This document shows, piece after piece, positions 1-36,184 of a stretch of DNA of 36,184 nt (positions are counted from its first letter, which is position 1; each line of letters begins with the position of its first letter). Location: the IMG/VR virus record IMGVR_UViG_3300047476_000379, positions 1-36,184 of that record. One strand, given 5' to 3'. This DNA comes from a virus. The translations under genes and the position numbers were made by a program. The notes under the pieces are model-generated. The model did not search any database. It was not told the origin of the DNA and saw nothing but the letters and a program-made list of their open reading frames with translations.

Positions 1-552
1 CTATCTCACTTCAAAGGCGACTCTATTGCGAAATGGAGAAAAAAAGTCGGCGAAGAAGAAGCGAACAAAATCTCGGCACGAGCAAGCCGCCGAGGTACAA
101 AATTCCATTCTCTTATGGAATCTTATATCTCTAATCAGGAAGGGTTCCTTGACGATAAAGTAATGCCTGATATGAAGCACGCCTTTAATCAGTTTATACC
201 CATATTAGATAGAGTTGATAATGTTCACTACTTGGAAACTATGCTTTATAGCGAAATTCTTGGTCTTGCTGGTCAGGTGGATTGTATTGCCGAGTATGAT
301 GGCATCCCTTCTATTATTGACTTTAAAACATCTTTAAAGCCTAAGAAAGAGGAATGGATTCTAAACTATTTTGAACAATGTACCTGTTATTCTTTGATGT
401 ATGAGGAGATGACAGGCATTAAAGCAAAACAGATTGTGGTTATGATCGCCGTTGATCACCACGAACCACAAGTGTTTGTCCGTAACCGTAAAGATTATAT
501 ACCAGAGTTGGCTCGAAAGGTAAGGCAGTTTAGAGATGAGACAATTATCTAA
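1..552 (+). CDS. RecB-like PD-(D/E)XK exonuclease, 5' end cut by window
   Basis: The frame is open from base 1, so the N-terminus lies outside the window; the ATG at 115 is internal. The visible 183 residues hold the RecB/MGME1-type nuclease pattern: an RGTKFH motif (visible residues 31-36), the metal-binding Asp of GQVD (residue 94), the IIDFKTS motif with Asp107 and Lys109, and a following Gln/Tyr-containing helix (EQCTCYSLMYEE). In this family these residues bind Mg2+ and cut DNA. The likely role is an exonuclease in phage replication, recombination or host DNA breakdown. It overlaps the next gene by 17 bases. The fold call is firm from motifs; the exact DNA substrate cannot be told. Confidence 0.85.
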   Translation, partial: LSHFKGDSIAKWRKKVGEEEANKISARASRRGTKFHSLMESYISNQEGFLDDKVMPDMKHAFNQFIPILDRVDNVHYLETMLYSEILGLAGQVDCIAEYDGIPSIIDFKTSLKPKKEEWILNYFEQCTCYSLMYEEMTGIKAKQIVVMIAVDHHEPQVFVRNRKDYIPELARKVRQFRDETII

Positions 553-739
553 AACCTGTTATGTGTCCGATGACAATTATGTGGCTTGTGCCGCATCTAC
601 TGATGGTCGTTTCGCATACCTTGAAAACGATCCAACTGGTATGAAGATATTGAAAGTGGTACCAACACTGGCTGAAGGTAAAGAGTTAGTGTTAGACTAT
701 GAAATGGCCATGAAAGAGTTTTGGTCAGTCTTTAAATGA
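536..739 (+). CDS. Small conserved phage protein, unknown function
   Basis: A 67-residue protein starting inside the 3' end of the exonuclease gene, preceded by a purine-rich AAGGTAAGG stretch at about 518-526 that could serve as a ribosome site. No signal peptide, membrane segment or known motif is visible. Its stop overlaps the next start as ATGA (736-739), the same coupling used by its neighbours, and this supports it as a real gene. I do not recognise a function. Confidence 0.6.
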   Translation: MRQLSKTCYVSDDNYVACAASTDGRFAYLENDPTGMKILKVVPTLAEGKELVLDYEMAMKEFWSVFK

Positions 740-888
740 AATCTCTACACATTGGAAACGTAGCTGGTCAGGCTAATCTCAAAGGTAAGAAGTATAAACT
801 CTTATCATGCAAGTGCTGTGTGGTTCAAGACTTTCGTGGTAAAGAAAGAACCAAAGAAGCAAAGAAGGAAATAGGAGAATACAAATGA
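736..888 (+). CDS. Tiny Cys-containing conserved phage protein (50 aa)
   Basis: A 50-residue reading frame, MKSLHIGNVAGQANLKGKK... with a central CKCC cysteine cluster and a very basic, Lys-rich C-terminus ending EIGEYK. It overlaps the previous stop (ATGA) and its own stop overlaps the next start (ATGA at 885-888). Small phage proteins with a KGKK...L-x-C-x-CC layout are familiar from other T4-like phages, but I know of no function. The Cys cluster could bind a metal or form a disulphide; that is inference. Confidence 0.6.
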   Translation: MKSLHIGNVAGQANLKGKKYKLLSCKCCVVQDFRGKERTKEAKKEIGEYK

Positions 889-1004
889 AGAAAGTTTATC
901 TTGCAGTCGCATTGGTGTGTCTTAGTCTTGGGTTATCAGCTTGTGTCGCCACAACGGTCGGTAAATGCCTTCTCCTCGACAATACCTCAACACCTTGTCA
1001 TTAA
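885..1004 (+). CDS. Small lipoprotein (39 aa)
   Basis: The N-terminus is a textbook lipoprotein signal: MKK, a hydrophobic stretch (residues 4-18) and a lipobox LSAC with the lipidated Cys at residue 20. The mature part is only about 20 residues before TAA at 1002-1004. It is coupled to the upstream gene by an ATGA overlap but stops 51 bases short of the next gene, unlike its neighbours. The +1 frame continues across that gap and ends in an ATGA overlap with the next gene, so this may be the front half of a frameshifted gene. Possible roles are a lysis-related (spanin-like) or cell-surface lipoprotein; not determined. Confidence 0.6.
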   Translation: MKKVYLAVALVCLSLGLSACVATTVGKCLLLDNTSTPCH

Positions 1005-1059
1005 AGAGCCGCCAACTCCTTGGATAGAGGAGTTTGAGAATGAGATAGACGCTGAATGA
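943..1059 (+). other. Out-of-frame continuation of the lipoprotein gene
   Basis: In the frame +1 to the lipoprotein, bases 889-1059 are open and encode a plausible proline- and acid-rich tail, ...LVIKEPPTPWIEEFENEIDAE. The frame has no ATG; the first possible alternative start is GTG at 943. Its TGA (1057-1059) overlaps the ATG (1056) of the next gene exactly as in the neighbouring gene junctions. Either it is the true C-terminus of the lipoprotein joined by a frameshift or sequence error near 943-970, or it is a separate small ORF with a non-ATG start. Confidence 0.4.
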
Positions 1060-2456
1060 TTATTACCCGTGATATTATCCGTGATGATGCTACATTCAAC
1101 GGCTATTCTAAACAAGACTTATGTGAGTTTATCAACTATTGGAAGATCAATCTTATAGACCGTGGTGCGAAGCCTGGTGATAAGATTGGTCTTTTGTTTG
1201 ACAATACACAGATACATTACTATGCTCTAATCTTTGCTGGCTTTGAATTGGGTATGCGTGTCGTTACATTGCACCGACCTGATAATGAGAAGCAATGTCA
1301 ATCACCAAAGAGCAATGCTCACCTTCCACTGGACTACTTCGTTTATCTGAAACAGTATCTTGCCGCAACTGATACAAGTATGGGTGTTGTGCATTTCAGA
1401 AAGAACGCCAAGCAATGTATCAGCTATGGTCCTATGGAATGGAGGATCATGAGTGATACATTCCGCACAAAAGAAGAAACTCCAATATACGCCGAGCCAG
1501 ATATGGTGGCCTTCTGTTGCACCAGTAGTGGTACGACTGGTGATCCTAAGCTAATAGGATACACACACGAGTTTCTATATAAACTTTGTCAGTATAATCG
1601 GAGTGCCCTCGGTTACGATAGAGACGACAAGATGGTTCATCTATCAAGCCTCAATCATGGTGGTGTTATCTCCCTGTTACTACCTGCTCTAATGACATGT
1701 AAAGAGCATTACTTTAAGGTATTCTCTCATGGTCGTGATCCTGTTGATACGCTTGTTGATGACTGTATAGACAAAGGCATAACCAAGGTATTCTTTTCTA
1801 ATGGTGGTGAGGTCAACTGTTTCTTGGGCTCATTACACTGTCGCAATAAGAACCTACCTGATGCTTCTCTCTATCTACTCTCATTCATATCACCAAAGTG
1901 GAAGCCGATAGTTAAAGCTGGCCGTGTAAAGGATATCGTCAGCGTGTTTGGCTGCTCCGAGATATGTGGCCCAGTATTCTTACCTCGTTTGGATATACAC
2001 AATGTAGATACATTTGAACCAACATACTTGGGTCACCCAACCACTGGCTTCTATGATACCCGAATAGTTGGTGATAGAATACACACGGTTGTGAATGTTA
2101 AAGAGTTTGTCTTTGATGATATTGTTCGTGAGGATGATGGTGTTCATTTCATATCTAAGACCAGACTATCCAAGATCAATGACATTGATATCAACCCATT
2201 AGATATCATATCCATATTGGAAGAGTTTGCCACAAGATATGTGTTCGAAGTCTATGTGGATGAGGTCTACAACGAACTATACATCATAACAAGTAAGGAA
2301 GACCTCGTGATTGATAAGGTGGAAAAGTTCTACTTCGGTAATGTTCCTGTCAAGATGATATATTACCCAAGTTTGCATTACACACGGGTCAACCACAAGG
2401 CAGACAGTGAGAAGTTAAAGGCTATTGTTGAGAAGCAAAGGAAGATTGACAAATGA
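1056..2456 (+). CDS. Adenylate-forming enzyme (acyl-CoA synthetase/AMP-ligase-like)
   Basis: This 466-residue protein belongs to the ANL superfamily, which activates a carboxylic acid with ATP as an acyl-adenylate and then passes it to CoA, a carrier protein or another acceptor. Visible motifs: the phosphate-binding A3 loop TSSGTTGDPK (156-165), the A5-type FGCSE (298-302), an A7/A8-like region (357-390) ending INPLDI, and a C-terminal A10-like TRVNHKADSEKL with candidate catalytic Lys448. All core motifs are present, so it looks active, though the usual A7 GR-x-x-D is changed to KTRLSKIND. It is slightly shorter than typical family members (500-600). It sits in a coupled run of small phage genes, starting in an ATGA overlap and ending in one at 2453. 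The substrate is unknown. The enzyme class is not a standard T4 gene. Confidence 0.85.
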   Translation: MIITRDIIRDDATFNGYSKQDLCEFINYWKINLIDRGAKPGDKIGLLFDNTQIHYYALIFAGFELGMRVVTLHRPDNEKQCQSPKSNAHLPLDYFVYLKQYLAATDTSMGVVHFRKNAKQCISYGPMEWRIMSDTFRTKEETPIYAEPDMVAFCCTSSGTTGDPKLIGYTHEFLYKLCQYNRSALGYDRDDKMVHLSSLNHGGVISLLLPALMTCKEHYFKVFSHGRDPVDTLVDDCIDKGITKVFFSNGGEVNCFLGSLHCRNKNLPDASLYLLSFISPKWKPIVKAGRVKDIVSVFGCSEICGPVFLPRLDIHNVDTFEPTYLGHPTTGFYDTRIVGDRIHTVVNVKEFVFDDIVREDDGVHFISKTRLSKINDIDINPLDIISILEEFATRYVFEVYVDEVYNELYIITSKEDLVIDKVEKFYFGNVPVKMIYYPSLHYTRVNHKADSEKLKAIVEKQRKIDK

Positions 2457-2737
2457 AACGGCTTGTAGTATTATTGACAATGATTAGTGGAACAGCTATG
2501 GCATCGGATGACATATCATGCGAAAAGAAAGTTAGTGATAGCCATATCATCCACTGTAAGGCAAAGAAGGTGATGGATGTTTCGCTGGTTAACATTAATG
2601 GTGGTGAGTGTGTCGCTCCTGCATTTCACTGGCATGGTTCAGGTGGCTTCTCAATTCCCGGAACTAAAGAGTGCCACTATGTCAGTGCCGTTACCTTATC
2701 GATAGACGGACATAATAAGACTTTTGCTCCACTTTAG
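2453..2737 (+). CDS. Exported small Cys-containing protein
   Basis: A 94-residue protein with a clear Sec signal peptide (MKRLVVLLTMISGTAMA, cleavage expected after residue 17 or 18). The mature part is about 76 residues with four Cys, which suggests two disulphides and a periplasmic location. Its start overlaps the stop of the AMP-ligase gene (ATGA), so the two are translationally coupled. No family is recognised. It may modify the envelope during infection or be a moron-like gene; both are inference. Confidence 0.65.
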   Translation: MKRLVVLLTMISGTAMASDDISCEKKVSDSHIIHCKAKKVMDVSLVNINGGECVAPAFHWHGSGGFSIPGTKECHYVSAVTLSIDGHNKTFAPL

Positions 2738-2739
2738 TC

Positions 2740-2770
2740 TTGACTTTTCAAATCAGATATGATATAAATA
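2740..2770 (+). promoter_or_regulatory. Strong promoter for the tmRNA: sigma70-type with overlapping late-type box
   Basis: TTGACT (2740-2745) and TATAAA (2763-2768) are separated by exactly 17 bases, each one mismatch from the sigma70 consensus. The -10 is also part of TATAAATA (2763-2770), the T4 late-promoter box. Transcription would begin near 2775, just upstream of the tmRNA acceptor piece. It lies directly after the stop of the preceding gene (2737). Confidence 0.75.
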
Positions 2771-2841
2771 CTATGCTTAGGTCGTTGAGAGACGAAATAT
2801 AGGTTTCTTGGACGTGGGGGCAGTTCCCACCGCCTCCACCA

Positions 2842-2951
2842 TAGATACACAGCCCAATGCTCCGGGACGTCATCCGGAGGGAGACAGACAACGGAGGGGT
2901 TTCGCAAATCCATGTGTCTGTAGAAAAGGGAAGCGACTGTGTGTCTATGAT
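2842..2951 (+). other. Intervening (excised) segment of the permuted tmRNA precursor
   Basis: The 110 bases between the encoded CCA (2839-2841) and the first G of the coding piece (2952) fold back on themselves. An 11-pair stem, TAGATACACAG (2842-2852) with CTGTGTGTCTA (2937-2947, one G-U pair), extends the acceptor helix beyond a small ACCA/TGAT internal loop. Inside are CTCCGG/CCGGAG (2860-2865/2874-2879) and ACAGACA/TGTCTGT (2884-2890/2915-2921). Such a loop is expected to be cut out by tRNA-type processing, with RNase P generating the 5' end at 2952. Confidence 0.8.
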
Positions 2952-3015
2952 GGGGGCGATTCAGGTTCGACAGGATTCAGTAAGGTCGTAAGGAGACCGA
3001 AAGCAAATCGTAAAT

Positions 3016-3060
3016 GCAAACGATAACAATGCATATGAGGCTTTCGCTCTAGCAGCGTAA
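3016..3060 (+). other. tmRNA tag reading frame
   Basis: The resume codon is GCA (3016-3018). Fourteen codons give ANDNNAYEAFALAA, then TAA (3058-3060). The AND start and the ALAA end match the tag pattern of Alphaproteobacteria, and the hydrophobic LAA end is the degradation signal read by ClpX in studied systems. Confidence 0.9.
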
Positions 3061-3120
3061 TCCTTTGGGTATGGGCTCCACCTCGAAACAGAACGGGCCC
3101 ACTTCACGAAAGGATTTATT

Positions 3121-3315
3121 ATGAGTGAGAAAGACAAATACACTGGTATGCGAGAGTTCAACTTTGCTCTAAGCACCAACGTCTATATCTGTGCCTTTGC
3201 TGGCATCTTTCTTGGTGCTATTCTTGGCTACTGGGCAACTGGTTCGATTGAGATCACCATCGCCTCTGCCGTCACAATCTCCCTTCTCTCTGGCATTTTT
3301 GGAATGTTTGTATGA
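3121..3315 (+). CDS. Two-TM small membrane protein (holin-like topology)
   Basis: A 64-residue protein with a charged N-terminus (MSEKDKYTGMREF) and two hydrophobic segments, about residues 20-38 and 43-63, separated by a short GSIEIT turn. This hairpin shape matches class II holins, but no lysis neighbour confirms it, so it is only a candidate. The ribosome site AAAGGA (3109-3114) is inside the 3' stem arm proposed for the tmRNA coding piece. The stop overlaps the start of gp33 (ATGA at 3312). Confidence 0.65.
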   Translation: MSEKDKYTGMREFNFALSTNVYICAFAGIFLGAILGYWATGSIEITIASAVTISLLSGIFGMFV

Positions 3316-3536
3316 ACGCCGAAGATATCCAAAAGTTTAGTATGGCCATCGAGGAGATGGTCTACATGAAAGACATTCCTTACATTGATGCAGTTGTCAT
3401 GTATTGCGAAGAAACAGGATTTGAGTTAGAGGTAGCCGCTAAACTTATCTCTGGCGTCCTCAAATCCAAGATCAAATTAGAAGCCGAAGACCTCCACTAT
3501 CTTAAGAAATCAAACACCTCCCAACTCCCTCTATAA
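3312..3536 (+). CDS. 33: gp33-like late-transcription co-activator
   Basis: A 74-residue acidic, helical protein. The layout matches T4-superfamily gp33: a central DAVVMYCEETGFELE segment, then LISGVLKSKIKLEAEDLHYLKK and a short hydrophobic tail ending LPL. In T4, gp33 binds RNA polymerase and, through its C-terminal clamp-binding tail, the gp45 sliding clamp, so late promoters fire only when DNA is replicating. Position supports the call: T4 has the order 33-(dsbA)-59-32, and here gp59 and gp32 follow. It starts in an ATGA overlap with the membrane-protein gene. The late-type TATAAATA/CTAAATA boxes in this window are its expected targets. Confidence 0.8.
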   Translation: MNAEDIQKFSMAIEEMVYMKDIPYIDAVVMYCEETGFELEVAAKLISGVLKSKIKLEAEDLHYLKKSNTSQLPL

Positions 3537-3545
3537 TATGGTGAT

Positions 3546-4187
3546 ATGATGTTTAATAATGAAGAAGTCCATGTTATTAAAGAATCCAAGAGAGAAATCA
3601 AAGGCCAGATCAACTCCCGATCCCTTCTATGGAATGGCATCACTCGCAATGTTGTGATTGCTGGTGGTTTCTTTACCAGTGTGCTACAGAACAAACCTTT
3701 CAAGGACATTGATATCTTTGTATTGAATAATGATACTGCTGTTTATAACGAGTTGACCGGTGGTTTTCACAATGCCTCGGCGCCGACGCAGGTCAATGTG
3801 ACCGAACATGGTATAATGCGCCGTTCTGAAATGATGTCGTATATGCACAATACAAACATTCTTGATGTTATCAATAACACTAAAACGCAAGCCCAGTATA
3901 TTCTCACCAAGTATGAGACCCGTGAGGAACTAATCGCTCACTTTGATTATAAGCATTGCAAGGTGTCATATGTTCCTGTGGAAGATAAACTCTATATCAA
4001 CCGTGAGACCTTTGACTGTATCAAGAATAAGATCCTCAAGTGGAACAATAAACAACTTGAACAACCAAATCAGATATATCGTAAGAACAACTTCCTCAAT
4101 CAAGGCTGGGTGCTTGAAACGGATAATATCAAGCGGAGAAATTATCTTGATGAAATCTTGGATGCAGTAAGCAATCCGACAAAATGA
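3546..4187 (+). CDS. Nucleotidyltransferase-fold protein (phage family)
   Basis: The 213-residue protein has the signature of the DNA-polymerase-beta nucleotidyltransferase fold: VVIAGGFFTSVL (36-47) followed by KDIDIFVL (53-60), whose Asp54 and Asp56 would bind the catalytic metal. A later segment, FDYKHCKVSYVPVEDKLYIN, resembles one seen in related phage proteins. No fused tRNA-binding domain is evident. It sits between gp33 and gp59, the slot held by dsbA in T4, and shares an ATGA overlap with gp59. The two adjacent ATGs (3546, 3549) are both usable. Substrate unknown; RNA end modification, NMP transfer to protein or a toxin/antitoxin-like role are possible. Confidence 0.65.
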   Translation: MMFNNEEVHVIKESKREIKGQINSRSLLWNGITRNVVIAGGFFTSVLQNKPFKDIDIFVLNNDTAVYNELTGGFHNASAPTQVNVTEHGIMRRSEMMSYMHNTNILDVINNTKTQAQYILTKYETREELIAHFDYKHCKVSYVPVEDKLYINRETFDCIKNKILKWNNKQLEQPNQIYRKNNFLNQGWVLETDNIKRRNYLDEILDAVSNPTK

Positions 4188-4837
4188 AGCATCTCTCCGG
4201 TTACGGTGCGTATATGTTATTCTTGGCCTTGCGAACACACTTTACCAAAGATAACTATGACTTCTTTGTTATGTGTGGCAAGCTACGTGCCAATAAGGAC
4301 TCATATAACAGAAGAACCGACAGGGCTTTCTTTGAGAAGGTGGCCAGAGATTATGATGCCAAAGAGTTGAGGGACCTATTCATAGCCAACCTTCTACAAG
4401 ACAAGCACTACATACTGGAGTTTATAGATGAAGAAGCCGACGAGGTCTATACTGCTTATAAAAGACGGAGACAGGCTTTATCATATGTCTGTGCCGATGA
4501 CATGGACAGAATTTTCAATCAGACTGATATTAAACGGACGTTCTCTGCCAGTAAGGATCGGTATCCTGACCTTATTACTCTATTCCTTCGTGGTGTCGTT
4601 TCGATAGAGACGATGGTGATACTGGACGACCTGCTTGGTTTCACCGGCAAGTATGATAAGATATACTACGATGATTCCATATGGCCTAAAATTTCTCGAA
4701 AGATAAGTAAGTATAGACCATTCCTAAAGTATGATAAAGTGAAGATGAAAGACATACTGAAAGGTATCGTGAATGAGCAAAGAAAAGAGACAAAAGAGAT
4801 TCCAGCAGAAAGACCGTCATATAGAGCGGCAGTTTGA
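4184..4837 (+). CDS. 59: gp59-like loader of the replicative helicase
   Basis: At 217 residues it is the same length as T4 gp59. The N-terminus YGAYMLFLALRTHFTKDNYDFF...GKLRANKDSYNRRTDRAFFEKVAR matches the gp59 family's opening (LALK-HFT-x-NYD-FKYNGK). The protein is all-helical and basic. gp59 binds fork DNA and gp32-coated ssDNA and loads the gp41 helicase for recombination-dependent replication. Context agrees: gp33 upstream, gp32 downstream, as in T4. The start is coupled to the nucleotidyltransferase gene by ATGA. The last 65 bases overlap the next gene in another frame. Confidence 0.85.
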   Translation: MKHLSGYGAYMLFLALRTHFTKDNYDFFVMCGKLRANKDSYNRRTDRAFFEKVARDYDAKELRDLFIANLLQDKHYILEFIDEEADEVYTAYKRRRQALSYVCADDMDRIFNQTDIKRTFSASKDRYPDLITLFLRGVVSIETMVILDDLLGFTGKYDKIYYDDSIWPKISRKISKYRPFLKYDKVKMKDILKGIVNEQRKETKEIPAERPSYRAAV

Positions 4838-5078
4838 TATTGCTAAGAGTAATCATCACGGTTACTATAATGACAATAACAAGCACCGATTACATAAGAT
4901 GCACGCCATGGACTGCGGCAACCCTCGCTGCTATATGTGTGCTAACCCTCGCCGGACATGGGGCGAAAAGACCATGCCAGAGATAAGATTTGAGTGTTCA
5001 GCCGTGGAGCAAACCAATAAGGACTCTATCGGCAAATGGGAATGGGAAGATTTAAACGATCCTGCTATGGAGTGGTAA
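4773..5078 (+). CDS. Small basic protein with CX4CX2C motif
   Basis: A 101-residue protein starting within the gp59 gene. The N-terminus is strongly basic (MSKEKRQKRFQQKDRHIERQ). The core has DCGNPRCYMCANPRRTWGEKT, a CX4CX2C cluster that probably binds zinc, followed by PEIRFE. This CGNP-x-C-x-MC-x-NPRR layout recurs in small proteins of many phages and bacteria, without an assigned role. Nucleic-acid binding is a reasonable guess from charge and Cys motif only. Stop abuts the next start. Confidence 0.75.
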   Translation: MSKEKRQKRFQQKDRHIERQFDIAKSNHHGYYNDNNKHRLHKMHAMDCGNPRCYMCANPRRTWGEKTMPEIRFECSAVEQTNKDSIGKWEWEDLNDPAMEW

Positions 5079-5363
5079 ATGATCAATGAAGAATGGAAGA
5101 AAGCCTATCGAGACGGCTTCGCTGATGGCTATGCCGCAGCCAAGAAGGAAATGAACTATCAGAACTTTCCGCCTGTGTATTATGGCGGATCTACACCAAA
5201 TGGTCCTATTCCTCGGGCAGGTACAGTATCAAATGACCCTCGAACTGCTGTAATGGGCACACCTACTGGTGGTCTGTCATATGCTATCAACAAGCCTGAT
5301 CCTCACCACAAGATGGAGGAACACTTCGTCACCGGTATGACCGTGCAGGATATCGGTTGCTAA
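5079..5363 (+). CDS. Small hypothetical protein
   Basis: A 94-residue protein whose ATG follows the preceding stop directly. The N-terminal helix has a YRDGFADGYAAAKKE motif often found at the start of small phage proteins. The rest is Gly/Pro-rich and probably flexible, with an acidic, His-containing C-terminus. No function is recognised. Its stop codon lies inside the late-type box CTAAATA (5360-5366). Confidence 0.6.
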   Translation: MINEEWKKAYRDGFADGYAAAKKEMNYQNFPPVYYGGSTPNGPIPRAGTVSNDPRTAVMGTPTGGLSYAINKPDPHHKMEEHFVTGMTVQDIGC

Positions 5364-5366
5364 ATA
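5360..5366 (+). promoter_or_regulatory. Late-type promoter box CTAAATA
   Basis: CTAAATAG lies 62 bases upstream of the next ATG (5429) in the only sizeable gap of this segment. It resembles the T4-superfamily late -10 box (TATAAATA and variants). No -35 element is expected for this class. Support comes from similar boxes at other gene starts in the window. Confidence 0.4.
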
Positions 5367-5428
5367 GGTAAGAACACTCTCGCAATGGTTTTCCCTGTGA
5401 GGTTTCTATCTTTTAGAAGGAGAAAGGT

Positions 5429-5611
5429 ATGACAAGAGACGATCTAATTGATTCAATGGAAATCATCATCAAGGAACATACCCCAGAGCAGGCGTCAGAA
5501 TACATCTATCGCCTATGGATGAACCATAATGACTATGAAATTAAAAAGGGTAAGGTAGTTCATATTACCCTTGGTCTTGATATCTCTGAAAAGTTACCAA
5601 GAACCACTTGA
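5429..5611 (+). CDS. Small hypothetical protein (60 aa)
   Basis: A 60-residue protein with a strong ribosome site (AGAAGGAGAAAGGT just before the ATG). The sequence is acidic and helical at first (DDLIDSMEIIIKEHTPEQASEYIYRLWM), followed by a short strand-rich end (KGKVVHITLGLDI). No family recognised. It stands alone between a late-type box and the gp32 promoter, whose -35 begins at its stop codon. Confidence 0.6.
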   Translation: MTRDDLIDSMEIIIKEHTPEQASEYIYRLWMNHNDYEIKKGKVVHITLGLDISEKLPRTT

Positions 5612-5636
5612 CAGGGGTGAAAACCCCTGTTATACT
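5608..5636 (+). promoter_or_regulatory. gp32 promoter with palindromic spacer
   Basis: TTGACA (5608-5613) and TATACT (5631-5636), 17 bases apart, form a near-consensus sigma70 promoter. The spacer carries a perfect inverted repeat ACAGGGG-TGAAAA-CCCCTGT (5611-5630). As DNA it could be an operator; as RNA from upstream it could be a terminator-like hairpin for the preceding gene, although only a short T-poor tail (TATACTA) follows. Confidence 0.8.
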
Positions 5637-5667
5637 ACGACCTTACATTATGATACTGTGGATAATA

Positions 5668-5687
5668 CGAACATACATCGAACATAC
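5668..5687 (+). repeat. Direct repeat in the gp32 leader, next to the ribosome site
   Basis: CGAACATAC occurs at 5668-5676 and 5679-5687, an 11-base period, ending exactly at the GGAG ribosome site (5688-5691) of gp32. The leader is A/T-rich and apparently unstructured. T4 gp32 represses its own mRNA by binding an unstructured leader, so this could be part of a similar operator. Confidence 0.4.
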
Positions 5688-5698
5688 GGAGAAAATAT

Positions 5699-6619
5699 AT
5701 GAATTTTGCAAACCTCAAGAAACAGTCCAAGGACTTCACCAAGCTACTTAAGAAGGTTGAGGAAGTCAATAAGCCAACCTACGAGAATGCCGATAACACT
5801 GACAACTATTGGAAGCCAACACCTGATAAGGCTGGTAACGCATTAGCTGTCATTCGCTTTCTACCAGGTGCCGCTGTGGACGGTGACGATGCACTACCAT
5901 GGGTTCAGTATTGGGACCATGGTTTTCAGAACAAGATGACTGGCAAGTGGTATATTGAGAAGTCATTGACTACCATTGGTCAGAAGGATCCTGTATCTGA
6001 ATATAACTCTACACTATGGAATGCCTCAGGTGATGACAACTCACCAGAGCGTAAGCAGGCCCGTGACCAGAAGCGCCGCTTGCACTATGTTTCTAACATC
6101 TATGTTGTGAGTGACCCTAAGAATCCTCAGAATGAAGGTAAGGTGTTTCTATTCAAGTATGGTAAGAAAATCTTTGACAAGCTAACAAAGATGATGAACC
6201 CAGACCTTGAGTCCGAAGAAGCTATCAATCCTTACTGCCTTTGGAGTGGTGCGAACTTCAAGCTAAAGATGACCCGTCAGAGTGGCTTCCCCAACTATGA
6301 TGAGTCAACATTCTTGGCACCAGGTCCTCTAACAAAGGACGATGCTGAAATGGAGCAGATTTGGAAGTCAGAGTATTCTCTATCAGAGATTATCGATCCA
6401 AAGAACTTCAAGACCTATGACGAACTTAAGAAGCGTCTTGATGATGTTATGGGTAATGCTTCTTCTCGTCCAGCACCTGCCGCTAAGAAGGTAGTTGTTG
6501 AGGACGATGATGATGTTCCATTCACCGAGTCCAAGCCCGTTGCTAAGAAGGCACCGGTAGTAGAGGAAGAAGATGAAGATTTGGCCATGTTCCGAGAACT
6601 GGCTGACTTAGACGACTAA
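5699..6619 (+). CDS. 32: gp32 single-stranded DNA-binding protein
   Basis: The 306-residue protein aligns along its whole length with T4 gp32 (301 aa): basic N-terminus for cooperativity (LKKQSKDFTKLLKK), OB-fold core with VIRFLPG (51-57), GKWYIEKS (82-89), NEGKVFLFKYGKKIFDKL (145-162), LWSGANFKLK (181-190) and SGFPNYDESTFL, then a flexible Lys/Ala/Pro-rich linker and an acidic tail ending FRELADLDD for contacts with other replication proteins. It coats ssDNA in replication, repair and recombination. The T4 zinc ligands are missing: the SCPVC region reads KDPVSEY and the only Cys is residue 180, so the protein probably folds without zinc. It has its own promoter and terminator. Confidence 0.97.
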   Translation: MNFANLKKQSKDFTKLLKKVEEVNKPTYENADNTDNYWKPTPDKAGNALAVIRFLPGAAVDGDDALPWVQYWDHGFQNKMTGKWYIEKSLTTIGQKDPVSEYNSTLWNASGDDNSPERKQARDQKRRLHYVSNIYVVSDPKNPQNEGKVFLFKYGKKIFDKLTKMMNPDLESEEAINPYCLWSGANFKLKMTRQSGFPNYDESTFLAPGPLTKDDAEMEQIWKSEYSLSEIIDPKNFKTYDELKKRLDDVMGNASSRPAPAAKKVVVEDDDDVPFTESKPVAKKAPVVEEEDEDLAMFRELADLDD

Positions 6620-6623
6620 GATT

Positions 6624-6651
6624 AAAGGGGGAGCATTGCTCCCCTTTTTTT
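6624..6651 (+). terminator. Rho-independent terminator after gp32
   Basis: GGGGAGC (6628-6634), loop ATT, GCTCCCC (6638-6644) followed by seven T (6645-6651); the A-run before the stem can extend pairing. It lies right after the gp32 stop (6619). The end of the opposite-strand hydrolase gene (6650) touches it, so the hairpin probably separates the two converging transcripts. Confidence 0.92.
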
Positions 6652-9298
6652 ATCCCAGTTTGGTATTGGTGAGTGAGGTATAGCTACTATCTGTTATGCC
6701 TCTTGTATTGTTCATGGCACGTGCCAGCGATGGTGTTGGCAGCATGTGTGAGGCTCTTTGTTCAAGCGGATTGATAGAGACCGGATTCTGTGGTTTCTCC
6801 ATCATGCTTCTTCTATCTGGAGCCGCTGGTGCCATTGGCTGCTTCTGCATATAGTTTTCATCTATCATAGAAGGCGGCGCAAAGTCTACCGATCCAGTTG
6901 GTTCAGGTTCTTTCTTTGGTGCTGCCGCTGCGGCTGGTGGTCCGATAAGAGGACTAATCAGCGACCTCATTCTTTCAGTTATAGTTGCCTGTTTAGGCTG
7001 TGTTGGTGCCTCCACCTTAGCAGTAGCGGCTGGTGAGGCTCTTACCTGTTCGGCAGGTCTAATCTGTTCCTTGGCTGCTGCCATAGAAGGTTGCATCCAC
7101 TTATCATATTCGGCTGCATGAGATGCCACCTGCGCTTTATACTCGGCTGGTGTTGGGTTACCTCTCTGCGCTCTTACATCAATCTTACCTTCACGGTTAC
7201 CTGTAAAGTGTTTAAGAATGATTTCATGGTCAGAATAGCCAGCGTCTCTAAACTTTTGGAATCTGGCTCTTGTTATCTGATCCTGTATTTCCTTAGGTGC
7301 GTCAACGGCTCTTGGGTATTGTTTAAGAACGGCACCCATGTTTAGTTCTTTTTCTAATACACCCTTCCATGTTTTGTTATTATACTGATAGGCACCAGAT
7401 GCCGTATCGTGGCGCTGGCCTTTCTTAACAGCAAGAGCCGCACGGTCTGCCTTATAGTTTCCTTCAAAGGAGCCACTCTCTTGGCGACGAACAATAGCCA
7501 ATAGCTTCTCAAGATCCATTTGTTGATTAGCATCATGAACCTGGACTGGTGATGTTTGTTCCATTGCCTTTGCCTGTGCAAGTTCTCTTGTTCTGGCCTT
7601 AGAAGCACCTTTATGGACTTTGGCAGTACCACTCGCACCTGCCTCTGATTTGGTCATAAAGGCGTTACGGTCGATATTATTGTCCTGCATATCCTTATAG
7701 ATAGCTTGAACCTTTTCATTGTTTGGATCAAGTATCTGTATCTCGTTTGTCTTTCTATTCCACTTGATAGCACCGGCTGCCTGGGCTTCCTCAAAGCCGT
7801 CATAGGTCATCTTCATGACCTTATCTTTACCATAGAACATGCTATCAGCCATTGGTTGCTTGGTGACAACCTCTTTCCAATACTTGTCAGGGTCGAACTT
7901 ATATGACTCGTAGGTTTTCTTTGACTTGTCTGGCTTATCGACCTTAGCTGTCTCGGCTGGTGCCTGTGGCTGCTGATCGACTGGATATTGTGGCTGTGTC
8001 TGATTAGTTGTTAGCGTTGGTCTGGCTACCGCTGCCTCTTGTGTAGGCTTAACATCGACGGATGCCTTGGCTGTATCTGTCTGACCGGTGCTGGCATGAA
8101 TCCATGCTAACTGATCTGGGTTAGCCAGTTCACGACCAATCTCGACCGCTTTCATAGTGCCTGCGCTTGGACCACCACCTTCTACCACACCCCAACGTTC
8201 ACCATTATAGTTATTGATATTAACAGAACGGACACGGGCTGGCTGACCGGCGAACTGTTCAAGAATAAGAACCTCGCCCTTGTCATTTGGTGTGGTCAAT
8301 GCAATACCGGTATGATAGTGTGACTTGCCATCGGGCATGTCTTTTGCCATCTTACCACCAGAACCGTCGTTATATGCCATAGTGGCGATAACGGTGCCTG
8401 GTGTAATACCACCTGATTTTACCTTCCAACCAGATGCAGCACCAAGACCAGAAAAGTGTTTAGATAGAGCCACGCATTGCTCATTATTACCGTAGAAGCC
8501 ACCTGATTTGGTAGAGGCCTGTGATACGCTATCGAACTTTTCTGTGCCTGACGTTGAAGGAATACCAGCTGGTGTTCCTGCGGCGGCCTCGGCTGCCGAC
8601 AAATACTTCTTATAGTTGTTATCTGTATAACCACCCCAGTGATTAATACCAGATGGTGTCTTGTAATAGAGATAATAGGCGACCTTGGCATTCTTGATTG
8701 GGTCGTATAGGTCTTGAACTGATCTTACGCCAGCATATTCCATTTCAGGACTACCGAATGGGTGAGCATTGATGTTAATCTGAAATAGACCGTATGATCT
8801 TTCTCTCTTTGGATTGGCATCGTTATGTGAGCCAATATTGCCTGCTGATTCCTGCATACCAACGGCTGCCATCAATACGGCGTCTTTCTGTGAGAAGCCA
8901 GCTTGTTTAAGAACGGCCACATAGTTAGCAGCCGAGAACTTACCTCTTGGTCCGTTTAATGACGATGATACGGCCTCACCATCGGCGGCCGCACCACGAC
9001 GGCGCCAGCTACCCATCTTCTCCGCTTCTTCAAGTGAACCAGCACCTTGAGATAGACCAAAGTTAATATCGTCCTGTTTCTGACGGGACATTTTAGAGAT
9101 AGCTTCACGGAAACCAGAAACGTCTGGTAGACCTCTTCTATAATAATCAGGGAATAGTTCGGCAAACTGTTGAGGTGTTAGCATTGAAAGCATAGACGCA
9201 CCACCTGAACCAGATGCAACCTCTACTCTCCTACGTGGCGTCAATTGTTTTAGCTGTTTGAAAGCGTCTTTTGAGGACATACCTACGTTAAATGCCAT
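6650..9298 (-). CDS. Virion peptidoglycan hydrolase with three enzymatic domains
   Basis: An 882-residue protein. Residues 1-115 form a helical N-terminus. Residues 120-235 form a lysozyme/transglycosylase-like domain: MAAVGMQESAGN with candidate catalytic Glu150, then SYGLFQIN. Residues 265-372 resemble a CHAP/BPSL0067-type amidase or peptidase, with NEQCVALSK (Cys275) and HYHTGIAL (His327/His329). Residues 595-735 are a second lysozyme-like domain: VRRQESGSFEGNY (Glu607) and ASGAYQYNNKTW. Pro/Ala/Gln-rich linkers join the domains and form the C-terminal 140 residues. No signal peptide is seen, so it probably travels in the virion and opens the wall during DNA entry. It follows the gp26-like chaperone pair, where a tape-measure gene lies in many phages, so a combined tape-measure role is possible but not shown. 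Confidence 0.8.
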   Translation of the reverse strand: MAFNVGMSSKDAFKQLKQLTPRRRVEVASGSGGASMLSMLTPQQFAELFPDYYRRGLPDVSGFREAISKMSRQKQDDINFGLSQGAGSLEEAEKMGSWRRRGAAADGEAVSSSLNGPRGKFSAANYVAVLKQAGFSQKDAVLMAAVGMQESAGNIGSHNDANPKRERSYGLFQININAHPFGSPEMEYAGVRSVQDLYDPIKNAKVAYYLYYKTPSGINHWGGYTDNNYKKYLSAAEAAAGTPAGIPSTSGTEKFDSVSQASTKSGGFYGNNEQCVALSKHFSGLGAASGWKVKSGGITPGTVIATMAYNDGSGGKMAKDMPDGKSHYHTGIALTTPNDKGEVLILEQFAGQPARVRSVNINNYNGERWGVVEGGGPSAGTMKAVEIGRELANPDQLAWIHASTGQTDTAKASVDVKPTQEAAVARPTLTTNQTQPQYPVDQQPQAPAETAKVDKPDKSKKTYESYKFDPDKYWKEVVTKQPMADSMFYGKDKVMKMTYDGFEEAQAAGAIKWNRKTNEIQILDPNNEKVQAIYKDMQDNNIDRNAFMTKSEAGASGTAKVHKGASKARTRELAQAKAMEQTSPVQVHDANQQMDLEKLLAIVRRQESGSFEGNYKADRAALAVKKGQRHDTASGAYQYNNKTWKGVLEKELNMGAVLKQYPRAVDAPKEIQDQITRARFQKFRDAGYSDHEIILKHFTGNREGKIDVRAQRGNPTPAEYKAQVASHAAEYDKWMQPSMAAAKEQIRPAEQVRASPAATAKVEAPTQPKQATITERMRSLISPLIGPPAAAAAPKKEPEPTGSVDFAPPSMIDENYMQKQPMAPAAPDRRSMMEKPQNPVSINPLEQRASHMLPTPSLARAMNNTRGITDSSYTSLTNTKLG

Positions 9299-9517
9299 TT
9301 ATCTTCTTCTTCTGTTTAGCTGGTTAAGCATATTCTTGTGTTCGGTCTCTTGCTGTTTAGCCTTGTCTTCCTGTTCTTTCACCCATTCATTGAGCATATC
9401 CACATAGACATGTTTCTCCCATGGCATTAGACTTTCAACTTCACTTAGGCTCCACTTATGATGGTGTATCAAGTTAAAGTTTGACTTAATGATATTGGCT
9501 AATGAGTCATGACCCAT
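9299..9517 (-). CDS. Small baseplate/tail assembly ORF, probably made as a -1 frameshift extension
   Basis: The 72-residue frame (MGHDSLANIIKSNF...) is helical and ends in a very charged stretch (EQEDKAKQQETEHKNMLNQLNRRRR). A motif SLMPWEKHVYVDML resembles the small baseplate assembly protein found after gp26 in T4-like phages. There is no purine-rich ribosome site before its ATG. The frame is continuous with the -1 frame of the upstream gp26-like gene through the T7 run at 9526-9532, so the likely product is a 313-residue fusion (10239 to 9299). It could be the counterpart of T4 gp51, but similarity is too weak to say. Confidence 0.65.
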   Translation of the reverse strand: MGHDSLANIIKSNFNLIHHHKWSLSEVESLMPWEKHVYVDMLNEWVKEQEDKAKQQETEHKNMLNQLNRRRR

Positions 9518-9519
9518 TA

Positions 9520-10239
9520 TCAGATAAAAAAATCAAAGAAGTCTGTATACCTCACATGATGCTGAAAGCCACACTTAGGACAAGTTGCTTCGATCTTGGC
9601 TGCCACAGTAGGGAACTTATCGATATAATCTTCCAGCTTCTTATAGTTTTCTTCGGTCAGACCTTCAACAAAGTCCTTTAACTCGTCCGTTGTGTAGTCT
9701 TTATATGAGTGCATTCCGTTTTTGTCGTAAACATACTCAATTGAACTAACGATGATGAAAGTCTTTTTATCGATCTCTGGTAGTTCCTCGACCTTTCGCA
9801 TAATGCTGTAGTTTGGATATCGCATCTTAACACCAGCGGCCGGGCCTAACTTGATATCATTAGAAACGTCTTGCTTGATTAACTCGACCTTGCCAATGTC
9901 CATCTCGGCCTTGAACTCTTGACCGCAGGTTTCACCATCAACCACATTGTTACAGGTCAATCTAACCTCTACCGATTCGGCTACCGACTTACCTCTCAAA
10001 AAGGTAAAGAGGTAATCAACGTCAAAGAATGGCATCTTATCAACATCAAGGTCACCGTCTAATATACAGTTATTGATTACCTGTCTAACCGTTGTGATGA
10101 TTTCCGATTGAACTCTGGATTCAACCGCCATCAATAACATCTTTTCTTCTTTCACGGTGAACGGTCTAACTCTAATGTTCTTTCCGCTGGATGGTATAGT
10201 TACTTCATAAGCAGGCAATTCAATCTTAGGCAATGCCAT
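9520..10239 (-). CDS. 26: gp26-like baseplate protein (tail assembly chaperone type)
   Basis: A 239-residue protein of the T4 baseplate gp26 type: the N-terminus ALPKIELPAYEVTIPSSGKNIRVRPFTVKEEKMLL is typical of this family. Four Cys (96, 105, 220, 223; the last two as CPKC) could form a zinc ribbon across the two ends of the protein. The ribosome site GGAGA precedes the start. It ends FFDFFI in a slippery T-run. In lambda-like phages the equivalent gene pair (G and GT) uses a -1 frameshift and chaperones the tape-measure protein; the same logic may apply here. Family assignment is from sequence pattern and place in the operon. Confidence 0.7.
   Translation of the reverse strand: MALPKIELPAYEVTIPSSGKNIRVRPFTVKEEKMLLMAVESRVQSEIITTVRQVINNCILDGDLDVDKMPFFDVDYLFTFLRGKSVAESVEVRLTCNNVVDGETCGQEFKAEMDIGKVELIKQDVSNDIKLGPAAGVKMRYPNYSIMRKVEELPEIDKKTFIIVSSIEYVYDKNGMHSYKDYTTDELKDFVEGLTEENYKKLEDYIDKFPTVAAKIEATCPKCGFQHHVRYTDFFDFFI
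9526..9532 (-). promoter_or_regulatory. Putative -1 ribosomal frameshift site (T TTT TTT)
   Basis: On the minus strand the last codons of the gp26-like gene read GAT TTT TTT ATC TGA. A run of seven T lets two Phe codons slip back one base. Reading then continues TAT CTG ATA ATG directly into the downstream 72-residue frame with no stop. The site lies four bases before the zero-frame stop. Confidence 0.65.
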
Positions 10240-10254
10240 AATATATCTCCATTA

Positions 10255-10875
10255 TTATTTGAATAGTGTAGGTCTGTCCCAACTCTTATAGGTGAAGGTA
10301 ACCTGTAGTCTCAATACGTCCTGCTCCGCCCAGTTAACAGGCTGTGCATTGACAACCAGTGGCCATGCTTTCATTAGACGCCAGTGGTATGATATGTTAG
10401 GCTGCCATGTGGCGCCTGTTAGTGGTATTACTGATAGCGGACCGAGAGGTGATGGTGCACCGTATTCGGTATACTGGAAGATATCAATCTCCGAGTAATA
10501 CTCATTTGGATAGTTATAGTTAAAGTTATTAACTGGGTTGATAAAGTCCAGCCAATCGTCAAAGAACCTACGTTCACGAGAGTCCGCACGGCATAGAAAC
10601 GATAGTGTTAGTGGCTGATATTCCGTATTGGTTGGAAATACCTGTGACGGACCATAGTAACGTGCCTGTGCCACCGAGAAACTACGACCAGGCAACTCTG
10701 CGGTATCACAGACATATTGAAGGTCACCTGGATATGATCTTAGACCAACTGGTGGTCTAATAGCTACGGCAAAGCGACAGGCTCTTGTAAGGGAGCCGCC
10801 CATATCTAATGCGCCTAAGAAGGCTAACATATTTAAATACTTTGGTCCTGTTTGTGCTACTTGTTGAACTGGCAT
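10255..10875 (-). CDS. 54: gp19-fold tail tube-like baseplate protein (gp54-like)
   Basis: The 206-residue protein has the tail-tube pattern of the gp19 family: a beta-strand-rich core with FAVAIRPP, a CDTAELPGRSFS segment typical of tube subunits, TLSFLCRADSRERRFFDDWLDFI and a closing strand VLRLQVTFTYKSWDR. Lying beside the gp48-like gene in a baseplate operon, it most likely plays the gp54 role (baseplate tube initiator) rather than being the main tube protein, which is not in this window. It is shorter than T4 gp54 (320 aa), so the assignment rests on fold and context. It follows the gp48-like gene with a one-base gap. Confidence 0.6.
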   Translation of the reverse strand: MPVQQVAQTGPKYLNMLAFLGALDMGGSLTRACRFAVAIRPPVGLRSYPGDLQYVCDTAELPGRSFSVAQARYYGPSQVFPTNTEYQPLTLSFLCRADSRERRFFDDWLDFINPVNNFNYNYPNEYYSEIDIFQYTEYGAPSPLGPLSVIPLTGATWQPNISYHWRLMKAWPLVVNAQPVNWAEQDVLRLQVTFTYKSWDRPTLFK

Positions 10876-10876
10876 A

Positions 10877-11731
10877 TTAGTATCCGCTGTCTACGTCTGC
10901 TTGACTGATTACACGCATTTCCTGGAACACAAGTGATAAGAATGCCTGTGTTGGTGAGCCACCTCTAAATGCGCTAAACTCATTTTGCTGGGTATAGTTA
11001 ACGTCAACTCTTTTAAGAACACACTTAGCAATCTTAGGTAGGTAAGGATTCTCTCTGATCTGTCCGTTTTCAACATATCTAAATTTAATATCAAACTCGG
11101 CTGGTGGTACGAACCAGAAGCCTGTCTTAAACTGATTAGCCAGGATCGGTCCTATGTCACCCGGCAACGCATCCTGAACCGACTGCTGCTGTTGTGCTGT
11201 CAGTGTACCGGTAATCTCTGGTGCGGAAAACTTTCTTAGCAGCTTAATAATGGCGTGCATCTCTTTCTGTTCCGCTTGTGACTGTGGTGCCATAAAGTAA
11301 TCAAACTGGAATGTTCTTAGATCGGAATTGGCATATAGAACATCGACCTTAGGATTGATAACACCCTGACCAGCTACTCTGGCTGCACCGGCTGCTGCCG
11401 CTGTGGCCGTGCCTACAATTGGAATAGCACCAATAACGGAGGTGCCAAGTCTGGCCAGCTTAACCTCGTCATATTCGTGAGCCATCTGCCAATATAGAGA
11501 ACTGTTCTGACCACCACCTGGAATAAACAATGCTACGGTTGCTGGTGACTTGTCTTTGTTATTAGAAAATCTTGACTGGCTCGGATATGCCGTGATGGTC
11601 ATAAAGTGACCTTGTGATTCCGAGGACAGGTCTAATGGAAATCTGTGCATTATTCTGGTTGAACCGCCGGCTGATGTGCCGGCCGCCGAACTACCAGGCG
11701 TTGTAATGTATTCCAGACTTTCGTTAGCCAT
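10877..11731 (-). CDS. 48: gp48-like baseplate tail-tube cap protein
   Basis: First gene of the minus-strand tail operon, 284 residues. The N-terminus is Gly/Ser/Ala-rich and flexible. A hydrophobic Ala/Gly-rich stretch (about residues 95-125) is followed by a tube-fold domain with FQFDYFMAPQSQAEQKEM and PYLPKIAKCVLKRVDVNYT (about 228-246), a pattern of gp48/gp54-type tube cap proteins. In T4, gp48 and gp54 sit on top of the central hub and start tail-tube polymerisation. The ribosome site GGAGG is strong, and a late-type box CTAAATA lies on the same strand just upstream. T4 gp48 is longer (364 aa). Confidence 0.62.
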   Translation of the reverse strand: MANESLEYITTPGSSAAGTSAGGSTRIMHRFPLDLSSESQGHFMTITAYPSQSRFSNNKDKSPATVALFIPGGGQNSSLYWQMAHEYDEVKLARLGTSVIGAIPIVGTATAAAAGAARVAGQGVINPKVDVLYANSDLRTFQFDYFMAPQSQAEQKEMHAIIKLLRKFSAPEITGTLTAQQQQSVQDALPGDIGPILANQFKTGFWFVPPAEFDIKFRYVENGQIRENPYLPKIAKCVLKRVDVNYTQQNEFSAFRGGSPTQAFLSLVFQEMRVISQADVDSGY

Positions 11732-11753
11732 TTATTCCTCCAATGCTACATAC

Positions 11754-11760
11754 TATTTAG
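11754..11760 (-). promoter_or_regulatory. Late-type promoter box for the minus-strand tail operon
   Basis: CTAAATA(G) reads on the minus strand, 22 bases upstream of the ATG of the gp48-like gene (11731), in the 41-base divergent gap. It matches the late-type boxes on the plus strand, and its orientation fits the operon it precedes. Confidence 0.55.
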
Positions 11761-11772
11761 CAGAGGTTTATA

Positions 11773-12228
11773 ATGGCATATGATTACAAACAAGGCTTTT
11801 TCAAGCCAAAGTTTCCTAAGAAGTATATCGGTGATCCTACCAATATCGTGTATAGGTCTGGATGGGAAAAGAGGGTGATGGACTCTCTTGATAGTAATAC
11901 TAATGTGGTGAGGTGGGCCTCCGAAGAAGTGGTAATACCATATATTTCACCTATAGATAACCGACCTCATAGGTACTTTGTGGACTTCTATGTCGAGGCC
12001 AAACTACCAGATGGCTCTATTAAGAAGATGCTATTAGAGGTCAAACCAGCCGCACAGACAAAACCACCCAAAGCACCTAAGAGAAGAACCAAGAGATATC
12101 TCTCCGAGGTCATGACATATGGTGTGAATGAAGCAAAGTGGAAGGCAGCCAAAGAGTTTTGTTTAGATAAGGGCTGGGAGTTCCGTATTATTACCGAAGC
12201 CGAACTCTTTAAAAAACCTACTAAATAA
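11773..12228 (+). CDS. 4: Head completion protein gp4 (TnsA-like nuclease fold)
   Basis: The 151-residue protein begins MAYDYKQGFFKPKFPKKYIGDPTNIVYRSGWEKRVM, the standard opening of T4 gp4 (gp50) head completion proteins. The restriction-endonuclease-like residues are visible: Glu32 in SGWEKRV, Asp in RYFVDFYVEA and the E-x-K pair in LLEVKP. In T4 it acts after DNA packaging when heads are finished for tail joining. Context agrees with T4, where gene 4 precedes 53 and 5. The ribosome site is GCAGAGG before the ATG. The gene is the first on the plus strand after the divergent gap. Confidence 0.87.
   Translation: MAYDYKQGFFKPKFPKKYIGDPTNIVYRSGWEKRVMDSLDSNTNVVRWASEEVVIPYISPIDNRPHRYFVDFYVEAKLPDGSIKKMLLEVKPAAQTKPPKAPKRRTKRYLSEVMTYGVNEAKWKAAKEFCLDKGWEFRIITEAELFKKPTK
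12221..12227 (+). promoter_or_regulatory. Possible late-type box CTAAATA
   Basis: CTAAATA overlaps the stop of gp4 and lies only 4 bases before the next ATG (12232), so a transcript from it would lack a leader for that gene. It could serve the genes further down, or be chance overlap with a Lys/stop codon pair. Confidence 0.25.
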
Positions 12229-12231
12229 TAC

Positions 12232-12759
12232 ATGGCAAAAGAATATACTGACGACGAACTGGCTGAATGGTTCAGAGATAAAGCCCTGTCCGCCAAGACA
12301 GGTACCGCTCGTAACAGACTATTAAGCGCCGATGATCGTTATGTGGATATTAATAATGAGTTTGTTGGTGGTATGTATTTCTTTCGGTACGATCCGAAGC
12401 ATAAGCTAAAACTACCAATGTATGACAAGTATCCGCTGGTTATTGTGGTCGAGAGATACACCGACGGCTTTCTTGGTTTGAATATGCACTATATGTCCAA
12501 GGGTCAGCGCCGTGGTGCGGTCTCCATGCTGAATGACTTTTATACAAGAAAGAAGCCATTCTCTGGTGTCACCACTGGTCGTGGTCTTACTAACTGGGAA
12601 CTGTTGGTCAATACATCCACTGGTGTCGAGGCCATGGCCAATAAGACGGTTCATCGCTATCTGTATAACCACATACGCAGCCAGATTATTCGCATTAATA
12701 AAGATGAGTATGACAAAGCAATTCAATTACCTATTGACGAATGGGTATATAAAAGGTAA
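12232..12759 (+). CDS. Conserved T4-superfamily protein, probable virion protein
   Basis: A 175-residue protein whose core, MYFFRYDPKHKLKLPMYDKYPLV..., then GFLGLNMHYMSKGQRRGAVSMLN, belongs to a family seen in many T4-like phages (x-YDPK-x-K-x-LPYYD-x-FPL...GF-x-G-x-N-x-HYL). No enzymatic motif is visible. It lies between gp4 and gp53, so a part in head or baseplate assembly is likely. There is no counterpart between genes 4 and 53 in T4 itself. Function unassigned. Confidence 0.75.
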   Translation: MAKEYTDDELAEWFRDKALSAKTGTARNRLLSADDRYVDINNEFVGGMYFFRYDPKHKLKLPMYDKYPLVIVVERYTDGFLGLNMHYMSKGQRRGAVSMLNDFYTRKKPFSGVTTGRGLTNWELLVNTSTGVEAMANKTVHRYLYNHIRSQIIRINKDEYDKAIQLPIDEWVYKR

Positions 12760-12765
12760 CAGTTA

Positions 12766-13545
12766 ATGACCATATCACCATACTTTGATCTATTTCCAAA
12801 GATACCATATGATATCAACGGAGACGGTATGATCACCGAGTCGGTGACCAATATCTTTAAGCGTTACGGTATTCTTAAAGATGTTCTATCAAATGCCTCA
12901 AGCTATGTTCTATATGAGGTCGATGATAACGACACACCAGAGATTTTGGCTGAAAGAGTGTATAATGATGCTGGCGCCGGCTGGATGATACTCTATGCCA
13001 ATAAGATTATTGATCCTCAGTTTGACTGGCCGATGTCCGATGAGGTATTCAAAAAGTATTTGATTGAGAAATATGGATCACTGGCTAACGCACAAACCAC
13101 CTATCATCATTATGAAAAGGTCGTTGAGACCACGGTAGGTGACCAGACATATAAAAGAACCTATCTGGTCGATAAAGAGAGATTAACCGAAAACTCTCTA
13201 AATGTTCCTTATACCTATTATGAACCCTATGATGGTGTATTCTCTCTAACGGTCGATACTCTATATGTGACCGCAGATAATACCTCTTTCACGGCCGACC
13301 ACAATAATCATGCTGCCTTTAATGACACCTCTCTACCAGAATATTATTCATATGAGGTGCATGATGTAAATGATAAGTCGGTATACCTCAATACATACGG
13401 TAGAGCAGTCACCAACTACGATTATGAATATGAGCAGAATGAAGCCAGAAGATATATCAAGGTCATTAAGGCAGAATACTATTCACAGATTATGAGAGAG
13501 TTTAGAGATTTGTCAGGCCCATCCGCTCTAATTAGGACTTTTTAA
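12766..13545 (+). CDS. 53: Baseplate wedge subunit gp53
   Basis: A 259-residue protein with the gp53 opening: ISPYFDLFPKIPYDINGDG, then a domain containing LYEVDDNDTPEILAERVYNDAGAGWMILYANKIIDPQFDWPMS, the LysM-like region of this family. T4 gp53 (196 aa) joins gp6, gp7, gp8, gp10, gp11 and gp25 in the wedge and holds neighbouring wedges together. The present protein has about 60 extra residues, mostly in the strand-rich second half. Its place before the hub and gp25 genes agrees with T4. Confidence 0.87.
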   Translation: MTISPYFDLFPKIPYDINGDGMITESVTNIFKRYGILKDVLSNASSYVLYEVDDNDTPEILAERVYNDAGAGWMILYANKIIDPQFDWPMSDEVFKKYLIEKYGSLANAQTTYHHYEKVVETTVGDQTYKRTYLVDKERLTENSLNVPYTYYEPYDGVFSLTVDTLYVTADNTSFTADHNNHAAFNDTSLPEYYSYEVHDVNDKSVYLNTYGRAVTNYDYEYEQNEARRYIKVIKAEYYSQIMREFRDLSGPSALIRTF

Positions 13546-13548
13546 AGT

Positions 13549-14811
13549 ATGGCTCAAAACCCTATTGATTCAACAACGCAAAGTAATGAACCACGCAATC
13601 TGGTCTCCGCCACCATTAATCTCGGTGGTCAGGTGCCTCCTGATGTTACTGTCAAAGAGGTCATTATTGGCGAAAGTCTATTAAATCCATCAGCCCATGT
13701 GGCGGTCACCCTACAGTCATTAATCTATACACCACAGTCGGTCGATAGCCGCTATTTCAATACCTTTGAGGGTAAGAACTGGACTCAATTCAAATGTAAG
13801 CCTATGGAACTATTCATTACCGATGAAAAGGGTTCCAGAACCATGCGGGTGAACCAGCAGATTTACCGTTGTGACAATAGACATTTTGCTACCGTTAATA
13901 CCGCACAGGCCGAAGAATTAACTCTACATGCCGTTGATAAGTCCATTTTATCTGACGCCGAGACAACCTGGGAGAAATCATGGAAATGCTCCACTCCATC
14001 TCAGGTGGTCAAAGAAGCCTTACAGAAAATTGGAGCCACCAATACCGTTGTGGAACAGGCAGGCCCTCCACGCCCATACGTGGCCGAGTCTATTCACCCA
14101 TTACAGGTTATTCAGCAGCAGGCCAATGTGGCTCTCTATAAGGGTAATGATCCATCGTTTCTGCATTTTATGACCATCAATGATCTGACTGGCGAAGGTG
14201 TTCACCACTTCTCACCATTATCAAGACTAAGCAAGACGGCTCCATATAACATCTATGCGACCGATACCGCTATCACAGGTAATCAGGGCTTTTCTGATGA
14301 TGTTAATGGCTATAGCCGAGCCATTACTTTTAATTTCCCTTGTGACTTTGATGCTCTCACCGATATTCTCAATGGTGTTAACTGCGATGGTCAGAATGTA
14401 AATCAGACCAGAACCATGAACCTCTCTAACGGTATATCTGATGCTGTTGGTGCTCTAAATCAGGCCATGGGTATCGCCAATAAGCTATTTTCAATGACCA
14501 ATCTTGGTACCGCCGAACAGCAGAAAAGTTGCGAGACCGGTGTGGAAAAGTATTTGCATCTTAGACAGGCCAGAATGGCTCTATTAGACCGTGATAAGAT
14601 CGCCTTGAGAATTACAATTCCATGGAACCCAAGACTACATGTCGGTAATAAGATTATGTTCCATTGGAATAATAGATACGACGAGTCCATGAGAGTATAT
14701 GGTACAGGCGAATATATCATCGCCCATCTCACACACAATATTCAATTCGGTGGCTTTGCTGTCACCAATCTTGACTGTATTGCTAACACATTAGGTAAAG
14801 CGGGAGTTTAA
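13549..14811 (+). CDS. 27: Baseplate hub protein (gp27-like)
   Basis: The 420-residue protein is a candidate central hub subunit. It has a beta-rich tube-like first domain (about 15-130) and a middle part PSFLHFMTINDLTGEGVHHFSPLSRL, like the hub proteins of contractile tails (gp27/gpD fold). A C-terminal barrel follows with ITIPWNPRLHVGNKIMFHWNN, which resembles the nonpolymer-binding hub strand regions. Genes for a gp5-type OB protein and a spike follow at once, as hub partners should. T4 gp27 has 391 residues. Direct sequence identity to gp27 is not obvious by eye, so the call leans on order and fold pattern. Confidence 0.6.
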   Translation: MAQNPIDSTTQSNEPRNLVSATINLGGQVPPDVTVKEVIIGESLLNPSAHVAVTLQSLIYTPQSVDSRYFNTFEGKNWTQFKCKPMELFITDEKGSRTMRVNQQIYRCDNRHFATVNTAQAEELTLHAVDKSILSDAETTWEKSWKCSTPSQVVKEALQKIGATNTVVEQAGPPRPYVAESIHPLQVIQQQANVALYKGNDPSFLHFMTINDLTGEGVHHFSPLSRLSKTAPYNIYATDTAITGNQGFSDDVNGYSRAITFNFPCDFDALTDILNGVNCDGQNVNQTRTMNLSNGISDAVGALNQAMGIANKLFSMTNLGTAEQQKSCETGVEKYLHLRQARMALLDRDKIALRITIPWNPRLHVGNKIMFHWNNRYDESMRVYGTGEYIIAHLTHNIQFGGFAVTNLDCIANTLGKAGV

Positions 14812-14814
14812 AGT

Positions 14815-16479
14815 ATGAAAGGTATTGCAGGTCCAGATTCCACATGGTCCGTAGCGGTTGTTACAGATAAGAAGGACGATAATACCCATTCAGGTAATCA
14901 GTCTTTCTATTCTCCAATCGATCATGGTGAAGGTGTCGATCTTGATCACACAATATTGTCACCTATGCTCAACTCACCTACTGGCTTTATGCAGCAGGCT
15001 TTCCCTGGCGGTCTTGATCCCGGAACACCTGTTATTGTCCTTAAACAAATGGGCGAACTGGGCGGAATTATTCTCGGTCAGTCTAATACGGTAAGAAAAG
15101 GTGGTCAGAACGGTGGCGGTGGAGGCCGCTTAGGATCGACCCAGAAGGTCGACCAGCTGGTTCAGACGACCAGAGATGTCAATATAGCTCCCGACATTGA
15201 AGAAGTCGAGGAAAACGGTGTTAAAATCCGTAAGATTAAGGAAAAAGGACAGCAACATTCGCTTGATCTATTAGAAGGATTACCTATTCACGGTGCCTTA
15301 TTTGATATGGCAGGCTTTAGATTACCTGAAATCACCAACGTGCCAACCGCTAAACAGACCAATGACGGTATGATCGGCGTCCAGCAAATGCAGCAAATGA
15401 TGGGTCAGGTCATGTCACTTGGCCAGATGATCCAAGGTCTCGCTGGTAATAAAGGTGGTGGCGGTGGTGCTGGTGGCTACGGTGCTGGTAACAGTCAAGC
15501 CTCAACTACCCAGCCTTATACACCTCCAGGTGCCAATACTGGTGCGGGTGGTGCTGGCTACGGTGGCGGTCTCGGTGATAATATCATATTTGCTACCGAG
15601 GCACCACCAGATACACCTCTACACACTATTATGGAAGGTCTGACTACACCAATGAAATCGGCCGTTAATAGCCTTTCTGTATTATTGCAGGGCTATCAGG
15701 TCAATGACGGTGTAGCCTTTATGACAGGCGACGTGGTTCATGAGGACACATATTTACAGAACGCACAGGAATTATTAGGTCAGGTCACCTCACTAAGCGA
15801 GTTGATGTATGTTCTTAATCGTCTGCAATGGGACACCGATCTATTTGGACAGGACAAAATCGAGCCAGTAATCAATGAGATCGAGACTGCCTGGGGTGTA
15901 GCATTACAGAAAATCGATGTTAATGGTAATGTGCTTATTACCTACGGCACACAAGAGGCATCTAATCTTGAAATGGAATTTGCCAATACTATGACCAGTA
16001 ATACTGGTTCTCCCGCTCTTGGTTTCTTCGATGGTAATGGCACGACCGACGTTTTCTATTCGGTCAACGCTACTGGTGCCAGCTTAGGCTTTATTGACCC
16101 AGCAACTACGGGTGCCTCTGGTATTCCATCTGGTGGTTCTAAAGGCGGAACAACCGATGCTGGTCAGGTTATCGGTCAGGCTCAAGGCCTACTCGGTCAG
16201 ATTGAAGGTCTGGCACAGGGTATGAGCCAGAATATGTTTGGTGAAGGTGCTGCTACCATGAAAGAAATGTGGAAGCGCATGACCCGAGAACAAGAAAACG
16301 ATGCCAAGAAAATGCACGAAAAACTAAATCAGTCTGGTGACACTCAGAAAATGTCACAGATTGTGGAAAAGACCGTTAAAGGTGGTAATCCAGTTGATAA
16401 GCAGTTACTTGATCCAAATGCTCTTGAAACTACGGGCGATGCTGTTGGTCAGGGTAACTTTAGCGTAGGCACAATGTAA
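14815..16479 (+). CDS. 5: gp5-type hub protein with OB domain, lacking lysozyme
   Basis: A 554-residue protein. The N-terminal part (about 45-95) with FPGGLDPGTPVIVLKQMGELGGIILGQSNT matches the OB-fold that starts T4 gp5 and VgrG-type spikes. After that, no lysozyme domain is seen: the middle is Gln/Met-rich and Gly-rich low complexity (about 190-250), followed by an unrecognised folded region (about 255-420) and a helical C-terminus. The hub and needle part is in the next gene. In T4, OB domain, lysozyme and needle are one polypeptide, so this phage has split gp5 and lost or moved the lysozyme. Confidence 0.65.
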   Translation: MKGIAGPDSTWSVAVVTDKKDDNTHSGNQSFYSPIDHGEGVDLDHTILSPMLNSPTGFMQQAFPGGLDPGTPVIVLKQMGELGGIILGQSNTVRKGGQNGGGGGRLGSTQKVDQLVQTTRDVNIAPDIEEVEENGVKIRKIKEKGQQHSLDLLEGLPIHGALFDMAGFRLPEITNVPTAKQTNDGMIGVQQMQQMMGQVMSLGQMIQGLAGNKGGGGGAGGYGAGNSQASTTQPYTPPGANTGAGGAGYGGGLGDNIIFATEAPPDTPLHTIMEGLTTPMKSAVNSLSVLLQGYQVNDGVAFMTGDVVHEDTYLQNAQELLGQVTSLSELMYVLNRLQWDTDLFGQDKIEPVINEIETAWGVALQKIDVNGNVLITYGTQEASNLEMEFANTMTSNTGSPALGFFDGNGTTDVFYSVNATGASLGFIDPATTGASGIPSGGSKGGTTDAGQVIGQAQGLLGQIEGLAQGMSQNMFGEGAATMKEMWKRMTREQENDAKKMHEKLNQSGDTQKMSQIVEKTVKGGNPVDKQLLDPNALETTGDAVGQGNFSVGTM

Positions 16480-16488
16480 GAGGAACAA

Positions 16489-17724
16489 ATGAGTAATACA
16501 GACGGTTCTAATATAGAAGCTGGTGTTTCATTTAATGAAGAACCAAAGAAGGAATCACCTAAGAAGTGGAAGCAACCTCACAAGTCCGATGCTCGTAAGG
16601 CTAAATCGACTGGTTCATATCCAGATTACTTCTCATGGAAGACCAGATCAGGTCATACGCTACAGTTAGATGACTCAAAAGGTGCCGAGACTGTAACACT
16701 ACAGCATCGTGGTGGTACCGCAGTTCAAATGGCACCTGATGGTTCTATGCACCTCACAGCCCATAACGGTAAATATGAGATTACTTTTGGTGAGAATAGA
16801 GTTACCATATCTGGTGCTCAAGATATCACGGTCAAAGGTGATGCCTCATTCCGTGTATATGGCGATTATAATGTCACCTGTCAGAAAGATTATAACCTCA
16901 CCGTATTAGGTAATTTCAATCTAACTGCCAGAAACCACAATAGACAGATCCTTGGTAATATCGATACACAGGCACGTAACGAGAATAAAAAGCTAATGGG
17001 GTCATCGGCTAAGATCGCCCGTGGTGCTATTGCTTATGTCGCCAAGGGTTCATCTACATTTGCTTCACAGTCCGACCAAGTTCATATCGGTGGTGCGGCT
17101 GGTATTAATATGGCTGTTAATGAAGGTGATATCACCAGCAATATCGAAAAGGGTGGTTTCTATTCATCTACCAAAGACGGCTCGGTCAATGTGACTGCCG
17201 ATGGTTCTGACGGTAATATTCGTATGAGAACCAAACAAGGTAAGATGGAGTTCAAATCAAAAGAAGATATGAACCACACCACAGAAAGCGGCAACTATAA
17301 AGTGACCGCTACTCAAGGTGATATCGGTCACGAGGCTACCGCAGGTAATATTCAGGCTTCGGCACCAGCTGGTGGTATCAATCAACAGTCTAAGAATTAT
17401 TCTGGTAACTTCTCACAAAGCGCCGATATTACCACTCAGCAGAAACTTGATCTACGTGCCACTGGTGATGCTTCTCTATCTGGTTCTTCCACGCACGTAT
17501 CGGGCCAGACAGTTCACGTTAAAGGCACATCTACCACCAATATTGATGGACCTACGGCACTTAATCTTAATGGTGGTTCTTCACAGACAATGGCGGCGCT
17601 TGGTATTCAGATACCATTTGACTTTGGTTCATTCACCGATCCAGATGAAAAAACTGGTACATCTCGTGGTGTTCATGCACCAGATAGACCAGCAAGTAGA
17701 AGTGAAGCGGACAACTGGGCATAA
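16489..17724 (+). CDS. Baseplate central spike, beta-helix needle
   Basis: The 411-residue protein is built of short beta repeats rich in Gly, Asn, Thr and Val (for example TVKGDASFRVYGDYNVTCQKDYNLTV), with strands of about 8-10 residues. This is the pattern of gp5 C-terminal/VgrG triangular beta-helix needles. The N-terminal 45 residues are Lys/Pro-rich and flexible; FSWKTRSGHTLQLDDSKGAETVTLQHRGGTAVQM (about 50-83) is the typical start of the needle domain. No lysozyme and no clear HxH metal tip are seen. It would pierce the outer membrane. It begins with the ribosome site GAGGAAC. Confidence 0.8.
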   Translation: MSNTDGSNIEAGVSFNEEPKKESPKKWKQPHKSDARKAKSTGSYPDYFSWKTRSGHTLQLDDSKGAETVTLQHRGGTAVQMAPDGSMHLTAHNGKYEITFGENRVTISGAQDITVKGDASFRVYGDYNVTCQKDYNLTVLGNFNLTARNHNRQILGNIDTQARNENKKLMGSSAKIARGAIAYVAKGSSTFASQSDQVHIGGAAGINMAVNEGDITSNIEKGGFYSSTKDGSVNVTADGSDGNIRMRTKQGKMEFKSKEDMNHTTESGNYKVTATQGDIGHEATAGNIQASAPAGGINQQSKNYSGNFSQSADITTQQKLDLRATGDASLSGSSTHVSGQTVHVKGTSTTNIDGPTALNLNGGSSQTMAALGIQIPFDFGSFTDPDEKTGTSRGVHAPDRPASRSEADNWA

Positions 17725-17727
17725 ATA
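17720..17727 (+). promoter_or_regulatory. Late-type promoter box CATAAATA
   Basis: CATAAATA overlaps the stop of the spike gene and lies 24 bases before the gp25 ATG (17752), a good distance for a -10 box and short leader. A second AT-rich TATAAAT follows at 17730-17736. It would start the wedge gene transcript (25, 6, 7). Confidence 0.5.
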
Positions 17728-17751
17728 ATATAAATCCATCAAAGGGCTAAA

Positions 17752-18156
17752 ATGGCACAGATAAACGTCGGCAGACAACCAGATTACTCTGATCTTGATT
17801 TAGATTTTCAGATCAATCCTATTACTGGTGATATCAATAAGAAGAAGGGAACGGATGCCGTCAAGAGGTCAATCCGTAATCTTATCTTTACGAACTTCTA
17901 TGAAAGACCATTTAAATCCAGCTTAGGTTCGGATGTTACGAGATTACTATTCGATAATGTTGACGTTATGACAGCGGCACTTATTGAAGATGCCATTGCC
18001 CGTCTAATAAATAATTTTGAACCAAGAGCAAGACTGGTCTCCGTAACTGTTACCGTCGATTATGATAACAACGGCTTTGGTGTAGAAGTTCAGTATATCG
18101 TGGTCAACACAGAAACGCCAGCAACCTTCAATCTATTTCTAGAAAGAATAAGGTAA
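17752..18156 (+). CDS. 25: Baseplate wedge protein gp25
   Basis: A 134-residue protein, almost the length of T4 gp25 (132). The family pattern is plain: DLDLDFQINPITGDINKKKGTDAVKRSIRNLIFTNFYERPFKSSLGSDV, with the conserved ...NLI-x-T-x-x-x-ERPF-x-x-x-xG-x-x-V motif, then a C-terminal strand region (VTVTVDYDNNGFGVEVQYIV). gp25 starts sheath assembly and binds gp6 and gp53 at the core of the wedge; the fold is shared with the type VI secretion protein TssE. It is followed one base later by gp6. Confidence 0.95.
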   Translation: MAQINVGRQPDYSDLDLDFQINPITGDINKKKGTDAVKRSIRNLIFTNFYERPFKSSLGSDVTRLLFDNVDVMTAALIEDAIARLINNFEPRARLVSVTVTVDYDNNGFGVEVQYIVVNTETPATFNLFLERIR

Positions 18157-18157
18157 T

Positions 18158-20239
18158 ATGTCAAGAGCAAATACAACCCTCAGAGTTTCGGAGTTAGACT
18201 TTAACTCTATCAGAAACAATCTAAAGACCTATCTTAATAGCCAGTCAGAGTTTACCGACTATAACTTTGAAGGTTCTGGTCTGTCTGTTCTTTTGGACAT
18301 TCTTGCTTATAACACCTATTACAATTCATACTATCTGAATATGGTGGCTAACGAGGCATTCCTTGACACCGCACAGGTTCGTCAGAATATTCTATCACAG
18401 GCCAAGCTAATCAACTATGTGCCAACCTCTAAGCATTCCGCACAGGCCGTGGTCAATATTCGTGTTACACCAACCACCACGGAAAATCAGACAATCGATT
18501 ATATCACCATCGACAAGTATACCAGACTACTCGGTGCTGATATCGAAGGCACTAACTACCCATTCGTTACAGTTAATGCCAACACCGCACACAAGGCCAA
18601 TGGTTCGTATTATTTCCCTAATGTTCGTATCATGCAGGGCGAGGTAATCACCCAGCAGTTCTCTATGTCTGCTAATAATAAAACGGCCAGATTTGAGTTA
18701 CCATCAGCCAATATCGATACACATACTCTGACCGTGACGGTTCAGGAGTCCTCAGCCAATTCATACACAGAAGAATATATTCTTTCTACTGATATCACTA
18801 ATGCCACAGCCAATAGCCGTATTTACTTTATTGAAGAAAACGAAAACCTTAACTACACCCTACAATTTGGTGATGGTGTTCTCGGTTATCGTCCAAAGGA
18901 TGGTAATATTGTCATTGCTACTTACCTTGATACACAGGGTGTGGAAGGTAATGAGGTATCTAAGTTTAATGTTATCGAACCAATCGCTTCCGCATTTACT
19001 GGTAATGTTAGAGTTACCACTGTAGAGGCTTCATCATATGGTTCTGATAAGGAAGATATCGACCGTATTCGTCTAAGAGCCCCACAGTATTACACCGCTC
19101 AGAACCGTGCGGTTACAGTCCGTGATTATGAAACACTAATCACGAAGGACTATCCAAATATTGACGCCGTTTCTATCTGGGGTGGTGAAGATAACGATCC
19201 ACCAGTTTACGGAAAAGTTTATATCTCTCTCAAGACCAAAGGTTATTATACTCTAACAAACCTTGAGAAAGAGAATATCAAGAATACTTTGGTCTCTGAA
19301 AGAAACGTCATCACGGTTACACCAGTAATTGTCGATCCAGAATATATCTTCGTGACTGTTCGTGGTAAGGTCTATTATGACCCAGGATTGACCTCTAAGG
19401 CATCAACGGAAATATTGAATCTCGTTAAGCAGGCTGCCTATGACTATGCGGCTGCCGAGTTGAATACCTATCGTTCAACCTTTAAGAAGTCAAAGCTACA
19501 GTCATATATTGAAAAGGCCGACAGTTCAATTACTGGTTCTGATCTTAGAATTTATCTACAGAGCCGTCAGAAGATTGATAAGAGCCAGCAGAGAAAGTAT
19601 TATTACGACTTTAAGACCACTATTGAAAGAGGTACATTTACCGATAAGCTATACTCTTTCCCACAGATTACCGTTCTGGATAGCAGTCTTATTAACCGTA
19701 ATGTATTCTATGAAGAAGTGCCAAACTCATTCACTGGTGTTGACGCCGTTGAGTTGATTACACCAGGTAGAGATTACACCACATCAACCTATGTCACTAT
19801 CACTGGTGACGGTACTGGTGCTACTGCCGAGGCTACAATCGTCAATGGTAAGATCACCTCGATCACCGTTACAAATAAGGGTATTAACTACTCTCGTGCT
19901 ATTGTCACCATCACCGATCCTGATGGTGGTGTAGAAGCCACAGCTAAGGCCGTTCTGGAAGCCAGAAACGGAACACTAAGAACATATTACTATGACGATC
20001 TTGGTAATAAGAACATCGTAAGTTCCGATGCTGGTACAATCAATTATGATACCGGTCTAATCGTTCTTAATGCTATTCAGCCAAGCAACGTTGTGGCCAA
20101 TGATTACTATGATACAGATATTCTAACATTCAATATCGTTTCTGGTACGGAAATCATTCAGCCATTGAGAAACAGAATATTGACAATGGACGAAAACAAT
20201 ATTCAGACCGTTCAGCTTGAAATAGTAGCGGAAAAGTAA
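18158..20239 (+). CDS. 6: Baseplate wedge protein gp6
   Basis: 693 residues, close to T4 gp6 (660). The opening LRVSELDFNSIRNNLKTYLNSQSEFTDYNFEGSGLSVLLDILAYNTYYNSYYLNMVANEAFLDTAQ is the family signature (gpJ/gp6-like), and the region around 230-300 (QFGDGVLGYRPKDGN) is the standard gp6/J domain. gp6 dimers form the inner ring that links the wedges. About residues 525-615 contain two copies of a GG-x-x-Y beta repeat shared with the next two genes. Encoded with no gap after gp25. Confidence 0.92.
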   Translation: MSRANTTLRVSELDFNSIRNNLKTYLNSQSEFTDYNFEGSGLSVLLDILAYNTYYNSYYLNMVANEAFLDTAQVRQNILSQAKLINYVPTSKHSAQAVVNIRVTPTTTENQTIDYITIDKYTRLLGADIEGTNYPFVTVNANTAHKANGSYYFPNVRIMQGEVITQQFSMSANNKTARFELPSANIDTHTLTVTVQESSANSYTEEYILSTDITNATANSRIYFIEENENLNYTLQFGDGVLGYRPKDGNIVIATYLDTQGVEGNEVSKFNVIEPIASAFTGNVRVTTVEASSYGSDKEDIDRIRLRAPQYYTAQNRAVTVRDYETLITKDYPNIDAVSIWGGEDNDPPVYGKVYISLKTKGYYTLTNLEKENIKNTLVSERNVITVTPVIVDPEYIFVTVRGKVYYDPGLTSKASTEILNLVKQAAYDYAAAELNTYRSTFKKSKLQSYIEKADSSITGSDLRIYLQSRQKIDKSQQRKYYYDFKTTIERGTFTDKLYSFPQITVLDSSLINRNVFYEEVPNSFTGVDAVELITPGRDYTTSTYVTITGDGTGATAEATIVNGKITSITVTNKGINYSRAIVTITDPDGGVEATAKAVLEARNGTLRTYYYDDLGNKNIVSSDAGTINYDTGLIVLNAIQPSNVVANDYYDTDILTFNIVSGTEIIQPLRNRILTMDENNIQTVQLEIVAEK

Positions 20240-20242
20240 TTA

Positions 20243-23200
20243 ATGACCACATCATCAAATAACAAAACATCGTTACTTGTTTCAGGCCAGCTTCCTGCTT
20301 TCGTCAGAGAAGAACACGAAACCTTTATCAAGTTCATTGAATACTACTATAAGCAAATGGAGCAGGAAGGTGAAACTCTTTACCTTTCCAAGAACATGCT
20401 TCGAAACCTTGATATTGACCAGCTATATGAACATGTTTTAGAGGAACACACCACTGACAATAACATCAGGGATGATTATAGTTACTTGTCATTCCTACAG
20501 ATGATGTATGATAGTTTCATTGCTTATATTCCAGATAAGGTGCTTGCTGATAGAGTAAACATTCTTAAACACGCCAGAGAGTTCTATCTATCTTCTGGTT
20601 CTGAAAAGTCTGTTCGATTCCTTATTCAGGCTTTAATCAACAAAGAGCCCACTTTCTACTATCCAAAGCAGGACATTCTACGTGCCTCTGATGGTAAGTG
20701 GTTTATTGAAAAGTCTTTGAGAGTTAGAGATGTCAAGGTCAATAACGTATCAAATAGTATAGCTGCCACCAACTTTGCTAACACCTCTATTAAAGGTGCC
20801 ACTTCAAACGCTACGGCTATTGTCGAAAAGGTCGATACTTACTTTGATAAGGGCCAGCTAATCTATGAATTGAAGCTATCAAGTCTCTATAAGGAGTTCT
20901 TGAACGCCGAGCAAATCTCTACATTCTACACCGAAGAAGGTGTGGACAAGTATCTAACTGCCAATCTGTTCTCTGGTATTATTACAGCGGTACAGATTGT
21001 ATCTGGTGGTCAGGGCTATACAGAAGGCACCACAGTTCCAATTACCAGTAACACAGGTACTGGTGCTCAGGTTATCATTTCAGCCGTATCAAAAGGAACT
21101 ATTCAGGCCGCTGGTGTTGTTAAAGGTGGTGCGGGCTTTAAGGTCGATGATCCACTATTGATCTTCGGTTCTGGCTCTGGTGCTACTGGTCTGGTAGCCG
21201 ACGTTGATGATTCCGGATTCTATCATCCTAATTCATACAATGTGGTATGGTCAACTATTAATCTTGAAGCTAATACAGCTATCGGTAATGCCGTATATTC
21301 CAATCTTGCTTCCGCTATCGTTGATCCTGCTAATGACACTATTTCAAATTCTATGTCATACTTTGTCTATGCTAACTGCGGCCCAGCATTTTCACTGTCA
21401 ATCACCAATGGTGGTAATAACTACATTCCACCAATCACCATCGCTATCTCTGCCAACTCTACCATCACCAAGATGGGTATTCTTGGTAAGATGCAGATCG
21501 TTAATGGCGGTCTGGGATATGTAGCGGGTGATACCATTGAGATCATCAACTCACCAGGTTCATCTGGTTCTGGTGCTATTGCTAACGTAACCAACGTAGC
21601 AGCCAATGGTATGATCACCGAGGTCAAGTTCGCACAGGTGCCTGGCCAGATTATCGGTGGTTCAGGTTACGACTCAACTAATCTACCAATCGCTAATGTT
21701 GTATCTGGCACAGGTTCTGGTGCTAATGTTATGGTAACTGCCGTTATCGGTCAGAATGAAGAAATCATCCAGTCCGTTTCTAACATTGGTACCATTCAAG
21801 CTATGACCGTCATCTCTGGTGGTTACGGCTATACAGATAATCCAACTCTACAGCTTGATACTCTTGGCGACGGTACTGCTAACGCCACTCTATCGGTTGT
21901 TACTGGTGCTTATTCATATCCAGGTCGTTACATCAACGATGATGGTCATCTATCTGGCTATAACTTCCTTGAGAATAGAGATTATTACCAAGAGTTCTCA
22001 TACGTTGTTAGAGTTGATGAAACCATTAACAAATATAGAGCAGCCGTCAAGGATCTAACCCATCCAGCTGGTACTAAACTATTTGGTGAGTATCAACTTA
22101 CATTCGACAACGAGACACTAACAAATACCAATATTCAGATTAGCTTGGCTAATACACAGCCAGTCGTTCTACCTCACAAGACAATGTATCAGGTTCAGGG
22201 CTATACTCCTGGTGTGGCAGCACCTAATGTGGTGACTGGTACAGCCAATGCGGAGTTTGTTCCTGGTTCATTTGCGGTCAATACATCAAATCACTTGGCA
22301 GCATATGCGGCACAGAATAACAAGATTGTTATCTCTTACCTAAATCACCCATTTGCTGAGAACGATTTTGTGTTCATGCATTTCCAGACAAATGCTTGGG
22401 CTAACCTTGGTAACACCAACTATACCGTTGTGTCATCTAATCTGTCACACTTTATTGTTGATAACCCACTAACTGAAACCGTAACTGGTAATACTGGTAA
22501 TGTTCGCATCTATAACCCAGATGTTATGATTACTCTACCATATAGCAGACCATCAGTTGATGAGAATGTCTATATCCAGTTCCAGACCACAGACGTTTCA
22601 CTGGCCAATGGCTTCTATCAGGTTCGTTCAGTTAAGAATAGCAACACATTTAACGTCCTACATCCTGATATGACCACAGCCGATGATGGTGCTGGTCTCG
22701 CAAACCTAATCAGCAGAAAGGTCGTTGTTACTGCCGAGAACCATGGCTTTAGTGTAGGTGACCAATCTTATATACTATTGATCAACGGTGATACTGCTAA
22801 TACAGATAACGGTTACTATGTGGTCACTGGTGTTGGTTCAGCCAACTCATTCAATGTTACCGCAGCCAATACACTATTCGATGGTTCGATAGCACAAGTT
22901 TACCAGAAATATTCTAACATTGTCATACCTGCCCACCCATATGCTAATGGTAATCTGGTATATGTTGCTTATACCTCTGGTGACCAGGCTAACGTAACCA
23001 ACGGCGTCTATCAGCCAGTCAAGGTTGGCTCAGATGTATTCCGTATTAACGTAGCCAAGCCAGCCACTGGTAACAGTAATGTCCGTGTATGGTATCAGAC
23101 AAACAACTATTCTAACATCGTCTTTACTACACTTAAAACAAACGGTGGCTATTCAGCTAACGATAATGTCCACGTAGAGTTCTTTGCTACTGCCACAGAC

Positions 23201-23455
23201 TTGGCAAACGGAATCTATATGGTCAAAGATGTTTATAGTTCAAACACATATAATATACATTATACCGCTAACGATAGTATCGCTAACTTAGCGGCAATAT
23301 ATGGCTCACAGGTCTTTATACCTAATACAACAAACAAGCTGACAGGCGCAAAAGTTCTTCACACAAACACCATCAATGCAATTGCTCATTCTGGCCTGGG
23401 TATCGTAACCGGCTCAGTTATGGAAGGTATGGCTTTGGTTTCGCCATATAAATAA
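20243..23455 (+). CDS. 7: Baseplate wedge protein gp7
   Basis: 1070 residues; T4 gp7 has 1032. The N-terminal 165 residues (FVREEHETFIKFIEYYYKQMEQEG...SGSEKSVRFLIQALINKEPTFYYPKQDIL) form the helical domain seen in gp7-like proteins of T4-type phages. Residues about 246-555 hold six copies of a motif like VSGGQGYT (starting near 253, 293, 388, 420, 470 and 524) followed by strands and GTGA/GSGA. Residues about 660-1060 hold several copies of a roughly 75-residue beta unit containing NG-x-Y-x-V and H-x-F/Y. gp7 starts wedge assembly with gp10 and binds gp8. The call is based on the N-terminal domain, size and gene order. Confidence 0.75.
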   Translation: MTTSSNNKTSLLVSGQLPAFVREEHETFIKFIEYYYKQMEQEGETLYLSKNMLRNLDIDQLYEHVLEEHTTDNNIRDDYSYLSFLQMMYDSFIAYIPDKVLADRVNILKHAREFYLSSGSEKSVRFLIQALINKEPTFYYPKQDILRASDGKWFIEKSLRVRDVKVNNVSNSIAATNFANTSIKGATSNATAIVEKVDTYFDKGQLIYELKLSSLYKEFLNAEQISTFYTEEGVDKYLTANLFSGIITAVQIVSGGQGYTEGTTVPITSNTGTGAQVIISAVSKGTIQAAGVVKGGAGFKVDDPLLIFGSGSGATGLVADVDDSGFYHPNSYNVVWSTINLEANTAIGNAVYSNLASAIVDPANDTISNSMSYFVYANCGPAFSLSITNGGNNYIPPITIAISANSTITKMGILGKMQIVNGGLGYVAGDTIEIINSPGSSGSGAIANVTNVAANGMITEVKFAQVPGQIIGGSGYDSTNLPIANVVSGTGSGANVMVTAVIGQNEEIIQSVSNIGTIQAMTVISGGYGYTDNPTLQLDTLGDGTANATLSVVTGAYSYPGRYINDDGHLSGYNFLENRDYYQEFSYVVRVDETINKYRAAVKDLTHPAGTKLFGEYQLTFDNETLTNTNIQISLANTQPVVLPHKTMYQVQGYTPGVAAPNVVTGTANAEFVPGSFAVNTSNHLAAYAAQNNKIVISYLNHPFAENDFVFMHFQTNAWANLGNTNYTVVSSNLSHFIVDNPLTETVTGNTGNVRIYNPDVMITLPYSRPSVDENVYIQFQTTDVSLANGFYQVRSVKNSNTFNVLHPDMTTADDGAGLANLISRKVVVTAENHGFSVGDQSYILLINGDTANTDNGYYVVTGVGSANSFNVTAANTLFDGSIAQVYQKYSNIVIPAHPYANGNLVYVAYTSGDQANVTNGVYQPVKVGSDVFRINVAKPATGNSNVRVWYQTNNYSNIVFTTLKTNGGYSANDNVHVEFFATATDLANGIYMVKDVYSSNTYNIHYTANDSIANLAAIYGSQVFIPNTTNKLTGAKVLHTNTINAIAHSGLGIVTGSVMEGMALVSPYK
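20978..21907 (+). repeat. Six-fold GGxGYT beta-repeat block in gp7
   Basis: Codons for VSGGQGYT, VKGGAGFK, TNGGNNYI, VNGGLGYV, IIGGSGYD and ISGGYGYT mark six units, each followed by a GTGA, GSGA or similar turn. The same unit appears twice in gp6 (PGRDYT and NKGINYS, from about 19750) and twice in gp8 (NGGSNYT and NLGYGYT, about 24080-24230). Confidence 0.7.
23447..23454 (+). promoter_or_regulatory. Late-type promoter box TATAAATA
   Basis: A perfect T4-type late box TATAAATA at the end of gp7, 26 bases before the TTG start of gp8 (23481). The spacing leaves room for a transcription start and the AGAGAAGGA ribosome site (23465-23473). Confidence 0.6.
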
Positions 23456-23480
23456 TAGATAATTAGAGAAGGATCACCCT

Positions 23481-24806
23481 TTGTCGTCATCACGTTCTAA
23501 AAACCTTGATATCTTTGTAGCCAAGCAGGTCAAAGAATCCGTATCAGAACCATTATCAGCAAACGTCTATTTGGCTTTTGGTAGAGCCGGTGCATGGGCA
23601 AACGATGCTGCCCCACCACAAGCAAACACATCAACCAAAAACACCAACGATGTTTGGAAGAATATGATTGGTGCCAAGAGACTTACTGGTAACAACATAA
23701 GACATGCTATTCCACGAGTTAACTGGATCTCTGGTATAGTATATGATGAATATAACGACCTACTGGATTCATTAGAACTTCATGACTTAAACTATAACTT
23801 TTATGTTGTAACACCGGAGTATAACGTATTCAAGTGCCTGTCTAATAACAATGGCGTGGCTTCTACGGTTATGCCAAACATTCTGGTTACGACCACTCAC
23901 TTCCAGACCTCAGATGGCTATATCTGGAAATACATGTATACCTTGAGTGCAGAAGAAAAGCTACGATTCCTTACACAGTCATTTATTCCAGTTAAGACCA
24001 TCACCGAGAACGATAACAGCCAGCAATGGTTGGTCCAAGAAAACGCCATCGACGGTGCTATTCATGTCATCAAGATAACAAACGGTGGTTCTAACTATAC
24101 AGCCAATGACGTTGCTGTTACTATTACAGGCGACGGTCTATATGCTAATGCTTTCGCTGTTCTAAACACAGCATCTAATACCGTCCAATCAATCGTGGTC
24201 GATAACCTTGGTTATGGCTATACTTTTGCTAACGTAGCCATCTCATCCTCATATGGTTCAGGTGCTACAGCCAGAGCAGTTATCAGTCCACTTGGTGGTC
24301 ATGGATCAGATCCATTGACCGAGTTGGGTGGTAGTTATCTAATTGCTAACATTCAAATCAGAGATACCGAGGGTGGTATTCTAACCACTCATAACGACTA
24401 TAGACAGATTTCATTGATTGAAGATCCAAAGGTATATGGTACGACAACTGTATCATATACTCCATCAATCTCACAGCTAACCGTTCTATCACTAAATGGT
24501 ACCTCGGTTGAGTATGTCGAAGATGAATGGGTATACCAGGGCGCTTCATTGGAATCATCATTCTTCACAGGCTATGTGGTTGAATGGGATTCAGGCAACA
24601 ATGTCATCAAGCTATCTAACACAAATGGAACACCAACTAAAGACTTGCTGATTGGTGCTAATACAACCGCAGCCCGCTTCGTCGCTGCTATTACCAATCC
24701 AACTCTCGAACCTCGTTCAGGAAATTTACTATATACAGATAACATGACTGCCGTTGAACGAGCCGATGATCAAGCCGAAGATTACAAAATCGTTCTGAAT
24801 TTCTAA
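23481..24806 (+). CDS. 8: Baseplate wedge protein gp8
   Basis: 441 residues beginning with a TTG codon: the ribosome site AGAGAAGGA ends 7 bases before it and no ATG occurs in the early frame, so TTG is the best start. Family features are VKESVSEPLSANVYLAFGRAGAWANDAAPP, PRVNWISGIVYDEYND, YNVFKCLSNNNGVAS and TSDGYIWKYMYTLSAEEKLRFLT, the last two being the strongest gp8 signatures. T4 gp8 has 334 residues; the extra length includes two GG-x-x-Y beta repeats (about 195-275). gp8 dimers bind gp7 and gp10 in the outer wedge. Confidence 0.87.
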   Translation: MSSSRSKNLDIFVAKQVKESVSEPLSANVYLAFGRAGAWANDAAPPQANTSTKNTNDVWKNMIGAKRLTGNNIRHAIPRVNWISGIVYDEYNDLLDSLELHDLNYNFYVVTPEYNVFKCLSNNNGVASTVMPNILVTTTHFQTSDGYIWKYMYTLSAEEKLRFLTQSFIPVKTITENDNSQQWLVQENAIDGAIHVIKITNGGSNYTANDVAVTITGDGLYANAFAVLNTASNTVQSIVVDNLGYGYTFANVAISSSYGSGATARAVISPLGGHGSDPLTELGGSYLIANIQIRDTEGGILTTHNDYRQISLIEDPKVYGTTTVSYTPSISQLTVLSLNGTSVEYVEDEWVYQGASLESSFFTGYVVEWDSGNNVIKLSNTNGTPTKDLLIGANTTAARFVAAITNPTLEPRSGNLLYTDNMTAVERADDQAEDYKIVLNF

Positions 24807-24821
24807 AGGGAAAACATAAAA

Positions 24822-27800
24822 ATGGCTTATAACAAAGCAAACAATTCGTTGACCACCGACTTTAATGTTACACCTTACTATGACGACTACACTATTGATA
24901 GTGATTACTACCGTATTCTGTTTAAGCCAGGCTATGCGGTTCAGGCTCGTGAACTAACGCAGATCCAGTCTACCCTTCAGGAACAGATCAATCGTTTCGG
25001 CAAGCATGTATTTAAAGAAGGTTCTATTGTTATCCCAGGTGGCTTTACCCTTGAGACACATGGCGGTGCTAATACAGGTTCAGGTATTCGTTACGTTAAG
25101 GTTAAAGACTTTGACGCATCCAACAATAGCGTAACCATCAGCGACTTTTCTGGTGTTGATGTTATCGGTGCTACATCAAACATTACCGCAGCGGTTGTTG
25201 ATGTTCTATCTGGTAGTCAGTCAAGTTCAAACACCAAAACTCTATACATTAAGTATAAGACCACATCAAGTTCAAATAACATCCAGAAAATCTTCACCGC
25301 TGGTGAAACTCTATCTGCTAATGTTAATGGTGTAACCAAGACCCTTGTTGTCATCGATACCGCTGCTACAGGCTTTGGTTCACGTTTTAAGATCGATGAA
25401 GGTGTTTTCTTCGCTAAGAACCACTTCATTTCATTCCCTACACAGTCAGTTATTCTTGATAGATATAATCCAAATCCATCATGTAAGGTTGGTTTCTTCG
25501 TTACGGAAGATATTATCAATGCTTCACAGGATACCTCACTACTTGATCCAGCCCTTGAAGCATCTAACTATGCCGCACCTGGTGCTGACCGTCTAAAGCT
25601 AACACCAACTCTAACTGTCAGAGAATATGACGATCCAATCGGTGCTCCTGACTTCGTTGAACTATTCAGCATTGAGAATGGTGTTGTTAAGTCATACTTT
25701 GAACGTTCACAGTATAACATCATTCAAGATGAAATGGCCAAGCGTCTATATGACCAGTCAGGTGACTATGTTGTCCGTGGTCTTGACGTCCAGATCCGTG
25801 AGCATGATGATACTGGTTCTAACTTTGGTCGATATGCCAACGGTAATAACTCACTACTATTCGTAGGTGTTTCATCTGGTGTTGGTTATGTTCAAGGTTA
25901 TGAGATTAACAACCTTGACACCGCAGAATTGCAGATCGAAAAGGGTCTTGCCACTTCCGAGTATAGAGAACAGATTGCCTCTGCTACACTCGGTTCATAC
26001 GTAACCGTCAATGACTTTGTTGGTTCATGGACTCTCGACAAGGCAGCACCAATTAAGCTATATGATACCGTTCAGGATCGTATTGCTAACAATCTATGGT
26101 CAGGCGCTACTACACCAACCGGTAAGGTTATCGGTACTGCTAACGTAGCATCTATCGAATACTCAACTGGTATTCCTGGTTACAGCGGTGAATATAACCT
26201 ATATCTAATGGACATTAATATGTTGGGAAGCAATAGCTTTGCCAACGTAAGAAGCGTTTACTACGATGGTTCTGCTGCTGATGGTTATGCTGACGTTGTA
26301 TTGCAGTCTGGTTCTGCCGTTCTAACCGATGTTACCAACTCACAGCTACTATACTATGTTGGTGATGACTATGTTAAGAGCGTTAGAGACATTGATGACT
26401 CCGCTGTTAACGCTACCACATTCTATTTCAATAAGACTGCTACCATTTCTCCAATTGCAGCAAATGGTTCATTCACTTACTCTGATGGTGGTACATACGA
26501 AACTCTTCCATACGGAACAGGTTCACTATCATCCGCACAGAAGTCAGAACTATTACTAACACTTGATACCGCTGCCAACATTACCATGTCAGGTACTGTT
26601 AATGGTACTGCTGGCACAAGCGCACTAAACGGCGTTGGCACAGCATTTACCAGATTGAATGTTGGTGATAAACTTGAGTTCGTTGGTAATACCAGAACTT
26701 ATTACATTTCATCTATCACTAACGACACATCATTGTCAGTTGTTGGTGGTCTACCAGCTGGTCTATCAGGTAACACATTCTTTAAGGCATACAAGGTCGG
26801 TGATGTTATTGACATGACCGGTAAGGGTTCAGCCGCTGGTGCAACCAGAACTGTCACAGCAACCTCTGGTGTTTCTGGCGCTCTATCATTTGACCTTAAA
26901 GAAACATTCCCATCAACTCTCAATGCTACTCTTACATATAAGATGGCCAGAACATCTGCAAAGGAACTTGAGAAGCAGAAAAGATCCGGTCGTTACGTAA
27001 GGATTAACTGTTCTTCCGCAGGCACCACTGGTCCATACGATCTTGGTTTCTCTGATGTTTATCAGGTTAAGAGTATTAGACTTGGCTCTGGTTCTTATCC
27101 AGCATCTAACACCGCTGGCACAGACGTTACATCTCTATTCAAGGTCGATAACGGCCAGCGTGATGGTTACTATGATCATGGTACTATTACACCAACTGGT
27201 ATTGGTCTAACCGCAACCGATAGACTATTGGTTGAACTTGATTACTTTGAACCAAACTTCACTTCTCGTGCTGGTTACTTCTCAATTGACTCATACCCAA
27301 TTGAGGACGATGATACACTATTCAATAGTGCAACCAACATTAGAACTGAAAATGTTCCAGTCTATAAGTCACCAGTCAATGGCAAGGAATATAACCTAAG
27401 AAACCATCTTGACTTTAGACCAGTTAAGACTAACACGGCTACAGATACCACAACACCTGCTTCTGGTACTGAAAACCCAACCAAGTCTTATGCATATCAG
27501 AACTCAACCAATGGTTTGAGAATACCAGCATCTTCAAGTCAGATTACTTATGACTATACAACCTATCTTGGTCGTAAGGACTTGCTCGTAGTTGATAAGG
27601 ACAAGAACTGGCAGGTAATCTCTGGTATTCCAAGTAACTTCCCACTTACACCAGATAGCATACCTGGCACAATGACCATTGCGGTTCTTAACATTGTTCC
27701 ATATCCATCATTGTCACCTGCTTATGCAGCATCAATCAATCGTTCTGATTTGGCAACATCAACCAAGAAGATGTCAAACGCCAGATTTACCATGCGTGAT

Positions 27801-30800
27801 ATTGGTACACTTAAGCAGCGTATTGTCAATCTTGAATACTATACATCATTGTCAATCTTGGAGAAGGCAGCTAACGACCTGCTAATTCTTGATGATAATG
27901 GTCTTGATAGATTTAAGAATGGTATCTTTACTGATTCATTCCGTGATCAGTCATTGGCTGCCACATATAACAACGATCACCATATCTGTGTGGATCCAGA
28001 AGAAAAGGTTCTTCGTCCACTATACACCATGGATTCATTCGGCTATGATTATGTCAGTGGTACAAACACCGTCAAGAATGATGACCTTGTTACACTAACA
28101 TATTCCGAAGAACTTCTATGGAATCAGTCATGGGTCACCTCTGATCGTAACGTCGAACGCCGTGACTGGTTGTTCGTTGGTCAGGTTAGATTGTTCCCAG
28201 AACAGGACGTTTGGGTTGACGTTACAACCGCACCAGACGAACAAATCAATCTTGGAACATGGACACAGACAAACGTTCTAACCAACCAGTCTGTTCTAAC
28301 CAGCACCGAATGGAATGCTTGGAACAAGTATGTCGTTGGTTATCGTGTTTATACTGGTAACGGTTCAGGTAGAAGCGCCTATAACTATGGCAATCTCTAT
28401 AGAACATATGACGAGGCAAGAGACGTTGCTAACTCACTAAACCCACCAGGTAATGGTCGTGGTGTTTCTATTGAAACCATCTACAATAACGTTCGTACCG
28501 GTACAGAACACTGGATGTCTGACCAGACACAAAGCGCCGAGAGCGGATATAAGATCATCAACACAGAGGTGGTTCCTTACATTCGTCCGCAGGTTATTAC
28601 TGTAGCCTGTACCTCAATGAAGCCATTCACCAAGGTTTGGTCATTCTTTGACAATGAGCCAATGACGGCTTATTCAAGACCAATCACCTCAGATCAGTAT
28701 ACCGCTATTACTGATGGTGTTGAGAATACACTACCAGAAGGTCCATGGTCTGCCGAAGGTGATGATCTCGTTACTGACGAAAACGGTACTCTATACTTCC
28801 AGATGCGTCTACCACCAGAGAAGAAATTCCGTACCGGTAGCCGTGCATTGGTTGTTGCTGATACATTCGTACCGGTTAATGAAGCATCTGTTTCACCGCT
28901 TGGTGCATCTGACGATCTATCAACTGGTGGTCGTTCATTCTTCTATGCTTCTGGTACCGCAGTAACAAAGCAGAAAACAATCTATTCTTCACGCCATATT
29001 GATTACTTTGATAAGGAAATTGAAGAAACATATAGCAGCAACGCATTCCAGGATATTGCCGCTCCACCACCACCTCCACCAAGAGGTAAGCATTGTTCCG
29101 CTTACTCATTCTTGTCACTGGCACCTAATGGTGAAGAAGGCATGTTCCTAACCAGCGTTGACGTTTTCGTGTCACGTATCAGAGACAAGGGCATCTGGTT
29201 TGAAATTCGTGAGATGACCGCTGGCGGTACAATCACACGTAACCAGGTACCATTCTCAGAGGTATGGTATGAAGATGTATCACAGATTCCAATCTCTACA
29301 GATGGTAAGACAAACCCACTAAACGTTAAGTTCAAGGCACCTATCTTCTTGTATCACAATACAATGTATGCCTTTATCATTCACCCTGTCGATGGTAACC
29401 CAGATACATATTTCTGGACTGCCAAGTTGGGTCAGACCGATCTTAACGGTAAGGGTCAGTATAACAACCGTCGTAATACTGGTACATTCTTCCAGACTAA
29501 CAATAACATCAACTGGGATATCATTGCCGACGTTGATCTAACTTGTAAGTTCTATAGAGCAAACTTTGCCATCAATACAGAAGGTGAAGCTATTCTTGGT
29601 AACAAGCCAGTTGAAAATCTGCTACTATCAAGCAGAACAAAGAGCCTCAAGCCAAGACAGGGTGATGTATTCACCACTGGTGCTAAACTTGTTCTATCAT
29701 CAAACGGAACAATTCAGACTACAGATATTCTAAAGGGTGTAACATCTCTTGCGAACTCATCCGTATCTGCAATCAACGGCTCAACCTATTCAATGTCTAA
29801 CACTGGATACACCGTTGGTGAAACAATCAACGTCTATGCTGCTAACAATGTCTATCGTGGCATTTCAGCTAACGTTACCTCTGTTTCATATGGTCGTGGT
29901 GTTCTAAACTACTATGTTGATGGTCCAACCACAAATGCTGCTATCACTTACAGCATTGCACAGTTGACCAACTCTGACGGTAACTTTAGTGCTAATGATT
30001 ATATCTTTAGCATCACCAACCCTGATTACAATGCCGTAATCGGTGAGGTAAGAAACTATCGTTATTCTGCTATCTCATTTGAGCCAGCAACCATGAACTT
30101 TAAGGACACAGACCTAACGTTCCAGATGCGTTCTTACTCAAATACCAGCGTAGAAGGTTCTTACGTTTCCGTTCAGCCATCAGAAACATACTACTATGAT
30201 GCCGAACAGGCTCTACACTCAAAGAGCAATGAAACTGCCCTACTCGGTGGTGCAAGATCAAATCAAGTTAGAGCAACATTCCTATCTGGCAAGACTGGTG
30301 TTTCACCTGTCCTTGATATGGGTAGAACTCACACAATCTATCTTGATAACGTCATTACTGCCAACTCTGGTGGTGAAACAGCCGCTTCTGGTGGTGAACT
30401 AATTAATAGATACATCTCCAGAACTGTTACACTTGCAGAAGGTCAGGACGCAGAGGACATTCAGGTAGTTCTAACCGCTTATCGTCCGCCAAACACAGAC
30501 GTTAAGGTTTGGATTAAACTCCTACACCGTGAAGATTCAACATTGTTTGATGATGCACCATGGGTTGAACTATCAAGAACCTCAGGCGATGTCTATTCAT
30601 CACTCGCTGTCAGAAATGACTTCAAGGAATACACATACGGCTTTGCTGCTGCTAACTTGACTGGACCAAACGGCGAAGTTCAATACACCAACTCTGCTGG
30701 CATTAAGTTCACAGGGTATAAGTATTTCGCCATCAAGATTGGTATCGTCAATACACAGAACAACACAGCGGTTTATCCTCGTGTTGGTGACTTGAGAGCA

Positions 30801-30818
30801 ATCGCACTACAGATATAA
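24822..30818 (+). CDS. Giant baseplate/tail structural protein with DUF4815-like N-terminus
   Basis: 1998 residues. The start (PYYDDYTIDSDYYRILFKPGYAVQARELTQIQSTLQEQINRFGKHVFKEGSIVIPGG) matches the DUF4815 family of large baseplate proteins from T4-like phages of marine and soil bacteria, which occupy the place of T4 gp9/gp10/gp11. Residues 1-650 are the conserved domain. The long middle is beta-rich. A polyproline hinge (IAAPPPPPPRG, about 1412-1422) precedes a C-terminal beta-sandwich with KGIWFEIREM and PIFLYHNTMYAFIIHP. A role as connector between wedge and fibres is likely. It is the largest gene here. ATG chosen at 24822 after AAAGGGAAAA. Confidence 0.72.
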   Translation: MAYNKANNSLTTDFNVTPYYDDYTIDSDYYRILFKPGYAVQARELTQIQSTLQEQINRFGKHVFKEGSIVIPGGFTLETHGGANTGSGIRYVKVKDFDASNNSVTISDFSGVDVIGATSNITAAVVDVLSGSQSSSNTKTLYIKYKTTSSSNNIQKIFTAGETLSANVNGVTKTLVVIDTAATGFGSRFKIDEGVFFAKNHFISFPTQSVILDRYNPNPSCKVGFFVTEDIINASQDTSLLDPALEASNYAAPGADRLKLTPTLTVREYDDPIGAPDFVELFSIENGVVKSYFERSQYNIIQDEMAKRLYDQSGDYVVRGLDVQIREHDDTGSNFGRYANGNNSLLFVGVSSGVGYVQGYEINNLDTAELQIEKGLATSEYREQIASATLGSYVTVNDFVGSWTLDKAAPIKLYDTVQDRIANNLWSGATTPTGKVIGTANVASIEYSTGIPGYSGEYNLYLMDINMLGSNSFANVRSVYYDGSAADGYADVVLQSGSAVLTDVTNSQLLYYVGDDYVKSVRDIDDSAVNATTFYFNKTATISPIAANGSFTYSDGGTYETLPYGTGSLSSAQKSELLLTLDTAANITMSGTVNGTAGTSALNGVGTAFTRLNVGDKLEFVGNTRTYYISSITNDTSLSVVGGLPAGLSGNTFFKAYKVGDVIDMTGKGSAAGATRTVTATSGVSGALSFDLKETFPSTLNATLTYKMARTSAKELEKQKRSGRYVRINCSSAGTTGPYDLGFSDVYQVKSIRLGSGSYPASNTAGTDVTSLFKVDNGQRDGYYDHGTITPTGIGLTATDRLLVELDYFEPNFTSRAGYFSIDSYPIEDDDTLFNSATNIRTENVPVYKSPVNGKEYNLRNHLDFRPVKTNTATDTTTPASGTENPTKSYAYQNSTNGLRIPASSSQITYDYTTYLGRKDLLVVDKDKNWQVISGIPSNFPLTPDSIPGTMTIAVLNIVPYPSLSPAYAASINRSDLATSTKKMSNARFTMRDIGTLKQRIVNLEYYTSLSILEKAANDLLILDDNGLDRFKNGIFTDSFRDQSLAATYNNDHHICVDPEEKVLRPLYTMDSFGYDYVSGTNTVKNDDLVTLTYSEELLWNQSWVTSDRNVERRDWLFVGQVRLFPEQDVWVDVTTAPDEQINLGTWTQTNVLTNQSVLTSTEWNAWNKYVVGYRVYTGNGSGRSAYNYGNLYRTYDEARDVANSLNPPGNGRGVSIETIYNNVRTGTEHWMSDQTQSAESGYKIINTEVVPYIRPQVITVACTSMKPFTKVWSFFDNEPMTAYSRPITSDQYTAITDGVENTLPEGPWSAEGDDLVTDENGTLYFQMRLPPEKKFRTGSRALVVADTFVPVNEASVSPLGASDDLSTGGRSFFYASGTAVTKQKTIYSSRHIDYFDKEIEETYSSNAFQDIAAPPPPPPRGKHCSAYSFLSLAPNGEEGMFLTSVDVFVSRIRDKGIWFEIREMTAGGTITRNQVPFSEVWYEDVSQIPISTDGKTNPLNVKFKAPIFLYHNTMYAFIIHPVDGNPDTYFWTAKLGQTDLNGKGQYNNRRNTGTFFQTNNNINWDIIADVDLTCKFYRANFAINTEGEAILGNKPVENLLLSSRTKSLKPRQGDVFTTGAKLVLSSNGTIQTTDILKGVTSLANSSVSAINGSTYSMSNTGYTVGETINVYAANNVYRGISANVTSVSYGRGVLNYYVDGPTTNAAITYSIAQLTNSDGNFSANDYIFSITNPDYNAVIGEVRNYRYSAISFEPATMNFKDTDLTFQMRSYSNTSVEGSYVSVQPSETYYYDAEQALHSKSNETALLGGARSNQVRATFLSGKTGVSPVLDMGRTHTIYLDNVITANSGGETAASGGELINRYISRTVTLAEGQDAEDIQVVLTAYRPPNTDVKVWIKLLHREDSTLFDDAPWVELSRTSGDVYSSLAVRNDFKEYTYGFAAANLTGPNGEVQYTNSAGIKFTGYKYFAIKIGIVNTQNNTAVYPRVGDLRAIALQI

Positions 30819-30826
30819 GGTGAATA

Positions 30827-31618
30827 ATGGAAATTGAATTTGATCTACAAAATGACTTTAGTGAAGTAGAAGAATATGACTTTGGAAACGGACCAGTACC
30901 AGCACACCGCCACCCTCGTGGTGGTGGCTGGGTGGCAAACACAGCTTCGGTTGATGATACTTGCTATGTCGGACCATATGCCAGAGTTTTTGAGAATGCC
31001 CAAGTAAGCGGTAGTTCTATCATCAATGATGGTGCTTCCGTATTCGGTAATGCTACAGTATGCCTTGGTTCAAGAGTTTATGGTGATGCCATGGTATATG
31101 ATAGCGCCTCGATTAGAGATAACGCCAGAGTAAGTGGTTTCAGTAAAGTATATGGTAATGCCAGGGTCATGAACAATGCCCAGATATATGAGAACGCTGA
31201 AATCTATGACAATGCCATTGTATGTAACAATGCTGAAATCTATGATAACTGTAAAGTTTATGGCAATGCTTACATCTATGAGTGTATCAGATTGTATGGT
31301 CACACGGTAGTTACCAGAAAGCCACTACTTGGTCTTGGTTTTGATTACCCAGTAACCGTCACCGATCATCATGTTCTATTAGGTTGCACGGTGGCTCCAC
31401 CATCAATACTAAAAAAACTCGGTAGAAGAATTATAACCATGATCGGTTATGATAGAGAAACCGCCGAGTTATGGTTGGATATCGTTTCTAAACTTATTGA
31501 GGTGCATGGTTGTACCGATATCGAGGAAGAACTTACACCAGAGAATGAACGCAATATCATTTTGAACCTAATAACAGAGAGAAATGCCGGCAGTGACAGA
31601 GATTCGAGAACCAGATAA
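30827..31618 (+). CDS. Left-handed beta-helix (hexapeptide repeat) protein in the fibre cluster
   Basis: 263 residues. A short acidic N-terminus is followed by HPRGGGWVANTASVDDT and then about 130 residues (35-165) of hexapeptide units of the [LIV]-[G/N]-x-x-[A/S]-x type: ARVFENAQVSGSSIINDGASVFGNATV and so on. These predict a left-handed beta-helix like those of polymer-forming and acyltransferase families. A helical C-terminal domain (about 190-263) follows. No catalytic His of the known acetyltransferases can be assigned. In phages such helices can be fibre or spike parts, or enzymes; the location among tail genes suggests a structural or fibre-assembly role. The last 35 bases overlap the next gene. 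Confidence 0.7.
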   Translation: MEIEFDLQNDFSEVEEYDFGNGPVPAHRHPRGGGWVANTASVDDTCYVGPYARVFENAQVSGSSIINDGASVFGNATVCLGSRVYGDAMVYDSASIRDNARVSGFSKVYGNARVMNNAQIYENAEIYDNAIVCNNAEIYDNCKVYGNAYIYECIRLYGHTVVTRKPLLGLGFDYPVTVTDHHVLLGCTVAPPSILKKLGRRIITMIGYDRETAELWLDIVSKLIEVHGCTDIEEELTPENERNIILNLITERNAGSDRDSRTR

Positions 31619-31811
31619 AAGAACCGACAGTCCAGGTCTTTATAGGACCCCTGAAGGATTTCTTATAAATAAAGATAACGATGCTTTGGCCGCTTATAAG
31701 AAACGCAAGAAAAAAGAGCAGGCGGTAGATAAGTTACAAGATCAGATTACCGAGTTGAGAACTGATATCAACGAGATCAAAGATTTACTTAAAGGATTAG
31801 CGAGAAGATAA
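31584..31811 (+). CDS. Small coiled-coil protein
   Basis: 75 residues. The middle reads SPGLYRTPEGFLINKDNDALAAYKKRK, a segment shared by small proteins in T4-like phage tail clusters. From residue 38 on it is a charged coiled coil (QAVDKLQDQITELRTDINEIKDLLKGL). It starts in another frame inside the beta-helix gene. It may be a chaperone or minor fibre component; function unknown. A perfect TATAAATA lies inside it. Confidence 0.65.
   Translation: MPAVTEIREPDKRTDSPGLYRTPEGFLINKDNDALAAYKKRKKKEQAVDKLQDQITELRTDINEIKDLLKGLARR
31664..31671 (+). promoter_or_regulatory. TATAAATA inside the coiled-coil gene, possible late promoter
   Basis: A perfect late-type box lies 142 bases before the next fibre gene (31813). 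It falls in codons for LINK, and protein conservation there may explain it. Whether it works as a promoter is open. Confidence 0.3.
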
Positions 31812-31812
31812 G

Positions 31813-32619
31813 ATGGCATTAGCAAACGTCGCACTCACAGATACATTTGATTATTGGAGAACAGTTACCAACTCAACAGTTGTCGCTCTTAACGACAAGT
31901 TGGTGTTCTGTAATACATCAAATGCTAATACAGTATCTATTCCATCATTCGCTTCCAGAACCAGTAACCTATACATCAATATTCTAACATCATCATCGGT
32001 CAATGACGCTGCTTCGGCAAACATTGCATCGGCTCTGGTTGTTAACACTGTTCATGGTCTTGCTCTATCATATACAGCGGCCGCTAACAGTAATGCTCAG
32101 ATTTCCGTAGCCTCTGCCAATGCATGGTCAAATGCAGTAGGCCTTGGTTCAAACGGTTGGGCAAACATTGTATCACGTTCAGCCAACTCATGGTCAAATA
32201 CAGTTGGTGCATCAGCCAATGCTTGGTCAAACGCTCTAAACACATACTCAACAACCACATTTGCACCTAAGATTAGTCCAACATTCACTGGTACCGTAAC
32301 ACTCAATGCTGATATCGCTAACCAGACATTGACAGACGCATCCACAATCAACTGGGACGTTTCACTTGGTTCAGTTGCCACCGTTACACTCGGTGGTTCA
32401 AGAACAATGGCTGCTCCAACCAATCTCAAAATTGGTACATATATACTTCATGTGGTACAAGATGGTTCAGGCGGCAGATCATTGACATGGAACTCTATAT
32501 TCAAGTGGCCAGCTGGTGTTGCACCAACTCTTACCTCCACAGCAAATCGCCGTGATTTGTTCTCATTTGTATGTGACGGCACAAATCTATACGGTTCATA
32601 CCTACCAGATGTGAGGTAA
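31813..32619 (+). CDS. Tail fibre-like structural protein
   Basis: 268 residues. It begins MALANVALTDTFDYWRTVTN, the common opening of phage fibre proteins that join to a baseplate adaptor. Residues about 85-145 hold repeats such as SANAWSNAVG, GSNGWANIVS, SANSWSNTVG and SANAWSNALN. The C-terminal 110 residues (ATVTLGGSRTMAAPTNLKIGTYILHVVQDGSGGRSLTWNSIFKW...RDLFSFVCDGTNLYGSY) match a compact beta domain found at the ends of many phage tail proteins. A fibre or fibre-head protein is likely. Confidence 0.75.
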   Translation: MALANVALTDTFDYWRTVTNSTVVALNDKLVFCNTSNANTVSIPSFASRTSNLYINILTSSSVNDAASANIASALVVNTVHGLALSYTAAANSNAQISVASANAWSNAVGLGSNGWANIVSRSANSWSNTVGASANAWSNALNTYSTTTFAPKISPTFTGTVTLNADIANQTLTDASTINWDVSLGSVATVTLGGSRTMAAPTNLKIGTYILHVVQDGSGGRSLTWNSIFKWPAGVAPTLTSTANRRDLFSFVCDGTNLYGSYLPDVR

Positions 32620-32622
32620 TAT

Positions 32623-33789
32623 ATGTTTCTGGCTCCGATTGTTAGACCAACTAAAGTTCTTATAATTAGCGCAAACACAAGTGACGTTAATCTATACTCT
32701 TCCGTTGATAGTCCAGCATATCCTCTAAACGTTCTTTGCTTCGTTAACGCTGGTGTTACAGGTTCAACACCATCAACTCCAGCTTTTAGAACAAGTTCAT
32801 CATGGACTCCAGGCACATGGATCTATATTGAAAACAATTCTGCCATCGTAGGTTCAAAAGGAACAAAAGGCAGCACAGGTGCTACAGGTTCCAAAGGTTC
32901 TACAGGAACCACAGGCGGCCAGGGAACCACAGGTTCTGACGGCTCTGGTGGTCATGGCGGCGGTGGTGCAAGTCATACTAATACAGGCGGCCACGGTGGT
33001 GGCGGCGGCACTGGTGGTGCCGGTGGAACAGGTATTACAGGCGGCCTTGGTGGTACAGGAGCCAAAGGCGGCACAGGTGCCACTGGAGGCGTAGGCGGTA
33101 CATCATTCGTAGCCGACTCCGCAACAGGCGTTGCTATCGTTCTTAACAATAAAAATGCTATTGTCGGTGGTACAGGCGGCGATGGTGGTGACGGTGGCAC
33201 TGGTGGTGACGGCGGCGACGGTGGTGCTGGTGGCGCAGGCGGTCACGGAGGAAACGGTGGCGGCGGCGGAGGCGGCGGTGGCGGTGGCGCTCACGGCTAC
33301 GGCCAGCACTATAACACTGGTGCTTATGGTATTCAGCACGCCCACGGCGCTAACGTCCACGCAGGTGGCGGTGGTGGTGGCGGTGGTACAGGTCACGGCG
33401 GTCATGGTGCCGGTGGTGGTGACGGCGGCGCAGGTCACGGCGCTAATCACGGTGGTGCTGGTGGCGGCCCAGGCGGCGGCCACTATGGCGGTAACCAACA
33501 CCACGCACACGTTCATGGTGGACATGGTGGTGCAGGCGGTGCCTATAATGCTGCTGGTGGTCATGGTGGCGCAGGTCATGGCGGCGGCAACCACGGTGGT
33601 GCAGGCGGTGGTCCAGGCGGCGGCGCCGGCGCTTTCGGTGCTACAGGCGCTACGGGCGCTCAAGGTTCAACTGGCGCTCAAGGTGCCACAGGTGATACAG
33701 GTGCCGCTGGTGCTCAAGGTAATGCCATCACAGGTAACACATTTATCAATTACATCAACAATACCCACGTATCGGGCCCAGTTTCATAA
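32623..33789 (+). CDS. Gly- and His-rich fibre-tip adhesin candidate
   Basis: 388 residues in layers: a folded N-terminus with ITSS-like strands (1-72, NVLCFVNAGVTGSTPSTPAF), a collagen-like G-x-y stretch (77-107), Gly-rich blocks (107-160 and 182-338), a short non-Gly strand pair (161-181), a second collagen-like stretch (336-366), and a 22-residue C-terminus. The Gly blocks have poly-Gly runs with His-rich loops (GQHYNTGAYGIQHAHGANVHAG; HYGGNQHHAHVHGGHGG). This layout resembles gp38-type adhesins that use stacked polyglycine-II helices with exposed loops for receptor binding. Metal binding by the His loops is inference. Two long antisense or shifted ORFs over the region are artefacts of the GGN repeats. 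Confidence 0.7.
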   Translation: MFLAPIVRPTKVLIISANTSDVNLYSSVDSPAYPLNVLCFVNAGVTGSTPSTPAFRTSSSWTPGTWIYIENNSAIVGSKGTKGSTGATGSKGSTGTTGGQGTTGSDGSGGHGGGGASHTNTGGHGGGGGTGGAGGTGITGGLGGTGAKGGTGATGGVGGTSFVADSATGVAIVLNNKNAIVGGTGGDGGDGGTGGDGGDGGAGGAGGHGGNGGGGGGGGGGGAHGYGQHYNTGAYGIQHAHGANVHAGGGGGGGGTGHGGHGAGGGDGGAGHGANHGGAGGGPGGGHYGGNQHHAHVHGGHGGAGGAYNAAGGHGGAGHGGGNHGGAGGGPGGGAGAFGATGATGAQGSTGAQGATGDTGAAGAQGNAITGNTFINYINNTHVSGPVS

Positions 33790-33798
33790 GAGGAACAA

Positions 33799-34338
33799 AT
33801 GAACATCCATTATCGTATAATCAAAGTAGATCCGGAATCACACGGTGTAGTAATCCGTTACTTCACTGATATGTTGACTGAAATGGATCTTGCTTCATCA
33901 TTCAATGAAGATGGTTCAGTTAAGCTAAATGCTGATGGTTATCCAGTTGCAACCAGAACCGACGTTCTAATGAGCATCTATGATACACCAACTCCATCAG
34001 CCGAGGAGATCGAAAAGAGAATTAAGCTAAACGCTCCTATTGATTGGTTGAAGCTACAGGAAGACATTACCAATCCAGAGATTGACACCAGAATGAGAGA
34101 ACTTAGAAACTTTGTTGGTGATACTAAGTCATTCACCATTGAAGATATTCAAGGTATTAAGAACACCATGATGGCTGACGCTGCCGCTGCAAGAGCGGAG
34201 TCAACCTCAGACGTTCCAGAAGAAGTAAGTCTACTAAAAGCATATGATACTGTCACCAACATGATTGATTCCATCAAGGTTCTATCTGAAAAAGATCCAT
34301 CATTCCTTCAAGAATTGTCGGAACTGCTCAAAAGATAA
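33799..34338 (+). CDS. Conserved fibre-cluster protein, possible fibre assembly factor
   Basis: 179 residues following the adhesin after a 9-base gap with a strong GAGGAAC site. The start MNIHYRIIKVDPESHGVVIRYFTDMLTEMDLAS, then RTDVLMSIYDTPTPSAEEIEKRIKLNAPIDWLKLQE, belongs to a family seen near fibre genes in T4-like phages. The second half is helical (coiled-coil in places). T4 and lambda put fibre assembly chaperones after the fibre gene, so this may be one, but I cannot show it from sequence. Confidence 0.6.
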   Translation: MNIHYRIIKVDPESHGVVIRYFTDMLTEMDLASSFNEDGSVKLNADGYPVATRTDVLMSIYDTPTPSAEEIEKRIKLNAPIDWLKLQEDITNPEIDTRMRELRNFVGDTKSFTIEDIQGIKNTMMADAAAARAESTSDVPEEVSLLKAYDTVTNMIDSIKVLSEKDPSFLQELSELLKR

Positions 34339-34339
34339 A

Positions 34340-34347
34340 TATAAATA
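34340..34347 (+). promoter_or_regulatory. Late-type promoter box TATAAATA
   Basis: A perfect TATAAATA in the 36-base gap, 27 bases before the next ATG (34375), with GAAAGAGA as the ribosome site. It is the only intergenic gap in this cluster long enough for a separate transcription start. Confidence 0.6.
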
Positions 34348-34374
34348 GGTAGATAAACAAAAGAAAGAGACTCG

Positions 34375-34713
34375 ATGGCCGAATACGTAGAACTTTACAT
34401 TGACCAAGGGAGCAATTTCTCTACCACTATCAATCTCAACGATGACAATACAAATCTTCCTCAGAATGTTTTTGGGTATTCTGTTAGCAGCACCCTAAGA
34501 AGATCACTATTGTCACCGAATGCCGCCGCTAATCTAAGTTGCTCAGTTTATGACGCTCCTAATGGTGAGTTTTTGCTCACTATGAGCGCCAATACTACAG
34601 CCAGCTTGCGTCCAGGACCTTATCTATTTGATGTTAAAGTTTCTGACACCACACAAACGGTGACCAGACTTATTGAAGGAGTTATATACGTAACACCATC
34701 GGTAACAAAATAA
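34375..34713 (+). CDS. Small beta-sandwich virion protein (BppU/Ig-like type)
   Basis: 112 residues of alternating strands with the pattern seen in fibre-associated beta-sandwich domains: GSNFSTTINLNDDNT, NVFGYSVSSTLRRS, CSVYDAPNGEFLLTMSANTTASLRPGPYLFDVKVSDT, then GVIYVTPSVT. Families with this layout serve as adaptor or decoration domains on baseplates and fibres. No signal peptide. It precedes the repeat fibre gene by three bases, so the two are probably co-translated. Confidence 0.65.
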   Translation: MAEYVELYIDQGSNFSTTINLNDDNTNLPQNVFGYSVSSTLRRSLLSPNAAANLSCSVYDAPNGEFLLTMSANTTASLRPGPYLFDVKVSDTTQTVTRLIEGVIYVTPSVTK

Positions 34714-34716
34714 GCT

Positions 34717-36184
34717 ATGTCTATCAAAATCACAACCGGCGGTGATAATAAAGTAAATGTCACCACAACATCTAAAAACAGAATCCAGATCACCAACGGT
34801 GGTTCTGGTTCAATGGCTGGTGTAGCATTAGCTACTGACCTTATTCCAATCTGGTATCATGCGAATGGTGCTGCTAACGTAGCAAACTATTCCTATGCAT
34901 CATCTAATTCAAATTGGGCAGTCCAGAACCTGGTTTATGCCACGGTTAACGCCAACTATACGATGTCCAATGCCGGTTATGTGACGCTAAATGCCGCATA
35001 CGGAACAGTTAATGCTGTCTATGCTTCTGCAAACTCTAATTGGTCAGTTCAAAATCTCGTTTACGCTACTGTAAACTCTAACTACGTTATGTCTAATGCT
35101 GGCTACATTACACTTAATGCGGCTTACAGCACCGTTAATGCAGCCTATGCCTCTATCAATTCCAACTGGACAGTCCAGAACCTCGTTTATGCTACCGTAA
35201 ACGCTGATTATGTAATGAGTAATGCAGCTTATGTTGCTCTTAACTCAGCCTACGATACGGTCAATGCTGTATATGCTACAGCCAACTCAAACTGGGAAGT
35301 CCAGAACGCCCTTTACACAGTTGCTAACACTGTTTACGATACCTCCAATTCAAATTGGGCGGTACAGAATGCCCTCTATTCTACAGCCAATTCTGTTTAT
35401 GACTCCTCAAACTCTAACTGGGTTGTCCAAAACGCTGTCTATCAATTAGCAAATACAATCTATGCTTCTGCAAATTCCAATTGGGAAGTGCAGAACCTTG
35501 TATATGCCACCGTTAATAGCAACTATGTTATGGGTAACGCAGGTTATGTTGCTCTTAATGCTGCTTATGACACCGTAAATGCCGTTTACGCCTCAGCCAA
35601 TTCTAACTGGGATATACAGAATGTAATCTATGCTACTGTAAACGCAGATTACACCATGTCCAATGCTTCTTACACGGCATTGAACTCTGCTTTCAATACA
35701 GCCAATGCATCATATGATTCCGCTAATTCTAACTGGGCAGTCCAGAATACCCTATATGCAACCACTAATGCTGCCTATGTTATGGGCAACGCTGCCTATC
35801 ATACAATCAACGCAGCCTACGCATCATCTAATTCTAACTGGCAGGTTCAGAACGCTCTTTACGATCTAACCAATACAGTTTATGCATCATCTAACAGCAA
35901 TTGGACAGTTCAAAATCTTGTATATGCAACTGTCAATAGCAGCTATGTTATGGGTAATGCTGCCTATGTTGCACTAAACGCTGCCTTTGATACAACTAAT
36001 GCTGTCTATGCTTCTGCAAACTCTAACTGGGTTGTTCAGAACTTAGTTTATGCAACCGTTAATGCTTCCTATACCTTAGCTAATGCAGCTTATGCCAATG
36101 CTAACTCACTTGCAATCGGAGCAAACAACTGGTCTAATCTTGTTGGTCTATCAGCCAACAGTTATGCTGGTTATATGGCAAACT
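34717..36184 (+). CDS. Heptad-repeat tail fibre protein, 3' end cut by window
   Basis: The frame runs open from ATG 34717 to the end of the window (489 residues seen). A short Gly-containing head (MSIKITTGGDNKVNV...) is followed from residue 65 by strict 7-residue repeats of the form x-N-A-x-Y-x-x, for example VNANYTM and LNAAYGT. Every sixth, fifth or third heptad is marked by SNW, giving blocks of 42, 42, 42, 21, 21, 21, 42, 42, 35, 21 and 42 residues before the last seen block. Such repeats fit a trimeric coiled-coil or fibrous shaft. It is therefore probably a fibre shaft or whisker-like protein. The remaining length and its tip are unknown. Confidence 0.75.
   Translation, partial: MSIKITTGGDNKVNVTTTSKNRIQITNGGSGSMAGVALATDLIPIWYHANGAANVANYSYASSNSNWAVQNLVYATVNANYTMSNAGYVTLNAAYGTVNAVYASANSNWSVQNLVYATVNSNYVMSNAGYITLNAAYSTVNAAYASINSNWTVQNLVYATVNADYVMSNAAYVALNSAYDTVNAVYATANSNWEVQNALYTVANTVYDTSNSNWAVQNALYSTANSVYDSSNSNWVVQNAVYQLANTIYASANSNWEVQNLVYATVNSNYVMGNAGYVALNAAYDTVNAVYASANSNWDIQNVIYATVNADYTMSNASYTALNSAFNTANASYDSANSNWAVQNTLYATTNAAYVMGNAAYHTINAAYASSNSNWQVQNALYDLTNTVYASSNSNWTVQNLVYATVNSSYVMGNAAYVALNAAFDTTNAVYASANSNWVVQNLVYATVNASYTLANAAYANANSLAIGANNWSNLVGLSANSYAGYMAN
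34909..36108 (+). repeat. Coding tandem heptad repeat (multiples of 21 bp)
   Basis: Blocks starting with the codons for SNW recur at spacings of 126, 63 or 105 bp, always multiples of 21. The amino-acid pattern is kept while the codons differ from copy to copy (N as AAT/AAC, A as GCT/GCA/GCC), so the repeats are old at the DNA level. Confidence 0.85.

Follow-up and report, generated by a model that had tools for sequence, protein, structure and literature searches.

We propose, with a high degree of confidence, that a single locus in this 36-kb virus record encodes a tail assembly chaperone in two forms, of 239 and 313 aa, by means of a programmed -1 ribosomal frameshift. The record as a whole, 36,184 nucleotides and hereafter the window, contains gp32, gp4, gp2 and baseplate wedge genes, and judged from these genes it is that of a T4-superfamily phage. 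Most ribosomes would end at the TGA codon to give gp26 (239 aa), and some would slip back by one base at U_UUU_UUU, where the tRNAs of the P and A sites pair anew with UUU, and would then read past the TGA and append the gp51 domain, giving the protein of 313 aa. That slippage takes place, and at what rate, we infer from the conservation of the slip site, its register and the -1 frame. By analogy, gp26 would be the short and gp26-gp51 the long chaperone, and the two would act like lambda gpG and gpGT on the tape measure and the tube or hub proteins in tail assembly, with the binding of these partners presumed from the lambda case. The earlier note had proposed a programmed frameshift with products of 239 and 313 residues, and this is still the best reading of the sequence; the slip site, register and frame are conserved, and the lengths agree.

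Features of the gp26-gp51 locus, in positions of the window
Feature	Position	Strand	Basis
gp26, short form (TAC-N like), 239 aa	9520..10239	-	PF12322 and phrog_150 matches; own Shine-Dalgarno site GGAGA
Slippery heptamer U_UUU_UUU, with the register of a tandem -1 slip (GAT TTT TTT ATC in the 0 frame)	9526..9532	-	read directly
TGA stop of gp26 (0 frame), one codon past the slip site	9520..9522	-	read directly
-1 frame extension, starting in the re-read last U (TAT CTG ATA ATG ...)	9302..9525	-	75 residues after Phe238
gp51 small ORF by homology, 72 aa from ATG	9299..9517	-	phrog_634; taken to be the long form's C-terminal domain

The gp26 gene ends in GAT TTT TTT ATC TGA, with seven T; the earlier note had both the position and these letters right and left out the strand, which is the minus strand. 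Its claim that a -1 slip runs through TAT CTG ATA into the 72-aa ORF without meeting a stop is borne out by the reading frames: from the heptamer, the -1 frame reads FFYLIMGHD... and is open to the stop of that ORF, and the long form thus counts 238 + 75 = 313 aa. The ATG of the small ORF starts two bases past the gp26 TGA (TGATAATG). Whereas the gp26 start (ATGGAGATATATT-ATG) is preceded by a Shine-Dalgarno site (GGAGA), there is none in the sequence upstream of the small-ORF ATG (ACTTCTTTGATTTTTTTATCTGATA), in agreement with the earlier remark that this ORF has no ribosome site of its own. In-frame X_XXX_XXZ sites are scarce, 25 window genes with 10,431 codons between them containing only two. 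One is the gp26 heptamer, 3 codons from the end of the gene and followed in the -1 frame by a homologous gene. The other is an A7 run (A_AAA_AAA) at 31411-31417 (+), at codon 195 of 264 in ORF 30827-31618; this run is in the middle of the gene, and no frameshift partner was recognised there. On the same strand and just upstream of gp26 are the genes of a tail-tube-like protein and a tube-cap protein, and downstream of gp26/gp51 is that of an 882-aa protein with a lysozyme-like domain, which is a candidate for the tape measure; in Pelagibacter phage HTVC008M, the putative tape measure is found one gene further on. Elsewhere in the window, the gp4-like head-closure protein (phrog_218; 11773-12228, plus strand) also matches a TnsA-like endonuclease N-terminal domain (PF08722, E 1.9e-23).

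Conservation in relatives, which the earlier note had suggested as a check on the T-run and the frame relation, gave a strongly positive answer. We collected the junctions of 220 distinct relatives and sought the gp51 domain in all three frames; it was detected in 217 of them, and in every one of these 217 it is in the -1 frame. The heptamer U_UUU_UU[U/C] is present in register in 211 of the 220 (U_UUU_UUC in 144, U_UUU_UUU in 67), and a single sense codon separates the slip site from the stop in 187 of 214. When the relatives are grouped into 47 clusters at <50% aa identity, and the expectation for T6 is derived from the amino acids of the site and the codon usage of each gene, T6 is kept in 46 clusters as against 20.8 expected, for which P ~8e-19 serves only as a guide, the clusters being still partly dependent. 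A chance origin of the conserved slip site and frame is very unlikely on these counts. The T-run and the -1 relation were present in all usable loci of a first set consisting of environmental relatives together with S-SSM7 and DLP6. The isolates that have both come from the Kyanoviridae, Pelagibacter (HTVC008M), Sinorhizobium (phiM7 and phiN3), Variovorax (V45v66), Aeromonas (phiAS5), Citrobacter (Ci1), Vibrio (D525), Pseudomonas (Astolliot) and Stenotrophomonas (DLP6), and in Rhizobium RHph_I34 the -1 relation is accompanied by a T run followed by G. Comparison of these loci indicates that the -1 slip strategy is very probably common to most of the T4-superfamily phages sampled, T4 itself excepted.

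Three deep relatives, in the Ackermannviridae and Vibrio K475, are without a canonical slip site. In loci of the Ackermannviridae (L063:2690-2905 and L069:2750-2970, from Salmonella SJ2 and Klebsiella T765; also L061 and L068), a gp51-like domain, recognised by a weak match, follows gp26 in the -1 frame with no canonical slip heptamer, and in SJ2 and T765 this domain is unannotated and has no start codon nearby. K475 and VAP7 instead have an overlapping TAATG. At one further junction (L235), the gp26 frame is broken early in one contig, with gp51 intact in the -1 relation, and this interruption is probably an assembly indel.

The position of the small-ORF ATG raises the question of whether gp51 is instead a separate protein, made by termination and reinitiation two bases past the TGA, with the T-run being incidental. 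The spacing in the window leaves such re-initiation possible, and an ATG is found within 8 codons of the slip site in 138 of 213 relatives. However, the first 8 codons of the -1 frame hold no ATG, GTG or TTG in 67 of these 213 relatives and in 30 of 46 clusters, and therefore only frameshifting can plausibly make gp51 in those phages. Over about its first 26 residues, counted from the slip site, the -1 extension can be aligned across relatives with no gap, and the column occupied by the Met of the window contains M in 117, L in 64, F in 17 and I in 9 of them; as the alignment reads, this column is a general hydrophobic position and not generally a start. Separate reinitiation also leaves the excess of in-register T6 unexplained, it would have to work on a small ORF without a Shine-Dalgarno site, and T4 has the gp26-like and gp51 parts joined in frame in one chain, its gp51. 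We regard this explanation as highly improbable. The earlier note had held that separate ribosome sites for the small ORF in relatives would speak against frameshifting, and this is not what we found, many relatives being without even a start codon. Both routes might also operate in the phages that keep the ATG, with the frameshift producing the long form and re-initiation producing some free gp51 as a third product. Indeed, the ATG two bases past the stop is retained in most close relatives of the window, but many relatives, the fairly close L026 among them, do with a version that has no start, which shows that free gp51 is not generally needed, and Leu, Phe and Ile alternate with Met at that column; a dual mode of this kind seems to us unlikely, if less so than reinitiation by itself.

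The same reading frame would be reached if RNA polymerase added one U in the T-run, and the site is a homopolymeric run at which one added U equals a -1 ribosomal slip. However, transcriptional slippage usually needs runs longer than six T, and most relatives (144 of 220) have six T followed by C, with a fixed register, xxT TTT TTY, that fits tandem tRNA slippage; we consider slippage by the polymerase extremely improbable. As homopolymers are prone to error, a miscounted run could also have split one gene into two during sequencing or assembly. This explanation has a negligible probability and was set aside, because it is contradicted by the presence of the same stop and frame relation in 217 relatives, finished isolate genomes included.

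For frameshifting by the ribosome, elements that stimulate slippage were sought on both sides of the site. The 60 nt that follow it form only slightly more stable folds than shuffled sequences do (mean z -1.3 over 46 representatives, with 26% below -2), and no strong or conserved structure was seen there. A hairpin in the window (TAATGGGTCATGACTCATTA) was considered as a stimulator and rejected, as by eye it is not kept in close relatives, and we claim neither a pseudoknot nor a stem. Sequences resembling a Shine-Dalgarno site are enriched 6-18 nt upstream, 59% of representatives falling no higher than the 10th percentile of control positions. Their position varies and they overlap a conserved Gly-Leu motif, and for these two reasons an upstream stimulator of this type is only suggestive.

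The 239-aa protein matches PF12322, the family of T4 gp26, over residues 9-238 (E 3e-52; 177.9 bits, where the curated cut-off is 24.5 bits) and phrog_150 with E 1.5e-58, and by this whole-protein profile match above the cut-off it belongs to the T4 gp26 family. The 72-aa ORF matches positions 60-119 of the 121 in phrog_634 (gp51, "baseplate hub assembly catalyst"; E 3.9e-22), which assigns its domain to the T4 gp51 family. T4 gp26 and gp51 both appear in a list of chaperones of hub assembly, and T4 gp51 is required yet absent from the particle (PMC3004832). In an AlphaFold2 model of gp26 (mean pLDDT 90), the best fold matches of the N-domain by VIA-align are 3fgx (Z 8.1), the HK97 tail assembly chaperone 2ob9 (Z 7.5) and 5ir0 (Z 5.1), and the next, unrelated rows reach only Z 2.5. 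Foldseek by itself gives no significant match for gp26 (2ob9 with probability 0.82, E 0.58), and the chaperone-fold match thus depends on the second look with VIA-align, on a predicted structure and at a middling Z. The N-domain of gp26 is accordingly predicted, at the level of a model, to share the fold of the HK97 tail assembly chaperone. Given this predicted fold, gp26 and gp26-gp51 look like a true G/GT-type pair and not like a baseplate gene that imitates one. The earlier note had seen the logic of lambda G/GT copied in a baseplate gene; we keep the logic and refine the baseplate part of the description, in view of the listing of the T4 proteins as chaperones (PMC3004832), the predicted fold and the nature of T4 gp51 described below. 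As a separate matter, 5ir0 is ORF19 of a PICI-like element of Vibrio cholerae; this satellite protein ranks with the HK97 chaperone in the top three fold matches of gp26 and may be chaperone-like.

In T4 itself, gp26 and gp51 are encoded by separate, divergent genes. In T4 gp51 (249 aa), residues 1-201 match PF12322 and residues 147-246 match phrog_634, and against a profile of virtual frameshift products the protein aligns colinearly through the junction (E 6e-14). By these profile comparisons, T4 gp51 corresponds, in a single frame, to the gp26-gp51 frameshift product. The two arrangements share the same two protein families, with T4 gp51 corresponding to the fused long form, and differ in that T4 has the long form in its own divergent gene and a gp26 without the slip site, whereas the window has one locus with the slip site. 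All seven T4-type (Tevenvirinae-type) gp26 genes retain Phe-Phe at the site, which reads GAG/GAA TTC TTY and has no T6, although the seven records represent few lineages and two of them have no subfamily name. In an unrooted tree, the N-domains of gp26 and gp51 from Tevenvirinae are placed apart from the frameshifting set with a support of only 85/9, a topology that does not settle the direction of change between the two arrangements. We lean towards the view that the U6 -1 frameshift is ancestral for the gp26/gp51 pair across the T4 superfamily (phages of cyanobacteria, Rhizobium, Pelagibacter, Aeromonas, Vibrio and Pseudomonas), and that in Tevenvirinae a duplicated gene, fused in frame and inverted, took its place, with the slip site decaying afterwards. 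If this is true, then what is called gene 51 outside Tevenvirinae is no separate gene but an extension of gene 26 reached by frameshifting, and it is mis-annotated or missed in many genomes. In many records, gp51 is indeed missed or shortened by annotators because it has no start codon, and the present results correct its common annotation as a stand-alone gene in T4-superfamily genomes. They also set side by side, inside a single phage superfamily, two natural routes to the two chaperone forms, frameshifting and separate genes.

Vladimirov, Gautam and Davidson reportedly identified the tail assembly chaperone genes of T4-like phages in 2022. Among the papers that our literature search covered, none was found to describe a gp26-gp51 frameshift in cyanophages, and the DLP6 paper lists gp26 and gp51 and does not mention frameshifting. 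In papers citing Vladimirov et al. 2022, some T4-like phages are said to use a short gene and a fused long gene (PMC10885494), and poly-T slip sites in TAC-N genes of T4-like phages are cited as known (PMC12846349). The T4-superfamily frameshift has probably been described already, at least in part. For phage Adele and the Vandenendeviridae / Andersonviridae, a myovirus chaperone gene is on record in which a -1 frameshift at a poly-T site is conserved (PMC12846349); this case differs from the window in the phage families concerned and in its slip motif, GTTTTT.

The classical -1 frameshift of the lambda tail assembly chaperone gpG/gpGT has been reviewed, and in that review it is described as conserved among long-tailed phages "except T4"; in lambda, the short part binds the tape measure and the extension binds the tube protein, and the chaperone is absent from the virion (PMC5009743). 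The window has the two elements of a G/GT-type gene pair, a second ORF in the -1 frame (as in 217/217 relatives) and, close to where the first ORF ends, a slippery heptamer, and the first protein is predicted to have the chaperone fold on the AlphaFold2 model, with the middling Z of 7.5 to 2ob9. It resembles lambda in that the locus adjoins genes of tail-tube-like and tube-cap proteins and in the predicted HK97 chaperone fold of the gp26 N-domain. It differs from lambda in its slip site, U_UUU_UU[U/C], in a longer gp26 with extra domains, and in an extension that belongs to the gp51 family; unlike lambda gpG/gpGT, the gp26 and gp51 proteins are known, in T4, for hub assembly.
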